Source: Pseudomonas leptonychotis (GTDB lineage Bacteria > Pseudomonadota > Gammaproteobacteria > Pseudomonadales > Pseudomonadaceae). From it: a stretch of 64,000 bases of DNA. Location: positions 2,232,001-2,296,000 of the forward strand of contig NZ_RFLV01000001.1 in assembly GCF_004920405.1 (NCBI RefSeq), written 5' to 3'. Position numbers and translations under genes: made by a program. How positions within the stretch are numbered: position 1 is the first letter of the stretch; each line of letters opens with the position of its first letter. The notes beneath the pieces were generated by a model that worked only from the letters and a program-made list of their open reading frames with translations, had not been told where the DNA came from and ran no database searches. Shown one piece after another: positions 1 through 64,000 of this stretch.

Positions 1-2
1 AC

Positions 3-1568
3 GGCTCGGTGAAAACTCCAGCAGGCTTCCCAGCGGCCTACCAGGCCTACGCCGAAGGCGGTTGGGTCGGTGTTGGCGGGGACCCGATCTTTGGCGGTAT
101 GGGCATGCCCAAGGCGATTTCGGCGCAGGTCGAGGAAATGGTCAACTCGGCCAACCTGTCGTTCGGTCTGTACCCAATGCTGACCGCTGGCGCCTGCCTG
201 TCGATCAACGCCCACGCCAGCGAAGAGCTGAAAGAGAAATACCTGCCGAACATGTATTCCGGCCAGTGGGCGGGCTCCATGTGCCTGACCGAGCCGCATG
301 CCGGCACCGACCTGGGCATCATCCGCACCAAGGCCGAGCCACAGGCTGACGGCAGCTTCAAGGTGTCCGGTACCAAGATCTTTATCACCGGCGGTGAGCA
401 CGACCTGACCGAGAACATCATTCACCTGGTACTGGCCAAGCTGCCGGACGCGCCGGCTGGGCCGAAAGGCATCTCGCTGTTCCTGGTGCCGAAGTTTATG
501 GTCAACGCTGACGGCTCGCTGGGCGAGCAGAACGCGCTGTCGTGCGGCTCGATCGAACACAAGATGGGCATTAAGGCGTCGGCCACCTGCGTGATGAACT
601 TCGACGGTGCCACCGGTTGGATCGTTGATGCGCCGAACAAGGGCCTTGCGGCCATGTTCACCATGATGAACTACGAGCGTCTGGGCGTGGGCATCCAGGG
701 TCTGTCCCTGGGTGAGCGCAGCTACCAGAACGCCGTGGAATACGCTCGCGACCGTATTCAGAGCCGCGCGCCGACCGGCCCGGTGGCCAAGGACAAAGCC
801 GCCGACCCGATCATCGTGCACCCAGATGTACGCCGCATGCTGCTGACCATGAAAGCGCTGAACGAGGGCGGTCGCGCCTTCTCCAGCTACGTGGCCATGC
901 AGCTCGACACCGCCAAGTTCAGCGAAGATGCGGCCACCCGCAAGCGCGCTGAAGAGCTGGTCGCCCTGCTGACCCCGGTGGCCAAAGCCTTCCTCACCGA
1001 CATGGCGCTGGAAACCACCACCCACGGCCAGCAGATTTTCGGCGGTCACGGTTATATCCGCGAGTGGGGCCAGGAGCAGTTGATTCGTGACTGCCGTATC
1101 ACCCAGATCTACGAAGGCACCAACGGTATTCAGGCACTCGACTTGGTCGGCCGTAAAGTGGTCGGCAGCGGCGGTGCGTTCTACAAGCACTTTGCTGACG
1201 AGATCAAAGCCTTTACCGATTCGGCTGATGCCTCACTGGCCGAGTTCGTGAACCCGTTGAAAGACGCCATCGCCAACCTGGAGCTGATGACCAGCGACTT
1301 GCTGGAGCGCGCCAAGGCCAACCCGAATGAAGTCGGCGCCGCCTCGGTCGAGTACCTGCAGGTGTTCGGTTACACCGCCTACGCCTACATGTGGGCACTG
1401 ATGGCGCGCACTGCCCTGGCCAAGCAGGATCAGGACGAGTTCTACGTGAGCAAGCTGGGTACCGCGCGTTTCTACTTCGCTCGCCTGCTGCCGCGTATCC
1501 ACTCGCTGACTGCTTCGGTTAAGGCCGGTAGCGAGAGCTTGTATCTGCTCGACGCCGCGCAGTTCTAA
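3..1568 (+). CDS. acyl-CoA dehydrogenase, 3' part (5' end outside window)
   Basis: The reading frame is open to the left edge, and the 521 visible codons fall short of the roughly 600 residues usual for this family, so the N-terminus lies outside the window. Family knowledge: FAD-dependent oxidation of acyl-CoA to enoyl-CoA, electrons passing to ETF. Visible are the beta-domain segment with CLTEPHAGTD and the IFITGGEHD loop, then the helical C-terminal domain with GGHGYIREWGQEQ and IYEGTNGIQALDLVGRK, where the Glu is the usual catalytic base. About 150 further residues match the extra C-terminal domain of the long, DmdC-like acyl-CoA dehydrogenases. Substrate chain length cannot be read from sequence. 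A terminator follows directly. Confidence 0.93.
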   Translation, partial: GSVKTPAGFPAAYQAYAEGGWVGVGGDPIFGGMGMPKAISAQVEEMVNSANLSFGLYPMLTAGACLSINAHASEELKEKYLPNMYSGQWAGSMCLTEPHAGTDLGIIRTKAEPQADGSFKVSGTKIFITGGEHDLTENIIHLVLAKLPDAPAGPKGISLFLVPKFMVNADGSLGEQNALSCGSIEHKMGIKASATCVMNFDGATGWIVDAPNKGLAAMFTMMNYERLGVGIQGLSLGERSYQNAVEYARDRIQSRAPTGPVAKDKAADPIIVHPDVRRMLLTMKALNEGGRAFSSYVAMQLDTAKFSEDAATRKRAEELVALLTPVAKAFLTDMALETTTHGQQIFGGHGYIREWGQEQLIRDCRITQIYEGTNGIQALDLVGRKVVGSGGAFYKHFADEIKAFTDSADASLAEFVNPLKDAIANLELMTSDLLERAKANPNEVGAASVEYLQVFGYTAYAYMWALMARTALAKQDQDEFYVSKLGTARFYFARLLPRIHSLTASVKAGSESLYLLDAAQF

Positions 1569-1588
1569 CGGCGCTTGCAGTAAACCAG

Positions 1589-1614
1589 AGCCCCGGCCAA
1601 GTGCCGGGGCTTTT
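1589..1614 (+). terminator. rho-independent terminator of the acyl-CoA dehydrogenase gene
   Basis: GCCCCGG and CCGGGGC pair around a short loop and are followed by TTTT. It lies about 20 bp after the stop codon. Confidence 0.85.
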
Positions 1615-1655
1615 GCGTTTAAGGGCCTGGCTTTGTCTGCTGCTATATCCAGTTC

Positions 1656-1819
1656 GTAGGGTGGGTTAGCGGCGCTTAATACCTGCCGAGAATCCATACG
1701 CGACAGTGGTGCGCCGCGTAACCCGCCAGACAATGGAGCGCGTTGCGCCGATGGTGGGTTACGCCGCATCCGAATGACGTGATGCGTGGTGATGACGGCA
1801 TGCGGCTAACCCACCCTAC
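1656..1819. repeat. intergenic repeat with terminal inverted repeats
   Basis: The element starts with GTAGGGTGGGTTAGC and ends with the exact reverse complement, 164 bp in total. Internal copies of GGGTTACG-type words suggest a composite of small palindromes. Such GTAGGGTGGGTTA elements are common between Pseudomonas genes. No coding potential is seen. Confidence 0.7.
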
Positions 1820-1860
1820 AAAATCTGCATGCAATAGTTGATGGGTTCGTAACTGAACAA

Positions 1861-1886
1861 AGCCCGGGCCGAGTACCGGGACTTTT
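1861..1886. terminator. second terminator-like hairpin, diverged copy of the one at 1589
   Basis: CCCGG and CCGGG arms are followed by ACTTTTG. The hairpin and its flanks (downstream GTTT and GGCCTGG-TTTG words) resemble the terminator at 1589-1614, as if that region had been duplicated around the repeat. Apart from these elements the 1569-1923 gap holds nothing I recognise. Confidence 0.5.
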
Positions 1887-1923
1887 GAGTTTATACAGGC
1901 CTGGATTTGCTGAGTGTTGAGGG

Positions 1924-2556
1924 CTATGCCCAATCATCGCTTAGCAGATCAATGGCCTCTTGCTCGGCTGTGACCGGCTCCAGCCGTGCCAGGTAGAGGC
2001 CGCTGCGGCCGTGGCTGGTCAAGCGCCAGGGGCCGGCTTCGTCTTCCAGTAGCAAGCCTTGCTCGGCGCTTAGGCTGATGGGCACCATGTCGGCCCTGGC
2101 GCAGGTCAGGCCTGCGCCGCTGCAGCAGTAGATAAATAGCACCGCGCTGCTGTCGAGCCACTGCTGGCCCTTTAGCTCGCGGTATTGCAGGCGGTGTTGC
2201 CAGCGGTTGCGCCGGCTCATCAGATTGAAGTCCTGCACCGGGTCATCAAGCAGTTCGGCCTGCACATCCAGCTCGCCGGGAAACGCCACCACTGGGGTGC
2301 GGCTATCGAGCTCAAGGCTGATCTGCTCGGGCAGATTCAGGCGCAGGCCCGCGCCGCTGAGCAGACCCAGGCTACGGTCGATGCCGGGGTAATGAGAGAA
2401 GGGGCCGGCGCTCTCCACCCGCGCGCTGCTGATGCGCCAGTCGAAATCATCCAGGCCCGCGTCAGGCGGTGCGATGGCCAGTTCCAGGGTTACGCCCTTG
2501 CCGTTCTTCCACGGCAGTTGGCGGGCGGTGCTGCTGTCGATGATACGGATGCTCAC
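1924..2556 (-). CDS. hutD: HutD family protein
   Basis: The 210-residue protein has the HutD signature near its start (LPWKNGKGVT), the IDRSLGLLSGAG segment and a cupin-like all-beta composition. HutD is found in Pseudomonas hut loci; published work describes it as a modest modulator of histidine utilisation rather than a pathway enzyme. Here it is transcribed away from hutI-hutG-yjiH-hutU-hutH-hutC. The start is GTG (CAC on the plus strand at 2554-2556) with a weak ribosome site. An AT-rich palindrome of HutC type lies about 25 bp upstream, so HutC probably controls it as well. Confidence 0.92.
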   Translation of the reverse strand: MSIRIIDSSTARQLPWKNGKGVTLELAIAPPDAGLDDFDWRISSARVESAGPFSHYPGIDRSLGLLSGAGLRLNLPEQISLELDSRTPVVAFPGELDVQAELLDDPVQDFNLMSRRNRWQHRLQYRELKGQQWLDSSAVLFIYCCSGAGLTCARADMVPISLSAEQGLLLEDEAGPWRLTSHGRSGLYLARLEPVTAEQEAIDLLSDDWA

Positions 2557-2578
2557 GGCTGTTACTCATACAGGCTGT

Positions 2579-2596
2579 TTGTATATGTATATACAT
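2579..2596. promoter_or_regulatory. candidate HutC operator on the hutD side
   Basis: TTGTATATGTATATACAT contains the perfect palindrome ATGTATATACAT and a TTGTATAT half site like the operator in front of hutI. It sits just upstream of hutD. HutC binding here is inferred from similarity to known TGTATA-type HutC sites. Confidence 0.6.
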
Positions 2597-2768
2597 TAAC
2601 GTTTTACGACTGCACAGCGGCTGTGTGAGCCGAGCGCTGCCGTTGGTCTGCTGCTGGGCTTTGCTGTTGACCAGCATGCGCTGTTTATCTCGGTGATTTA
2701 TTTGGTTATGCCTTAGCGCGGTCATATGAAGGTGTCGCACGGTAGTGATTTTTGAGTGACGAGCGGGG

Positions 2769-2805
2769 TTGACGACGGCATGGGTGAATTCTATTGTATA
2801 TACAA
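2769..2805 (+). promoter_or_regulatory. hutI promoter with overlapping HutC operator
   Basis: TTGACG at 2769 and TATTGT at 2792 are spaced by 17 bp and look like a sigma-70 promoter. The perfect 12-bp palindrome TTGTATATACAA (2794-2805) overlaps the -10 element. This matches the known mode of HutC repression, relieved by urocanate. No further operator is seen inside the cluster, so the six downstream genes probably form one unit. Confidence 0.7.
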
Positions 2806-2825
2806 ATTCGCTCAAGGAGAGTCCC

Positions 2826-4061
2826 ATGTCCCCGTCCGCCCCGCGCCTGCTTTGGCGCGAGCTCTGCCTGTTTGATGGCCTGACGACGCTGGCTGAGCCG
2901 ATCAATCTGCTAGTGGCGGATGGCAAGGTCGCGGGGCTATGGCCGACCCGCTTGTTTCCTGAAGCTATGGCTGAAGGTGCGGTAGAAGCCGGGCGTGGCG
3001 GGGTGATGACCCCGGGTCTGGTGGATTGCCACACTCATCTGGTGTACGCCGGCAATCGCGCCGCTGAATTCGAGCAGCGCCTTGAGGGTGCCAGCTACGC
3101 CGAGATCGCCAAGGCCGGCGGCGGCATCCTCAGCACTGTGCGCGCCACTCGTGCGGCCAGCGAGGACGAACTGCTAGCGCAAAGCCTGCCGCGTTTGCAG
3201 GCGCTGCTGGACGACGGTGTGACCACCCTGGAAATCAAATCCGGCTACGGTTTGAGCAGCGCTGATGAATTGAAGATGCTGCGCGTCGCCCGCCGCCTCG
3301 GCGAGCTGCTGCCGCTGCGCATCACCACCACCTTGCTCGGCGCCCACGCCTTGCCGCCTGAATTTGCTGGCGACAGCGATGGCTATATCGCCCTGGTGTG
3401 CAACGAGATGATCCCGGCGGCCGTTGCCGCAGGCCTGGTCGATGCGGTGGATGTGTTCTGCGAAAACATCGCTTTTAGCCCGGCGCAGTGCGAGTTGGTG
3501 TTCCAGGCCGCGCAACGCCACGGCCTGCCGATCAAGGTGCACGCCGAGCAGTTGTCCAATCAGGGCGCCAGCGCCTTGGCCGCACGTTATCAGGGCCTCT
3601 CGGCCGACCATATCGAGTTTCTCGACGAGGCTGGGGTGCAAGCCATGGCCGCCGCCGGCACCGTGGCCACCCTATTGCCGGGGGCCTTTTATACCTTGCG
3701 CGAAACCCAGTTGCCGCCTATCGCGTTGCTGCGTCAGTACGCTGTGCCGATGGCCCTGGCGAGCGATGCCAACCCCGGCACCTCGCCGATCTGCTTCCCC
3801 ACGCTGACTCTTAACCAGGCCTGCACCCTGTTCCGGTTGACCCCGCGTGAGGCCCTGGCCGGTATGACCGCCCATGCCGCCCGCGCCCTCGGCCGCGCGG
3901 ATCTCGGTCGGATCGAGGTTGGGGCACCTGCCGATCTGTGCCTGTGGGATGTGCAGCAACCCGCCGAGCTGGCTTATGCAGTCCAGCCGGGCCGGCTGCG
4001 TCAGCGCATCTTCAACGGCGCCATTAGTTACAGCAAAGAGGCCAATATCCATGCACGCTGA
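2826..4061 (+). CDS. hutI: imidazolonepropionase
   Basis: HutI hydrolyses 4-imidazolone-5-propionate to N-formimino-L-glutamate, the third step of histidine degradation. The 411-residue protein is an amidohydrolase-fold metalloenzyme: the metal-binding [15 protein letters not shown] lies around residues 64-77, followed by [17 protein letters not shown] and SDANPGTSP. The ATG at 2826 has AAGGAGA just upstream; upstream in-frame codons would run through the promoter and operator and were not used. The stop overlaps the start of hutG, which implies translational coupling. Confidence 0.97.
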
Positions 4062-4989
4062 TCGCACCTCCATGGACCTCTGGCAGGGCCGCGTCGACCC
4101 GGAAGCCGACAGCCCGCGCTGGCATCAGCGCATTCAGGAACTGCGCGCGGACAGTCAGCCTGGCGTCGCCCTGCTCGGTTTCGCCAGTGACGAAGGCGTG
4201 CGCCGTAACCATGGCCGCGTTGGTGCGGTAAATGGCCCCCTGGCCATGCGCAAGGCGTTGGCCAATTTAGCCTGGCATCGCCAGGGCGCCGCTTATGACG
4301 CCGGTGATGTGCTGTGCGCCGCTGGTGATCTGGAAGGCGCCCAGGCGCGTCTCGGTCATAACGTCTGCGCGCTGCTGGATGCCGGGCATTTGCCCATCGT
4401 GCTCGGAGGCGGCCATGAGGTGGCTTTCGGCAGCTGGCAGGGCATCGCCGAGCACTTGGCTGGCGGCACTCCTCGTATCGGCATTATCAATTTCGACGCG
4501 CATTTCGATCTGCGCGACCCGGCTCACGCCCGTTCTTCCGGCACGCCTTTCGCGCAGATCGCCGAGCAGTGCGCCGCCCGTGGCTGGCCGTTCGCCTATG
4601 CCTGCCTGGGCGTCAGCCGCGCCAGCAATACCCGCGCCTTGTTCCAGCGCGCTGCCGAACTGAATGTGCTGGTGCGCGAAGACCGCGAGATCCGTGAGTC
4701 CAGTCTGGCCGCTATCAGCGCTGAGTTGCAGGTCTTTATCTCCGGTTGCGACGCCATCTACCTGACCATCGATATCGACGTGCTGCCGGCCTGCGAAGCC
4801 CCCGGCGTCAGCGCCCCGGCAGCGCGTGGCGTGCCGCTGGCGCTACTCGAACCGCTGCTGGAAACGGTGCGCGACAGCGGCAAGTTGCGCCTGGCTGACT
4901 TGGCCGAACTCAACCCCGAACACGACATCGACAGCCGCACCGCCAGGGTCGCGGCACGCCTGATTCACCTGTTGACCCTGACCGGCTAA
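4051..4989 (+). CDS. hutG: formimidoylglutamase (arginase fold)
   Basis: The 312-residue protein belongs to the ureohydrolase superfamily and would split N-formimino-L-glutamate into L-glutamate and formamide. Metal-binding motifs are visible: [19 protein letters not shown] and TIDIDVLP followed by [11 protein letters not shown], the latter typical of formimidoylglutamases. This is the four-step histidine pathway enzyme of enterics, unlike the unrelated N-formylglutamate deformylase also called HutG that works with HutF in P. aeruginosa, P. putida and P. fluorescens. The chosen ATG overlaps the end of hutI by 11 bp; the frame extends further upstream only inside hutI. Confidence 0.93.
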
Positions 4990-5039
4990 ACGCTAATTAG
5001 CCACTTCCCTGACAACAATAAATACAGAGGAATGCACAG

Positions 5040-5117
5040 ATGACATCCTTCACCCAGCACCGCCATGGCGGCAGTCCGGCACCTCGTTCGTTGCGCACGG
5101 AGAGCTGTCATGTCTGA
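5040..5117 (+). CDS. possible 25-residue leader ORF before yjiH
   Basis: A short ORF starts with ATG about 8 bp after a good ribosome site (GAGGA) and ends eight bases into the next gene, so stop and downstream start overlap (CATGTCTGA). It begins MTSFTQHRHGGSP and contains three histidines in 25 residues. It could couple translation of the transporter gene or act as a leader peptide. The 50-bp gap before it contains no terminator I can see, so this is a candidate, not an established gene. Confidence 0.35.
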   Translation: MTSFTQHRHGGSPAPRSLRTESCHV

Positions 5118-6435
5118 ACAACTTACGGCGTTCGCCAGCGTATCCAGGGGCCGCGCCTTGTCCCGATTGCTCGGTTACAGCCTGATTGGTCTGCTGATCT
5201 TTTTTGTGCCGTTCGAAATCGGTGGGCGCAGCACTATCCTTCTCGACCACGCCGCCAGCGCCCTGCAAACCCATGCACGGCCGTTGGTAATCGTCATCGC
5301 CATGCTGTTTATGCTCTACGGCGCGCTGCAGCCCTGGCTGAGTGGCAGCTGGCGCGGTGACCTGACCCGCACGGTGTTCAGTGTGCTCAAGGTGCTCGGC
5401 CTGCTGATCGGCGTTGGCTACCTGTTCGGCGTTGGACCCGAGGCGCTGTACCAGCCGGGCATGCTGCCGTTTCTGTTCGACAAGCTGGTGCTCAGCCTGG
5501 CGCTGATCGTACCGCTGGGCGCGTTGGCCCTGGTGTTTTTGATCGGCTTCGGCCTGCTGGAACTGGTCGGTGTGCTGATGCAGCCGGTAATGCGGCCGAT
5601 CTGGCGTACGCCGGGCAAGTCGGCGATTGATGCGGTGGCCTCGTTCGTGGGTAGCTACTCGGTGGGCCTGCTGATCACGGACCGCATGTACCAGCAGGGC
5701 CACTACAGCGTGCGCGAGGCGGCGATTATCGCCACCGGCTTCTCCACCGTGTCGGCGCCTTTTATGGTGATCATCGCCAAGACTCTTGGCCTGATGGAGA
5801 TCTGGAACCTGTATTTCTGGAGCGCGATGCTGGTGACCTTCAGCGTCACCGCCGTCAGCGCGCGCATCTATCCACTGTCACGCTTGCCTACCGAAAGCCG
5901 TCCCGAGCCGCAGTTGCAAGCGGGAGCAAGCCGTATTGCCAGCGCCTGGCGTGCGGGGCTGAGCCAGGCGGCCAGTGCGCCCTCGCTGTTCAGCGCGTTG
6001 CGCGAGACCTTTGTCGATGGCTTGCGCATGACTGCTGCGATTCTGCCGAGCATTCTCGCGGTCGGCTTGCTCGGTTTGCTCGCCGCCAAGTACACCCCAG
6101 TCTTCGATGCCCTTGGCGTGTTGTTTTATCCCCTGACCTGGCTGTTTGGCCTGAATGAACCGATGGAGGTGGGCCGCGCTATTTCCTCGGGCCTGGCGGA
6201 GATGTTCCTGCCGGCCATGTTGCTGAAAGACGCCGACATGCTGGTCAAATTCGTCACCGCCATCGTCTCGGTGAGCAGCGTGCTGTTTCTCTCCGCTTCG
6301 ATTCCCTGCGTGCTGGCCACGCGAATTCCCCTGCGCCTGCGCGACCTGTTGCTGGTCTGGCTGCAGCGCACGTTTTTAAGCCTGTTGTTCAGCATTCCGC
6401 TGGGCTACCTGGCGCTCTACATGGGCTGGCTATAA
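5110..6435 (+). CDS. YjiH-family membrane protein, probable hut transporter
   Basis: The 441-residue protein is strongly hydrophobic, with about ten predicted membrane segments (for example around residues 16-33, 57-75, 90-115, 130-160 and 370-440). It matches the YjiH family with nucleoside-recognition (Gate) segments such as VASFVGSYSVGLLITDRMY and ATGFSTVSAPFMVIIAKTLGL. It lies between hutG and hutU, where other hut operons carry histidine or urocanate transporters, so import of histidine, urocanate or a related compound is a reasonable inference. ATG at 5110 follows GGAGA. The substrate is not proven by sequence. Confidence 0.8.
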   Translation: MSEQLTAFASVSRGRALSRLLGYSLIGLLIFFVPFEIGGRSTILLDHAASALQTHARPLVIVIAMLFMLYGALQPWLSGSWRGDLTRTVFSVLKVLGLLIGVGYLFGVGPEALYQPGMLPFLFDKLVLSLALIVPLGALALVFLIGFGLLELVGVLMQPVMRPIWRTPGKSAIDAVASFVGSYSVGLLITDRMYQQGHYSVREAAIIATGFSTVSAPFMVIIAKTLGLMEIWNLYFWSAMLVTFSVTAVSARIYPLSRLPTESRPEPQLQAGASRIASAWRAGLSQAASAPSLFSALRETFVDGLRMTAAILPSILAVGLLGLLAAKYTPVFDALGVLFYPLTWLFGLNEPMEVGRAISSGLAEMFLPAMLLKDADMLVKFVTAIVSVSSVLFLSASIPCVLATRIPLRLRDLLLVWLQRTFLSLLFSIPLGYLALYMGWL

Positions 6436-6473
6436 GCCGCCACACCTGACGATATGTTGATAAGGAGCCTCTT

Positions 6474-8156
6474 ATGAGCCTTTTCCGTGACACCGAAATA
6501 CGCGCCGCCCGTGGCACCACGCTGACCGCCAAAAGCTGGCTGACTGAAGCACCGCTGCGCATGCTGATGAACAACCTCGACCCGGAAGTGGCCGAGAACC
6601 CCAAGGAGCTGGTGGTGTATGGCGGCATTGGCCGCGCCGCGCGCAACTGGGAGTGCTACGACAAGATCGTCGAGGTGCTGACCCGCCTGGAAGATAACCA
6701 GACCCTGCTGATCCAGTCCGGCAAACCGGTTGGTGTGTTTGAAACCCACGCCGACGCGCCGCGCGTGCTGCTGGCCAACTCCAACCTGGTGCCGCACTGG
6801 GCCACCTGGGAGCACTTCAACGAGCTGGATGCCAAGGGTCTGGCCATGTACGGGCAGATGACCGCCGGCAGCTGGATCTATATCGGCAGCCAGGGCATCG
6901 TCCAGGGCACCTATGAAACCTTCGTCGAAGCCGGTCGCCAGCATTACAACGGCAGCCTCAAGGGCCGTTGGGTGCTAACCGCAGGCCTGGGCGGCATGGG
7001 CGGCGCGCAGCCGCTGGCCGCGACCCTGGCCGGTGCCTGCTCGCTGAACATCGAATGCCAACAGTCGCGCATCGATTTCCGCCTGAAGACCCGCTATGTC
7101 GACGAGCAGGCCAAGGATCTGGACGACGCTCTGGCGCGCCTCGACAAGTACTGCGGTGAAGGCAAGGCCGTGTCCATCGCCCTGTGTGGTAACGCGGCTG
7201 AAATATTGCCGGAACTGGTACGCCGTGGTGTGCGTCCGGATATGGTCACCGACCAGACCAGCGCCCACGATCCGCGCCACGGTTACCTGCCTGCTGGCTG
7301 GAGTTGGGACGAGTACGTGGCGCGCGGCAAGACCGAGGAGGCCGTGGTGGTCAAGGCCGCCAAGCAGTCCATGGCTGTGCACGTGCGCGCCATGCTGGCC
7401 TTCCAGCAGATGGGCGTGCCGACCTTCGACTACGGCAACAACATCCGCCAGATGGCCCTGCAGGAGGGCGTCGACAACGCCTTCGACTTCCCCGGTTTCG
7501 TCCCGGCCTATATCCGCCCGCTGTTCTGTCAAGGCATCGGCCCGTTCCGCTGGGTGGCGCTGTCTGGCGACCCAGAGGACATTTACAAGACCGACGCCAA
7601 GGTCAAAGAGCTGATCCCGGACGACGCCCACCTGCACAACTGGCTGGACATGGCCCGCGAGCGCATCAGCTTCCAGGGGCTGCCGGCACGCATCTGCTGG
7701 GTCGGCCTGAAGGACCGTGCGCGTCTGGCCCAGGCTTTCAATGACATGGTGGCGAGCGGTGAGCTGAAGGCGCCCATCGTCATCGGTCGCGACCATCTGG
7801 ACTCCGGCTCGGTGGCCAGCCCCAATCGCGAAACCGAGTCGATGATGGATGGCTCCGATGCAGTGTCCGATTGGCCGCTGCTTAATGCTCTGCTGAATAC
7901 CGCCGGCGGTGCGACCTGGGTGTCGCTGCACCATGGTGGCGGCGTCGGTATGGGCTACTCGCAACACTCCGGTGTGGTCATAGTGGCGGATGGCACGCCG
8001 GAAGCCCGTGCTCGTCTCGGCCGCGTGCTGCGTAACGATCCAGGCACCGGGGTGATGCGTCACGCCGATGCCGGTTATGACATTGCCGTCGATTGTGCCC
8101 GTGAGCAGGGCCTCGACTTGCCTATGATTGGCGCCACTCAAGGAGCCCGAGCATGA
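6474..8156 (+). CDS. hutU: urocanate hydratase
   Basis: HutU converts urocanate to 4-imidazolone-5-propionate, the second step of histidine degradation, using tightly bound NAD as an electrophile. The 560-residue length is typical. The NAD-binding glycine stretch [10 protein letters not shown] lies at residues 171-180, and the conserved [17 protein letters not shown] and [15 protein letters not shown] motifs are present. The ATG has AAGGAGC upstream. Its stop overlaps the hutH start (GCATGA), so the two lyase genes are translationally coupled. Confidence 0.98.
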
Positions 8157-9688
8157 GTCTGTTCACCCTACACCCTGGCCAGTTGACCCTGGCCCAACTG
8201 CGCGCCGCCTTCCAGGCACCGCTGCGCCTGACGTTGGCAGAGTCGGCCTACCCGGCCATCGAGGCCAGTGTCGCCTGCGTTAACGGCATCATCGCCGAGG
8301 GCCGTACCGCCTACGGCATCAACACCGGTTTCGGCTTGTTGGCTTCGACCCGCATCGCCAATGAGGACCTTGAAAAGCTGCAGCGCTCGCTGGTGTTGTC
8401 GCACGCCGCCGGTATTGGCGAGCCGCTGGACGACGCCATGGTGCGCCTGATCATGCTGCTCAAGGTCAACAGCCTGGCCCGTGGTTTCTCTGGGATTCGC
8501 CGGCAGGTGATCGATGCGCTGATCGCCCTGATCAATGCAGAGGTCTACCCGCATATTCCGCTCAAGGGTTCGGTGGGTGCCTCCGGTGACCTCGCACCAT
8601 TGGCGCATATGTCGCTGGTGTTGCTCGGTGAAAGCCAGGCGCGTTATCGCGGTGAATGGTTGTCGGCCACTGAGGCATTGGCGATTGCCGGTTTGCAACC
8701 CATGACCCTGGCCGCCAAGGAGGGCCTGGCGTTGCTTAACGGTACTCAAGTATCCACCGCCTATGCCTTGCGCGGGTTGTTCGAGGCCGAAGACCTGTTC
8801 GCCGCCGCGACTGTTTGCGGTGGCCTGACCGTGGAAGCCGCTTTGGGCTCGCGCTCGCCGTTCGATGCGCGTATCCATGCCGCTCGCGGCCAGCGCGGGC
8901 AGATCGACGCGGCGGCGGTTTATCGTCATCTGCTTGGCGACAGTAGCGAAGTCGGTCGCTCCCATGAAGCCTGCGATAAGGTGCAGGACCCGTATTCGCT
9001 GCGTTGTCAGCCACAGGTGATGGGCGCTTGCCTGACCCAGTTGCGTCAGGCCGCCGAGGTGTTGGCCGTCGAATCCAACGCGGTTTCGGACAACCCGCTG
9101 GTGTTCGCTGCCGAGGGTGATGTGATTTCCGGGGGTAACTTCCACGCCGAGCCGGTGGCCATGGCCGCCGACAATATCGCCCTGGCCATCGCCGAAATTG
9201 GCGCCCTGAGTGAGCGCCGCACCTCGTTGATGATGGACAAGCACATGTCGCAGCTGCCGCCGTTTCTGGTGGCCAATGGCGGGGTCAACTCCGGCTTTAT
9301 GATCGCTCAGGTCACCGCCGCGGCCCTGGCCAGCGAGAACAAGGCGCTGGCCCATCCGCACAGCGTTGACAGCCTGCCGACCTCGGCCAACCAGGAAGAC
9401 CATGTGTCCATGGCCCCGGCCGCCGGCAAGCGCCTTTGGGAAATGGCCGCTAACACCCGTGGCGTGATCGCTATCGAGTGGCTGGGCGCCTGTCAGGGCC
9501 TGGACTTTCGCGAGGGCTTGAAGAGCTCGCCATTGTTGGAGCAGGCGCGTCAGGTATTGCGTAGCCGCGTAGCCTATTACGTCGAAGACCGTTTCTTTTC
9601 CCCGGATATCGAGGCCGCCAATGCGCTGCTTGCCGAGCGCGTGCTGACCCCGTTGCTGCCGAGCGGGGTATTGCCGTCGCTGGCGTAG
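8153..9688 (+). CDS. hutH: histidine ammonia-lyase
   Basis: HutH deaminates L-histidine to urocanate, the entry step; urocanate is also the usual inducer that releases HutC. The 511-residue protein carries the Ala143-Ser144-Gly145 triad in [14 protein letters not shown], which cyclises into the MIO cofactor. The conserved YGINTGFG loop (54-61), NGTQ and QEDHVSM segments are also present. It overlaps hutU by 4 bp. Codon use and GC match the neighbouring hut genes. Confidence 0.98.
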
Positions 9689-9756
9689 GTTGGCGTTGAG
9701 CGCAGTTGGTAGGGTTGCAGCGCGAAGCGCGTCTACCGGCTTAGCGTGTTGCAACG

Positions 9757-9780
9757 GTGGGCAAGCAAAGCGTTGCCCAC
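9757..9780. repeat. inverted repeat between hutH and hutC
   Basis: GTGGGCAA and TTGCCCAC form an 8-bp stem and are followed by CCTACG, a common Pseudomonas intergenic palindrome. It may weaken transcription between hutH and hutC, but there is no T-run. Confidence 0.5.
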
Positions 9781-9843
9781 CCTACGTTGCGGCTTGTTGA
9801 CGCGCTATCATCCGCGCATCGGGTACTACCCCAAGGAGCTGTT

Positions 9844-10557
9844 GTGAGCAGTACCACCCCGCGCTACAAGGCGATTGAAGCGTTTTTGCTGGAGCGCATT
9901 CAGAGCGGCGTTTACCCGGTCAATCATCAGATTCCCGCCGAAGAGCAGTTGGCGCGAGATTTCGGCGTTAGCCGGATGACCGCCAACAAAGCCATTCGCG
10001 ATCTGGTGCAGCAAGGCTATCTGCTGCGTCAGGCCGGGCTGGGCACCTTTGTCACGGATCGCAAGGCTGAGTCATCGCTGCATGATGTGTTGAACATCGC
10101 CACGGAAGTCCGTGGCCGTGGGCATGTTTACAGCAATGACGTTATTCGTTGTGAGGCGCTGGCGGCGGATGATGAGGTGGCGCTGCGTTTGGGGATGCGC
10201 CTGGGTGCAGAGGTGTTTCACAGCATTTTGGTCCACCGTGAAGACGGGGTGCCGATCCAGCTGGAAGATCGCTTCGTCAATCCGCGTTGGGTGCCGGATT
10301 ATCTGCAGCATGACTTCAGCCTGCAGACGCCCAACGAGGTGTTGGTCAGCAGTTGCCCAATCTCCGATGTCGAGCATGTGGTGGAGGCGGTGCTAGTGGG
10401 GGCGCAGGTGGCGCAATGGTTGGCTATCGAGCCGAGTGCGCCGTGCCTGAGTGTGATTCGCCGAACCTGGTCGGATGAGCACCTGATCAGCTACGCCCGG
10501 CTGACCCATCCGGGCGATCGCTACAAGCTGCGCTCCAGCCATAAACCTCGGCGCTGA
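9844..10557 (+). CDS. hutC: HutC, GntR-family repressor of histidine utilisation
   Basis: The 237-residue protein has a GntR winged helix (about residues 5-70, with IPAEEQLARDFGVSRMTANKAIRDL) and a C-terminal UTRA ligand domain. HutC represses hut genes and is released by urocanate. The GTG at 9844 is chosen because AAGGAGC lies just upstream and the protein then starts right before the DNA-binding domain. In many Pseudomonas hutC sits beside hutF or hutD; here it closes the operon after hutH. Confidence 0.93.
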   Translation: MSSTTPRYKAIEAFLLERIQSGVYPVNHQIPAEEQLARDFGVSRMTANKAIRDLVQQGYLLRQAGLGTFVTDRKAESSLHDVLNIATEVRGRGHVYSNDVIRCEALAADDEVALRLGMRLGAEVFHSILVHREDGVPIQLEDRFVNPRWVPDYLQHDFSLQTPNEVLVSSCPISDVEHVVEAVLVGAQVAQWLAIEPSAPCLSVIRRTWSDEHLISYARLTHPGDRYKLRSSHKPRR

Positions 10558-10564
10558 ATACGGA

Positions 10565-11221
10565 TCAGTTATTGATCTGCTGCTCGATCAGCTCTGGATT
10601 GTCGATAAAGCGATTGCGCGTGCCCTGCAGGCTGGCGATTTTGTCGTTGCGCGCTTTCTCTTCGGCGTCCGGTGGGTCCATTTGGTGCCACTTCTTGTAC
10701 AGCTGCACCTGGCCGACGATAGGCAGGCCGTACTCGACATGCATATAGAAGATCGCGCGGGCGATATTGCCTTTGGCCTCATCGCGCGGCTCGACCATCT
10801 GGAAACTGGTTTTCATGTCGCAGCCAATGTCAGCAAACTTGCTTGGTACGCTGTCGTCCAGTTCGCCGAACTGTGCATTGCGGCGCACCAACTCCACACG
10901 CGTCATGGCCGGATACAGGTTGTGCAGGTCAGAAGCCATATAGACGTACTGCGGGTTCATGATTCCGCACTGGCGGTTGGTTATGCAGCGCAGGGAGCTT
11001 TTCAGCTGCTTGCTGCTGTAGATGGCGCTGGCCTTGAACTGAGCACTTTCCTCGCTAAAGGCTGCGCCGCAATACAGCGAAGTGCCGCCCTGGCCGTAAA
11101 GTTGGCTCCAGAACAGTTTCACGGCGGTTTTGGGATCGGAGATCTGGTTTTGCCCGCTGGCGGATGCAAACGGGCTGATGCTGACTGCTAGGCAGCCGAT
11201 GGCAATAAACAGTGAGCGCAT
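10565..11221 (-). CDS. secreted endonuclease I family nuclease
   Basis: The 218-residue protein starts with a signal peptide (MRSLFIAIGCLAVS...ASA), pointing to the periplasm or secretion. Endonuclease I (EndA/NucM) motifs are present: YMASDLHNLYPA around residues 100-111, the GDxA-like KGNIARAIFYM segment, and the C-terminal EKARNDKIASLQGTRNRFIDNPEL block. The family makes double-strand breaks in DNA with a Mg-dependent beta-beta-alpha-metal site. Note that the usual catalytic His region reads DLHNLYPA here. Upstream in-frame codons exist to 11299, but the start at 11221 gives a proper signal peptide. The exact homologue (endA or another) is not certain. Confidence 0.85.
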   Translation of the reverse strand: MRSLFIAIGCLAVSISPFASASGQNQISDPKTAVKLFWSQLYGQGGTSLYCGAAFSEESAQFKASAIYSSKQLKSSLRCITNRQCGIMNPQYVYMASDLHNLYPAMTRVELVRRNAQFGELDDSVPSKFADIGCDMKTSFQMVEPRDEAKGNIARAIFYMHVEYGLPIVGQVQLYKKWHQMDPPDAEEKARNDKIASLQGTRNRFIDNPELIEQQINN

Positions 11222-11333
11222 GTGTGGCCCCAGTGACCGCCGTTGACGGGGTCTGTTGTTTTTGTGAGACAGGTTCGAGTCTAGCAAGACCTGCGTCACA
11301 AAATAAAGCCGAGCATTTGCTTGGTTTCGTCAC

Positions 11334-11351
11334 TGTAGGCATTGGCTTACA
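11334..11351 (+). promoter_or_regulatory. GacA upstream activating sequence of the Rsm RNA gene
   Basis: TGTAGG-N6-CTTACA matches the GacA box TGTAAG-N6-CTTACA at 11 of 12 defined positions. It lies about 55-70 bp before the likely RNA start, the spacing known for rsmX, rsmY and rsmZ. Confidence 0.85.
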
Positions 11352-11404
11352 CGGTGTGCTGCAGATCGCCACTAGGCCAGGTGTCTAGTGCTGGCTAATC
11401 TGTT

Positions 11405-11535
11405 ACCCAAGGACGTCGCGCAGGAAGCGCACTTTAGCAACAGGGACACGTGGGACAGCTGCCAGGATGGCAAGCAGATCAAGGATGTCAGCAAACAGTC
11501 TGCAAAAACCCCGCAATCGCGGGGTTTTCTTTTTT
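11405..11535 (+). ncRNA. RsmX/RsmY-type regulatory RNA (Gac/Rsm pathway)
   Basis: About 130 nt between a GacA box and a strong terminator contain six GGA motifs (near 11411, 11423, 11444, 11453, 11464 and 11483). At least two sit in hairpin loops: GCGC-AGGAA-GCGC and GCC-AGGAT-GGC, the classic RsmA/CsrA binding form. The GCGCAGGAAGCGC hairpin is also found near the 5' end of known RsmY/RsmX RNAs. Such RNAs sequester RsmA/RsmE and so derepress secondary metabolism and biofilm genes. The 5' end is estimated from TAATCT at 11395 as a -10 element. Which paralogue it is cannot be settled from one window. Confidence 0.85.
11504..11535 (+). terminator. terminator of the Rsm RNA
   Basis: AAAACCCCGC and GCGGGGTTTT pair around a short loop and are followed by a T-rich tail (CTTTTTT). 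Confidence 0.9.
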
Positions 11536-11654
11536 ATCGCCTGCCATCCATGGCAGCCACCCTTCGGGCCATCGCTGCGTGATGTTAAAAATTGCTCCAG
11601 GCAATTTTTTATGGCATTCGCCAAATCACACAATCTTTCTCGACCTGTCGCACG

Positions 11655-12062
11655 TTATCGCGTGATCACGCTAAATACCGCGCTGGCGCGGGCGATGCGC
11701 ACGGACTCGACCACAACGTAGCAATTGGCGAACGCCAGACTTTTACCGACTTTTTGCACATCGGTTTCGAGGGTGATCCAGTCGCCGAGTTTGGCCGTGC
11801 CGGCATAGTCGATGGTCAGGCTGCTGGTGACTATCGGCGTGGGCGGCTCTTGAGCGAAGGCACTGTTATAGCCCAGAGCCACGTCGGCCAGGCTGCTGAG
11901 CACACCGCCATGCACCAGACCGCGTGCATTGCAGTGTTTCTCCTCGGCGCGCAGGCCAATCACCAGGCCCGTGTCACTGCGCTGGTTGTAAATCGGCCCG
12001 AGCAGATCGAGGAAGGGACTGCTGCGAAACAGTGGGGTAAAGCCTGCTGGGATTATGCTCAT
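11655..12062 (-). CDS. PaaI-family hotdog thioesterase
   Basis: The 135-residue protein has the hotdog-fold thioesterase pattern: the HCNARGLVHGGVLSSLADVALG helix (about residues 43-64) with the conserved His-Gly-Gly and Asp, and the following ITLETDVQKVGKSLAFANC strands. The family hydrolyses acyl-CoA thioesters; the substrate is not evident. It is followed, in the transcription sense, by the Rsm RNA gene on the opposite strand and preceded by the alpha/beta hydrolase gene 28 bp upstream, so it may be cotranscribed with that gene and the TetR gene. Confidence 0.88.
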   Translation of the reverse strand: MSIIPAGFTPLFRSSPFLDLLGPIYNQRSDTGLVIGLRAEEKHCNARGLVHGGVLSSLADVALGYNSAFAQEPPTPIVTSSLTIDYAGTAKLGDWITLETDVQKVGKSLAFANCYVVVESVRIARASAVFSVITR

Positions 12063-12090
12063 CAGCGCAACCTCATTTCATCTGGGATGT

Positions 12091-12969
12091 TCAGGCGGCC
12101 TGGCGCTGCGCCTGCAGTTCGGCAAACCAGTTCAGTGTTTCATCCCACAACGGCTGCGCCGCCGGGCGGAAGTAGCCCATATGGCCGAGAGGGCCGATGC
12201 TGGCGGCTGAATCGAGGGTGCGTGCTTGATAAGGCGCGGCGCTGTAGGCGGCCATAAAAGCGTCGCGCGAGGCAGGCGGGGCCCAGAGGTCGTCCAGCGC
12301 GTTGGCGGCAATAATCGGTGTGCTGACCTGAGCAAAACGCTTGGCGAGATCCGGCATCTGCGGGTCTTCGAAGAAGTAGCGCGGGAAGCTGCACCAGCGC
12401 TTCCACTGTTTATATACGCCCAACGGCAAGTCTTCGCCCATGCCCAGTTTGCTCCAGGCCAGATAGCCCTTGTAGCGGGTCAGCAGCGGGCCAATCAGCC
12501 GCCACATAGTCAGCACGCGCAGCTGCTCGGCCTTGGGCATCCAGCCATGCCAGCCGGCACCGGTGCCGAAGGTGTAGAAACCCTGGACCTGATCATGGTT
12601 GGGCAATAGCCCGAAGGCATGCCCGCCAAACGAATGGCCAACCATATACAGCGGTCGCTGCGGGTGACGATGCTGGTCGACAGCCGCCGCCAGATCGAGG
12701 TGCGCCCAGTCCAGATAATCCATGGCAAAGCCGCGCAGGCTGGCCGGCTTGGATTGGCCGATACCGCGGTAATCCAGGGTCAGGGTGCTGTAACCGCGCC
12801 GCGCCGCGTATTCGGCAAAGCGTCGGTAGAAACCCTGAGGCACGCCGGTGGCGCCGGCAATCAGCAATTGCGCGATCGGCTCCGGGGCGTGATATAGCGT
12901 GGCGGTGAGCGGATAACCGTCGAGTGCCGGCAGCTGCACGGTTTCGCTAAGGATAACTGGGGTGTTCAT
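12091..12969 (-). CDS. alpha/beta hydrolase
   Basis: The 292-residue protein has the alpha/beta hydrolase layout: a GATGVPQGFYRRFAEYAARRG helix after the first strand, the DYRGIGQSKP oxyanion region, the nucleophile elbow VGHSFGGHAFG with Ser near residue 112, an acid in the NALDDLWAPP segment and a His near LGHMGYF. The domain resembles YheT-like/lysophospholipase-type hydrolases. Its start overlaps the stop of the TetR gene by 4 bp, so the regulator and the enzyme form one transcript and the operator in front of the regulator probably controls both. Substrate unknown. Confidence 0.88.
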   Translation of the reverse strand: MNTPVILSETVQLPALDGYPLTATLYHAPEPIAQLLIAGATGVPQGFYRRFAEYAARRGYSTLTLDYRGIGQSKPASLRGFAMDYLDWAHLDLAAAVDQHRHPQRPLYMVGHSFGGHAFGLLPNHDQVQGFYTFGTGAGWHGWMPKAEQLRVLTMWRLIGPLLTRYKGYLAWSKLGMGEDLPLGVYKQWKRWCSFPRYFFEDPQMPDLAKRFAQVSTPIIAANALDDLWAPPASRDAFMAAYSAAPYQARTLDSAASIGPLGHMGYFRPAAQPLWDETLNWFAELQAQRQAA

Positions 12970-13556
12970 GGGCGGACTCCTCGCGGAAACTGTTCGCGGG
13001 TTAGGGTGAACAAGGCAGTGGCGGCGCGCTTGAGCGGCTCGCTGCTGCCGGCCACGCGGGCTTGCAGCAGCCCGCCTTCATACAGCGCTACAAACAAAGC
13101 GGCGAGGTTGTCCGCTTGCTCGCTGGGGTAGCCGTAGGCATGCAGTTGCACGCTCAGGGCCTGGCGCACGGCGGTAAAACTGCGCTGCAGAGCGGCGCGA
13201 ATTGCTACGTCTTCCGGGCCGCTTTCCAGGGCAATGGTGGCCAGCGGGCAGCCGCGCTCGAACTGACTGCTTTCCAGCTGCTGCAGCGCACCTTGCAACC
13301 AGTTGTGCAACGCCTTGAGCGGATCGGGCTGCTGAGCAAACAGCTGGCTGAACAGGCTGTCGATGTGCCGGCTGATATGGTCGATGGCCGCCACCGCCAA
13401 CTCGCTCTTACCGCCAGGGAAGTGGTGATAGAGGCTGCCTTTGGGCGCGCCGGCAATTTCCAGTAGCTCAGTCAGGCCAACGCCATGCAGCCCCTTGCGT
13501 TGCAGGGCATCGGCCATGGCGTGGATCAGTTTGTCGCGGGTCGAGGTCTTTTTCAT
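12966..13556 (-). CDS. TetR-family transcriptional regulator
   Basis: The 196-residue protein has the TetR helix-turn-helix at its N-terminus (LIHAMADALQRKGLHGVGLT followed by IAGAPKGSLYHHFPGGKSEL) and a helical ligand domain of the YxaF/LmrA type with the ERGCPLATIALES segment. It overlaps the downstream hydrolase gene by 4 bp. The inverted repeat at 13570-13583 lies about 15 bp before its start codon and is the obvious autoregulatory operator. It probably represses this hydrolase operon until an unknown ligand binds. Confidence 0.92.
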   Translation of the reverse strand: MKKTSTRDKLIHAMADALQRKGLHGVGLTELLEIAGAPKGSLYHHFPGGKSELAVAAIDHISRHIDSLFSQLFAQQPDPLKALHNWLQGALQQLESSQFERGCPLATIALESGPEDVAIRAALQRSFTAVRQALSVQLHAYGYPSEQADNLAALFVALYEGGLLQARVAGSSEPLKRAATALFTLTREQFPRGVRP

Positions 13557-13569
13557 GGACTAAATATAT

Positions 13570-13583
13570 AGACCGGTCGGTCT
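13570..13583. promoter_or_regulatory. TetR-type operator
   Basis: AGACCG-GT-CGGTCT is a perfect inverted repeat with a 2-bp spacer immediately upstream of the TetR gene; AGACCG/CGGTCT arms are typical of this regulator class. Confidence 0.7.
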
Positions 13584-13763
13584 GTTTTGCCAAGAGTTTT
13601 TTCCACCATGTGGCATCTGGATAGCGCTGCATAAACTAAGCATCAGGCCGCGCGGCGTTTTCCATGGGCGCATCAGGGCCTGCAGTTTTGCGCCGGTGAG
13701 CATTTCCTCTAATGCTTTTCCGCTACCATCTGCTTCTCTTCCGCATGCGATAAAGATTTCCCC

Positions 13764-14360
13764 ATGTCTATCTCCACGCTGATTTTCCTGGCGGTTATCG
13801 CCGCGTTGATTTTTTTCGTCATTGGCATCTACAACCAGCTGGTGACCCTGCGTAATCGCTTTCAGAACGCCTTTGCGCAGATCGAGGTGCAGCTCAAGCG
13901 CCGCTATGACCTGATCCCCAATCTGGTGGAAACCGCCAAGGGCTATATGGCCCATGAGCGGGAGACCCTGGAGGCGGTGATTGCCGCGCGCAATAACGCG
14001 GTAACCGGGCTCAAGGCTGCTGCGGCGCAGCCCGGCAATGCGCAGAGCATGGCGCAGTTGGGCGGCGCGGAAGGGTTGCTGAACAGCGCCCTGGGCCGGC
14101 TGAATGTCACGCTTGAGGCCTACCCGGACCTCAAGGCCTCGGCGAATATGCAGCAGCTCAGTGAAGAGTTGAGCAGCACCGAGAACAAGGCGGCCTTTGC
14201 CCGTCAGGCCTTCAACGATGCCGTGATGGCTTACAACACCTACAAGCAGTCGTTCCCGCCGGTATTGCTGGCCGCCAGCTTCGGTCACGCTCAGGACGCC
14301 AGCTTGTTGGAGTTCGCCGACAGCGCGGCGATCCAGGAAGCGCCGAAGGTGTCGTTTTAA
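13764..14360 (+). CDS. LemA family membrane protein
   Basis: The 198-residue protein has one N-terminal membrane anchor (about residues 4-24) and a long helical domain with the LemA signatures NQLVTLRNRFQNAFAQIEVQLKRRYDLIPNLVETAKGYMAHE and the downstream PDLKASANMQQLSEELSSTENKAAFARQAFND. LemA function is not settled. It is coupled to an M48 protease gene 12 bp downstream, a recurring pairing (LemA plus HtpX-like protease), suggesting a role in membrane protein turnover. Confidence 0.93.
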   Translation: MSISTLIFLAVIAALIFFVIGIYNQLVTLRNRFQNAFAQIEVQLKRRYDLIPNLVETAKGYMAHERETLEAVIAARNNAVTGLKAAAAQPGNAQSMAQLGGAEGLLNSALGRLNVTLEAYPDLKASANMQQLSEELSSTENKAAFARQAFNDAVMAYNTYKQSFPPVLLAASFGHAQDASLLEFADSAAIQEAPKVSF

Positions 14361-14372
14361 GAGCGCACTGGA

Positions 14373-16298
14373 ATGAATTTTTTCGAGCAACAGGATCGCG
14401 CCCGACGTAACAGTGGGCGTTTGCTGATCCTTATGGTTTTGGCGGTGCTGAGCCTGATAACCTTGACCAGTCTGGTGCTGGGCTTGGTCTGGCAGCTCTT
14501 TGGTCAGAGCCACACCTCGTTGTGGTTGGCCAGCGACGCGCCGAACAGCGTGTTGCCCAGTTGGCCGCTGGTGGGTTGCGTTGCGCTGGCGGTGATTGGC
14601 GTGGTGCTGTTGGGCAGTCTGTACAAGCAGCTGCAACTGAGCCGTGGTGGTCAGGCGATTGCCGAGCGCCTGGGCGGGCGTCTGATCAACCTGTCGCCAC
14701 AGAGCCTCGAAGAGCGCCGGTTGCTTAATGTGGTGGAGGAAATGGCCCTGGCTTCTGGCACCTCGGTGCCGCCGGTGTATGTGCTTGATGATGTTGGGAT
14801 CAATGCTTTTGCCGCTGGCCTGACGCCGCAGGACGCGGTGATCGGGATAACCCGTGGAGCGATCTGCCAGCTCAATCGCGATGAATTGCAGGGTGTGATT
14901 GCCCATGAATTCAGCCATATCTTCCACGGCGATATGCGCCTCAATACGCGCCTGGTGTCGGTGCTGCATGGCATTCTGCTGCTGGGGCTGATTGGTGGTT
15001 TTCTGCTGCGCAGCAGCGGCCGTGGTAGCCGCTCCAGCCGCGATAACTCGGCGGCAATCGTAATCGCCATCGGCGTTACGTTGTGGGTGCTGGGCTATGC
15101 CGGAACCTTTTTCGGCAACCTGATCAAGGCTGCCGTAAGCCGCCAGCGCGAGTTTCTCGCCGACGCCTCGGCGGTGCAGTACACCCGTAACCCGGACAGC
15201 ATTGCCGGCGCCTTGAAGAAGATCGGCGGCAATCTGTATGGCTCACAACTGCAGGCCGGGCATGCCGCCGAGTTCAGCCATATGTATTTTGCCGCCGGCA
15301 TCAGCCAGGCCCTAGAAGGCATGCTGGCCACCCATCCACCCTTGGATCAGCGCATCCGCCGCATCACTCCAGGCTGGGATGGCCGCTACCCGCATGTGAC
15401 GGAACTTGGCGCGGCAATGCCGGCTGCTGCAGCCAGCGAGGCGGCCGTCAATGTGCATAGTCTGAGCGCCTTTGCACCGGGCTTAAGCCCGGCTTCGGCG
15501 GCTGAAGCGATTGGCGCCATCGGCGATCCGCAGGCACCGCATCTGCTGGCCGCGCGCAGCACTCTGGCGCATCTGGATATTGCCCTGAGCGAGGCGGCGC
15601 ATAGCTGCAATGGTGCGCAGGCATTGCTCTACGGCCTGCTGCTCGACCCGGTCGAGGTGCAAGCGTCGCAGCAGTTACAGTTGCTGCAGCCGCGCATCGC
15701 CGCGGAGGTTGCCGCGCAGCTGGAACAGTTGCGTGAGCCGCTGCGCCAGCTGGCGCCTGGGATGCGTTTGCCACTGCTGGATCTGGCCATGCCAGCGCTC
15801 AAGCAATTGGCGGCCGATCAGTTCGCGGCATTGAAGGCCAACATGGCCCTGCTGATCCGCGCCGATGGCCGGGTCGCCCTGCTGGAGTGGACGTTGCTGC
15901 GTATCGTCGAGCGCAATGTCGAAGGCGCGCGCGCACAAACCAGCCGCTACCAGCTGCAGGAACTGGCCGCTGAAACCACTGTGGTGCTGTCGCTGCTGGC
16001 CCGCGCGGGCGGTGTGGATGAGCCTGCTGCACATCAGGCTTTTAGTCATGCCGCTGGTGAGTTGTCGTTCCCGCTTGACACGTTGCTACCGGCTAGCGCC
16101 AGTGACTTATTGGCGCTTGAACCTGCGCTGCGGCGCTTGAGCCTGCTTTGGCCCTTGCAGAAGCCGCAGCTGCTCAAGGCCATGGCGCGTTGTATTGAGC
16201 ATAATGGCCAGATCAATGCCGCCGAGGCCGAGCTGATGCGCGCCGTTGCCGATATTCTCGACTGCCCCATGCCGCCGTTGCTTGGCGCACGGGGTTGA
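14373..16298 (+). CDS. membrane M48-family metalloprotease with long C-terminal extension
   Basis: The 641-residue protein starts with two hydrophobic segments (about 18-45 and 65-90), then a protease domain with the zinc motif HEFSH in IAHEFSHIFHGDMRLN near residue 180 and further membrane segments around 195-215 and 228-255. The third zinc ligand Glu is probably in SRQREFLADASAVQYTR. The domain ends near ATHPPLDQRIRRI. The remaining ~300 residues are Ala/Leu-rich helices of unknown function, absent from plain HtpX (about 290 residues). It forms an operon with the LemA gene. Confidence 0.9.
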   Translation: MNFFEQQDRARRNSGRLLILMVLAVLSLITLTSLVLGLVWQLFGQSHTSLWLASDAPNSVLPSWPLVGCVALAVIGVVLLGSLYKQLQLSRGGQAIAERLGGRLINLSPQSLEERRLLNVVEEMALASGTSVPPVYVLDDVGINAFAAGLTPQDAVIGITRGAICQLNRDELQGVIAHEFSHIFHGDMRLNTRLVSVLHGILLLGLIGGFLLRSSGRGSRSSRDNSAAIVIAIGVTLWVLGYAGTFFGNLIKAAVSRQREFLADASAVQYTRNPDSIAGALKKIGGNLYGSQLQAGHAAEFSHMYFAAGISQALEGMLATHPPLDQRIRRITPGWDGRYPHVTELGAAMPAAAASEAAVNVHSLSAFAPGLSPASAAEAIGAIGDPQAPHLLAARSTLAHLDIALSEAAHSCNGAQALLYGLLLDPVEVQASQQLQLLQPRIAAEVAAQLEQLREPLRQLAPGMRLPLLDLAMPALKQLAADQFAALKANMALLIRADGRVALLEWTLLRIVERNVEGARAQTSRYQLQELAAETTVVLSLLARAGGVDEPAAHQAFSHAAGELSFPLDTLLPASASDLLALEPALRRLSLLWPLQKPQLLKAMARCIEHNGQINAAEAELMRAVADILDCPMPPLLGARG

Positions 16299-16521
16299 CC
16301 GTTTGGCGGTGCGGCTTGCCCCTGCGCCGCGTGCGGTAGATCCTAAAACCGCGTCGCGCTGTCATGCCCCGGTCATCAAACCGGGCAATCCTGAACCTGC
16401 GCAACGGACTGTGCGACTCAGTGATTCGCCAGCCAATAACAACCACCTTTGGGGCGTTCGCCCTTTCATTGCACTGCCTCCTGACCCCGTCACGCCGTTT
16501 TTGAGCGGCAAGGAGAGAGCC

Positions 16522-16710
16522 ATGAACCTGTTGCAACCTGTCACCGCCGGGCTGTTTGATCCCCATCTACAGCTTGAAGCCGAGCCTGATGCACTTGAGG
16601 CTGACCTGCGCAGCGCTACCATCCACGCTGACATCATCCACACCATCGCCGCCATCGACCAACTGACTGCGCACTTGCAGCAGCCACCTGAACCGCCACA
16701 GCAGCGTTAG
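16522..16710 (+). CDS. small hypothetical protein (62 residues)
   Basis: A short ORF begins with ATG after a very good ribosome site (AAGGAGAG, 6 bp upstream). The product is acidic and helical at its centre (DALEADLRSATIHADIIHTI) with a Pro/Gln-rich tail. I recognise no family. The 220-bp gap before it has no gene or clear promoter that I can identify. The ribosome site is the main support. Confidence 0.5.
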   Translation: MNLLQPVTAGLFDPHLQLEAEPDALEADLRSATIHADIIHTIAAIDQLTAHLQQPPEPPQQR

Positions 16711-16717
16711 CAGGCAG

Positions 16718-16840
16718 ATGAGAACTACCTGCGTTGGCAATACTGCGTTAAAAACAGGCTCGGAATGCTCATTTACAGCACGTAAACTCCGCTTCCTCGC
16801 CTGTTTTTGCCTTGTCTTGCCTGCCTCGTCTACGTTCTCA
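16718..16840. repeat. nested inverted-repeat element between convergent genes
   Basis: Outer arms TGAGAAC/GTTCTCA (16718 and 16834) enclose inner arms AAAAACAGGC/GCCTGTTTTT (16750 and 16799). Similar GAACTACCTGCGTTG-containing sequences recur between genes in Pseudomonas. The T-run after the inner stem on each strand may let it act as a bidirectional terminator. Confidence 0.6.
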
Positions 16841-16895
16841 ACTACCTGTTAAGCAACGCCAACGTCTGGCGGCATAGTGGCCGCCATACGCCTTC

Positions 16896-17795
16896 TTACT
16901 GTGTGGCAAAAGCCTGCGCCAGGTCCTCGCTAAACGCCCGCTGGGCATCACTGGGATGCTGGCCGCGATGGCTGGCCAGGTGGAATTGCACCTCGAAACT
17001 CAGTGCCTCGGCCTGCATGGCGCGCAAACGGCCGCTGGTCAGCCAGGGCGCGGCAATATGTTCGGGCAAGTAACCGATGTGCTGGCCGGAGAGAATAAAC
17101 GCGAGGGTGCCGTCCACCTGCTCGGTCTGCGCCGAACTGGCTGCATTCTGCAAGGGCTCGCGGGCTTGCACGAAACGGTAGGGGTGGTGCACGCGGTCGG
17201 CTTGTTGCAGGTCTTCCAGGCTGATCTGCGGGCGCTTGAACAGCGCATGCCCCTGCGCGCAAAACAGTACCTGGCGCTCGCTAAACAGCGGCTGATAATC
17301 CAGCGCGGTCTGGTTGCTGGAGAAATAGCCGATGGCCAGGTGCAACTGGTCCTGCAGCAGACGGCGTTCCAGCTCAGCCGGCATGGCGGTAAGCAGCTCG
17401 ATCTGTACCGCCTGGTTGCGCCCGCGAAAGCGCCCAATCGCCTCGGCCACTTGCTCCAACACGCTGGCTGCCAGGCCCTCCGACAAACCAATGCGCAGCT
17501 CGCCTAGCAGCTTGTCGGCCATGCCCTGGGCTTCGCTTTTAAAGGTGTCGATGGCGCTGAACAGTTTGCGCGTGGCGCTTAGCACCTGCTCGCCCTTAGG
17601 CGTTAGGCGAAAGCCGCTCTTGCCGCGCTCGCACAGACGAAAACCCAGACGGGTTTCCAGTTTGGCCATCTGCGTACTGATGGTCGACTGGCCAATACCC
17701 AGCTCACCTTGAGCGGCGCTGAAACCGCCGCATTCCACCACGGTAACGAACAGTCGCAGCAACTGCAGATCAAGGTCGCGTAACTGGCTGAGCAT
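16896..17795 (-). CDS. LysR-family regulator next to polyamine/agmatine genes
   Basis: The protein has a LysR helix-turn-helix (FVTVVECGGFSAAQGELGIGQSTISTQMAKLE) and a type-2 periplasmic-binding-like effector domain. It is divergent from a polyamine-binding protein and agmatinase gene pair and probably controls them. A start at 17810 is possible (five extra residues), but that codon lies inside the palindrome ACATT-N4-AATGT; the ATG at 17795 leaves the operator outside the coding region and was preferred. Effector unknown, perhaps agmatine or a related guanidino compound. Confidence 0.88.
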   Translation of the reverse strand: MLSQLRDLDLQLLRLFVTVVECGGFSAAQGELGIGQSTISTQMAKLETRLGFRLCERGKSGFRLTPKGEQVLSATRKLFSAIDTFKSEAQGMADKLLGELRIGLSEGLAASVLEQVAEAIGRFRGRNQAVQIELLTAMPAELERRLLQDQLHLAIGYFSSNQTALDYQPLFSERQVLFCAQGHALFKRPQISLEDLQQADRVHHPYRFVQAREPLQNAASSAQTEQVDGTLAFILSGQHIGYLPEHIAAPWLTSGRLRAMQAEALSFEVQFHLASHRGQHPSDAQRAFSEDLAQAFATQ

Positions 17796-17806
17796 GCTGG
17801 CTCCAA

Positions 17807-17820
17807 ACATTGATGAATGT
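17807..17820. promoter_or_regulatory. candidate LysR binding site
   Basis: ACATT-GATG-AATGT is an inverted repeat with 5-bp arms located between the LysR gene and the divergent transporter gene. It contains the T-N11-A spacing expected of LysR boxes. Confidence 0.4.
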
Positions 17821-17909
17821 CGATGCCAGAGTAGAACACTTCATATTTAAGCTAAGCAAACCGCCGGGCAGGATGCACACAGCTCATCACGTTACCGAGG
17901 TCATTCAGT

Positions 17910-18989
17910 ATGCGTCAGGCCCTTGTTCCGCTTCTGCTGTGTTGCGCCTTTGCCGCCCAGGCCGAAGAGAAAACCTTGAATATCTACAGTTGGTCCGCCT
18001 ACCTGCCGGAGCAAGCCCTGCAGCGCTTCAAGGATGAGACCGGGATCAAGGTCAAATACGACATCTTCGACAGCGCCGAAGCCCTGGACAGTAAGTTGCT
18101 TACGGGCGGCAGCGGTTACGACGTGGTTTTCCCGGCCTCCAGCGGCCTGGCCCGGGCGATTCAGGCCAAGGCCGTGCAGCCGCTTGATCGCACCCAATTG
18201 CCGCACCTTGGCAATCTCGATGATGAGTTGCTGGCCAAGCTCGCCAGCGCCGACCCGGGCAACCAGTACGGCCTGCCGTATACCTGGGGCACGGTTGGCG
18301 TGGGTTTCAACCGCCAGGCGCTCGAACAACGCCTGCCGGGCGTACCGCTGAACAGCCTGGATCTGCTGTTTAAACCCGAATATGCCAGCAAGCTTAAGGA
18401 TTGCGGCATCGCGGTGATCGACTCGCCGCAGGAAGTGATCAGCATTGCCCTCAACTACCTGGGCAAGGCCCCCTACAGCCGCGAGCGCGCCGACCTCGAT
18501 GCGGTGGCGCAGTTACTCGCCCAGTTGCAGCCGAACCTGCGCTATGTCGGCAGCGGTCGGCATATCAATGACTTGGCCCGGGGGGAGATTTGTCTGGCAC
18601 TGACCTACAACGGCGATGCCTCTATGGCGGCGGCCAACGCGCAGGAAACCCAGCAGCCGTTCGACGTGCAGTACCGCATACCACGTGAAGGCACCTTGCT
18701 GTGGTTTGACGCCATGGCGATTCCCGTTGATGCGCCGCACCCCAAGGCCGCCCACGCCTTTATCGATTACATGCTGCGTCCAGAGGCTATCGCCGAGCTG
18801 ACCAACAGTGTGTTTTTCGCTAACGCCAACCAGGCCGCCACCGCCTTGGTTGACCCGGCGATCAGCGGCGATGCCGATATTTACCCCGATGAAACCGTAC
18901 GAGCACGGCTGTTTGCCGAGCAATTAATGCCGTTGCGCCAGCAGCGTGAACGCACCCGTATCTGGACCACTTTCCGCAGTCAGTATTGA
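17910..18989 (+). CDS. polyamine-type ABC transporter substrate-binding protein
   Basis: The 359-residue protein starts with a cleavable signal peptide (LVPLLLCCAFAAQA) and has the PotF/PotD fold: LNIYSWSAYLPEQAL at the mature N-terminus, YDVVFPASSGLARAI, YGLPYTWGTVGVGFNR and the PKAAHAFIDYMLRPE motif. Homologues bind putrescine or spermidine in the periplasm. No permease or ATPase genes are adjacent, so it must share a transporter encoded elsewhere. Its location directly before an agmatinase gene suggests that agmatine or another guanidino amine could be the ligand. Confidence 0.9.
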   Translation: MRQALVPLLLCCAFAAQAEEKTLNIYSWSAYLPEQALQRFKDETGIKVKYDIFDSAEALDSKLLTGGSGYDVVFPASSGLARAIQAKAVQPLDRTQLPHLGNLDDELLAKLASADPGNQYGLPYTWGTVGVGFNRQALEQRLPGVPLNSLDLLFKPEYASKLKDCGIAVIDSPQEVISIALNYLGKAPYSRERADLDAVAQLLAQLQPNLRYVGSGRHINDLARGEICLALTYNGDASMAAANAQETQQPFDVQYRIPREGTLLWFDAMAIPVDAPHPKAAHAFIDYMLRPEAIAELTNSVFFANANQAATALVDPAISGDADIYPDETVRARLFAEQLMPLRQQRERTRIWTTFRSQY

Positions 18990-18999
18990 GTACCCGCTA

Positions 19000-19998
19000 A
19001 TGGAAGAATTTAACGGCAACGACCAGGCATTTACCCGCGAAAGCCTCTACGGCACATCTTCGGAACCGACCTATGCCGGGGTCACCAGCTTTATGCGCCG
19101 GCGTTACAGCCGTGATCTGAAAGGTGTGGATCTGGTCGTCAGCGGCGTGCCCTTCGACACTGCCACCACCAATCGTCCCGGTACCCGTTTTGGCCCGCGG
19201 GCGATTCGCACGGCCTCGGTAACCAGCGCCTGGGAGCGGCATTATCCCTGGGAGTTCGACCCGTTCGACCACCTGGCGGTGATCGATTATGGCGACTGTA
19301 ATTTCGATCACGCCCTGCCGCACAGCATTCCGGCGGCCATCGAGGCGCATGCCGAACATATCGTCCAGGCCGGTTGCGCCATGCTCACCCTGGGCGGCGA
19401 CCACTTTATCAGCTACCCGCTGCTCAAGGCCCATGCGCGTAAATACGGCGCGCTGTCGCTGGTGCACTTCGATGCCCACAGCGACACCTGGCCGGATGCC
19501 GATGACAGCGAGCAGGGCGTTAATCACGGCACTATGTTCTACCACGCTGCGCGCGAAGGCTTGGTTGATCCGGCGCGCTCGGTGCAGATCGGCCTGCGCA
19601 CCACCAATGACGATGTGATGGGCTTTCAGGTGCTGGATGCGCGCGAGGTGCACCGCTGCACGCCGGAGCAGATCGCTGCACAGATACGCGCGCGGGTGGG
19701 CGACAACCCGGTGTACCTGACCTTCGATATCGATTGTCTAGACCCGGCTTTTGCCCCTGGCACCGGCACGCCAGTGTGCGGCGGCCTGAGCACGCATCAG
19801 GCGTTGGAGATTCTGCGCGGCCTGCGCGGCATCAACCTGGTCGGCATGGATGTGGTCGAAGTTTCACCGCCCTACGACCACGCCGAAGTCACCGCCCTCG
19901 CTGGCGCTGCGGTGGCGATGGAGTTGGTGTGCTTGTATGCGGCGCGGCATAAGCGAGGCGAAAGTGGCAACGCAGGCCTGCGTTGCCGGCGCGGCTAA
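19000..19998 (+). CDS. speB: agmatinase
   Basis: The 332-residue ureohydrolase closely follows E. coli SpeB in motif wording: GVPFDTATTNRPGTRFGPRAIR, LGGDHFISYPLL, VHFDAHSDTW with binuclear Mn ligands, GTMFYHAAREGL and FDIDCLDPAFAPGTGTP. It would hydrolyse agmatine to putrescine and urea. A guanidinobutyrase or a related ureohydrolase cannot be fully excluded. The ATG at 19000 lies 10 bp after the binding-protein gene; a GTG at 18946 inside that gene is less likely. The C-terminus extends through a 22-bp palindrome and overlaps the convergent oxidoreductase gene by 4 bp. Confidence 0.88.
   Translation: MEEFNGNDQAFTRESLYGTSSEPTYAGVTSFMRRRYSRDLKGVDLVVSGVPFDTATTNRPGTRFGPRAIRTASVTSAWERHYPWEFDPFDHLAVIDYGDCNFDHALPHSIPAAIEAHAEHIVQAGCAMLTLGGDHFISYPLLKAHARKYGALSLVHFDAHSDTWPDADDSEQGVNHGTMFYHAAREGLVDPARSVQIGLRTTNDDVMGFQVLDAREVHRCTPEQIAAQIRARVGDNPVYLTFDIDCLDPAFAPGTGTPVCGGLSTHQALEILRGLRGINLVGMDVVEVSPPYDHAEVTALAGAAVAMELVCLYAARHKRGESGNAGLRCRRG
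19966..19987. terminator. perfect palindrome inside the end of the agmatinase gene
   Basis: GGCAACGCAG is followed immediately by its inverted copy, making a 22-bp perfect palindrome in the last codons of the agmatinase gene. It lies just before the 4-bp overlap with the convergent gene. No T-run follows, so termination is a guess. Confidence 0.4.
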
Positions 19999-21071
19999 CG
20001 CTGTGGCAGCAAGCGATCAGTCTGTGCAAGCAGGCTGTTCCAGAGGTCCACGGCGGTGTGCTGGCGCAGTAAAGGCGCGGCTTGGCCACACCAGAGCGCC
20101 AGTAGATCGTCCCGCTGCTGAGCCAGTGCGGCGGGTTTGAGTGCGCTGGCGAACCAGCCTTGGGCTGGATAGCCTGGCAGGGCTGCCTGTTGCTCAGTCA
20201 ATTCCTCCAATAAACGATTGCGTATCCCGCGCGCCAGACGCCCGCTGAACGCCCGAGTTAACGCGGTGTGCTGGGCCTGCGGGCTGAAAAGCGTCTGGCG
20301 GTGCTGCTCGCTGGCAGCCGATTCGCGGCAGGCGAGAAACGCGGTGCCAATTTGCACGCCCTGGGCGCCGAGGCACAGGGCCGCAGCGATGCCACGACCG
20401 TCGGCGATACCACCAGCGGCAATTACTGGAATGCGCACCGCATCCACCACCTGCGGGATCAGTGCCAGGTTGCCGATCAGGCCTTCTTCGGCTGGGCGCA
20501 GAAAGGCCACCCGATGGCCGCCTGCCTCGCACCCGCTGGCCACCAGCATGTCCACCCCTGCGGCTTCCAAGGCCAGAGCTTCCGCCACTGTGGTCGCTGT
20601 GCCCAGGGTCAGAATACCGCGCGCCCGGCATTGCTCCAGCACCTCGACGGCGGGCACGCCATACACAAAGCTGAACACCGCGGGGCGTGCCTGCAACAGG
20701 GCGTCCACTTGCTCTTCATAGCTCGGCCATTTGAATGTGGGGCGATCGGGCAACGGCAGGCCCAATTCGTCGAAATAGCGACGAAACAGTTCCAGCGTGC
20801 TGCTGAACTGGCTGTCATTCAACTCGCGTTGCTCGCTGGCATGGGGTAGCCAGAGGTTGAGGGCGAAGGGTTTGGCCGTCACGGCGCGGATGGCCGCAGC
20901 GGTCTGCAGGATGCCCTCGCCGTGCAGGTGATGTGCGCCGAACGAGCCCAGCCCGCCGGCTTCGCTTACCGCGCCGGCTAAGGCTGGTGAGGACAGGCCG
21001 CCGCCGAACGGCCCTTGGACAATCGGTGCTAGCAATTGCAGACGTCGGGAAACTTCAGTATTGCGCCACAT
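19995..21071 (-). CDS. nitronate monooxygenase-like flavin oxidoreductase
   Basis: The 358-residue protein is an FMN-dependent TIM barrel of the NPD/nitronate monooxygenase family: APIVQGPFGGGLSSPALAGAVSEAGGLGSFG at the N-terminus, VDMLVASGCEAGGHRV around residue 175 with the conserved His, and the FMN-phosphate motifs VIAAGGIADGRGIAAALCLGAQGVQIGTAFLA. Family members oxidise alkyl nitronates or act on related substrates; many have unknown physiological roles. It is followed by the agmatinase gene on the other strand and preceded, 17 bp upstream, by a GST gene, with which it may be cotranscribed. Confidence 0.88.
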   Translation of the reverse strand: MWRNTEVSRRLQLLAPIVQGPFGGGLSSPALAGAVSEAGGLGSFGAHHLHGEGILQTAAAIRAVTAKPFALNLWLPHASEQRELNDSQFSSTLELFRRYFDELGLPLPDRPTFKWPSYEEQVDALLQARPAVFSFVYGVPAVEVLEQCRARGILTLGTATTVAEALALEAAGVDMLVASGCEAGGHRVAFLRPAEEGLIGNLALIPQVVDAVRIPVIAAGGIADGRGIAAALCLGAQGVQIGTAFLACRESAASEQHRQTLFSPQAQHTALTRAFSGRLARGIRNRLLEELTEQQAALPGYPAQGWFASALKPAALAQQRDDLLALWCGQAAPLLRQHTAVDLWNSLLAQTDRLLPQR

Positions 21072-21088
21072 GCTGGGCTCCTCGCGGT

Positions 21089-21697
21089 TCAGGGTTGCAG
21101 GTCTTCAGCGGCTAATGCAGCGCGCACTGCCGGGCGTTCGCCGATGCCGGCGAGGTAGCGTTGCAGCGGCATCAGGGCGGACAGGTCCAGGCCGACCAAG
21201 CTGCTCCAGCGCGCCACAGTAAATAGGTAAGCGTCGGCCAGGGTGAAACGATCATTGCACAGGTAGGCGCGCTGCCCCAGATGCTCGCTCAGCCAACTGA
21301 ATTTCTTCAGCAACGCTGCGGTAAACAGTGCTTTGGCGGAGGCATCCAGGGCTGGATTGAACAGGGGGGCGAAGGATTTGTGCAGCTCACTGCTGATATA
21401 GGCTTGCCACTCCAGTACCCGGTAGCGCGCCATTGCACCGGTTGGCGGCAGCAGGTCTGCGCGTCCCGCCAGCTCGCAAAGGTACTGCGCAATCACCGGG
21501 CCCTCGCTGAGCAGTTGGCCATCGTCCAGTTGCAGCAACGGCACATAGCCTTTGGGGTTTAACCGGTGAAAGTCCTCGCCAGCGGCGGTGCGATGGCTGG
21601 CGAGATCGACTCGCTCCAGGGTGCAGGGCAGGTCGGTTTCGTGCAGCAGAATATGGGCGACCAAAGAGCAGGTGCTAGGGCTGTAGAAGAGTTTCAT
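21089..21697 (-). CDS. glutathione S-transferase
   Basis: The 202-residue protein has the thioredoxin-like N-terminal domain (MKLFYSPSTCSLVAHILLHE, with the Ser/Cys pair of beta-class GSTs, then NPKGYVPLLQLDDGQLLSEGPVIAQYL with the cis-Pro and Glu-Ser glutathione site) and the helical C-terminal domain with FTLADAYLFTVARW. The ATG at 21697 begins at the first strand of the fold; upstream in-frame codons give an unrelated hydrophobic extension and were rejected. It is divergent from a LysR gene that may control it. Substrate not predictable. Confidence 0.92.
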   Translation of the reverse strand: MKLFYSPSTCSLVAHILLHETDLPCTLERVDLASHRTAAGEDFHRLNPKGYVPLLQLDDGQLLSEGPVIAQYLCELAGRADLLPPTGAMARYRVLEWQAYISSELHKSFAPLFNPALDASAKALFTAALLKKFSWLSEHLGQRAYLCNDRFTLADAYLFTVARWSSLVGLDLSALMPLQRYLAGIGERPAVRAALAAEDLQP

Positions 21698-21739
21698 GCA
21701 ATGACTCCGCAAAGGTGGATAAGGCAGCGGATTCAGGTT

Positions 21740-21752
21740 ATTGATGATCAAT
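21740..21752. promoter_or_regulatory. candidate LysR operator between GST and LysR genes
   Basis: ATTGAT-G-ATCAAT is a perfect palindrome in the AT-rich gap between divergent genes. Confidence 0.4.
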
Positions 21753-21805
21753 AGCTGAATAAATAGCATCAATGGCATTTCACTTGATACAGGATGTAAT
21801 TAATC

Positions 21806-22720
21806 ATGCGGCGGCAATTGGGTGGGGTGCTGCTTGGCAGCATGGAGTTGTTTTGTTTGGTTGCCGAGCACGGCAGCTTTACTGCCGCAGCCCACGTGGC
21901 CGGGGTGACGCCGGCGGCGGTTAGTCGCTCGGTGGCGCGTTTGGAGGCGCGTCTTGGGGTGCGCCTGTTTACCCGAACCACGCGGCAAGTACGGTTGACC
22001 GAGGCCGGGCGGGTTTACTTCGAGCAGTGCAGTCAGGCGCTGGGTCAGCTCGTCGAGGCTGAGCGCACCTTGAGCGGCCAGCAGAGCGAACCGGCCGGGT
22101 TATTGCGTATCAGCCTGCCCACCACCTATGGGCATTACCGTGTATTACCACTGCTGCCGGCATTTCGCGCCCGTTACCCGCAGGTGCGTATCGAAGTGGA
22201 GTTGAGCAATCGCAATATCGACTTTTCCAACGAAGGGTTCGATTTGGCCATTCGTGCCCGTCCACCAGCCGACTCCAGCCTGATCGCCCGGTCCCTGGAA
22301 GAAACGCCACTGTTGGTGGTGGCGAGCCCCGGTTATTTACGCCAGGCGGGCACCCCCGTGACCCTGGCAGACTTGGCCGAGCATCAATGCATCCAGTTTC
22401 TCTTGCCGCGCAACGGTCGAGCCGTGCCCTGGTTGTTCCGCGAGCAGGGTCATGATCTGGAGTTGGCCACCACGGGCGACTATTGCTGCGCGCAAGATGT
22501 GCTGGCGGGCACCACGTTGGCCCGTAGTGGGGCCGGATTATTCCAAGCGCTGGGTTTTATCGTCGAAGACGATCTGCGTGAGGGGCGGTTGGTGGAAGTA
22601 CTGCAGGGTTACGCAGGGCGCAATCGCCCATTCTCGCTGCTGTATCCCAGTGGCCGCCATTTGCCGCAGCGGGTGCGGGTCTTTGTCGACTTTCTGCTGC
22701 AGGCCGTGAGGCCGGAGTAA
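21806..22720 (+). CDS. LysR-family regulator divergent from GST gene
   Basis: The 304-residue protein has a LysR helix-turn-helix (FCLVAEHGSFTAAAHVAGVTPAAVSRSVARLEARLGVRLFTRTTR) and an effector domain with the IEVELSNRNIDFSNEGFDLAIRAR segment common to the large AaeR/DsdC-like subgroup. It may start at the internal ATG at 21842, which is the usual family start just before the wing-helix, but the upstream ATG is also possible. Divergent orientation suggests control of the GST and nitronate monooxygenase-like genes. Confidence 0.9.
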   Translation: MRRQLGGVLLGSMELFCLVAEHGSFTAAAHVAGVTPAAVSRSVARLEARLGVRLFTRTTRQVRLTEAGRVYFEQCSQALGQLVEAERTLSGQQSEPAGLLRISLPTTYGHYRVLPLLPAFRARYPQVRIEVELSNRNIDFSNEGFDLAIRARPPADSSLIARSLEETPLLVVASPGYLRQAGTPVTLADLAEHQCIQFLLPRNGRAVPWLFREQGHDLELATTGDYCCAQDVLAGTTLARSGAGLFQALGFIVEDDLREGRLVEVLQGYAGRNRPFSLLYPSGRHLPQRVRVFVDFLLQAVRPE

Positions 22721-22734
22721 GCCAGTTGTTCGAG

Positions 22735-22760
22735 CAAAAAAAACGGGCCTATAGGCCCGT
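22735..22760 (-). terminator. terminator of the CoA-transferase operon
   Basis: Read on the minus strand, ACGGGCCTATAGGCCCGT forms a perfect hairpin followed by eight T. It lies 18 bp after the stop of the CoA-transferase gene. Confidence 0.9.
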
Positions 22761-22777
22761 AAACTCACACTCAATCG

Positions 22778-24337
22778 TTAGTCGGCGGCCAGCTGCTCGC
22801 ACAGGCCGATGCGCGCTGGCTGGAACAGCCGTGCATCCATCAGTTTCGGTGCGCGCACGATGGGGGCGAAGTCCATGCGTGCGAGGATGTCGCGTTCGAT
22901 GTCCACGCCAGGGGCTACCTCGACCAGCTCTAAGCCATCCAAGGTCAGGCGCAATACGCAGCGCTCGGTGACATAGAGCACTGGCTGCCCGCGTTCAGCC
23001 GCCAGCCGGCCGGCAAAGGTGCGGTGCTCCACCTCAGCGACAAACTTGCGCAGCTCGCCGTCCTTGACGATACGCAGCTGACCGTCCTCGATACGGATGT
23101 CTTGTGGCCCTGCGCTGAAGGTGCCGACGAACACCACCTGCTTGGCGTTCTGGCTGATGTTGATAAAGCCACCGGCACCCGCCAGCCGTGAGCCAAACTT
23201 GGACACGTTGAGGTTGCCGGCGGCGTCAGCCTGGGCCAAGCCGAGGAAGGCAATGTCCAGGCCGCCGCCGTCGTAGAAGTCGAATTGATAGGGCTGGTCG
23301 AGCAGCGCGCTGTAGTTGCTGGCCGCGCCAAAATCCAGCCCCGAGGCGGGGATGCCGCCAATTACGCCGGGTTCGGCGGTCAGCGCCAGGCGCTCGATTA
23401 CACCTTCCTCGGCCGCCACTGACGCTACGCCTTCGGGCATGCCGATACCGAGGTTGACCACTGCGCCCGCTTTGAGCTCCAGTGCCGCACGACGAGCGAT
23501 GAGCTTGCGCACATCCAGCGGCATCGGCGCCAGGCTGTCCACCGGGATGCGGGCCTCGCCAGCAAACGCTGGGTTGTAGGCGGTGGCGAAGGTCTGCTGG
23601 TGATTGGCTGGCTCGGCTACCACCACGCAGTCCACTAGGATGCCGGGGATCTTCACCTCACGCGCATTCACTTCACCGCGCTCGACGATGCGTTCAACCT
23701 GGGCGATTACCAAGCCGCCGCTGTTGTGCGCAGCCATGGCGATGGCCAGGCTCTCGATGGTCAGCGCCTCGCGCTCGAAGCTCAGATTGCCGTCGGCATC
23801 GCTGCTGGTGGCGCGCACGATGCCGACATGCACGGGGAAAGTTGGGTAGAACAGGTAATCCTCGCCATCGATGGGCATCAACCGCACCAGCTCGGTGGTG
23901 GTGCGTTCGTTGAGCTTACCGCCGCCGTGGCGCGGGTCGACGTAGGTGCCCAGGCCAACCCGCGACAGCTGCCCCGGTTTGCCCGCGGCGATGTCACGAA
24001 ACAGCTGGGAGATTACGCCTTGTGGCAGGTTGTAGGCCTCGATGCGATTTTCCACCGCCAGCTTCTGCAAGCCAGGCACCAGGCCCCAGTGGCCACCAAT
24101 GACTCGACGTACCAGGCCCTCATGCGCCAGGTGGTTAAGGCCGCGGCCCTTACCGTCGCCTTGGCCGGCGGCATACACCAGGGTCAGGTCGCGCGGTGCC
24201 TGTTCGTCCATGAAGCGTTGCTCCAGGGCGATGGCGATTTCCTCGGCGAAACCAATACCGACGAAACCGCCAGTGGCCAGGTTGGCGTTGTCCGGGATGC
24301 GCGCCACAGCGGCGGCGGCGGTCATGATCTTGCTCAT
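22778..24337 (-). CDS. acyl-CoA:acetate/3-ketoacid CoA-transferase (fused alpha-beta)
   Basis: The 519-residue protein is a family I CoA-transferase with both half-domains fused, like YdiF and propionate CoA-transferase. The first half has [16 protein letters not shown]; the second has [19 protein letters not shown] and [15 protein letters not shown], where the Glu is the expected thioester-forming residue. It would activate a short-chain acid such as acetoacetate, hydroxybutyrate or propionate. The start at 24337 ([10 protein letters not shown]) is chosen because the upstream codons lie in a repeat. It is downstream of a GntP permease gene, matching uptake followed by activation. Confidence 0.9.
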
Positions 24338-24369
24338 GGCGGGTACTCGAAACAAAAGGGGATCTCGAC

Positions 24370-24422
24370 CGTAGGAGCGGGCCACGCCCGCGATGGGGGC
24401 GCGGCCATGGGTCGCTCCTACG
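24370..24422. repeat. REP-like palindrome between permease and CoA-transferase genes
   Basis: CGTAGGAGCG and CGCTCCTACG are perfect 10-bp arms around a GC-rich centre, a very common Pseudomonas intergenic element. It could stabilise the upstream permease message. Confidence 0.75.
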
Positions 24423-24432
24423 GGGGTATCAA

Positions 24433-25818
24433 TCAGAAGCTGCCGAACAGTGTGCCCAGCGTAATCACCACGGCCAGGGCCACCATCGGGAACGCCACGG
24501 TGTTAACGAAGATAAATTTGTACGACTCACGGTGGGTGAGCTTGCAGATCGCCAGCAACGAAATCACCGCGCCGTTGTGCGGCAGGGTGTCCATGCAGCC
24601 CGAGGCCATGGCCGCAACGCGGTGTAGCAGCTCAGGGCTGATACCGGCGGCGTTGGCCAAGGTCAGGTACTGCTCGCCGAGGGTTTTCAGGGCGATGGAC
24701 ATGCCGCCAGACGCCGAACCGGTGATGCCCGCGAGGATATTCACAGCAACCGCCTCGGAGATCAGCGGGTTGCTGGAGACGCCTAACACCAAGTCGCGGA
24801 TGATCACAAAGCCCGCCAAGGACGCGATCACCGTGCCGTAACCCACTTCGGCGGCAGTGTTGAGGATCGGCAGCATGGAGCCGAACGCACCGTCGTTGAC
24901 GCTCTTCTTCAGGTCCATCCAGCGCTGCCAGTGCAAGCCGATCAGCAGCACGATGGCAATGCCGAGGGCGACGATGATCGACCAGATACCGATCAGCGAC
25001 TTGGCGTCCTGTAGGCCACCGAACTCCGGTTTGGCCAGGTAGCTGGTGTCGAGGTTGGGCAGAATCTGCTTGGCCATTAGGAAGTTCAGGCCAATCACCA
25101 CGAAGATCGGCAACAGCGCGAGCCAGAAGCCTGGGATGTTGCGCTTGCTCTCGACGACTGGGTCGTCGCGGTGTTCGCCATAGCCTTCTCCGGCAGCCAT
25201 CAATTTGCGCGACTGCGCAGTGAGCCACCAGGTGCCGAGGCCGAACATGATCAGCCCGGCAATCACGCCCAGGCCCGGCGCAGCAAAGGCGTCGGTACCG
25301 AAGAATGGGTTAGGAATGGCGTTTTGAATCGCTGGGGTGCCGGGCAGGGCGGTCATGGTGAAAGTGAACGAGCCGAGCGCGATAGCACCAGGGATCAGGC
25401 GTTTGGGAATGCCCGCTTCACGGAACAGTGCGGCACCGATTGGGTACACCGCGAAGGCCACCACAAACAGCGATACACCGCCGTAAGTGAGAATGCCGCA
25501 CGCCAGCACAATGGCCAGAATCGCTCGCTCGCGGCCCACCTTGGCGACGATGCCGTGGGCGATGGCGTGGGCTGAACCGGAGTCGTCCATCAGCTTGCCG
25601 AACAACGCACCGAGCAAGAACAGTGGGAAGAACTGGATTACATAGCCGCCCATGGCCTTCATAAACACTTGCGTGTAGGTGGGCAACAGCAGGCCAATGT
25701 CGCCGGCAAACAGCAGGGCTAACAAGGCCAGCAGTGGGGCGAGAATCAGAACGTTGATGCCGCGATAGGCGAGGTACATCAACAAAGCGAGGGAAATCAG
25801 AATACCGAGGGTACCCAT
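24433..25818 (-). CDS. GntP-family permease (short-chain hydroxy acid uptake)
   Basis: The 461-residue protein is hydrophobic throughout, with about twelve membrane segments, and shows GntP/citrate-transporter family motifs: [46 protein letters not shown] and the C-terminal [26 protein letters not shown]. The closest named pattern is the 3-hydroxybutyrate-type permease encoded beside hbcR in P. aeruginosa (PA2004/PA2005). It forms an operon with the CoA-transferase gene and is preceded by a sigma-54 promoter. Substrate inferred, not shown. Confidence 0.88.
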
Positions 25819-25918
25819 GGTTAGTTCCTTTTGTTGTTGTTTTAAGCACCGCTCTGTGGCGACGCTGATGAGCTTGCTCGTGAAATCAGGCAGCGAGGCA
25901 AAGCGTTGAGCAGACTAG

Positions 25919-25934
25919 AGCGAAAGCTGTGCCA
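25919..25934 (-). promoter_or_regulatory. sigma-54 promoter of the permease/CoA-transferase operon
   Basis: On the minus strand TGGCACAGCTTTCGCT matches the -24/-12 consensus TGGCACN5TTGCW with one mismatch in the -12 box. It points toward the permease gene and lies about 100 bp upstream of its ATG. An enhancer-binding protein gene sits 0.6 kb upstream. Confidence 0.7.
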
Positions 25935-26055
25935 GACGGCTCTACGACTTTGGTCTAGGTGGCTGAAAGGCTAGTGGTTGATGGGGTGCGGGCTTTCAGG
26001 GAGAGGCGGAGAGGTTGTTGGGGGAGAAGGAGGTGTCTTTATTTTTGGAATTAAT

Positions 26056-26106
26056 CCAGAGGTCTGGATAGATAGCGTCGCATAAATTCCATAAATTTGG
26101 ATTTAT
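26056..26106. promoter_or_regulatory. candidate enhancer sites for the sigma-54 activator
   Basis: CCAGA-GG-TCTGG (26056-26067) is a short palindrome, and ATAAATTCC (26082) and GGATTTAT (26099) form an imperfect inverted repeat. They lie about 125-190 bp upstream of the -24/-12 promoter, the usual enhancer distance. Confidence 0.4.
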
Positions 26107-26126
26107 GTCGGTGTGCTGTACCTATC

Positions 26127-26420
26127 GTGGGAGGGGCTTTAGCCGCGACAAGAGCGGTTAAGCGCTCGCCGCTAAAGCGCCGCCCACCCCCTTGCATGGC
26201 TTGCGCTTATAGCGCCGTAGGGTGGAAATCGCTGTTCATTTCCACCGATGCGTTCACTGGGACAACCTAGGGTGGATCGATGACGCGTGATCCACCCTAC
26301 GACTCAAATAACATCGCGGGCATGGGTTAGGCACCCCTCGTCTCTCCTACAGCCCGTAGCCCGGATGAAACCCGGGAAATGCTCGTCTACGCGGTACTCC
26401 CCGGATTACATCCGGGCTAC
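26127..26420. repeat. cluster of three palindromic repeats
   Basis: Three different inverted repeats follow each other: GGGGCTTTAGCCGC paired with CGCTAAAGCGCC (26127-26188); GGTGGAAAT/ATTTCCACC and TAGGGTGGATC/GATCCACCCTA (26216-26301); and GTAGCCCGGATG/CATCCGGGCTAC (26356-26420). All are intergenic elements common in Pseudomonas. Together with the promoter and enhancer candidates they fill the 616-bp gap before the regulator gene; no gene is seen there. Confidence 0.7.
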
Positions 26421-26434
26421 GAATCGAGTCTGGC

Positions 26435-27895
26435 TTAGTCGTGCTTACCCAGCCCATGCAGGGCTAATTTGGCATACAGCCCGGCGCGGGAAATGCCTAG
26501 GCGCTCGGCTGCGTGTTGGCGATTGCCGGCCGTGGCTTGCAGGGCCTCGATCAATGCCTGGCGTTCGACCTGCGCCAGCTGTTCTGCCAGCGGTTGGCTC
26601 ACCCCAGCGGCTGGCTGTGGTGCAAGGCTGTGCGCCGCTGGCGTCACCGGGTCGACCAGCAATGCCCGTACAGTTTGCATATCCAGGCGCCCATCGACAT
26701 CCAATTGCGCGCGCTCCAGCAGGTTGCGTAGCTCGCGTACATTGCCACGCCAGGGCTGCGCGCTAAGCAGGGTGAGTGCGTCGTCGCTCACTTCCAGTGG
26801 GGCTTGCGCGGAGCGATTGGCGATATCGTCGAGCAGGTGTTCCAGCAGCGCTGGAATGTCCTCACGGCGTTCACGCAGCGGTGGCACGCGCAGGGCCAGG
26901 ACGTTGAGCCGATAGTACAGGTCGTCACGGAACTGCCCGGCAGCGACCTTGGCTTCCAGGTCGATATGCGTGGCGGCGATCACCCGCACATTCAGCGGTT
27001 TGACCTGGTTGGAGCCGAGCGGCTCGACTTCCTGTTCCTGCAGCACGCGCAGCAGTTTGGCTTGCAGTGGCAAGGGCAGGTCGCCGATTTCATCGAGAAA
27101 CAGTGTGCCGCCATTGGCCACCTCGAACTTGCCGATGCGCGCCTTGCGGTCGGCGCCGGTAAAGGCGCCGGGCGCGGTGCCGAACAGCTCAGCCTCAACC
27201 AGGGTTTCCGGAATGGCCGCGACGTTGACCGCAACAAACGGCCCGTTAGCCCGTGGCGACAGGTTGTGGATGCCCTGGGCCAGCAGTTCTTTGCCGGTGC
27301 CGGTTTCGCCACGTAGCAGCACGGTGGCGTCCAGTTGCGCCGCTCGGCGGGCTTGGCGTTTCACTTCACTGGCCGCAGGGCTGCTGCCGATAAATCCGGC
27401 AATGGTGTAACGCGCCCGGCGCGCCTTGGCCAGCTCATGCTGGGTCGCGACCAGCTGGCTTTGCAGAGTATTGAACTTGGCCATCAGTGGCTTCAGATGG
27501 CGCGCGCGGTCGAACAGTACAAAGCCCAGCGCGCCGACCAGGGTGCCGTCCTCATCGCGCAGCGGAATACGCGTGACCACGAAGTGCTCGCTGCCGAAGG
27601 CCATCAGGTCGAGCATGCTCGGTTGACCGCTTTCCACCACCTCGCGCAGTTTGCTCGCGGGGAGCACCTGCTCGATCTCCTTGCCGAGCACGCTGCGCGG
27701 GTCGTTGATGCCAACCTTCTCGGCGTACTTGTCGTTAATCCAGACAATCCGTGCCTGGCGATTAACCGCAATGGTGCCCTCACATTGCGCGTTGAGGTGG
27801 TCGAACAGCAGGGGCATAGCCACCGCGCGAAAACGCTCGGGGGAAACACCGATAATCAGGCCGTGTTGGTCGAGGTCGTCGCGGGCAATGGCCAT
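26435..27895 (-). CDS. sigma-54 enhancer-binding protein with PAS domain (HbcR-like)
   Basis: The 486-residue protein has a PAS sensor (about 28-125, starting CEGTIAVNRQARIVWINDKY), an AAA+ domain with Walker A GETGTGKE near residue 195, the sigma-54-contacting GAFTGA loop at 243-248 and Walker B GGTLFLDEIGDLP, and a Fis-type helix-turn-helix at the C-terminus (HAAERLGISRAGLYAKLALHGL). It is not a response regulator: no receiver domain. It lies beside a GntP permease/CoA-transferase operon with a -24/-12 promoter, as HbcR (PA2005) lies beside a GntP permease gene, so it probably activates that operon in response to a short-chain hydroxy acid. Confidence 0.9.
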   Translation of the reverse strand: MAIARDDLDQHGLIIGVSPERFRAVAMPLLFDHLNAQCEGTIAVNRQARIVWINDKYAEKVGINDPRSVLGKEIEQVLPASKLREVVESGQPSMLDLMAFGSEHFVVTRIPLRDEDGTLVGALGFVLFDRARHLKPLMAKFNTLQSQLVATQHELAKARRARYTIAGFIGSSPAASEVKRQARRAAQLDATVLLRGETGTGKELLAQGIHNLSPRANGPFVAVNVAAIPETLVEAELFGTAPGAFTGADRKARIGKFEVANGGTLFLDEIGDLPLPLQAKLLRVLQEQEVEPLGSNQVKPLNVRVIAATHIDLEAKVAAGQFRDDLYYRLNVLALRVPPLRERREDIPALLEHLLDDIANRSAQAPLEVSDDALTLLSAQPWRGNVRELRNLLERAQLDVDGRLDMQTVRALLVDPVTPAAHSLAPQPAAGVSQPLAEQLAQVERQALIEALQATAGNRQHAAERLGISRAGLYAKLALHGLGKHD

Positions 27896-28258
27896 GGGTG
27901 CAGTTCATTCAGAATCAGGTGCGGCCGATTATGGGTGGCGCTGTGCGCAGCGGGCAACCAGCGGCGATTCCACCCCGGTAATCCTGCCCACCTGCTGCGT
28001 TGTGATTTTGCTCATGGTCTGCGGGTACGGCCAGCATCTACACATCAGTGGGTACTGGTTCAGTGCGGATTATTTTCCAACGGGTACGCGGCATGCTTCG
28101 CTCAGGTGCATTGGCTTGCTGGCGCAGGTAATGGCACGTAGTAATCTGATCGCCAGCTTGGCTACGCGCTTCAGCTTGATCAGGTTGTATGTCTGGCCAA
28201 TCGGTTAGGTTTTCAGGCACAGTGCGGCATCACTCCGTCACCTGCGCAGGGCCGCGCT

Positions 28259-29344
28259 ATGTCTTTCCGACCGAACAGCAAAACAGGTAATGACGGCATT
28301 GCTGACCTCGCAGATATGCAGGACGTCGGCCAGCGCTCGCTGGTGCGGATGATCTTTGCGTCCACCGGGCTGACCCTTGGAGTGTTCTGCGCCCTGCAAT
28401 TTATGGCCGGGAATTACCTACTCGCCAGTTTCGAACTGGTTGCAACGGTGGTGGTGCTGTGGGGTGCCTGGCGCATCCCTCGGGTACGCAACCTGTTGCC
28501 CTGGATCTACCTCTACCTGCTGCCTACCTTTAGCTTTCTGGTGTACATCATCATTGTCCCCCAGGCATCCAAAACGGCTTTTGTCTGGCTTTACAGCATC
28601 CCGGTACTTTCTTATCTGTTGCTTGGGCGCAGGCGCGGCAGTCAACTGGCGCTACCGTTTGTCGTTGGTGCTTGTCTGCTTTATCTGCAGACCTATTCAA
28701 TTCCGGTGGATACCAGAGGGTTGATCGATCTGGGTAACGCGGTTTTCTGCGGGTTGCTGATCATTGTTTTTGTGCATTTTTATGAAACCCGCCGCGCCTC
28801 TGCTTATCAACAACTTGAACGCATGGCCCGTACGGACGCACTGACAGGCGTAGCCAGCCGCGGCAGCTTCCAACAAAGCCTGGAACAGAGTATCCGTGAG
28901 GCCGAACGCAGCCATGCCAAATTGGTGCTGGTGATTCTGGATGTCGATCACTTCAAAATGGTGAATGACCAGTATGGCCACGAAGCCGGCGACCAGGCGT
29001 TACGGCATATATGCAACAGCTTGAGCCAGCGATTACGCATTACCGACACCCTGGGTCGCTTGGGTGGTGAGGAGTTCGGCCTGCTGCTGCGCAACACCGA
29101 CGGCGAGGGTGCCGAGCCGCTAGTGGAGGTCTTGCGCGCGCAATTGTGCAGTCAGCCGATGCTTTATGGCTCGCAACCGATCCGTTTGTCAGCCACCTTC
29201 GGTTTGGCCGAGTGGCCCACCGATGGACGCACCGCCGAGCAGCTTTACCGCTGTGCGGATCAGCACTTGTATCGCGGTAAAGCGCTAGGCCGTAATCGGC
29301 TGGTTGGCCGCAGCATGTCTGAGGTTAGGGTTAGCGACTATTAG
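28259..29344 (+). CDS. membrane-bound diguanylate cyclase
   Basis: The 361-residue protein has six hydrophobic segments in its first ~180 residues and a GGDEF domain from about residue 190 (ARTDALTGVASRGSFQQSLE, DVDHFKMVNDQYGHEAGD, then GRLGGEEFGLLL). The GGEEF active site is intact, so c-di-GMP synthesis is expected. The membrane part resembles the 6-transmembrane sensor of many Pseudomonas cyclases (for example GcbA/SadC-like layouts) but has no named ligand. The 363 bp upstream show no recognisable gene, and there is no clear ribosome site before the ATG, so the start is uncertain. This is the last chromosomal gene before the island. Confidence 0.9.
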   Translation: MSFRPNSKTGNDGIADLADMQDVGQRSLVRMIFASTGLTLGVFCALQFMAGNYLLASFELVATVVVLWGAWRIPRVRNLLPWIYLYLLPTFSFLVYIIIVPQASKTAFVWLYSIPVLSYLLLGRRRGSQLALPFVVGACLLYLQTYSIPVDTRGLIDLGNAVFCGLLIIVFVHFYETRRASAYQQLERMARTDALTGVASRGSFQQSLEQSIREAERSHAKLVLVILDVDHFKMVNDQYGHEAGDQALRHICNSLSQRLRITDTLGRLGGEEFGLLLRNTDGEGAEPLVEVLRAQLCSQPMLYGSQPIRLSATFGLAEWPTDGRTAEQLYRCADQHLYRGKALGRNRLVGRSMSEVRVSDY

Positions 29345-29585
29345 GTAGGCGTGATCCGGCATCGATCACGCACGTCTGCTGCGGTGTTAACACTCACGGG
29401 CTCCCCCTAACGCATCGATAAGCCAGCAACGCGTGTCGCCGTAATGCTCGGCATTGCTAAATGTGCACGCCATTGAAGTGCATCACCGCGATCTACAACT
29501 ACCCGAACCCCTGATCGTGCAGGGCTGGAGATCACCCTCTGGCTGCCGCGAACTCAGGGCTGGCGTGTAGCCAAAATAAGGCAGA

Positions 29586-29661
29586 AAAAAGCCGCGCAGT
29601 GCGCGGCTTTGGAGTTGGTGGGCCCACACGGACTCGAACCGTGGACCAAAGGATTATGAGT
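29586..29661. repeat. left attachment-site repeat (tRNA 3' fragment plus terminator)
   Basis: These 76 bp are identical to 40128-40203. They consist of the tRNA terminator hairpin (29586-29611) and 46 nt of the tRNA 3' end as far as the anticodon loop (29616-29661), read on the minus strand. Sequence beyond the repeat diverges on both sides. This is the expected attL/attR layout of an element integrated at a tRNA 3' end. Confidence 0.88.
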
Positions 29662-29668
29662 TGCCTAG

Positions 29669-29857
29669 AAACGCTGCAAACCCAGTGAAATCGTGCGTAG
29701 CTTAGCGCAGGTACAGTTAGCTGAAAGTAGCGTGGTTACTGGTGTTGAGCGTAATTTGGCGAAATGGGTAGAAGCTGGGCACTGTACCGTCAACGTACCG
29801 CTTTCTCGTACTGTGAAGCGGCCAAGCATGAGCCGCTTCCTGAGTTTGGATGAGTAA
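29669..29857 (+). other. short open frame next to the left att site, possible gene remnant
   Basis: An open frame follows a stop at 29666 and ends at TAA 29857; a GTG at 29693 would give 54 residues. It reads like ordinary protein (QLAESSVVTGVERNLAKWVE) but I recognise no family and see no ribosome site. It could be the tail of a lost recombinase or another gene cut by the insertion. An open frame of 69 codons also exists on the other strand, so this is weak. The rest of the 29345-29890 gap holds only the att repeat. Confidence 0.25.
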
Positions 29858-29890
29858 CGTCTTATGAGTCTCACCAGGATAAACCTAAAT

Positions 29891-32815
29891 TTAAGAGAGC
29901 TCTTCCGCTAGGCGGAATAACGCAATAGAGGGGCTTCCCTGCTCGAAATAATCAATCACGCTTTTGTACTCATCACTAACTTTGAATTGCCGCATAGTCG
30001 GTTTTTTAGGGTCTTTATAGTTTTTTAATACACCCTTCTCGAGCAGGTGGGGCAGGAAGTTCACCGCAGATAGTTTCTTTCTTACTTCCTCTTGTTTTCT
30101 TGGGTAGAAATTACCTCGCTGGTAGAATAGTTTAAATACCTTTTCTAGTTCTGTAAGTACGGCCTCTTTATTCTCTGCGGCTTCTTCCTCTTTTTCTGTT
30201 AAAAGATGCTGTATCTGCGTGAGGTCGCAGGTGCTAGAGAAAAGGCTGTTATGTAGTTTTATTGTTACGCCGCTTCTAGGGTTTATGTCTTTAAATTGCG
30301 AGTTCTCAAATTTTGTACCCTCGTTCATTTGGCACTCCCAGAAATATTCATAATTGTCGAAAGTGCAATCTCGCAAAACTCTGTCTTTGAAGTCGAATGT
30401 GGGTTTTATAGATGAGTTGCCAAATATGTCTATTAGGGAAATGCCTACTAATTCGTTGCTTTTCAAGAATAGTTTTTCAATTAGCTCTGTTCTGGTGTGA
30501 GTGCTTGATTGGCTGTTGTCTGATTTTTGGAGTAGGCAAAGTAGCAAAGAAACAATCGATGATATTAAAGTATTGGGATTTTCATAGCTTGCTGCAGACT
30601 CTATTACTTCAATGCAAAACAATACAAGGTCGTCGTGCATTTCTATTCTTTCGCATACCGACTCAGTGAAGCTGCTGTCATATTTTAAATAGCCAGATAT
30701 AACTCTGGCTGTTTGCTCGTCAAGTGCTGTTATATCTCTCTGCTTGAAAAAATAAACGAGGTGGAGTGCGGCAAAGTAGACATCAAATACATCGTATCTG
30801 AAATGAATTCCGTTATCAGAGCACACAAGTAGGGTGTGGCCTTTAATCTTTTCTATTAGTGCGTTGTCAGGGGCGGTGACGATTTTTTGAAGTTCCTGCT
30901 TTATATCGTAAAGATCTACGCCGTTGTCTTTGCTTATGGCTATTCGAATGAAAAGCTCAATCTGCTGGTCGACTGTTAGTCCTCCGAGTTTTATTATCTC
31001 TCGGTCGCACACTTGCGCTATTAAGAAATCAACATGATTTTCGGTTGATAAATATCGGCTTGCGAATTGTTTTTTTAAATTGATGTCTTCAGTTCTAGAA
31101 TTTATTAGGTATCCAATCATGTCTAGAAGAAAAGGAATATAGAAGAGCTCAGTGGTGCCTTGTTTTGTTCTGGTTTCAATTGCTAGTTTGTCAGCTATAA
31201 GCATGGCATTGGTAATGCGCTTCTTATCACCTTTTAGTTTTTGATTAAAAAAATCTTGTGCTAAGTCGGCGTTGAAGGCTTTGAGTACTATTTCAGGGAG
31301 AAGTATTTTTTTGCCGACTTCATTCCAGAAGTGGTCCCTGCATGTAATTAATACTTTCGTTTTGTGCAGGTCTGAAGAGTATTCTTGGAAAATTGAGGTT
31401 ATAAAGGCTTGTACATCGAAGCGATTCCCAAGCTTTGCTATTACCTCATCTATGCCGTCTAGGACAACAGTTAGGCTTCCGTTATCTATAGATAACTTAA
31501 GAAGATCCTTGTTGAATCTAGATGAGTCGTTGCCATCCACGTCCATCTGTGCCCTGTAAAAATCAAATACGTCACTGATTTTTGAATTTCTAGATAGCTC
31601 GTTAATTATCTCTTTAGAATCAATAAAAAGAAGACCTTGGTCATTTTCTTCGGTATATATTTGATCTAGAAATTGTTTGGCGAGTGTGGTTTTCCCTATT
31701 CCACCGTGCCCGCTAACAATAAATAAAGGCTCATTCTCTGTGTTGTACCATTCTTTAAGCTTTTCAAGTGCAGGGAGATCGCGTTCTTCCTCTAAATCAT
31801 ATAGGCCATTCACATAAATTGGTAAGTTAAACTTTTCATATGGCAGCATGCAGTCTTTGTACAAGAAATTACATCCGAATTCGTCTACGAAATAGACAAA
31901 CTTTGTACCGAATAATCTTGATATATTTTCTTTTCGCTTTCCAATGTCTTTTAAATTTGGTCTGTCAATCAAGATAATTGATGATTCCGGTTTTGAAATG
32001 TAGTTTTTGCTTTTTATCTCACCGACTGTCTTTCCTTGATTTGAACTGTCGTGTATGTAGATAAATTCTTTCCCGCCATCAAATCCATCTGTTAACTTGT
32101 AAACTTCGTAAATGATACTGTCTTTCCAGTTTTTTACTCGCACTGGATATTTCTCTACCAGGGAAAGGCTAGAGTTTTTGTCCATGAATAGTTGGACTGT
32201 TTTCTCAATGCTTCTTTCTGTTTGTTGCTCTTCTGGTTCGGGTTGAGTGAATCTTGCAAAAAAATCAGATCGTCTAAGTGATTCAAATTCTTCTTTAAGA
32301 TTCTGGTACTCGGATGGAGTTGCTGTTCTTACCTCATCCGTTTTCTGCCCTTTTCGTATTAGTACTCCGCCCTCATCAATGTGCCTTGTTTTTGTTTTTA
32401 GCCCGGTTTTTAGTTCGGTTATATATCCCTTCACGGGTAGTTCGATTATAAGTAGTGTGCAGCCTTCGTGAACTGTGGTTTCAATGTTTATATCGGTTAA
32501 GGAGGGGGTTGTATATTTTTCCAGTCGACGAATTAGGTCTTTTTTGAAGGCTGTGAGGTTTTGTAGTTGCTTTATTTTTGAAATTCCAATATTAAAAGGT
32601 TTTCTTTCTGTCTCTGAATAGCCAATAACTAGGTGGCGATTTCTGCCTGTATGGCCTAGGTATCCGTTAGATAGCGAAATGATGTCTTTTATTAACTCTC
32701 CCCACAGGTCGGCCATATCTGTGGCGGGGGTAGTATCATCCCAGTACCATTGTCTTTTGAACTCGAGGGTAGGAGACTCTTGCTCAGTAATTAATTCAAT
32801 GATGCTCGCTTTCAT
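29891..32815 (-). CDS. Schlafen/AlbA-domain NACHT NTPase, probable anti-phage sensor
   Basis: The 974-residue protein has an N-terminal Schlafen AlbA-2-like domain (about 1-165, with SPTLEFKRQW, the DIISLSNGYLG helix and HLVIGYSE), a linker region (about 200-340) of unknown fold, and a NACHT-type STAND NTPase with Walker A GHGGIGKTTLAK (369-380) and Walker B LTVVLDGIDEV (448-458). A long helical C-terminus follows, with a pentapeptide-like stretch (DRVLRDCTFDNYEYFWE). STAND proteins of this plan act in bacterial immunity (Avs, bNACHT); the AlbA part may be the effector. The gene is strikingly AT-rich and its codon use is unlike every neighbour, a sign of transfer. It lies 47 bp downstream of an Mrr-like gene. 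Function in defence is inferred. Confidence 0.85.
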   Translation of the reverse strand: MKASIIELITEQESPTLEFKRQWYWDDTTPATDMADLWGELIKDIISLSNGYLGHTGRNRHLVIGYSETERKPFNIGISKIKQLQNLTAFKKDLIRRLEKYTTPSLTDINIETTVHEGCTLLIIELPVKGYITELKTGLKTKTRHIDEGGVLIRKGQKTDEVRTATPSEYQNLKEEFESLRRSDFFARFTQPEPEEQQTERSIEKTVQLFMDKNSSLSLVEKYPVRVKNWKDSIIYEVYKLTDGFDGGKEFIYIHDSSNQGKTVGEIKSKNYISKPESSIILIDRPNLKDIGKRKENISRLFGTKFVYFVDEFGCNFLYKDCMLPYEKFNLPIYVNGLYDLEEERDLPALEKLKEWYNTENEPLFIVSGHGGIGKTTLAKQFLDQIYTEENDQGLLFIDSKEIINELSRNSKISDVFDFYRAQMDVDGNDSSRFNKDLLKLSIDNGSLTVVLDGIDEVIAKLGNRFDVQAFITSIFQEYSSDLHKTKVLITCRDHFWNEVGKKILLPEIVLKAFNADLAQDFFNQKLKGDKKRITNAMLIADKLAIETRTKQGTTELFYIPFLLDMIGYLINSRTEDINLKKQFASRYLSTENHVDFLIAQVCDREIIKLGGLTVDQQIELFIRIAISKDNGVDLYDIKQELQKIVTAPDNALIEKIKGHTLLVCSDNGIHFRYDVFDVYFAALHLVYFFKQRDITALDEQTARVISGYLKYDSSFTESVCERIEMHDDLVLFCIEVIESAASYENPNTLISSIVSLLLCLLQKSDNSQSSTHTRTELIEKLFLKSNELVGISLIDIFGNSSIKPTFDFKDRVLRDCTFDNYEYFWECQMNEGTKFENSQFKDINPRSGVTIKLHNSLFSSTCDLTQIQHLLTEKEEEAAENKEAVLTELEKVFKLFYQRGNFYPRKQEEVRKKLSAVNFLPHLLEKGVLKNYKDPKKPTMRQFKVSDEYKSVIDYFEQGSPSIALFRLAEELS

Positions 32816-32862
32816 TGTTAAGGCCTGTGAGTTAATTTGATATTGGCTTTCTTAGTTTTTAA

Positions 32863-33783
32863 TTATTCTTCGTCGAAGTAGTCGCTATCCAGCTTGGGCA
32901 ACCTCAGTAGGCGTGAAGTCACACCTACCTCGTGATCCATCATCAGGTTGACCAGTCGGTTGCCATCCACCAGAACCATGCCTTCCACCGAGCGGGAAAA
33001 GTCGACTGCCTGTGAGGTGAAGCCTGAGGTGGTAATAAACACGCCACGCTTGGCTTTCTGCCCTGCAAGAGCTCCATAGAAGGCCTGCAGCTCTGGCCTG
33101 CCAACTGTTCCCTGCCAGCGTTTGGCCTGGACGTAGACTTTTTCCAAGCCGAGCTTGTCTAGCGAGATCACCCCGTCGATCCCACCGTCGCCGCTGCCGC
33201 CGACGCGCTGCAGATCGTTGCGGCTAGCGCCGTAGCCAAGGCTGTGCAGCACATCCAGCACGATGACTTCAAAGCGGTTGGGGCTGACTTGCAGGAGGTT
33301 ATCCAGCAGGTCTGCAGCCGTTGCTTCGCGCAGTTCACGCAAAGCCTGCTCCAGACGATCATCAGGGCTAACAGTGGCTGAGATGAGCGCCGCTGTAGGC
33401 TGCTCTTGCCCATCGAGTGGGACAGCATCTGTCGGGGTCTTGAGTTTTACATTCATAAAGCCAATGGCGAGCTGTTCGATCTTATTCGCAGTCAGAGGGG
33501 CGGGGTGCTGGACGGCATAGGTAATGCCAGCGTCAGTCAGCTTCCAATACCCACGCTTGGCGCTGCTGGACAGGCCGGCGCGCTTGAGGCGGTCATGGGC
33601 CCAGCCTGCACGGTTCTTGTACGTGGCCTGGCCGCTGGCAATTAGCTCTTGGCGCTGTGCTTCCGACAGGTTCAGCGCATCAGCAGCTGCTTCATGGGCG
33701 TCACGTGCTGTCGCGCCTTCGGGCGTGGCGGCCAGGTAGCGCAGGATCGGCTCAATAAACTGGTCGTAGGTAGGGACGGGCAT
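32863..33783 (-). CDS. Mrr-like restriction endonuclease
   Basis: The 306-residue protein has an N-terminal winged-helix Mrr domain (about 1-95, YDQFIEPILRYLAATPEG to GYWKLTDAG) and a C-terminal PD-(D/E)XK nuclease with RFEVIVLDVLHSLGY, the acidic Asp203 in GSGDGGIDGVI and Gln219-Ala-Lys221 in YVQAKRWQG. Mrr proteins cut DNA carrying foreign methylation (type IV restriction) and do not need a partner methylase; none is present here. The ATG at 33783 is chosen because upstream codons run into the NERD gene end. GC is that of the core genome, unlike the NACHT gene that follows. Confidence 0.9.
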   Translation of the reverse strand: MPVPTYDQFIEPILRYLAATPEGATARDAHEAAADALNLSEAQRQELIASGQATYKNRAGWAHDRLKRAGLSSSAKRGYWKLTDAGITYAVQHPAPLTANKIEQLAIGFMNVKLKTPTDAVPLDGQEQPTAALISATVSPDDRLEQALRELREATAADLLDNLLQVSPNRFEVIVLDVLHSLGYGASRNDLQRVGGSGDGGIDGVISLDKLGLEKVYVQAKRWQGTVGRPELQAFYGALAGQKAKRGVFITTSGFTSQAVDFSRSVEGMVLVDGNRLVNLMMDHEVGVTSRLLRLPKLDSDYFDEE

Positions 33784-33808
33784 TGCGACTCCAGGCGCAG
33801 GATTGATG

Positions 33809-34591
33809 TTAGGGCCGCGTGCTAAAGGCTCTGCATGGTTTTGCATTTGGGGAAGGTTGAGCAGCCCCAGAATTGTTGGCCGACATTGGCCCTGTTTTAC
33901 GGATGCGAATAACCAGGGCGCTGCCGCATTTCGGGCATTGCCGCTCGGCTGCCGGATCGCTACGGCGTTTAAGGTTTTGTACATGCTCGCGGTGGGTGGC
34001 GAGCGTCGGGGCGCGGCGGCCGGTTTGCAGGGCGTGCAGCATGGCGTCGACTTCAGCCTCGCTAAACACTAGCTGCTGGAATGACTTGATATAGCGGATA
34101 AAGCCGATGCCCTGCGTCACGTTGGCCGGCACTTCGGTTTTGAAGGTGCTGCCGCCAACGAAGGTAATGACCGAGTGCAGGTGCTCGGGATTAACGCCAA
34201 GGGTGGCTTCCAGGGCTTTGAGGTGTTTGTAGTTCTGGCGTAGCGGGTTCTGGAATTTGAAGGTGCGCTTGTAGAGCTTTTGCGTCCACTGCGCTTGGTT
34301 CTCACTGCCGAAGATCCAGCCGCTCATGCTCTTCGTTTCCAGCACGAAGATGCCGTAGGGCGAGAGGAATACATGGTCGATCTGCGTGGTGCCGTCTGGC
34401 GTGTTTAGCGTGACGTTGTGCAGGCGGCGGTAGGTCTGTTTATCCAGCTGGAAGTGAGCAAACAGCTGCACCAGAAGCTCGCCGATATAGCCTTTGGCCC
34501 AAGGCGACTTGAACAGCGTGATCAGCAGCATGAGTGGAATAAACCAGCTCAACATGCCCCAGACCTGCGCGATGACGGGGGTGAAGTCCAT
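33809..34591 (-). CDS. NERD-domain nuclease-like protein with frameshifted zinc finger
   Basis: The protein starts with a membrane segment (about 8-27), then a NERD domain with the PD-(D/E)XK-like core QIDHVFLSPYGIFVLETKSM, and ends with the first half of a topoisomerase-type C4 zinc finger (CPKCGSALVIR). The last ~24 residues read nonsense. In the +1 frame from about 33890 the sequence continues NVGQQFWGCSTFPKC..., the missing half of the finger, and ends at a stop at 33822-33824. So a single base has been lost in the GGCCC run near 33888-33893, or is missing from the assembly. 260 residues as read. NERD proteins are linked to DNA processing and often occur in defence islands. Confidence 0.8.
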   Translation of the reverse strand: MDFTPVIAQVWGMLSWFIPLMLLITLFKSPWAKGYIGELLVQLFAHFQLDKQTYRRLHNVTLNTPDGTTQIDHVFLSPYGIFVLETKSMSGWIFGSENQAQWTQKLYKRTFKFQNPLRQNYKHLKALEATLGVNPEHLHSVITFVGGSTFKTEVPANVTQGIGFIRYIKSFQQLVFSEAEVDAMLHALQTGRRAPTLATHREHVQNLKRRSDPAAERQCPKCGSALVIRIRKTGPMSANNSGAAQPSPNAKPCRAFSTRP

Positions 34592-34658
34592 TTCCCAACC
34601 TTCCAGTAATCCAGGGTTAACCGGATAGTACCGAAAGTAGGCGCAGGTAAACGAACGT

Positions 34659-35015
34659 TTATTTAAGTTGTGCTAGAGCTGTTTCGATGTCCCGCCATTC
34701 TGGCCTTAGCCTGTAGCGCAGATAGGCGATGAAGGCTTTGTCGCGCAGGCGCCTGAGTGAAGAAGACCTTCGCGCTTCATGGATGCGGTCGATAGTCTCG
34801 GCAAGCCAAGCGGGGTCGAACGCTGTCCAGATGGGAGGAATGGCTGCCTGCAGGTTTGAGTAGCACGCAGGTGCGACGTCCACGAAGAAGGCAGCCTCGA
34901 TGACTGAGCGCTCATAGCCGCCAAGACTTTTGGCGACCTGGGCATAGTCGACGACGTTGTCTACGAATACGTCTGACAGCGCTGCCCAAAGCCTGACCTG
35001 TTCCTGTCTTGTCAA
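34659..35015 (-). CDS. DUF7079-like small protein
   Basis: The 118-residue protein begins MTRQEQVRLWAALSDVFVDN and has the VAPACYSNL and WLAETIDRIHEAR segments; I recall this pattern as the DUF7079 family, of unknown function, but cannot verify it. It is helical, with no signal peptide or membrane segment. It lies alone between the NERD gene and the Fic gene, same strand, with ~70-100 bp gaps. An immunity or accessory role is possible from the context only. Confidence 0.6.
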   Translation of the reverse strand: MTRQEQVRLWAALSDVFVDNVVDYAQVAKSLGGYERSVIEAAFFVDVAPACYSNLQAAIPPIWTAFDPAWLAETIDRIHEARRSSSLRRLRDKAFIAYLRYRLRPEWRDIETALAQLK

Positions 35016-35120
35016 AATACTTCTCGCTGTGAGAGTTCTTCGAGTTCGTTATCCCGCGCGACTGCAGCCAAGCTATTCCGCTTAGGGTGCACGCCTGCCT
35101 GTTTAGGTTGCCTGGCTGTC

Positions 35121-36254
35121 TTACCCGCTCACGGCATAATTAACGTGGTAACGGGTGCTGCGCCCACCGCCCGGCAGCCGCACGATGTAGCCCTTTTCCA
35201 GCAGGTCGCCTAGATGACGGGTAGCGGTGGCTTTAGACACCTTGGCGACGGCTTGATATTGGGCAGCGCTGATACCGTTCTCAAAACCGTTATCACCGCC
35301 ATCGAGCAGGCGATTAAGCACTTTGATTTGTTCGGCTGACAGGGCATGGCTGCGGTGCGTGTGCCAGAAGCGCGCCTTAGCCAACACGCGGTCGATGCGG
35401 GCAAGTGCCTGTTCCAGGCTGTTGAGTAATGTGCCGAGAAACCACTGCAGCCAGGCGGTGACATCCAGCATGCCTTTCTGGCTGGACTCGAGGATGCGGT
35501 AATAGCCGGCGCGGTCGTCGAGGATGCTGGCGGACATGGCGTAAAAGCGGATGGCCTGCTGTTCGCCCTGGGCTAATGCCAAGTCGGTGATGGCGCGAGT
35601 AAGGCGGCCGTTACCGTCATCGAAAGGGTGCAGGGTGACGAACCAGAAATGGGCTATGCCAGCGCGCAGCAATGGATCAAGGCTGGCATCGCTGCGGCTG
35701 TTCTCGAACCAGGTGAGGAAGTCGGCCAGTTGCTTTTCCAGCCCGTCGCGTGGCGGGGCTTCAAAGTGCACGATGGGGCGGTCAACTCGGCCGGAAACAA
35801 CCTGCATGGGCTCTTCGCCGCGCAATGTACCGATGCGTAGCGGGCGGGCCAAAAGGTTGTCGTCGCTGGGGAACAGCCAGCGGTGCCAGCCATATAGCCG
35901 CTCCAGATCTAACGGTTGTTGGTGCACGCGAGTGGCATCGAGTAAAAGTTCTGCCAGCCCCTCGGAACGTGAAGTGGTGCGACCTTCCTCGTTCAATCCC
36001 AAGCGCCGAGCCAGAGAGGAACGCACCGAGCCGACATTCAGTTGCTCACCCTCGATGGCAGATGAGGTGACGATGTTCTGCAGCATGGCATCCAGGCTGC
36101 TCTGCACCTCAGTGTCACTACCAACAGCGCCGAGCATGCCGAGCAAGCGCCCCTGTGTCTGTGCACAGGCACGCAGCAGCGGGGCAAGCGGCTCGGCTTG
36201 CCAGCTGAAGTGCGGCCAGTTGGGCTGCTGCCAGATCCAGAAGGGTTCATTCAT
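35121..36254 (-). CDS. Fic-domain AMP transferase with C-terminal winged helix
   Basis: The 377-residue protein has the complete Fic motif HPFDDGNGRLTRA with catalytic His209, and an inhibitory helix motif SSAIEGE near residues 64-70 (S-x3-E-G) in its N-terminal part, so it is a class II, self-inhibited Fic. An N-terminal Fic_N/DUF4172-like region starts WIWQQPNWPHFSW. The C-terminal ~70 residues form a winged helix (YQAVAKVSKATATRHLGDLLEKGYIVR), suggesting DNA binding. It would transfer AMP from ATP to a target protein, unknown here. A dense set of GAGCCGA palindromes lies directly upstream and may be its own binding site. Confidence 0.92.
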   Translation of the reverse strand: MNEPFWIWQQPNWPHFSWQAEPLAPLLRACAQTQGRLLGMLGAVGSDTEVQSSLDAMLQNIVTSSAIEGEQLNVGSVRSSLARRLGLNEEGRTTSRSEGLAELLLDATRVHQQPLDLERLYGWHRWLFPSDDNLLARPLRIGTLRGEEPMQVVSGRVDRPIVHFEAPPRDGLEKQLADFLTWFENSRSDASLDPLLRAGIAHFWFVTLHPFDDGNGRLTRAITDLALAQGEQQAIRFYAMSASILDDRAGYYRILESSQKGMLDVTAWLQWFLGTLLNSLEQALARIDRVLAKARFWHTHRSHALSAEQIKVLNRLLDGGDNGFENGISAAQYQAVAKVSKATATRHLGDLLEKGYIVRLPGGGRSTRYHVNYAVSG

Positions 36255-36270
36255 GGGGCTTGCTCACGGT

Positions 36271-36331
36271 GAGCCGATTAGCGGCTCTATTCGGCTCATT
36301 AGATGAGCCGATAATGCCGGCTATTCGGCTC
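36271..36331. promoter_or_regulatory. palindromic operator region of the fic gene
   Basis: Four exact GAGCCGA or TCGGCTC words (36271, 36291, 36305, 36325) and one partial word lie within 61 bp. The central pair forms a perfect inverted repeat with 9-bp arms, TCGGCTCAT and ATGAGCCGA, separated by TAG. The first word is 17 bp before the fic ATG. Confidence 0.6.
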
Positions 36332-36443
36332 ACTGTCTAATCTTCAGCGGGGTTGCTTGGTTGAGGTGCTGATTTTTCAGGCGCGCGTTGAGCTGACGTG
36401 AACGTCAAGAATCATGCTCAGTCTCTCCCCGAACGTTGCTCGC

Positions 36444-37097
36444 TCAGTAAGTATTCAATTGCTCTTTAGTGGCCGGTCTTACAGTCAGCTCGTCGGCGGG
36501 CTGCAGGCGGAGCCAGCCCAGTACTCGTGACTGCTCGAGATACCAGTGGCCTTCTCGTTGGGTAAGCCCCAGGTCTTCTCTGGAGCTGCCAAAGGGGCCA
36601 GGGTTTTGCTGGGCGATTTGCAGGGTTTCGGTGCCTACGCTGGCGATAATCGCGACGTGACCGAAGCGGTTGAGTAGTGAGGGGGCGAATACCAGCAAGT
36701 CTTCTGCTTGCGGTTGCTCGGCGCTGCCGTTGCGAAACTGCAGCATCGCCCGTTTGGCGTTCAAACTGCCGTCGCTGAGGGTTGGATCGAAGAAGTCTTT
36801 GGCGTGCCCGTAGGTGTCCGGCATGCGGTGGCCATGGCGTTCGAAGTAGTAGCGTTTGACGAACTCCACGCACTGATAGCGCAGGCCTAGGTTGTAACCG
36901 TCCTGGCTCAGGTTACGGCCCTGCACCGTATTGACCCCGCCGTTGTAGTAAATCGCCACGCCATTCAGCTCATCAAGTTGTTCGCCCACGGCATGCTGGC
37001 TGTTGGGGTTGATACGGGTAACGGCTGCATAAGTCGCCAGAGCGATCAAAGGCAGCAGCACACAGCTAGCGAGGAGGGTGATTCGACGTTTGTTCAT
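36444..37097 (-). CDS. membrane-anchored CHAP amidase
   Basis: The 217-residue protein has an N-terminal membrane anchor or uncleaved signal (about 6-26) followed by a CHAP cysteine amidase domain with Cys76 in YQCVEFVKRYY and His147 in FGHVAII. The wording GVAIYYNGG...QCVEF resembles the amidase half of glutathionylspermidine synthetase. It would act on peptidoglycan peptides or amides in the periplasm. The start at 37097 is chosen for the anchor; a longer frame upstream reads as non-protein. It is the last gene of the PAAR cassette, so it may be a secreted effector, an immunity-linked enzyme or cargo; the anchor argues against a free effector. Confidence 0.82.
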   Translation of the reverse strand: MNKRRITLLASCVLLPLIALATYAAVTRINPNSQHAVGEQLDELNGVAIYYNGGVNTVQGRNLSQDGYNLGLRYQCVEFVKRYYFERHGHRMPDTYGHAKDFFDPTLSDGSLNAKRAMLQFRNGSAEQPQAEDLLVFAPSLLNRFGHVAIIASVGTETLQIAQQNPGPFGSSREDLGLTQREGHWYLEQSRVLGWLRLQPADELTVRPATKEQLNTY

Positions 37098-37170
37098 CGT
37101 GAGGGCTTTATAAGTTGGAGGGCGCGGCTGTGGTTTTTTGGCTGGATCGTTAGCGCGGCGCAGAGCGGCA

Positions 37171-37602
37171 TTAATCCGTGTTTGGGTCTGCTGCCGTTGA
37201 GTGCCCGTTATCGCTGGCATCGAGCCTGTAAAGCCTTTCTATATCTTGCCCCGCGCATTGGGTGCCATAGGTACGGCCATAGACCAGTACGTCGTAGCGT
37301 CCGGCCTTGGTGGGAATACCCTGAATCACGCCATGCTTTTCTCTTTCGATATGGGTTAACTCCAAGCCATTGGGCAGTGGCGTGTCTGGAGCTACCAGCA
37401 ACTGGCTTATGGGGGTACTGGCGTTGATCACATCTATACGTATGCGATAGGGGACTCCCACGACTGCAGCAGGAAGCTCATTGGGCAGAAGTTCCGGCGC
37501 AGGCCTTATGGCGCAGCCGACCACGACATTACCGAACATGAGGACTTCACAGCCTGTTAGCTGAATGGCCATACAGAGAGTGAGCAGCGTATTTCGCAGC
37601 AT
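37171..37602 (-). CDS. small lipoprotein, putative Ig-like domain
   Basis: The 143-residue protein starts with a lipoprotein signal ending in the lipobox LTGC (Cys18). The mature part (AAVVGVPYRIRIDVINASTPISQLLVAPDTPLPNGLELT...GVIQGIPTKAGRYDVLVYG) has the pattern of a putative Ig (He_PIG) domain. It is probably anchored to the outer or inner membrane facing the periplasm. Its place in a PAAR cassette makes a periplasmic immunity or accessory role possible. The start overlaps nothing and the gap to the next gene is 29 bp. Confidence 0.75.
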   Translation of the reverse strand: MLRNTLLTLCMAIQLTGCEVLMFGNVVVGCAIRPAPELLPNELPAAVVGVPYRIRIDVINASTPISQLLVAPDTPLPNGLELTHIEREKHGVIQGIPTKAGRYDVLVYGRTYGTQCAGQDIERLYRLDASDNGHSTAADPNTD

Positions 37603-37631
37603 GGTTGCGTTGTTCTTTACGGAGGAGGTGG

Positions 37632-38228
37632 TTAGCGCGATTTGCGTTCGAGTTCTGCTATTTCGGCAAAGGCTTTTCGATGCTCGGCTTGCGAGGCGTA
37701 GTCGCCGCTGATTTCCTTGGCATCTTTTCCGGTTAGGTCATTGCCAGTCAGCGCATCGCGCGCGAACAGGATGGCAAACTTCCGACCGTCCAATTCCAAG
37801 TAGAGGTAGTAGTAGTCTTCGGGCTTGTTGGGCTCGGCGAAGGCGCTGTAGGTATAGCGGATGCGATAGCTGAGATCGGGCGGGTTCAGTATCAGTGCCT
37901 GGGTATCTGTGTCTTCAAGGTAGCTGCTGTCGAAGGCTTCGGCCGCGGCATAGGGAAGCTCGGCCAATTGCTCGGGTTTAAACTGCCTGAGCTGGCTGCG
38001 TAGCATGGTGACATTGCTGGCTCCGCCGTCGGCCTCAATGTTGCGTGGTTTGTACATGCCACTAACAAACCACTGGCTGGCATCGAACATCTCTTCGACT
38101 TCGAAACCGCCGTAATACATCATGATTTTTTTAGGCATTTGGCTTTCCTTGGCATTCAGATAAAGCCCGGTCGCCAAGCTGGCGACCAGGGCAATGCTAC
38201 ATAGCAATAGCTTGTTCAAGCGCCTCAT
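37632..38228 (-). CDS. hypothetical protein, candidate immunity to the preceding effector
   Basis: The 198-residue protein has an N-terminal membrane segment (about 6-25) and a soluble, charged remainder rich in Tyr and Asp/Glu (YYYLYLELDGRKFAILFARD). I recognise no family. Its ATG overlaps the stop of the candidate effector gene as ATGA, the coupling typical of toxin-immunity pairs. An internal ATG (residue 31) would drop the membrane segment. Periplasmic orientation is likely. Confidence 0.65.
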   Translation of the reverse strand: MRRLNKLLLCSIALVASLATGLYLNAKESQMPKKIMMYYGGFEVEEMFDASQWFVSGMYKPRNIEADGGASNVTMLRSQLRQFKPEQLAELPYAAAEAFDSSYLEDTDTQALILNPPDLSYRIRYTYSAFAEPNKPEDYYYLYLELDGRKFAILFARDALTGNDLTGKDAKEISGDYASQAEHRKAFAEIAELERKSR

Positions 38229-39256
38229 AGTGGCTTGTATTCCCGCAGGGTGGCCGGCACCCCAGTGGGCGAGTCGCCTGCACGCACAGGGCGAACCGCC
38301 CCCTCAGCGTCCAGTGGGTAACCTATGGTTCGATCATTTCCATCGCGACTATTGGCATGGCGTACTAGGGCCTCATCCTGCGCGCTGGCAGTTCTGATCG
38401 GTGTCTGCGGCGCGGTTTCGTTAGGTAGTTGGGCGTTTGCGTCTTTACTGGTCTGTCGGTGCGCGGCTAGACGCCTCTGATAGTCGCTGAGTCGGCGTCT
38501 GTATGCCTTCATTGCTTGTGCGTCGGCTTTGGTTTTCTCCTGGGCATTGGCTAATCCTGCACGATCACTAGCATTGCCATAGGTCTGGTCATAATTGCTG
38601 CGCCGTGGGAATGCCCAAACAGAGGTCTGAGCGGTGTTGGCGATCAACTGCGCCAGGCTTTTCTCGTACAGCGGGTCTTCGTCCTCGCTGACGTGTACGT
38701 CGGCATGAATACCAAGGCCGGTACGGCAGGCGTAGGAGTGAATCTTGGCGCTTAGGTCGAACGCTTCAGGCTTGAGCATCTGAGCTTGAGCATCGCGCAT
38801 GCGGTAGCTGTCGGCCTTATCCAGCTCATAACCAAACTCGATGGTGCCAACCAGGCCGTGGGAGAAAAAGTCGAGCTGCTTGATCTCGCGCTTCTTGCTG
38901 ATGCGCAGGTTGATAAAGTCGAGTAGTTGGGCGATGGAGTCCAGTTCTCGGTACTTAGCGCCATAGCGCGTTTCAACCACGTCCTTTACGGCATCGAGCA
39001 GGGGGCGTTCGTAGTCTTCTGTGAAAATCAGAAAAATTCGTTGGGTTGCATCGTTAGCACTTGCGGGCGGATAGAGGCGAGTTTGCCGGATGCCCTGATT
39101 GATAAAGCGCATCTTGTTGCCTTTCTGCCCCCGAAGTTTTTCCATCAGGGTCATATGCGAGGCACCGACCACAGTAATGAAGTCGCGCTGTAGAGAAACA
39201 GGGATCTGTTGAATCGCGTGCTGGGAGCTGGTCTTGCCCTGGTGAGGTGCTGTCAT
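38225..39256 (-). CDS. candidate type VI effector with caspase/CHAT-like His-Cys dyad
   Basis: The 343-residue protein lies directly after a PAAR gene (11-bp gap). No family is certain. Residues 75-215 show alternating strands and helices with KQLDFFSHGLVGTIEFG (His133-Gly134) and KIHSYACRTGLG (Ala176-Cys177). A strand ending in H-G followed by a strand ending in A-C is the signature of clan CD peptidases (caspase, CHAT, gingipain). The C-terminus (240-343) is helical then Pro/Ala-rich. There is no signal peptide, consistent with T6SS delivery. The function is inferred from the motif and the context. Confidence 0.6.
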   Translation of the reverse strand: MTAPHQGKTSSQHAIQQIPVSLQRDFITVVGASHMTLMEKLRGQKGNKMRFINQGIRQTRLYPPASANDATQRIFLIFTEDYERPLLDAVKDVVETRYGAKYRELDSIAQLLDFINLRISKKREIKQLDFFSHGLVGTIEFGYELDKADSYRMRDAQAQMLKPEAFDLSAKIHSYACRTGLGIHADVHVSEDEDPLYEKSLAQLIANTAQTSVWAFPRRSNYDQTYGNASDRAGLANAQEKTKADAQAMKAYRRRLSDYQRRLAAHRQTSKDANAQLPNETAPQTPIRTASAQDEALVRHANSRDGNDRTIGYPLDAEGAVRPVRAGDSPTGVPATLREYKPL

Positions 39257-39267
39257 TGCATCTGTCC

Positions 39268-39795
39268 TTAGAAGCTAATGCCTTTTTGCTTGAGGTGGTT
39301 AGCGGCATCCCGACCCCAGCGAACGACCACAGATTGTGGGTCTTTGGTAAATACCCGCTCGGTATTGCCGTAGCCATTGGTGTAACCCACAAAGCGCTGG
39401 CCATCGTCGCACTCCACGCAGTAGAGCGCGTCCTCGACTGGCTGGCCGCTATTGCTGTCTATCAACTGGTACTGCTCGCTGTGCCTGGGCAGGATCTCTG
39501 GTGCGCTGAACGGCGCGCTGCCCGATTGAGTGCCGACCAGTACGTCGCCTGAGCCAGTGATGATGACCCCGCCATGGGCGGTGGCACTGCCCAGAAAGGC
39601 AATGGGCTTGCCATTGACCAAGATGCTGCCGATGCCTTCGGTGACCGCATCGCCACAGGCCGTACTGTCACCGACCCGCAGGGTGGGAAGGTTGTTGATC
39701 AGTACATCCGGCGAACCATTGGTGGTCGGGTTGGTGCCATGCCCAGGAATGGGGCACGCATTTAAATCGCTAAGGCGGGAGGCGGGTTTTGCCAT
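39268..39795 (-). CDS. PAAR-domain protein of a type VI secretion cassette
   Basis: The 175-residue protein has a PAAR domain at about 1-92 (PGHGTNPTTNGSPDVLINNLPTLRVGDSTACG...GSILVNGKPIAFLGSATAHGG), which caps the VgrG spike of the T6SS and carries effectors. A short C-terminal domain (about 105-175, QYQLIDSNSGQPVEDALYCVECDDGQ...) has the look of a small beta domain often found after PAAR and may bind the effector encoded next. No other T6SS structural genes are in the window, so it depends on a system encoded elsewhere. Confidence 0.9.
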   Translation of the reverse strand: MAKPASRLSDLNACPIPGHGTNPTTNGSPDVLINNLPTLRVGDSTACGDAVTEGIGSILVNGKPIAFLGSATAHGGVIITGSGDVLVGTQSGSAPFSAPEILPRHSEQYQLIDSNSGQPVEDALYCVECDDGQRFVGYTNGYGNTERVFTKDPQSVVVRWGRDAANHLKQKGISF

Positions 39796-40127
39796 GGCAG
39801 TCGTCCTTGTGCCGAATCATCAAGCATTCTGAGCTCCATGGGATTTTTCCGTTGTGGCTAAGTTCACCTTTCGCGGCTTAAACATTCTGCGTGCGGCAAG
39901 CGCGGCCTATCGACAGGCCTGCCACTCGTTCAGCGGAGGGAGGTGTTTCGGCGCGCATGGGCCACAGGTCAGCAATATGCGCACGCAATAGTTGCCCGGA
40001 AACTGCATTCGCCAATGACCGACCGCTACTTTAGTTGGACGCATCTTTCCCTGCTCCCAAACGGCACCGTACTGGATTTTCGCTTTCGAACTGTAGGGCT
40101 GGTCTAGCTGCTTTTCCTGCAGACATG
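39796..40127. other. right-end island junction without a recognised gene
   Basis: Between the PAAR gene and the right att repeat I see no integrase and no convincing gene. A minus-strand frame (39907-40191) runs into the tRNA and is therefore not credible in full, although its distal half (GHWRMQFPGNYCVRILLTCGPC) looks protein-like and may be a remnant. Confidence 0.4.
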
Positions 40128-40153
40128 AAAAAGCCGCGCAGTGCGCGGCTTTG
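40128..40153 (-). terminator. terminator of the tRNA gene
   Basis: On the minus strand AAAGCCGCGC and GCGCGGCTTT form a hairpin followed by T residues, directly after the CCA end. Confidence 0.85.
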
Positions 40154-40203
40154 GAGTTGGTGGGCCCACACGGACTCGAACCGTGGACCAAAGGATTATG
40201 AGT
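40128..40203. repeat. right attachment-site repeat
   Basis: This is the second copy of the 76-bp direct repeat found at 29586-29661. Here it is part of the intact tRNA gene and its terminator. Confidence 0.88.
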
Positions 40204-40234
40204 CCTCTGCTCTAACCAACTGAGCTATGGGCCC
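40158..40234 (-). tRNA. tRNA with CAU anticodon, most likely tRNA-Ile2
   Basis: The 77-nt gene folds as a standard cloverleaf with encoded CCA. The acceptor stem reads GGGCCCA, the anticodon loop CTCATAA. C4-G69 and C5-G68 pairs are those reported to be recognised by TilS in tRNA-Ile2, whereas elongator tRNA-Met of E. coli has U4 and A5. Automatic annotation often calls such genes tRNA-Met. It is the integration target of the island. Confidence 0.9.
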
Positions 40235-40249
40235 TCAGAAGCGGGCGGA

Positions 40250-43200
40250 TTATACCGGTGCCTTCTCGGCAGCGCCAACCGAATGGCGTGGTGAGAGGAA
40301 GTTTTGTGCAAAGGCCTCTGCATGGATCGCACGGCTGATCACGAAGCCTTGGATCTGTTCGCAGCCTTCGGCGGCAAGGAACAGTTCCTGCGCCTTGGTC
40401 TCTACCCCTTCGGCAATCACCGTCAATTGCATGCTGCGGCCCAGGGCGATGATGGCGCGCACGATGGCAACGTCGTTAGTGTCATTAGGTAGGCCGTGGA
40501 CGAAGGATTGGTCAATTTTTAAGGTGTCGACCGGCAGACGCTTGAGGTAGCTGAGTGAGGAGTAGCCGGTGCCGAAATCATCAATGGCCAGTTGAATGCC
40601 CAGGCTCTTGAGCTGATGCAGCAGGCTTAATGCTTCTTCAGCCTGGTTCATGATGAAACTCTCGGTGATTTCCAGCTGCAGCAGTTCAGGGGGCAGGCCG
40701 TTGTCCTCCAGTAGGCTGGAGATACGCACTAGCAGGTGCGGCTGGCGCAACTGCACGCCGGTTAGATTGACGGACAGTGGGCCAAATGGTGCGTGCTGTT
40801 GTTGCCATTGCTGCATTTGCCAGCAGGCCTGGCGCAGCACCCAATCGCCGAGCGGGATAATCAGTCCTGTTTCTTCGGCCAGGGGAATAAAACGATCGGG
40901 TGGGATTTCGCCGAACACCGGGTGATTCCAGCGCACCAGGGCTTCGGCGCCGATCAGGCGGTTGCTGCTTAGGCAGCGTTTAGGTTGGTAGTAGAGCTGC
41001 AGTTCTTCCTGCTCGATGGCGCGGCGCAACTCACGCTCCAGGGCCATGCGCTCGGTGGCCTGGAAGGTTAGGTCGCGTGTATAGCGCTCCACGCGGTTGC
41101 GCCCGCGTGCTTTGGCGCGATACATGGCTGCATCGGCATTCTTCACGAGGGTCGCGACGTCCTTGCCATCATCCGGGTAGCAGCTGATACCGATGCTGGC
41201 GCTAATAAACAGCTCTTGCTCGTCGAATCGGAACGGCAGGTTGAAGCAGTCGAGTAGCTTGTGCGCCACTAACTCAGCGTCGCTTTTGTGTTGTAAGCCA
41301 GGCAGCAGGATGATGAATTCGTCGCCGCCTAGGCGCGCCAGGGTGTCAATGTCACGTAAGAGCGCTTTTAGTCGCTCGGCAATGCTCTTGAGTAACTGGT
41401 CGCCGACTGGATGACCGAGGCTGTCGTTGATGTGTTTGAAGCGGTCCAGGTCGATAAACAGCACGGCCCCTAAGCCTTGATCGATTAGTGCGTCGTCGAT
41501 GGCCGTGAGCAAGCGGGCTTCGAATAGCATGCGGTTAGGCAGGCCTGTGAGGGGGTCGTGATGGGCTTGGTGATCAAGTCGTGCCTGGGCGTGCTTGAGC
41601 GAGCTGATGTCGGCGAAGACCCCGACAAAGTGGGTGATCTGCTCTTCGCTATCGCGAACGGCACTGATAGTCAGCCACTCAGGGTAGAGCTCGCCGTTCT
41701 TGCGTTTGTTCCAAATCTCACCTTGCCAGTGGCCCGACGCGCTGAGGTTGTGCCACATGGCGGCGTAGAACGCACTGTCGTGGTTGCCGGATGCGAGCAA
41801 CCGTGGCGACTGGCCAAGGGCTTCGGTTTCGCTGTAGCCGGTGATGCTGGTGAAGGCGCGGTTAACCGCGGTGATGCGCTGTTGCAGGTCGGTAATCATG
41901 ACGCCTTCGGCTGTGCTCTCGAAAACGGTCGCGGCTTGCAGTAGATGTTCCTGCATCTGTTCGCGTTCGGTGACGTCGCGGGCGATGGTCAGCATGCAGG
42001 TATCGCCTTCGATGGGGATCGGCTGCACCGCCATTTCACAGGTGCGCAGCGAACCATTACGGGTGCGAATAAGGGCGCGAAAGTCCCGTACAGAGCCGTG
42101 CTGTTGTACCTGTTCGAGCATGCGGGTGCGGTCTTCCGGGTTGGCCCAGATGCCTAGCTGCAGGGTCGAACTGTCGGTTGCCTCATTGATGCTGTAGCCG
42201 GTGATGCGGCTGAAGCCTTCGTTGACGTCCAGGAGTTGGCCGTCGCTTAAGCGAGTGATCAGCAGTCCATCCGGAGAGGCGTGGAAGGCTTTGGCGAATT
42301 TATCTTCGGACAATTTCAGGCGCTGCTGAGTGTCTTTCAGTTCACTGATGTCGCGCACGGCTACGACCAGGGTGCTGGCGCCATCGAGGATGACCTTCTG
42401 CGCGGAAATCAGTGCTGTGAATTGGCGGCCATCGCGGCGCCGGAACGAGCCTTCAATGTTGTGTGCGTTACCTTTGCGCAGCACTTCAAGAATGCGTGGG
42501 CCGGTGCCCTGATCGTTCCACAGGTCTAACTCTGAACTGGTGTGGCCGATAGCCTCTGCGGCGCTGATGCCGAATTGTTGTTCGAAGGTTTGGTTGACCG
42601 CCAGCAGCTTGCCATCGTTCAGGTTGAGCAGGGCGATGATGTCGGGGCAGCTGTGGAATACCGAAGAAAACTTCTGTTCTGACAGGGCGAGGGCCTGCTC
42701 GGTCTGCTTGGTTTCGGTGATATCGATCAGCAGGCCACGCAGCATCTGGCTGCCATTTTGCGGTGACAGCGTGACGATGTCGCGTACCCAGACTTCACGG
42801 CCGTCGGCGGCCAGCATGCGGTAGTCCAGACTGTGGTCGCGTCCGGCCTGCGTTTCAGTGCGGCAATAGTCGAGGGTGCGGTGCGCGTCATCGGGGTGCA
42901 GGATGCGTTCGATAAAGCCAGGCTGGAGCCAATCTTGAGCGGGGTAGCCGAGCAGCCTTTCTGCCTGGGGGGCGACATAGGTGAAGCGAAAGTCACTCGG
43001 GTCCATTTGCCAGGCGATTGCATTCAAGCTTTCGACCAGGCCGCGGTAATGCTGCTCGCTATTGCGCAGCTCGTCTTCCAGCATGGTGCGCCTGCGCATC
43101 TCGCTGCGTAGGCGATGGTTGATGCGCAGAATACTGAAGATGATCAACAGTGCTGCCAGCAGCCCCGGTAGACCAAATAGCAGCAGGCTGCGCCAGAACG

Positions 43201-43984
43201 GGCGTTGGTCAATCGGCTCGCCAACCCAGCGTTGCTGAATGTCGGCGATCTCACTTGGGGTGAGCTCACTCAACACCTTGTCGAGAATGCCGGCCAAGAC
43301 CGTTTGATCCTTGGGAACCGCCATGGCCAGTTGGTAGCGGTACGGCGTTTGGCCGCTGATGATAATGCCGTCGAGTTTGAGCTGGCGCAGGTGCCAGACG
43401 CTGGAGGCGAGGTCGCCGACCATGGCGTCGGCTTGACCGGACGCTAGGGCTTGCAAGGCTGCAGCCACGCTGGGGCGTGGCCAGAGGCGCAGCTCAGGGT
43501 GCTTGTCGCGAAGCAGTTCGTGGGTGGCGTAACTGTCGACTACAGCCACTTTTAGCCCCTGCAGCTCGCCTAGCTTGCGTGGTTGCGGGCCTTGTTCCTG
43601 GGTCAGGATGACAATCGGAAAATCGAGGTAGGGGCGGGTGAACGTCAGGTACTGCTCGCGCTCTGGGGTGGCCATCAGGCTAGGCAGTAGGTGTACTTTG
43701 CCGGTTCTGGCGTCGGCCAGTACTTCGCTCCAGTTTTGCGCCGGTGCCGGGCGTAAGTTGATCGATAGGCGCTGCTCTATCACCCGCACATAGTCGGCAG
43801 CGAGCCCCTGATACTGGTCCTCGTTGTCGATAAACTCATAGGGTGGCCAGTCTTGATCAACGCCCAGGCTGAGTTCGGGGTGGGCAGCAAGCCACGCCTG
43901 CTCTTCTGCAGTCAGCTCCAAGCCGACTGCAGGCAGGGACCAACAAGCCAGACACAACAGGAGGGTGGCCAAAACACGCGGCAT
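40250..43984 (-). CDS. rmcA: RmcA-like c-di-GMP regulator (periplasmic sensor, PAS, GGDEF, EAL)
   Basis: The 1244-residue protein has a signal peptide, a periplasmic solute-binding domain (about 25-255, LSLGVDQDWPPYEFIDNED), a membrane segment (about 265-283), several PAS domains (about 300-800), a GGDEF domain with intact GGDEF at 885-889 and an EAL domain with EALVRW at 1014. Domain order and location beside rpoD match RmcA (PA0575), which lowers c-di-GMP in response to redox state. The solute-binding domain points to sensing of a periplasmic ligand as well; arginine has been reported for homologues. Both catalytic motifs are intact here. Confidence 0.92.
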   Translation of the reverse strand: MPRVLATLLLCLACWSLPAVGLELTAEEQAWLAAHPELSLGVDQDWPPYEFIDNEDQYQGLAADYVRVIEQRLSINLRPAPAQNWSEVLADARTGKVHLLPSLMATPEREQYLTFTRPYLDFPIVILTQEQGPQPRKLGELQGLKVAVVDSYATHELLRDKHPELRLWPRPSVAAALQALASGQADAMVGDLASSVWHLRQLKLDGIIISGQTPYRYQLAMAVPKDQTVLAGILDKVLSELTPSEIADIQQRWVGEPIDQRPFWRSLLLFGLPGLLAALLIIFSILRINHRLRSEMRRRTMLEDELRNSEQHYRGLVESLNAIAWQMDPSDFRFTYVAPQAERLLGYPAQDWLQPGFIERILHPDDAHRTLDYCRTETQAGRDHSLDYRMLAADGREVWVRDIVTLSPQNGSQMLRGLLIDITETKQTEQALALSEQKFSSVFHSCPDIIALLNLNDGKLLAVNQTFEQQFGISAAEAIGHTSSELDLWNDQGTGPRILEVLRKGNAHNIEGSFRRRDGRQFTALISAQKVILDGASTLVVAVRDISELKDTQQRLKLSEDKFAKAFHASPDGLLITRLSDGQLLDVNEGFSRITGYSINEATDSSTLQLGIWANPEDRTRMLEQVQQHGSVRDFRALIRTRNGSLRTCEMAVQPIPIEGDTCMLTIARDVTEREQMQEHLLQAATVFESTAEGVMITDLQQRITAVNRAFTSITGYSETEALGQSPRLLASGNHDSAFYAAMWHNLSASGHWQGEIWNKRKNGELYPEWLTISAVRDSEEQITHFVGVFADISSLKHAQARLDHQAHHDPLTGLPNRMLFEARLLTAIDDALIDQGLGAVLFIDLDRFKHINDSLGHPVGDQLLKSIAERLKALLRDIDTLARLGGDEFIILLPGLQHKSDAELVAHKLLDCFNLPFRFDEQELFISASIGISCYPDDGKDVATLVKNADAAMYRAKARGRNRVERYTRDLTFQATERMALERELRRAIEQEELQLYYQPKRCLSSNRLIGAEALVRWNHPVFGEIPPDRFIPLAEETGLIIPLGDWVLRQACWQMQQWQQQHAPFGPLSVNLTGVQLRQPHLLVRISSLLEDNGLPPELLQLEITESFIMNQAEEALSLLHQLKSLGIQLAIDDFGTGYSSLSYLKRLPVDTLKIDQSFVHGLPNDTNDVAIVRAIIALGRSMQLTVIAEGVETKAQELFLAAEGCEQIQGFVISRAIHAEAFAQNFLSPRHSVGAAEKAPV

Positions 43985-44056
43985 GGTCGGGCTCGTTTAT
44001 GGGCAATAGGAAAAGTGTAGACCTGTGCAGCAGGCCTTGGTAGTTGCCCATAATGC

Positions 44057-44083
44057 AAAACCCCCGGCAGGGCCGGGGGTTTT
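44057..44083 (-). terminator. rpoD terminator
   Basis: AAAACCCCCGGC and the matching GCCGGGGGTTTT form a strong hairpin with a T-run, just after the rpoD stop. Confidence 0.92.
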
Positions 44084-44087
44084 GGTA

Positions 44088-45932
<1,845 letters not shown>

Positions 45933-45997
45933 AACACCCTATCCACTGAAGGTCTGGCGGGCAAAAACAAGCCGCGGATTATACCCGAGTAATACCC

Positions 45998-47974
45998 CTA
46001 AGCGCCAGTTGGACTCGGGATTACCGGTGATGCATTACGGCTCAGCAAGCTACGCAGCTGATCTTTCTCTTCTGCGCTCAACTCACTTTGACGGGCTTTG
46101 CGCAGCAAATGTTCCAAGCTGCGCTCGCGTTGGCGGGCTACTAGACTAGTTATAGTGTCGAAAAACTGTTGTTCAAGGTTGTCGGCCGAAATCAGCCATT
46201 CCTTTTCTGCCAGGGCGCGCAATAAACGGCCCTGCTCGGTACCGTGCCAGCGTGCAATCAGCTGCAGCGAGCGTAGGTTAGGGTTTTTCTGCAGTGCCCC
46301 AAGTAGGGCGACCAGCAGTTGCGCATAGGTGTCGTCTTCGCCGGCGAAATGGCTGACGTCTTCGACCTTTTGCGCTAATTGCGGATGATGCAGCAGGGTG
46401 CGCAGAGCGCTCAAGTGCGGTGATTCCACGCTCACCGCAGTTCGTGGTGCGCGTGGCGCGAATTCACCTTGACCTTTTTTGTTCCATTTGCCGCCGCCTT
46501 TTTTCCAGCTGCCCTTGCCGTTGTTGGGCTCGAAGTGTGTGGTGGGGCTGGGATTTTCGTACTCGTTGCGGCTGGGCTCGACATCGTAATAGGCGCTGTC
46601 GGGGATAGCTGCGTAATCCGGGTAATCGCTGGGTGGGGCGTTGTTGTGGCTTGGCTGGCTGCTGCGCGCGGCTGGCGCCGTTTGCTGCATGGCCTCGCCG
46701 GAAAGGCCGGTGATTTCGCTCAGGCGCTGGCGCATCAGCGCGCGCAAGTTGTTGCCGGGAATTTTGTCGATCAGCGGCACGGCCAGTGTCATCAGGTGCG
46801 CCTTGCCTTCCAGTGAGCGTGGGTCGGCTTCCTCGCTGAGCTGTTGGAAGAAATAGTCGGCCAGGGGCTGGGCGTGCTGGTTGATGCGGGCGCGGAAAGC
46901 GTCGGTGCCTTCACTGCGCACTAAGGTGTCTGGGTCTTCGCCGTCGGGTAGAAACAAGAAGCGTGCGCGGCGACCATCCTGCAGGCTCGATAAAGTCGAC
47001 TCCAGTGCGCGCCAGGCGGCGTTGCGGCCGGCGGCATCGCCGTCGAAGCAAAACAACACGCTGGGTACGACGCGGAACAGGCGCTTGAGGTGTTCTTCGC
47101 TGGTGGCGGTGCCAAGTGTGGCGACGGCATTGCGTAGGCCTTGTTGGGCCAGTGCGATGACGTCCATGTAGCCTTCAACCACCATGATTTCGTCGAGATC
47201 GCGGTTATGCTTGCGCGCTTCGAACAGGCCATAGAGTTCCTGGCCCTTGTGAAATACCGGGGTTTCTGGGGAGTTCAGGTATTTGGGTTTCTCGTCGCCC
47301 AGCACGCGACCGCCAAAGGCGATTACCCGGCCGCGACTGTCGCGAATAGGAAACATAATGCGATCGCGAAAGCGGTCGTAGCGCTTGCCGCTTTCGGCGT
47401 TTTCCACCAGCAGGCCCGCGTCGATCATGGCCTTTTGTTGCAGGCTGTCGCTGGCTAGGTGTTTGTGCAGGTTGTCCCAGCCGGGCGGGGCGAAGCCCAT
47501 GCCGAAGTCGCGGGCAATCTCGCCGGAGAGGCCGCGGCCTTTTAGGTAGTCAATCGCGGCTTTACGTTGCGGGTGGTTTTTCAGTGCCTGTTTGTAGAAT
47601 TCGGCAGCGGCCGTTAGCAGCGGGTAAAGCGGCGAGTCGGTGGGTTGGCGCGGCTTGTTGTTGCGTCCGCCTTCCTCGCGGGGTACTTCCATGCCGGCGC
47701 GCTTGGCCAGGTCCTCGATGGCTTGGGGGAAATCAAGCTGATCGTGATCCATGACAAACCCCAGGGCGTTGCCGCCGGCCCCGCAGCCAAAGCAGTAATA
47801 AAACTGTTTGTCCGGGCTGACGCTGAACGAGGGGGTTTTTTCTTTATGGAAGGGGCAGCAGGCGGTGTAGTTCTTGCCGGCTTTTTTCAGTTGGATGCGC
47901 GAAGCCACCACGTCGACGATATCGGTGCGGTTGAGCAGATCATCGATAAAAGACTGTGGGATCAGGCCGGCCAT
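45998..47974 (-). CDS. dnaG: DNA primase
   Basis: DnaG makes the RNA primers for replication. The 658-residue protein has the CHC2 zinc finger at the N-terminus (Cys40, His43, Cys61, Cys64), a TOPRIM domain with VVEGYMDVIALAQQG and FDGDAAGRNAAWRALE, and a C-terminal DnaB-binding domain (about 520-658) after a Gly/Lys/Asn-rich linker. All catalytic acids are present. It sits between rpsU and rpoD; promoters for rpoD are known to lie inside dnaG in related species. Confidence 0.98.
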   Translation of the reverse strand: MAGLIPQSFIDDLLNRTDIVDVVASRIQLKKAGKNYTACCPFHKEKTPSFSVSPDKQFYYCFGCGAGGNALGFVMDHDQLDFPQAIEDLAKRAGMEVPREEGGRNNKPRQPTDSPLYPLLTAAAEFYKQALKNHPQRKAAIDYLKGRGLSGEIARDFGMGFAPPGWDNLHKHLASDSLQQKAMIDAGLLVENAESGKRYDRFRDRIMFPIRDSRGRVIAFGGRVLGDEKPKYLNSPETPVFHKGQELYGLFEARKHNRDLDEIMVVEGYMDVIALAQQGLRNAVATLGTATSEEHLKRLFRVVPSVLFCFDGDAAGRNAAWRALESTLSSLQDGRRARFLFLPDGEDPDTLVRSEGTDAFRARINQHAQPLADYFFQQLSEEADPRSLEGKAHLMTLAVPLIDKIPGNNLRALMRQRLSEITGLSGEAMQQTAPAARSSQPSHNNAPPSDYPDYAAIPDSAYYDVEPSRNEYENPSPTTHFEPNNGKGSWKKGGGKWNKKGQGEFAPRAPRTAVSVESPHLSALRTLLHHPQLAQKVEDVSHFAGEDDTYAQLLVALLGALQKNPNLRSLQLIARWHGTEQGRLLRALAEKEWLISADNLEQQFFDTITSLVARQRERSLEHLLRKARQSELSAEEKDQLRSLLSRNASPVIPSPTGA

Positions 47975-48020
47975 AGGCGCTCAGAATATTGTCATGCGTG
48001 AGAGCAAAGCAATTGTTGGG

Positions 48021-48066
48021 CAAAAACTAAAAGACTCCGAACATCACCCTGAGGTGCGCGGAGTCT
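48021..48066 (-). terminator. hairpin between rpsU and dnaG
   Basis: AGACTCCG and CGGAGTCT form the stem, with an inner CACC/GGTG pairing, followed on the minus strand by TTTTAGTTTTTG. In other bacteria a weak terminator at this place lowers dnaG expression relative to rpsU. Confidence 0.75.
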
Positions 48067-48139
48067 AAAAGTGAAACCCAGGCGAGGCCGGGTGTCAGGC
48101 GTTGCTTGTAGTTAAGCGTGCAGGCCGAAGCCGCAGTGC

Positions 48140-48355
48140 TTAGTACAGGCGTACGCTGCGGCGCTGCTCGCGCTGCACTTTCTTGGCGTGACGTTTAACA
48201 GCTGCTGCTGCTTTGCGCTTACGCTCTGAAGTCGGTTTTTCGTAGAATTCACGGCTGCGAACTTCAGCCAGAACACCGGCTTTTTCACAGGAGCGCTTGA
48301 AACGGCGCAGGGCTACGTCGAACGGTTCGTTCTCTTTAACTTTTACGGCTGGCAT
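48140..48355 (-). CDS. rpsU: 30S ribosomal protein S21
   Basis: The 71-residue basic protein begins [21 protein letters not shown] and ends [11 protein letters not shown], the standard bS21 sequence. It helps mRNA base-pair with 16S rRNA in initiation. The ATG at 48355 fits the conserved N-terminus; an in-frame ATG 21 bp upstream is not used in this family. Confidence 0.98.
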
Positions 48356-48561
48356 CCAGGGCTTACCTTCTCTCATTACCGGGGGGTAACGTTGCTCCTG
48401 GCAAATGACGCTGGAGAACGTAGGTTTTTAAGGGTTGCGGATGTTACCGTCTCATCAAGAGGAATGCAAAGCCTCTGATCGAAAAGCGCTGGCCGGCTCG
48501 CGGCAGCGACCATTATCATGCGCGCCTTCGAAGCCGTACACACTACTACAAGGCACTGCCC

Positions 48562-49587
48562 ATGCTGGTTCTGGGATTGGAAACCTCCTGCGATGAAACC
48601 GGTGTCGCGCTCTACGACAGTGAGCGCGGCCTGCTGGCTGATGCGCTGTTTAGTCAGATTGATTTACACCGAGTTTATGGCGGCGTGGTGCCAGAGTTGG
48701 CCTCGCGCGATCACGTCAAACGCATGCTGCCGTTGATTCGCCAGGTGCTCGACGAGGCTGGTAAGCATAAAACTGACATCGATGCGATCGCGTATACCGC
48801 CGGCCCCGGGCTGGTTGGCGCATTGCTGGTTGGGGCCTCTTGTGCTCAAGCCATGGCCTTTGCCTGGGGCATTCCGGCGCTCGGTGTGCACCATATGGAA
48901 GGCCATCTTTTAGCCCCGATGCTTGAAGAGCAACCACCGGCTTTTCCGTTCGTCGCTTTGTTGGTGTCTGGCGGTCATACCCAGCTGGTTCGCGTAGATG
49001 GCATTGGCCAATATCAACTGCTTGGCGAGTCCCTTGACGATGCGGCCGGTGAGGCTTTTGACAAGACCGCCAAGCTGATGGGGCTGCAATATCCAGGCGG
49101 CCCGGAGATTGCCAAGTTGGCCCTGAGCGGTACACCCGGGCGCTTCAAGTTCCCACGGCCGATGACTGATCGCCCTGGCCTGGAGTTTAGCTTCAGCGGG
49201 CTGAAGACCTTTACCCTCAATACGTGGCAGAAGTGTCAGGCCGAAGGCGATAACAGCGAACAAACCCGTTGCGACATCGCCTTGGCATTTCAGCAGGCGG
49301 TGGTCGATACCCTCACCATCAAATGCAAGCGCGCGCTCAAACAAACCGGGCTGAATAATCTGGTGATTGCGGGAGGGGTGAGTGCCAACCAAGCGCTGCG
49401 TCAGTCGCTTGAGAAGATGCTCGGTGAGCTGAAGGGTGAGGTGTTCTACGCCCGCCCAGCATTCTGTACCGATAACGGTGCGATGATTGCGTATGCCGGT
49501 TGCCAGCGTTTGCTGGCGGGGCAGCATGAGGATTTGAGCATTCAGGTGCAGGCGCGTTGGCCGATGGAGCAACTGCCCGCGCTGTAA
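48562..49587 (+). CDS. tsaD: tRNA threonylcarbamoyladenosine transferase TsaD
   Basis: TsaD transfers threonylcarbamoyl to A37 of ANN-decoding tRNAs, together with TsaB and TsaE. The 341-residue ASKHA-fold protein has the metal-binding HMEGH motif ([11 protein letters not shown]), [11 protein letters not shown] and the start [19 protein letters not shown]. It is divergent from rpsU, the order conserved in Pseudomonas. Confidence 0.98.
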
Positions 49588-49622
49588 GCGCAGCGTTGAT
49601 GAGCCGGGCTCAGTGGGTGGAT

Positions 49623-50192
49623 TTAAAAATGCCGTTCACGGCCGGCGTATAGATCGCGTAGATTGCCGCGATGTCGCCAAACGATCAGCCCGGTTAGTGC
49701 GCATACGGGCAGCAGGGCGGCGGGTTGTTGCCAGGCCAGCAGTGGTAGGGTCAGCGGCGTGGCGATCAGCGCGGCCAGTGAGCTAGTGCGGGTCAGAATG
49801 AAGGTCAGCAGCCAGGCAGCAACGGCCAGTAACGCGGCTGGTGGGTACAGGCCCAGGAGCATGCCGGCAGCTGTAGCGACGCCCTTGCCACCATGGAAGT
49901 TGAAGTACAGCGGGTACATGTGGCCGATAACAGCGGCTAAACCGATCCAAGCTTGCTGGTGCAAGCTGAAGCCGAGCAGGCTCGCGATGACTACAGGCAA
50001 GAGGCCTTTGAGCAGGTCACCGATCAGCGTCAGAATAGCCAGGCGCTTGCCGGCCAGCCTGAACATGTTGGTGGCGCCGGGGTTGCCTGAGCCACTGGCG
50101 CGCGGATCTGGCCCGCCGCTAAGACGGCTGAGCAAAATGGCGAAGGACAATGAGCCAAGCAGGTAGGCAAGGGTTGCCAACAGCCAAAACAT
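49623..50192 (-). CDS. plsY: glycerol-3-phosphate acyltransferase PlsY
   Basis: PlsY acylates glycerol-3-phosphate from acyl-phosphate, the first step of phospholipid synthesis. The protein has about five membrane segments and the motifs [20 protein letters not shown] and a C-terminal [10 protein letters not shown]. The ATG at 50192 gives the usual 189 residues; an in-frame ATG three codons earlier (50201) is possible. It is divergent from folB. Confidence 0.95.
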
Positions 50193-50266
50193 GGTATCCA
50201 TTCCAGGGCGAGGGAGTCCTGATTCTAACTAGGTGCGACAGTCTTGTCGTGCCACGGAGAGCGTGC

Positions 50267-50623
50267 TTGGACACAGTTTTTATCGAAGGTCTGGAAGTCG
50301 ATACCGTCATCGGCGCCTACGACTGGGAGCGCAGCATTCGTCAGTGTTTGCGGCTGGACCTTTACTTGGGCTGGGATAACCGCCCCGCTGCAGTGAACGA
50401 TGACCTGGATAAGGCGCTTGATTACGCCAAGGTGTCGCAGCGTATTCAGGCTTTTGCCAGCGAGTCGCAGTTCATCTTGGTAGAAACCTTCGCTGAGCGT
50501 TTGGTGCAGCTGTTGATGGATGAGTTCCAGGTCCCTTGGGTGCGCCTCAAGCTGACCAAGCCAGGCGCGGTGCCTGCTGCCAGCGGCGGTGTCGGGGTGG
50601 AGATCGAGCGCGGATGTCGCTAA
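50267..50623 (+). CDS. folB: dihydroneopterin aldolase
   Basis: FolB cleaves 7,8-dihydroneopterin to 6-hydroxymethyl-dihydropterin and glycolaldehyde in folate synthesis. The 118-residue protein shows the conserved VFIEGLEVDTVIGAYDWER, DYAKVSQRI, ETFAERLV and VRLKLTKPGAV segments with the active-site Glu and Lys. The start is TTG at 50267, 6 bp after CGGAGA; upstream frame residues do not belong to the family. The 3' end overlaps folK by 10 bp. Confidence 0.94.
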   Translation: MDTVFIEGLEVDTVIGAYDWERSIRQCLRLDLYLGWDNRPAAVNDDLDKALDYAKVSQRIQAFASESQFILVETFAERLVQLLMDEFQVPWVRLKLTKPGAVPAASGGVGVEIERGCR

Positions 50624-51150
50624 CTCCCGTTCTGTTGGGGCTGGGCAGTAATGTCGAGCGCGAAGCTCACCTGTGCGCCGGCCTCGATGCGCTCGCTGAC
50701 CTACTCAGTGATATGCGCTGCTCGCCTGTATTTGAAAGCCAGGCAGTTGGCATCAAGAGTGGGCCATTCTTCAACTTGGTGGTGGCCGGTTACAGCGCGC
50801 TGCCATTGGCTGAGCTGGATCGCCGCCTGAAATTTATCGAAGCCGATAACGGCCGCTATGCGCCCGAGCGCAAAGGCCTGCCGCTGGATATCGATGTGTT
50901 GTTGTATGGCGATTTAGTCGGCAATTTCGATGGCCTGATTCTGCCGCGCGCCGAAATCCTCAAAAATGCCTTTGTGCTTTGGCCACTGGCTTTGTTGGTG
51001 CCGAGCTTGCTGCACCCGGCGCAGCAGCGCAGCTTTGCTGAACTATGGAAGGCGGCGCAGATTGACCAGCAGCTGTGGCCGGTGGCGTTCAGCTGGCGTG
51101 ATCAACCGCTAACGCCGGCGCCGTTGCTTCAGGCGTATCCGGCGACATAG
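50614..51150 (+). CDS. folK: 2-amino-4-hydroxy-6-hydroxymethyldihydropteridine diphosphokinase
   Basis: FolK transfers pyrophosphate from ATP to 6-hydroxymethyl-dihydropterin, the step after FolB. The 178-residue protein has LGLGSNVEREAHL, the GPFFNLVV segment, the RYAPERKGLPLDIDVLLYGD motif with the metal-binding Asp pair and the PRAEILKNAFVLWPLALL end block. It overlaps folB by 10 bp, so the two steps are coupled in expression. The C-terminus is slightly longer than the E. coli enzyme. Confidence 0.95.
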   Translation: MSLTPVLLGLGSNVEREAHLCAGLDALADLLSDMRCSPVFESQAVGIKSGPFFNLVVAGYSALPLAELDRRLKFIEADNGRYAPERKGLPLDIDVLLYGDLVGNFDGLILPRAEILKNAFVLWPLALLVPSLLHPAQQRSFAELWKAAQIDQQLWPVAFSWRDQPLTPAPLLQAYPAT

Positions 51151-51161
51151 TCCTGCGGGGG

Positions 51162-52400
51162 CTAACGAGGTTGCGCTGCGGTATTTGCTTTATAAGTGCT
51201 AAGTGCATTCAGCCGCTCGCGATTTAACGCCTCGCCCAAGTCTGCCCCTTTGAGCCCCTGTGCGAGCAAGGGATGCACCGCGACTGCTCGCGCCGCCTGC
51301 ATGGCCGCGCGCAGGTAACCTGCTTGTGGGTAGTCGCGTTGTTCCAGGCCGAGGCGGCCGCGGGCGTCCATTTCACAGGCGGCAATAAACTCTTCAAAGC
51401 GCTGTGGGCGACGGAACACGTCGAAACCTTGCAGCAGCTTGAGCAGGGTCGAGGCTTTGAGTTCCATGGCGCGGTGACCGTGAGTGTGGAATTCGCCAAC
51501 CTGTAGCGCCAGTTCCTGGCAATCCTTGGGCGCTTTACAGCGCTGGTTGATCGCGCGAATCAGTTTCAAACCTTTGTGTTCATGGGCGATATGTCGCGGC
51601 CACTCGGCCTCGGGCGTTAGGCCTTTGCCGACATCGTGCAGCAGGCAGGCCCAGCGCACGGTAAGCGGTTGCTGGTGTTCGGCGCATTGGCGCAGCACGC
51701 TGAGGACATGTGCGCCGGTGTCGATTTCCGGATGATGAGCCGGAGGCTGTGGGATGCCGAACAGTGCGTCGACCTCCGGCAATAGCACCTGTAATGCGCC
51801 GCAGTCGCGCAGTACCTGGATGAACACATCTGGGCGCGGCTCCATCAGAGCGCGGGAGATTTCCTTCCAGCTGCGCTCGGGTGTCAGCGCGGTCAGCTCG
51901 CCGGACTCACTCAGCTCGTGCATCAGCGCCATGGTTTCTGCTGCGACGCTAAAGCCAAGCGGTGCATAGCGTGCGGCAAAGCGCGCAACACGCAAGACCC
52001 GGAGCGGATCTTCGGCGAAAGCCGGGGAAACGTGGCGCAGCAGTTTGGCGTCGAGGTCGCGCTGGCCGCCGTAGGGGTCGATCAGCTTGCCTTGGCCGTC
52101 TTCGGCTATGGCATTGACGGTCAGGTCGCGGCGAATCAGGTCGTCTTCCAAGGTGACGTCAGGGCTGGCGAAGAAGGTGAAACCGCCATAACCGTGCCCA
52201 CTTTTACGCTCAGTGCGGGCCAGTGCGTACTCTTCGCCCGTCTGCGGATGCAAGAAAACCGGGAAGTCCGCACCCACCGGACGGTAGCCCAGTTCGAGCA
52301 TCTGCTCGGCACTGGCGCCGACCACCACCCAGTCGATCTCGCTAATGCTTCTGTTTAACAGGCGATCACGTACTGCGCCGCCCACTTTGTAAATCTGCAT
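51162..52400 (-). CDS. cca: multifunctional CCA tRNA nucleotidyltransferase with HD domain
   Basis: Cca adds or repairs the 3' CCA of tRNAs. The 412-residue class II enzyme has [12 protein letters not shown] and [10 protein letters not shown] (catalytic Asp pair), the [12 protein letters not shown] template motif, and a C-terminal HD domain (about 225-330, with [12 protein letters not shown]) that gives phosphatase/phosphodiesterase activity as in E. coli. The gene converges with folK; only 11 bp separate the stops. Confidence 0.97.
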
Positions 52401-52565
52401 GCCGAATCCTCCGTTGGCTAAAGCATAACGGCTGGGAGGTGCGGCTGTCTGGTTGGTGCCTTCGCCGGAATAGCATCCGTGCGAGGGTTTATGGCGCCGC
52501 CTGCAATAGATTCCCGCTGTATTAACAGCGAACGCAGGTGCGTGTCATCGCGAGCGCGCCACCGA

Positions 52566-54137
52566 TCAGATAGGCGGAATCATCAGGTCGAGGCGCGGGT
52601 AGTCGCTACCTTGTTCAGTTTCATGCTTGGGGGGCACGTGTTGGGTGCCGATCAACTGGTCACCTTGGTACAGCTCCAAGTGGATATTGAAGCCCCACAG
52701 GCGGTGCAGGTGTTTGAGCACCTCCTCGGTCGAGCTGCCCAGCGGTTTGCGATCGTGCTGCTGGTGACGCAGGGTTAGGGAGCGGTCACCGCGGCGGTCG
52801 ATGCTCCAGATCTGCACATTGGGCTCGCGGTTGCCCAGGTTGTATTGCGCTGCCAGGGTTTCGCGGATGGCCTGGTAGCCAGGCTCATCGTGGATAGCCG
52901 GTACGTAGAGTTCGTCTTTTTGGTCGTCATCGAGAATGCTGAACAGCTTGAGGTCACGGATCACCTTGGGCGACAGGTACTGCAGGATAAAGCTCTCGTC
53001 CTTGAAGCTGCTCATGGCGAATTTCAGGGTGCTCAACCAGTCGCTGCCGGCGATCTCCGGGAACCAGCGGCGATCTTCTTCGGTAGGTTCTTCGCAGATA
53101 CGGCGAATGTCGCGGTACATGGCAAAGCCCAGGGCGTAGGGGTTGATGCCGCTGTAGTAGGGGCTGTCGAACGGCGGCTGGTAGACCACGCTGGTGTGCG
53201 ATTGCAGGAACTCGATCATAAAGCCTTCGGTGACCAGGCCTTCGTCGTAGAGGTCGTTCATCAGGGTGTAATGCCAGAAGGTCGCCCAGCCTTCGTTCAT
53301 CACCTGGGTCTGGCGCTGCGGGTAGAAGTACTGGGCGATCTTGCGCACGATGCGGATGATCTCGCGCTGCCAGGGCTCCAGCAGCGGGGCGTGTTTTTCC
53401 AGGAAGTAGAGGATGTTCTCTTGTGGTTCGGCGGGAAAGCGCGTGCTGTCCTTGTCGCCGCCCTTGCTGGCGTTTTTCGGGATGGTGCGCCACAGGTCGT
53501 TGATCTGCTTTTGCAGGTGTTCTTCGCGATCCTTCATGCGCCGGCGTTCTTCCTCGGCGGAGATCGGGTAGGGGCGCTTGTAGCGGTCGACGCCGTAGTT
53601 CATCAGGGCGTGGCAGGAGTCGAGCAAATCTTCCACCGCGTCGATGCCGTGGCGCTCTTCGCATTGCATGATGTACTGCTTGGCGAACACCAGGTAATCG
53701 ATGATCGAGCTGGCATCGGTCCAGGTGCGGAACAGGTAGTTACCCTTGAAGAAGCTGTTGTGGCCATAGCAGGCATGGGCAATCACCAATGCCTGCATGC
53801 AGATGGTGTTTTCTTCCATCAGGTAGGCGATGCAGGGATCGGAGTTGATCACGATCTCGTAGGCCAGGCCCATCTGCCCGCGTGAATAGCCTTTCTCGGT
53901 GGCGAGGAAGTGCTTGCCGTAGGACCAGTGGTGATAGCCCAGTGGCATGCCGACCGAGGCGTAGGCGTCCATCATCTGCTCGGCGGTGATTACTTCGATC
54001 TGGTTGGGGTAGGTGTCCAGCGCATAGCGCTCGGCAATCCGGCTGATCTCTCGGTCGTATTGGCGGATCAGTTCAAAGGTCCACTCCGAACCGGTGGAAA
54101 TAGGTTGGCGGCGCTTGCTCTTGTCGGTGCTGGTCAT
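52566..54137 (-). CDS. SpoVR family protein
   Basis: The 523-residue protein belongs to the SpoVR/YcgB family (start [21 protein letters not shown]; conserved [50 protein letters not shown]). Its molecular role is unknown; homologues are stress-induced together with YeaG/PrkA and YeaH. The ATGA overlap with the yeaH-like gene shows translational coupling. Histidines in the HACYGHN and WHYTL segments suggest metal binding, which is inference. Confidence 0.94.
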
Positions 54138-55402
54138 GATGTCAGCCTCCGCTGGAACAGGTCGCGGAATACCGGGTAGATGTCACCGGCCGACACCAGT
54201 TGCTGCTGGGCGAAGGTGTCGGCGAAGGCCGCGCTGACCTGTTCGTATTCAAACCACAGTGCTTGGTGCTCGCGTGGGGTGATTTCGACGTAGGTGAAGT
54301 ACTGCACGAACGGCATGATCTGGTTGATCAATATATCCCGACATACCGGCGAGTCGTCATTCCAGTTGTCGCCGTCCGAGGCCTGGGCGGCGTAGATATT
54401 CCATTCGTTGATGGGGTAACGCTCGCTCATGACCTCATGCATCAGCTTGAGTGCGCTGGAAACGATGGTGCCGCCGGTCTCGCGAGAATAGAAAAACTCC
54501 TCTTCATCGACCTCTTTGGCGCTGGTGTGGTGGCGGATAAACACCACATCAATCTTGTCGTAGTTGCGCTTGAGGAACAGGTACAAAAGGATAAAGAAGC
54601 GTTTGGCGATGTCCTTGGTCGACTGGGTCATGGAGCCGGAGACGTCCATCAGGCAGAACATCACGGCCTTGGAGCTGGGGTTGGGCTGCTTCACCAGTAG
54701 GTTGTATTTGAGGTCGAAGGTGTCGAGAAAGGGTACGCGCTTGATCCGTGCACGCAGCTTGCTGACCTCTTCTTCCAGCGCCTGAATATCGCCCAGGTTG
54801 TCCGGTTGCTCCTGCTTCAGGCGCTCAAGCTCGGCTTGGATATCTTTGAGCTTGTGCCGGCTGCTGCCGGACAGAGCAATGCGCCGGGCGTGGGCCGAAC
54901 GCAGAGTGCGAACGATATTGATGCGTGACGGGTTGCCTTCGTTGCTGATGCCCGCTCGCACGCTTTTAAAGGTGTCGCTGCCGGTCAGGTGGCGTTTTAT
55001 CAGGTTGGGCAGCTCGAGGTCCTCGAACATAAAGTCGAGAAACTCCTCCTGAGTGATCTGGAAGACGAACTCATCGATGCCTTCGCCCGAGTTACTCGCC
55101 TTGCCAGCACCTTGGCCGCCACCACCTTGCGGGCGGGCAATTTTTTCGCCGGTAGTGAATTCGCGGTTGCCGGGGTGCACGGTGGTCTGCCGGCCGCCGC
55201 GGCCATGATGTAACACCGGTTCATCGATGTCTCGGCCTGGAATACTGATCTGTTCGCCGTGCTCCATGTCGGTGATGGAGCGGCGGCCGACCGCTTCCTC
55301 AACGGCCTTTTTGATGTGGTCGCGGTAGCGCCGCAGGAAACGCTGGCGGTTTACCGTGCTTTTGTTTTTGCCATTCAGGCGTCGGTCGATCACATGGCTC
55401 AT
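54134..55402 (-). CDS. YeaH/YhbH family (DUF444) protein
   Basis: The 422-residue protein has the DUF444 start [32 protein letters not shown] and a C-terminal VWA-like domain with the MIDAS-type [20 protein letters not shown] (DxSxS). It is the partner of the PrkA kinase in a conserved stress module. The ATG at 55402 is preferred over the adjacent GTG at 55405 because GGAGGG then has proper spacing. The basic N-terminal half and Gly-rich linker (about 80-105) are usual. Confidence 0.94.
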
Positions 55403-55498
55403 CACTGCCCTCCGTGCGCTGCAGGTAGCAGGCGCGGATACGGCAGAGCTTGTAATACCCGCTCTGCACGAATCCGCAGCCTGTCACGTCAGGCCGTT

Positions 55499-57421
55499 TT
55501 ATTGCGATTTGCGAACCCGCAGATACCACTCAGAGAGCAGGCGTACCTGTTTGTCGGTGTATCCGCGTTCAACCATGCGCGTGACGAAGTCGTTGTGCTT
55601 CTGTTGATCCTCTTTGCTCGCTTTGGCGTTGAAGCTGATGACCGGCAGCAGGTCTTCGGTGTTGGAGAACATCTTCTTCTCGATCACCACGCGCAATTTT
55701 TCGTAGCTGAGCCAGGTGGGATTTTTGCCATTGTTGTTGGCGCGGGCGCGCAGCACGAAGTTGACGATCTCGTTACGGAAATCCTTGGGGTTGCTGATGC
55801 CAGCCGGTTTCTCGATCTTCTCCAGCTCTTCGTTGAGGGCCACGCGGTTGAGGATTTCGCCGGTTTCCGGGTCGCGGTATTCCTGGTCCTGAATCCAGAA
55901 ATCGGCGTACAGCACATAGCGATCGAAGATGTTCTGCCCGTACTCGCTGTAGGACTCCAGGTAGGCAGTCTGGATTTCCTTGCCAATAAACTCGATATAG
56001 CGCGGCGCCAAGTACTCCTTGATAAAGCGCAAGTAACGCTCGCGCACTTCGGCAGGAAATTGTTCTTGCTCAATCTGCTGCTCCAGCACGTAAAGCAGGT
56101 GCACCGGGTTGGCAGCAATTTCGTGCGGGTCGAAGTTGAACACTTTGGAGAGGATCTTGAAGGCGAAGCGGGTCGACAGGCCATTCATGCCCTCATCGAC
56201 GCCGGCAGTGTCGCGGTATTCCTGAATCGACTTGGCTTTGGGGTCGGTGTCCTTGAGATTTTCGCCGTCGTACACGCGCATTTTCGAGTAGACGTTGGAG
56301 TTTTCCGGCTCTTTCAGGCGGCTGAGGGTGGAGAACTGCGCGAGCATCTTCAGCGTGTCCGGCGCGCAGTGGGCCTTGGCCAGGGAGCTGTTGAACAGCA
56401 GTTTGTCGTAGATCTTGATCTCGTCGGTGACGCGCAGGCAGTAGGGCACCTTGACGATGTAGATGCGGTCGATAAATGCCTCGTTGTTCTTGTTGTTGCG
56501 AAAGCTATGCCATTCCGATTCGTTGGAGTGGGCCAGCAGAATGCCGCTGTAAGGAATCGCGCCGAGGCCTTCGGTGCTGTTGTAGTTACCTTCCTGGGTG
56601 GCAGTCAGCAGTGGGTGCAGCACCTTGATCGGTGCTTTGAACATCTCGACGAATTCCATCAGGCCCTGGTTGGCTCGGCACAGGGCGCCCGAGTAGCTGT
56701 AAGCATCGGCGTCGTTCTGTGGAAATTCCTCCAGCTTGCGAATGTCCACCTTGCCGACCAAGGCGGAAATGTCCTGGTTGTTGTCATCGCCCGGCTCGGT
56801 CTTGGCCACGGCGATCTGATTAAGGATCGAGGGGTAGAGTTTGACCACGCGGAACTGGCTGATGTCGCCACCGTACTCTTGCAGGCGTTTGGTGGCCCAG
56901 GGCGACATGATGCTGCCTAGGTAGCGGCGCGAAATGCCGTAATCCTCTTCGAGAATGGCGCCATCCTCGGCATCACTGAACAGGCCGAGTGGTGACTCGA
57001 ATACTGGCGAGCCTTTGATCGCGTAGAACGGCACCTTCTCGATCAGGTGCTTGAGTTTCTCGGCCAGCGAGGATTTACCGCCGCCCACCGGGCCGAGTAG
57101 GTAGAGAATCTGTTTCTTCTCTTCCAGGCCCTGAGCCGCATGGCGGAAGTAGGAGACGATTTGGTCGACGCATTCTTCCATGCCGTGGAAGTCAGCAAAG
57201 GCGGGGTAACGGCGGATCACCTTGTTGGAGAAAATCCGCGACAGCCGCGAGTTGCTTGAGGTGTCGAGCAGTTCAGGCTCGCCGATGGCCATTAGCAGGC
57301 GCTCGGCCGCCGAGGCATAAGCACTGCGGTCTGTTTTGCACAGTTCGAGGTACTCCTGGAGGGACAGTTCCTCCTGGCGAGTCGCTTCGAAACGTTGTTG
57401 GAAGTGGCTGAAAATGCTCAT
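55499..57421 (-). CDS. prkA: PrkA serine protein kinase (YeaG)
   Basis: The 640-residue protein has an N-terminal AAA+ domain with Walker A GPVGGGKSSLAEKL near residue 110 and the C-terminal PrkA domain with distant kinase similarity. In enterics YeaG acts with YeaH in nitrogen-starvation and other stress responses; recent work on Bacillus PrkA suggests it may be an AAA+ protease instead of a kinase. The ATG at 57421 (MSIFSHFQQRFEATRQEEL) is the conserved start. It opens the prkA-yeaH-spoVR operon. The 275-bp upstream gap holds its promoter region and a GC-rich hairpin at 57661-57683; nothing else is recognised there. Confidence 0.95.
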   Translation of the reverse strand: MSIFSHFQQRFEATRQEELSLQEYLELCKTDRSAYASAAERLLMAIGEPELLDTSSNSRLSRIFSNKVIRRYPAFADFHGMEECVDQIVSYFRHAAQGLEEKKQILYLLGPVGGGKSSLAEKLKHLIEKVPFYAIKGSPVFESPLGLFSDAEDGAILEEDYGISRRYLGSIMSPWATKRLQEYGGDISQFRVVKLYPSILNQIAVAKTEPGDDNNQDISALVGKVDIRKLEEFPQNDADAYSYSGALCRANQGLMEFVEMFKAPIKVLHPLLTATQEGNYNSTEGLGAIPYSGILLAHSNESEWHSFRNNKNNEAFIDRIYIVKVPYCLRVTDEIKIYDKLLFNSSLAKAHCAPDTLKMLAQFSTLSRLKEPENSNVYSKMRVYDGENLKDTDPKAKSIQEYRDTAGVDEGMNGLSTRFAFKILSKVFNFDPHEIAANPVHLLYVLEQQIEQEQFPAEVRERYLRFIKEYLAPRYIEFIGKEIQTAYLESYSEYGQNIFDRYVLYADFWIQDQEYRDPETGEILNRVALNEELEKIEKPAGISNPKDFRNEIVNFVLRARANNNGKNPTWLSYEKLRVVIEKKMFSNTEDLLPVISFNAKASKEDQQKHNDFVTRMVERGYTDKQVRLLSEWYLRVRKSQ

Positions 57422-57696
57422 GACTTCACCTCGCTCGATGCGCAGAGCCGGTGCGGGATCGGTCAGGTGCTTGGTAGCTCCGGTGCGGATGCAACCGGGA
57501 TTAAACCCCCAGAACACCAAATAGTCTTACCGATGGCCCGATGCCGTGTGGCCGGCTCTACCTTGTTTTAGATGGCCTGAGCTAAAGGATAGTTCGGAAT
57601 CGGCGGGGGCAAGGGGCGCGCGACGATAACAGGATATTACCGCTGGTCGGGAGGGGCCGGCAGGCCGCTGCTGGTGCGGCCTGGGCGTTGAAAAAA

Positions 57697-58026
57697 TTAT
57701 TCTTCGGAAGCTTGTGCGGTATCGCCGGGGAAGGTGGCGCGCCACAGCTCGAAACCGCCATCGAGGCTGTAGACCTCACTGAAACCCTGGCCAACCAGGT
57801 AGGCCGCCGCGCTCTGGCTGGAGTTGCCGTGATAGCAGGCGACGATCAGCGGCGCATCGAGGTCGGCCTGGCTGATAAAGGTATGCAGCGAGTGGTTGTC
57901 GAGGTGCTGTGAGCCGCTGATGTGGCCGGCGGCGAAGCTCTGTGGGTCACGGATGTCGACCACCGCTGCGCCTTGCTGACGTAAGGCCTGAGCCTGCTCG
58001 GGGGGGATGCGTTTAAATTCGCTCAT
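57697..58026 (-). CDS. glpE: thiosulfate sulfurtransferase GlpE
   Basis: The 109-residue single-domain rhodanese transfers sulfur from thiosulfate to cyanide or thioredoxin. The active-site loop is CYHGNSS with the catalytic Cys near residue 64, and [17 protein letters not shown] is the usual first motif. It overlaps apaH by 4 bp and is the last gene of the lptD-to-glpE run. Confidence 0.95.
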
Positions 58027-58844
58027 GCTTGCTCCTTACAGTCGCAGCTGTATTTCTCGCCGCTATCGATATTTATCAGGGTCATGCTCGCGCCCCAGAC
58101 GCAGCCGGTATCCAGGGCAATCACGTCGGGTTCCGAGGATTGCCCTTCGAGCGCAGCCCAGTGGCCGAAAATGATGCGTTGGCCGCGAGTCTTGCGCTGC
58201 TTGTAGCTGAACCAGGGCGCGTAGCCTGGCGGTGCACTGCCGACGCCTTCCTTGCTTTTTAAGTCGAGGGTGCCGTCGGCTTTGCAGAAGCGCATGCGGG
58301 TGAAGTAATTGGTGATCACCCGCAGACGGGTTACGCCGTGCAGGTCACCGTCCCACTTGGCCGGCTCGTTGCCATACATACCGTCGAGAAACTGCGGCAT
58401 GAGTGCGTCGTCACGCAGAGCTGCTTCCACTTCGGCGGCGCGTCTGAGCGCTTTGTCCATGTTCCACTGCGGCGGGATGCCGGCGTGTACCAGGGCGGTA
58501 TCGCGTGCTTCGTCGTAATGCAGAAGCTTCTGCCGGCGCAGCCAGTCGAGCAAGTCGGCAGCATCCGGCGCGTCGATGATCTCGCGCAGGGTGTCGCCTC
58601 TTTTCAGGCGTTCGATGTTGTGCGCCACGGCCAGCAGGTGCAGGTCGTGATTGCCCAGCACGCAGGTCAGCGCATCACGGATGTTGTAGAGAAAACGCAG
58701 CGTCGCTAGGGACTCAGGCCCGCGGTTGACGAGGTCGCCCACCAACCAGAGATTGTCCTGCGCGGGATCAAAGGCCACGCGCTCAAGCAGGCATTGCAGG
58801 GGTTTCAGGCAGCCTTGCAGGTCGCCGACTGCGTAGGTGGCCAT
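58023..58844 (-). CDS. apaH: symmetrical bis(5'-nucleosyl)-tetraphosphatase
   Basis: ApaH splits Ap4A into two ADP and removes Np4-type RNA caps. The 273-residue metallophosphatase has the motifs [13 protein letters not shown] (GDxxG), [12 protein letters not shown] (GDxxDRG variant), [10 protein letters not shown] (GNHD) and the C-terminal GHWAALEG. The start touches the stop of apaG (TAATG). Confidence 0.97.
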
Positions 58845-59224
58845 TAGTGCAGCGAGCCCGGCACCGCGAGACGGAAGGGCGCGATCAGCGCGTCAAAGCG
58901 TTTACCGTCTTCGGCCAGCATTTGATAGCTGCCCTGCATGATGCCCACACGGGTAGTCATTACTGTGCCGCTGCTGTACGTGTGGCTGGCACCGGCTTCG
59001 ATCAACGGCTGCTGGCCGATCACGCCGGCACCGCGCACTTCCTGCACCCGGCCATCGCCATCAGTAATCACCCAATGGCGCGAGAGCAGTTTGGCCGGCA
59101 GTTCGCCCTTGTTGCTCACCGTAACGGTGTAGGCGAAGGCAAAGCGGTTCTGCTCCGGCTGCGATTGCTCCGGCAGGTAGCGGGTGGCGACGCTGACGTC
59201 GATGTTGTAGCGCGAATCGCTCAT
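58844..59224 (-). CDS. apaG: ApaG protein
   Basis: The 126-residue protein has the DUF525 beta-sandwich pattern: [41 protein letters not shown] and [13 protein letters not shown]. Its role is unclear. It lies between ksgA and apaH in the usual order, with single-base overlap of apaH. Confidence 0.96.
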
Positions 59225-59265
59225 GCGTAATTAACTCGGTGGGTAGAAGCCCAGTCTAGCCGCTG

Positions 59266-60069
59266 TCAGTCGGCGTTGGATTGTTCCGCTAGTTTGTCCG
59301 CCAGGCGTACAAACGCAGCCAGGTCCAGTTGCTCGGGGCGCAGGCTGCCATCGACGCCTGCGGCTTCGATTGCCGCAGCGGGCAGTAAATTCTTCAGGGT
59401 ATTGCGCAGTGTTTTGCGCCTTTGGTTGAAGGCTTCACGGACCACGCGCTCAAGCAGATGATGATCCTTGGCCGGATGCGGCAGCACGTCGTGTGGCACC
59501 AAGCGGACGATCGCCGAGTCGACTTTGGGCGGTGGGTTGAACGCGCCGGGGCCGACGTTGAACAGATGTTCCACGCGGCAGTGGTACTGCACCATGATCG
59601 ACAGCCGGCCCCAATCGCCGCCACCAGGCTCTGCGGCCAAGCGCTCGACCACTTCTTTTTGCAGCATAAAGTGCATGTCGCGGATCAGCGAGGCATTGCT
59701 CAACAGGTGGAAGATCAGCGGCGTGGAGATGTTGTACGGCAGGTTGCCGACCACGCGCAGGCTGTGTGGCGCGGCCTGCAGCTGGTTGAAGTCGAACTTG
59801 AGAGCGTCGCCCTGATTCAGGCGAAAGCGCGGGTTGTTGCCGAACTGGTGTTGCAAAATCGGGATCAGGTCGCGATCGAGTTCAATCACGTCGAGCTGCG
59901 CGCCGCTGTTGAGCAGGCCTTCGGTCAGTGCGCCTTGGCCTGGCCCGATTTCCAGCATGTGCTCGCCTTCGCGGGCGTGGATGGCGCGCAGAATGCGGTG
60001 AATGACCCCAGCGTCATGCAGGAAGTTCTGGCCGAAGCGCTTGCGCGCGCGGTGTTGGTACTCGGACAT
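59266..60069 (-). CDS. ksgA: 16S rRNA dimethyladenosine transferase (KsgA/RsmA)
   Basis: KsgA dimethylates A1518 and A1519 of 16S rRNA as a late check of 30S assembly. The 267-residue protein has [10 protein letters not shown], the SAM-binding [15 protein letters not shown] (about 38-52), [13 protein letters not shown] with the catalytic NLPY and the C-terminal helical RNA-binding domain. It follows pdxA with a 108-bp gap. The alternative name rsmA is avoided here because of the unrelated RsmA RNA-binding protein. Confidence 0.97.
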
Positions 60070-60177
60070 GCAGCAGCTCCAGGCTTCAAAGCATCGGCTT
60101 GAAGCGAATTTAACGCGTGTAGAAAGCCCGGCAGTTTAACAGCATTGGCGGCGTCCGCCCCGTGCCGGGCGTGGCAG

Positions 60178-61179
60178 TCAGTGGCTTTTCACCTGGCGGG
60201 CGGCCATTTCGTATGCGGTTTGCAGGGCCACCTGCAGGCTGCCGCTGTCGATCTGGCCGCTACCGGCCAAATCCAGTGCGGTGCCGTGGTCGACCGAGGT
60301 GCGGATGATGGGCAGCCCGAGGGTGACGTTTACGGCCGCGCCAAAGCCTTTGTATTTGAGCACCGGTAGGCCCTGGTCGTGATACATCGCCAGCACCGCA
60401 TCACAATGTTCGAGGTGCTTGGGGGTGAACAGGGTGTCGGCGGGTAGCGGGCCGATCAGGTTGATACCTTCGCTGCGTAATTGTTGCAGCGTTGGCTCGA
60501 TGATCTCGATTTCCTCACGCCCCAAATGACCACCTTCGCCGGCATGCGGATTGAGGCCGCACACGAGGATGCGCGGCTGAGCGATGCCAAATTTGCTGCG
60601 CAGATCATGGTCGAGAATACGCGTGACGCGGGTTAGGCGTTCGGGGGTAATGGCATCGGCTACATCTTTGAGCGGCAGGTGTGTGGTCACCAACGCTACA
60701 CGTAAACCATGAGTGGCGAGCATCATCACCACCTGTTCGGTATGCGTCAGTTCGGCAAGAAACTCGGTGTGACCGGAAAAGTTAATTCCTGCCTCGTTGA
60801 TTACGCCTTTGTGCACGGGGGCCGTAATCATTCCGGCGAAGTGCCCATCGAGGCAGCCTTGACCCGCGCGGGTCAGGGTTTGCAGCACATAGTGCGCGTT
60901 GCTTGTATTCAGTTGACCGGGCTTTACAGGGGCGGCCAGTGGCGTGTCCCAAACATACAGGCTGCCAGCGGGTGCGGCCTGGTCCGGCCAGCGTTCTGGG
61001 CTGACTGCGATCAATTGAATGCTCAGCCCCATTAGCTGTGCGCGTTGGAGTAGTAAGTCTCGGCTGGCGATGGCAATCAGCGCGTGCGGCTGTGCTTCGC
61101 GGGCTAGTAGCAGGCATAGATCGGGGCCTATGCCGGCAGGCTCACCTGGAGTCAGTGCGAAAGGGCGAGTGGTAATCAT
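60178..61179 (-). CDS. pdxA: 4-hydroxythreonine-4-phosphate dehydrogenase
   Basis: PdxA oxidises 4-phosphohydroxy-threonine in pyridoxal phosphate synthesis. The 333-residue protein has the [12 protein letters not shown] start, the metal-binding HTEFLAELT His, the conserved [17 protein letters not shown] and [40 protein letters not shown]. It lies between surA and ksgA. A terminator hairpin lies between surA and pdxA, so it may have its own promoter. Confidence 0.97.
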
Positions 61180-61251
61180 CGGCAGGTTCTCCGTTAAGCG
61201 CCAACTGAAGTGGGGCGGGTTTGCAGAGCGGCGGTCATGATGCCGTGGCGT

Positions 61252-61286
61252 AAAAAAGCCCGGCTCTGCATATGCTGGGCCGGGCT
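61252..61286 (-). terminator. terminator after surA
   Basis: On the minus strand AAGCCCGGC and GCCGGGCTT pair with a short loop and are followed by TTTT. It lies between surA and pdxA. Confidence 0.85.
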
Positions 61287-61318
61287 TGATCTGTTACTGC
61301 GCGAAGGCGTCGAGGCTG

Positions 61319-62614
61319 CTAGAGCTTGCTCTCGACATAAGCCTCGTCGCGGATCTGGCGCAACCAGGCCTGCAGTTCTTCGTCGTACTTGCGGTTGCGC
61401 AACAAGGTCATCGCCTGTTGCTCGCGGTACTGGGCACTGCTATCCGTGGCGCGGCGGCCCATGACTTCCAATACGTGCCAGCCGTATGGGCTCTTGAAGG
61501 GCTTAGACAGCTCGCCAGCTGGCGTGCTGTTCATCACTTCGCGGAATTCAGGTACCAGTATGTTCGGGTCGATCCAGCTCAGGGTGCCGCCATTCAGGGC
61601 AGAACCGGGGTCTTCGGAGAAACTCTTCGCCAGCTCACTGAAGTCTTCGCCAGATAGGATGCGTTGGTACAGGCGTTCAACCAGGCGCTTAGTTTCGGCT
61701 TCGCTACGGATTTCGCTGGGCTTGATCAGGATGTGACGAACATTTACTTCGTCACGTACCTGGCTGTCGCCGCCGCGCTTTTCCAGCAGCTTGATCATGA
61801 TAAAGCCACCTGGGGTGCGCATCGGCTCTGTCACCTGGCCGACCGACATAGCACTGAGCATTGCATCGAAAGGCGGTGGCAATTGCCCGGCTTTACGCCA
61901 GCCCATTTCGCCGCCTTCCAGTGCGGTTTCGCTGGCTGAACGAGCAATGGCTAACTGGGCAAAGTCGGCACCTTGCTGCAATTGCTGATACAGCTCGCGA
62001 GCCTGGCGATCAGCTGCTTGTATATCCTGCGAAGAAGCGCCTTCTGTCACCGGGATCAGAATGTTCGCCAGGCGAAACTCTTCCGACAGCTGCATCTTGC
62101 CCATGTCTGATGCGAGGAAGTTTTGCACTTCCTGATCCGTGACTTGGATGCGTTCTGCCACACGACGTTGACGTACACGGCTGATGATCATTTCGCGACG
62201 TACTTGGTCACGTGCGTCGGTATAGGACAGGCCGTCCTTCGCTAGCGCCGCGCGAAACTGCTCGATACTCATACCGTTACGCTGGGCGATAGTGCCGATG
62301 GCCTGATTCAACTCTTCGTCGGTAATGCGAATGCCTGAGCGATCACCAATTTGCAGTTGGATGTTTTCAATGATTAGCCGCTCTAGCACCTGCTGACTGA
62401 GAACATGCTCAGGTGGCAGCGCCGCACCGCGCTGAGCGATGGTTTGCTGCACCTCACGCAGGCGCGCATCAAGCTGGCTTTGCATGACCACGTCGTTATC
62501 AACAATTGCCACGACGCGGTTGAGTGACTGTACTTCGGCTTGTGCCGCAGTACCCAGAAACAGCGCGCCCAACAGCAGTGGGCGCACGCAATCAGAAAGC
62601 TTGATCTTCACGTT
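61319..62614 (-). CDS. surA: periplasmic chaperone and peptidyl-prolyl isomerase SurA
   Basis: SurA escorts outer-membrane proteins, including LptD, through the periplasm. The protein has a signal peptide ([15 protein letters not shown]), the N-terminal chaperone domain ([20 protein letters not shown]) and two parvulin domains (about 175-275 and 285-385, each with an E-GG-GW/SW type motif). The GTG at 62614 is preferred since the sequence then starts MNVKIKLSD as I recall for other Pseudomonas; a second GTG two codons later or an upstream codon at 62653 are alternatives. The start lies inside the end of lptD, an overlap of 23 bp. Confidence 0.95.
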
Positions 62615-64000
62615 CACGATAACCTTGAATGCCTTGATCGAGGAAAGTCTCAACTTTATTGCCGACTACACCGCCCAGACCCTTAAGTACGATCTGCAGG
62701 AAGATGCCGCGGTCAGCTTGGTCGTTCAGTGACGGGTTCAGGCTGACTTCGTCATAATCAATCCAGTAGCGGTTGATCAGGCGCAGTTTCCAGCAGCAGT
62801 TGTCGTACTCAAAGCCAGCGAAGGCTTCCAGTGTACGGTCGCGGCCGTAGTCATACTGCCAGCGCGAAATCACGTTCCACTGCGGCACGACCGGCCAGAT
62901 AACCGAGAAGTCGTGCTGACTTATCTTGTAGTAGTCCTCAATATATTCAGGTGAGCCTGGTGTGCCATAGTCACCGCCGCCCACGACCCAGCTACCGGTG
63001 GTTTCGTCGTAACGTATGGTGTCGTTGCGATAGCGATATCCCGCGTTGACTACCTTGTTCGGGTTGTCTTCGGGTTGGTAGTGGAACATGGCGCTACCCG
63101 AACGAGTGGTGTGGCTGTCCGGGTCCCAGTTGAAATCGGACGAGAAACGCCAGTCGCGGTTAAAGCGATACAGGTATTCCAATGCGTAGGGAGAAACCGA
63201 CGCTTGCGAGTCTTGGCGGGTACGGTAGTCAATCCCTGGGAGCTGTACCTGGCGGTCTTCGAAGTAGAAGGCCTGGCCGATACTGAAGCGCTGGCGCTCA
63301 AATCCGTTGGGTTCGATCCAGCGGTTGGTTACGCCCAGTGACAGTTTGTTTTCATCACCAATGCGGTCTCTGCCCGAGAAGCGGTTTTCACGCCATAGCG
63401 AGGAGTAGTCGAAAGTGCTCTCGCCGCTGTCGAAAATGGGGATGTCGGTCTGGTCTTCTTCGGGTACATAAAGATAGAACAGGCGCGGTTCCAGCGTTTG
63501 TCGATAAGATTTGCCGAACCATTGGCTGTTGCGGTCGAAGTACAAACCGCTGTCCAGGCTGAACATGCCAAGGCCACGATCAGGCGTATCTTCAAACGAC
63601 TGATTGCTGCTGGCTAGGTTCTGTTTACCTTTCGAGTCCAGACTCAGGTCGTAGTTGGTCTGCAGAAACTTAATCTGCGGCTTGATAAAGCCCCAACTCC
63701 AGTTCAGCGGCAGGCTTACGGCGGGTTCTAGATGTATACGCTCGCCATTGGCGCGAGCAAGGCCAAATATATTTTCGTCGTACCACGGCTGTTCTACTAC
63801 ACCGTCTTCTTTGACGAAGTTGCCCTTGCGTAGGCTGCGATCGAAGCGAACATATTCAGTGCCGTAGCTGAAGTTCACACCAGCAGGCTGAAATGGCAAC
63901 ACGCCATCTAGTGTCAGTTGCGGCAAACGATTGTACGGCGTGATATCGGTGATGTTGGCCAGTTCGTAAGCGTGCGCGTTCAGTCGTGCGGTGTAGCTGT
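62592..64000 (-). CDS. lptD: LPS-assembly protein LptD, C-terminal part (start outside window)
   Basis: LptD is the outer-membrane barrel that inserts lipopolysaccharide. About 469 codons are visible and the frame is open to the right edge, so the N-terminal part is missing. The visible part is the beta-barrel: alternating strands with many aromatic residues, [30 protein letters not shown], and the C-terminal strand region ending YREREDQAF. It overlaps surA by 23 bp; the lptD-surA-pdxA order is conserved. Confidence 0.96.

What the first reader, a model, noticed from the sequence alone, without database searches (positions are those of the whole stretch)
29891..33783. Schlafen/AlbA-NACHT protein next to an Mrr-like restriction enzyme: candidate composite anti-phage system
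The 974-residue protein combines an AlbA-2-like N-terminus, an unassigned middle segment (200-340), an intact NACHT NTPase and a helical C-terminus. The gene before it encodes an Mrr-like nuclease with intact Asp-QxK. NACHT and AlbA proteins are known singly in defence; this arrangement, with an unknown middle domain, may be a new type in which the STAND sensor gates an AlbA effector. The two genes differ sharply in base composition, so they may also be independent neighbours.
Basis: partly seen in the sequence, partly recalled or inferred. Interest (0 to 1): 0.75.

Follow-up and report, generated by a model that had tools for sequence, protein, structure and literature searches.

The report
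NLR-like phage sensor with Schlafen effector
A horizontally acquired bacterial gene encodes a likely anti-virus switch, built like animal NLR immune receptors and carrying a Schlafen-type domain; the restriction enzyme beside it looks like a separate resident of the same exchangeable defence-gene slot.

Summary
Window 29891-32815 (-) encodes 974 aa: a Schlafen/AlbA_2 domain (1-190), a conserved unassigned middle domain (200-340), an intact NACHT/NLR-like module (about 319-768) and a C-terminal region. An intact Mrr gene lies 47 bp upstream.

AlbA_2-NACHT is a coherent full-length family. The same middle-NACHT-C core also carries TIR, cyclase, caspase, SMEK or nucleoside-phosphorylase N-termini, one phosphorylase form nesting inside the AlbA_2 clade, and AlbA_2 occurs on other STAND proteins. 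This supports "STAND sensor gates a swappable AlbA_2 effector". The Schlafen-like acidic triad is conserved. The gene has no constant neighbour, is AT-rich, and occurs in P2-like prophages, in L001 between gpA and portal, a published defence hotspot.

The Mrr pairing does not look like a system. No other locus examined has Mrr beside AlbA_2-NACHT. NERD-Mrr recurs in four relatives upstream of Gabija, DRT type 3 or other cargo, homology ending at the Mrr stop in three. AlbA_2-NACHT is cargo in that slot, inside an island flanked by tRNA-Met repeats.

Verdict: probable single-gene NLR-like anti-phage protein with a Schlafen-type nuclease; new variant of a known kind. Activity, target, trigger and middle-domain fold are not shown.

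The parts
29891..32815 (-). AlbA_2-NACHT protein, 974 aa (whole gene; probably the transferable unit)
   Evidence: family; DNA homology with G675 runs from the ATG to near the stop, window 32816 to 29927
32246..32815 (-). N-terminal Schlafen/AlbA_2 effector domain (residues 1-190) with acidic residues E13, E18, E68
   Evidence: PF04326 in 27 of 48 homologues; column counts; alignment A4; model
31796..32218 (-). Middle domain (residues about 200-340), shared with the other effector types, no Pfam family; alpha/beta in the model
30512..31861 (-). NACHT / NLR-like nucleotide-binding module with helical and winged-helix parts (about residues 319-768)
31685..31711 (-). Walker A, residues 369-377, lysine K375
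   Evidence: G369, G371, G372, G374, K375, T377 in 69 of 69 rows; position 376 T in 64, S in 5
31445..31471 (-). Walker B, residues 449-457 (D453, D456, E457)
   Evidence: 69 of 69 rows
29891..30511 (-). C-terminal region 769-974: strand-rich stretch about 788-842, then helices; candidate sensor (inference)
   Evidence: secondary structure; aligned across effector types
32863..33783 (-). Mrr-type (type IV) restriction enzyme; resident neighbour rather than partner
   Evidence: 91.5-96% identical copies after NERD in four other genomes with other cargo
33809..34591 (-). NERD-domain gene; anchor of the cargo slot (its last residues differ from relatives as if the frame had shifted within the zinc ribbon)
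   Evidence: PF08378 1.8e-30; homologues in 38 of 199 genus genomes, own included; C-termini compared
35121..36254 (-). Fic-family gene upstream of NERD; same order in G369 and, apparently broken, in G675
29579..29661 (.). Left att-like repeat: 3' part of tRNA-Met plus the stretch after it
   Evidence: 83 nt, 96% identical to 40121-40203
40121..40203 (.). Right copy of the att-like repeat, in the intact tRNA-Met (40158-40234, -)

Best explanation
A single-gene, NLR-like anti-phage protein. At rest the NACHT module holds the protein inactive with bound nucleotide. The C-terminal region senses infection. Nucleotide exchange lets the NACHT modules oligomerise, which brings the N-terminal AlbA_2 (Schlafen) domains together and switches on a metal-dependent nuclease, most likely an RNase acting on tRNA or other translation RNA, so that the infected cell stops making phage. 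The gene travels alone. In this genome it was placed as cargo behind a resident NERD-Mrr gene pair at a tRNA-Met integration site. SHOWN by calls: architecture, family, intact motifs, effector swapping, purifying selection, varied mobile settings, the cargo slot. INFERRED: oligomerisation and gating (from NLR/bNACHT proteins), nuclease activity (from the conserved acidic residues and the Schlafen/SAMD9L papers), RNA or tRNA as target, phage as trigger.
For: Full-length family: 110 of the 120 listed homologues (of 220 found) exceed 930 aa. AlbA_2 detected in 27 of 48, NACHT in 48 of 48. Acidic columns in 69 rows: E13 in 68 of 68 letters, E18 in 67 of 68 (one D), position 68 E in 64 and D in 5. 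SLFN13 uses E205/E210/D248 (PMC5862951 passages), SAMD9L E186/E198/D243 (PMC11221667 passages). N-terminal swaps on one core: TIR, cyclase, caspase, SMEK, PNP; PNP protein L012 nests in the AlbA_2 clade (24 rows, support 100/99). AlbA_2 with other NTPases in L021-L024. NLR-like fold: all 12 of the 50 listed chains with more than 300 aligned residues are NOD2, NLRC4 or NLRP3. P2-like prophage cargo: L001 lies between gpA and portal, the locus described as a defence hotspot in PMC9122126 (passages); L041-L043 also in P2-like order (by eye). AT-richer than flanks in 16 of 16 loci compared, two of them (L012, L017) with other effectors. The same slot holds Gabija, Lamassu, DRT3 and others in relatives.
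Confidence: 0.7

Rival explanations
1. Composite system: AlbA_2-NACHT works together with the adjacent Mrr enzyme (and perhaps NERD), for example the STAND protein controlling Mrr.
For: Co-directional genes with gaps of 47 and 25 bp. Mrr is intact.
Against: No Mrr found beside the gene in any other locus examined; the 86% identical homologue in G675 follows NERD directly without Mrr. NERD-Mrr stands before Gabija, DRT3, a PDC-S46 protein and a helicase-like protein. G+C 38.7 against 59.3%.
Confidence: 0.04
2. NERD and AlbA_2-NACHT form a functional pair in Pseudomonadaceae.
For: NERD is directly upstream in the own genome and in G675, the two carriers among 398 family genomes, at different integration sites.
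Against: A third Pseudomonas carrier, L010, shows no NERD beside the gene. NERD is followed by many unrelated genes in other genomes; by position, no other genome searched has NERD directly beside the gene. DNA homology breaks between NERD and the NACHT gene. The window NERD looks C-terminally altered.
Confidence: 0.08
3. The AlbA_2 domain is a nucleic-acid-binding sensor or silencer, not a nuclease; the protein acts as a STAND regulator or DNA sensor.
For: AlbA_2 was first proposed as DNA/RNA-binding in SAMD9 (PMC5445408 passages).
Against: Acidic residues kept in nearly all of 69 rows; the domain is exchanged at the same position for enzymes and TIR domains, where STAND effectors usually sit; SAMD9L needs the triad for activity (PMC11221667 passages).
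Confidence: 0.15
4. The effector is a nuclease but its target is DNA or bulk RNA rather than tRNA.
For: Target specificity cannot be read from sequence; NACHT proteins bNACHT25/32 carry DNase effectors (PMC12169576 passages).
Against: Characterised Schlafen and SAMD9 proteins cleave tRNA (PMC5862951 passages; PMC12851939 passages).
Confidence: 0.35

Closest known systems
bNACHT proteins (bacterial NLR-related; bNACHT25/32 with PD-(D/E)XK DNase effector)
   Same: N-terminal effector, central NACHT, C-terminal region taken as sensor; single gene
   Different: Effector is AlbA_2/Schlafen; an additional conserved middle domain; whether it falls in a named bNACHT clade was not tested (Kibby 2023 not held)
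SAMD9/SAMD9L family (AlbA_2 - SIR2-like - STAND - TPR - OB), including bacterial members
   Same: AlbA_2 plus a domain between it and a STAND-type NTPase; acidic residues of the Schlafen kind
   Different: Here the NTPase is NACHT; no SIR2, TPR or OB domain found by Pfam in this protein; middle domain about 140 aa, unassigned; no match to SAMD9 chains in the PDB by sequence
Bacterial Schlafens (preprint 10.1101/2025.07.24.666596, known only from its citation in PMC12839542; not held)
   Same: Schlafen domain in bacterial anti-phage defence, going by the title and the citing sentence
   Different: Content not seen; it may include this family
CbCash (PDB 9ylu, 9ylv, 9ylx)
   Same: Matches the N-terminal profile A4 at 1.5e-5 over profile positions 33-132
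   Different: 297 aa; only the name was seen, its function and other domains were not looked up
P2-prophage cos-proximal defence hotspot (PMC9122126, passages)
   Same: L001 carries the gene between gpA and portal
   Different: That paper treats E. coli mainly; its tables were not searched for AlbA_2-NACHT

Membership tests
STAND/NACHT (NLR-like) NTPase | NACHT domain over the curated cut-off with Walker A and B | tested here: met
   36.6 bits against cut-off 26.7; K375, D453, D456, E457 in 69 of 69
STAND/NACHT (NLR-like) NTPase | NLR-type arrangement of nucleotide-binding, helical and winged-helix parts | tested here: met
STAND/NACHT (NLR-like) NTPase | Nucleotide-dependent oligomerisation on activation | not testable with these tools
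   needs purified protein
Schlafen / AlbA_2 (PF04326) | Profile match | tested here: met
   27 of 48 homologues at E<=0.01, best 3.7e-11; not in the window protein alone
Schlafen / AlbA_2 nuclease | Three-carboxylate active site | tested here: inconclusive
   E13/E18/E68 conserved but the correspondence to SLFN13 E205/E210/D248 is by motif, not superposition
Schlafen / AlbA_2 nuclease | RNA cleavage | not testable with these tools
   bench assay needed
SAMD9 family | SIR2-like domain between AlbA_2 and NTPase | tested here: inconclusive
   no SIR2 Pfam hit in this protein or in 9 middle-domain pieces; the middle domain was not folded and searched alone
SAMD9 family | C-terminal TPR array and OB fold | tested here: inconclusive
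   no TPR or OB hit by Pfam in this protein; among the 25 families shown for 48 homologues one member has S1 at 0.0036 and none TPR. Not filed as a member
bNACHT (anti-phage) | Effector-NACHT-sensor single protein | tested here: met
   architecture; that the C-terminus senses is inference
bNACHT (anti-phage) | Protects against phage | not testable with these tools
   plaque assay needed
Type IV restriction enzyme Mrr (neighbour) | Mrr_N + Mrr_cat with Asp...QxK | tested here: met
   D and QAK visible in alignment A6
Composite AlbA_2-NACHT/Mrr system | Recurrent co-occurrence of the two genes | tested here: not met

The most novel reading that the evidence does not exclude
The family is a bacterial working counterpart of human SAMD9/SAMD9L: an NLR-type receptor that, on sensing phage, turns on a Schlafen tRNase to shut off translation. 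Its middle domain is a new universal adaptor between STAND sensor and effector that accepts at least six kinds of N-terminus (AlbA_2, TIR, cyclase+TIR, caspase, SMEK+TIR, nucleoside phosphorylase).
Probability: 0.35. Interest if true: 0.75.

Novelty: new variant of a known kind. Interest (0 to 1): 0.57.

Why it matters
It joins two animal antiviral modules, Schlafen/SAMD9-type domains and NLR-type receptors, in one bacterial gene whose effector is naturally exchanged, so effector gating can be tested by domain swaps that evolution already made. It also shows how a gene pair that looks like an operon can mislead: NERD-Mrr is a leader behind which unrelated defence systems are found, which offers a way to look for further defence genes in Pseudomonas.

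Tried and rejected
Composite with Mrr: rejected. Middle domain as an inactive restriction-endonuclease fold: the order of helices and strands in the model (H204-213, E225-229, E234-243, E248-254, H260-269, E280-283, H291-302, E307-309) resembles such folds as I recall them, but profile comparison with an Mrr_cat alignment of 8 sequences gave probability 0.2%, so it stays an idea. Pfam scan of 9 middle-domain pieces at E<=10: four single hits at 0.04-0.08 to unrelated families, five none; read as chance. Structure search of the whole model lists only NACHT/AAA-type matches; the N-terminal and middle domains were hardly tested by it, and absence there means nothing. A separate fold of the middle domain (alignment A7) could not be queued. 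Plasmid and phage collections hold no homologue at E<=1e-40 and 1e-20. Integrase in the island: four integrases from relatives gave only hits at E 0.23 and worse. No tandem repeats. Promoter and terminator scans near shuffled expectation, not used.

Paper searches for the same architecture: (Schlafen + NACHT + AlbA_2, 0 papers; AlbA_2 + NACHT, 1 paper, malaria), whose lists are capped (6 to 20 shown of up to 535). From titles and starts of abstracts, none listed describes a bacterial AlbA_2-NACHT protein; I read passages only of the papers cited with calls. PMC7159879 passages: no mention of Schlafen or AlbA. Not held: Kibby 2023 and the bacterial Schlafen preprint, either of which may already include this family.
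Full report
1. The thing itself. The ORF at 29891-32815 (-) is 974 aa. Pfam finds NACHT (365-526, 5.2e-9) and NPHP3_N (2e-9); the other listed families are P-loop families over the same stretch or weak (for example DehI 0.25 at 876-920), and none lies wholly before residue 340. A homology search gave 220 proteins at E<=1e-3 (120 listed); 110 of the 120 exceed 930 aa and most of these cover 98-100% of the query. In 48 of them scanned singly, NACHT is found in 48 and SLFN_AlbA_2 in 27 (best 3.7e-11). The window protein itself stays below detection for AlbA_2, so the AlbA_2 call rests on its relatives. In 69 aligned homologues K375, D453, D456 and E457 are in all 69; E13 in 68 of 68 letters, E18 in 67 of 68 with one D, position 68 acidic in 69 of 69. 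Between the window gene and the 86% identical gene of G675, pN is 0.079 and pS 0.779 (saturated): strong purifying selection.

3. Effector swapping. The middle-NACHT-C core recurs with other N-termini. L017 has a caspase (PF00656 2.4e-13), L012 a nucleoside phosphorylase (PF01048 3.9e-12), P0126 a nucleotide cyclase (PF00211 3.7e-13), P0131 SMEK (PF21941 7.6e-29), P0136 PF01048 1.4e-10. P0121 (the L020 protein), P0122, P0123 and P0125 list TIR families; P0124 is shorter and lists only NACHT. A TIR-like stretch after the cyclase and SMEK domains is my reading of the alignment. A search with the caspase protein's core found 172 relatives, 120 listed, about 95 of them with PF00656 by my count. 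In a tree of 39 cores the PNP protein L012 falls inside the AlbA_2 clade (24 rows, 100/99; beside P0110 at 94/77), so a replacement happened within the family. Long branches make the place of P0135, P0136 and P0131 unsure; P0136's middle domain shares only 8% identity with the window's, so its homology there is weak. Conversely, AlbA_2 is joined to other proteins in cyanobacteria (L021-L024); only L021 was scanned, AlbA_2 1.3e-9 and NB-ARC 9.4e-13. The middle domain goes with the core, not with AlbA_2.

4. Setting of homologues. The gene is rare: 2 of 369 genomes of the class (the second is a partial match at a contig end), 1 of 199 of the genus, 2 of 398 of the family, own genome included each time. 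I saw no constant neighbour (ORFs read by eye). Contexts include a type III restriction-like pair (L020, by eye), a SIR2 protein (L008; PF13289 5.3e-13), a Beta_protein (L010; PF14350), conjugative or phage-like genes, and, in two Psychrobacter genomes, apparent housekeeping genes. In viral contigs (six loci, of which L045 is the contig of L001 and L040 looks like L043) the gene lies in P2-like gene order in L001, L041, L042 and L043 but not evidently in L044. For L001 the flanks were tested: nickase phrog_91 and portal phrog_68, terminase, scaffold, capsid; the others are by eye. The interval between gpA and portal is the P2 hotspot of anti-phage systems (PMC9122126 passages); in L041 and L043 the gene lies elsewhere, among tail genes. 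The gene is AT-richer than its flanks in 16 of 16 loci compared.

5. Mrr. Mrr_cat occurs in 9 of 16 genomes or records searched, own included (L017's genome not held; G675 not in that search). Outside the own genome no hit lies, by contig and position, within the flanks held; contig numbers are not tied to names, so this is read from lengths and coordinates. The one doubtful contig end (L008) does not encode it. Window Mrr, NERD, DUF7079, Fic and CHAP found nothing beside homologues in L001-L026 by blastp, apart from Mrr in the own locus; some of these loci have little flank (L004, L015, L019, L026). NERD sits directly upstream only in the own genome and in G675.

6. The slot. DNA homology between window and G675 comes in three blocks: Fic 36298-35146, NERD 34593-33826, NACHT gene 32816-29927, the last starting at the ATG. 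Mrr is absent there, and the island lies beside guaA with a tyrosine integrase (genes named by eye). NERD homologues at E<=1e-60 occur in 38 of 199 genus genomes. I examined the downstream side in 24 of the 38: the own, G369, G381, G382 and 20 more. Mrr at 91.5-96% identity follows NERD in 4 of the 20 (L056, L057, L060, L072); DNA homology stops at the Mrr stop in three and at 32927 in L060, and L065 keeps a 27-residue remnant of the Mrr end. Behind NERD-Mrr come a helicase-like protein (PDC-S71 61 bits, PbeA 49 bits), Gabija (966 and 704 bits), DRT3 (468 and 693 bits), PDC-S46 (783 bits), and in the window AlbA_2-NACHT. Without Mrr, Lamassu, a methylase and an OLD/AriA-like ATPase follow NERD in L031, L034, L036. 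Of 15 of the 20 loci scanned with PADLOC at 1e-10, 10 had a defence match in the 5 kb and 5 did not (L053, L055, L059, L062, L064); L061, L067, L069, L070, L071 were not scanned. I chose which ORFs to scan. In L065 and L066 the match is on the other strand and not the first gene, and in L058 only the third gene was scanned. There was no random-gene control for the PADLOC rate.

7. The island. An 83-nt repeat (96%) at 29579-29661 and 40121-40203 covers the 3' part of tRNA-Met, 10,542 bp apart. Partial second copies near the intact tRNA occur in relatives, and in all seven that I fetched because one search showed them (G369, G371, G374, G380, G381, G382, G383). Their islands hold integrase-like ORFs in L032 and L034 (85% identical; by eye) and defence-like genes (Lamassu and type IIG in L031/L032, HamB-like in L035, PDC-S39 in L033). 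The G374 and G380 islands were not scanned. No integrase was found in the window island.

8. Mechanism. From bNACHT proteins (C-terminal sensor, NACHT switch, N-terminal effector; PMC12169576 passages), from Schlafen13 (three-carboxylate tRNase; PMC5862951 passages) and from SAMD9L (triad-dependent translation shut-off; PMC11221667 passages), the likely course is sensing, NACHT oligomerisation, AlbA_2 activation, RNA cleavage, arrest of translation. Each of these steps is inferred. SAMD9-family proteins already join AlbA_2 to a STAND-like NTPase and occur in bacteria, though many bacterial members lack AlbA_2 (PMC5445408 abstract and passages). What is distinct here is the NACHT core with its middle domain and its exchange of effectors.

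9. Verdict. Observation confirmed, with the lysine number corrected. STAND-gated AlbA_2 effector: supported by comparison, untested at the bench. Composite with Mrr: not supported. New variant of a known kind; the two most relevant publications could not be read, so it may already be listed somewhere.

Noticed in passing
window 32863-34591 and loci L053-L072, L031, L034, L036: A NERD gene (with or without Mrr) marks a slot in Pseudomonas behind which different defence systems stand (Gabija, Lamassu, DRT3, PDC-S46, others); 10 of 15 scanned loci of 20 fetched matched PADLOC.
   Followed up: partly
window 29579-40203: Island of about 10.5 kb between tRNA-Met repeats without a recognisable integrase; the same tRNA has partial second copies in relatives.
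   Followed up: partly
window 36444-39795: PAAR protein (PF05488 2.8e-15), a 343-aa protein with weak DUF4347 similarity, and a CHAP-domain protein on one strand: possibly a secretion-effector group sharing the island.
   Followed up: no
window 39704-39775 (-): Rfam P10 Pseudomonas sRNA match (49.7 bits, cut-off 37) lying inside the start of the PAAR ORF.
   Followed up: no
window 33809-33890: The NERD ORF ends differently from relatives, as if its zinc ribbon had shifted frame; relatives with the full ribbon exist.
   Followed up: partly
P0126, P0127: Nucleotide cyclase plus a TIR-like stretch (by eye) on the same middle-NACHT core, an unusual combination.
   Followed up: partly
window 28259-29344: MASE6-GGDEF diguanylate cyclase just outside the left repeat.
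   Followed up: no
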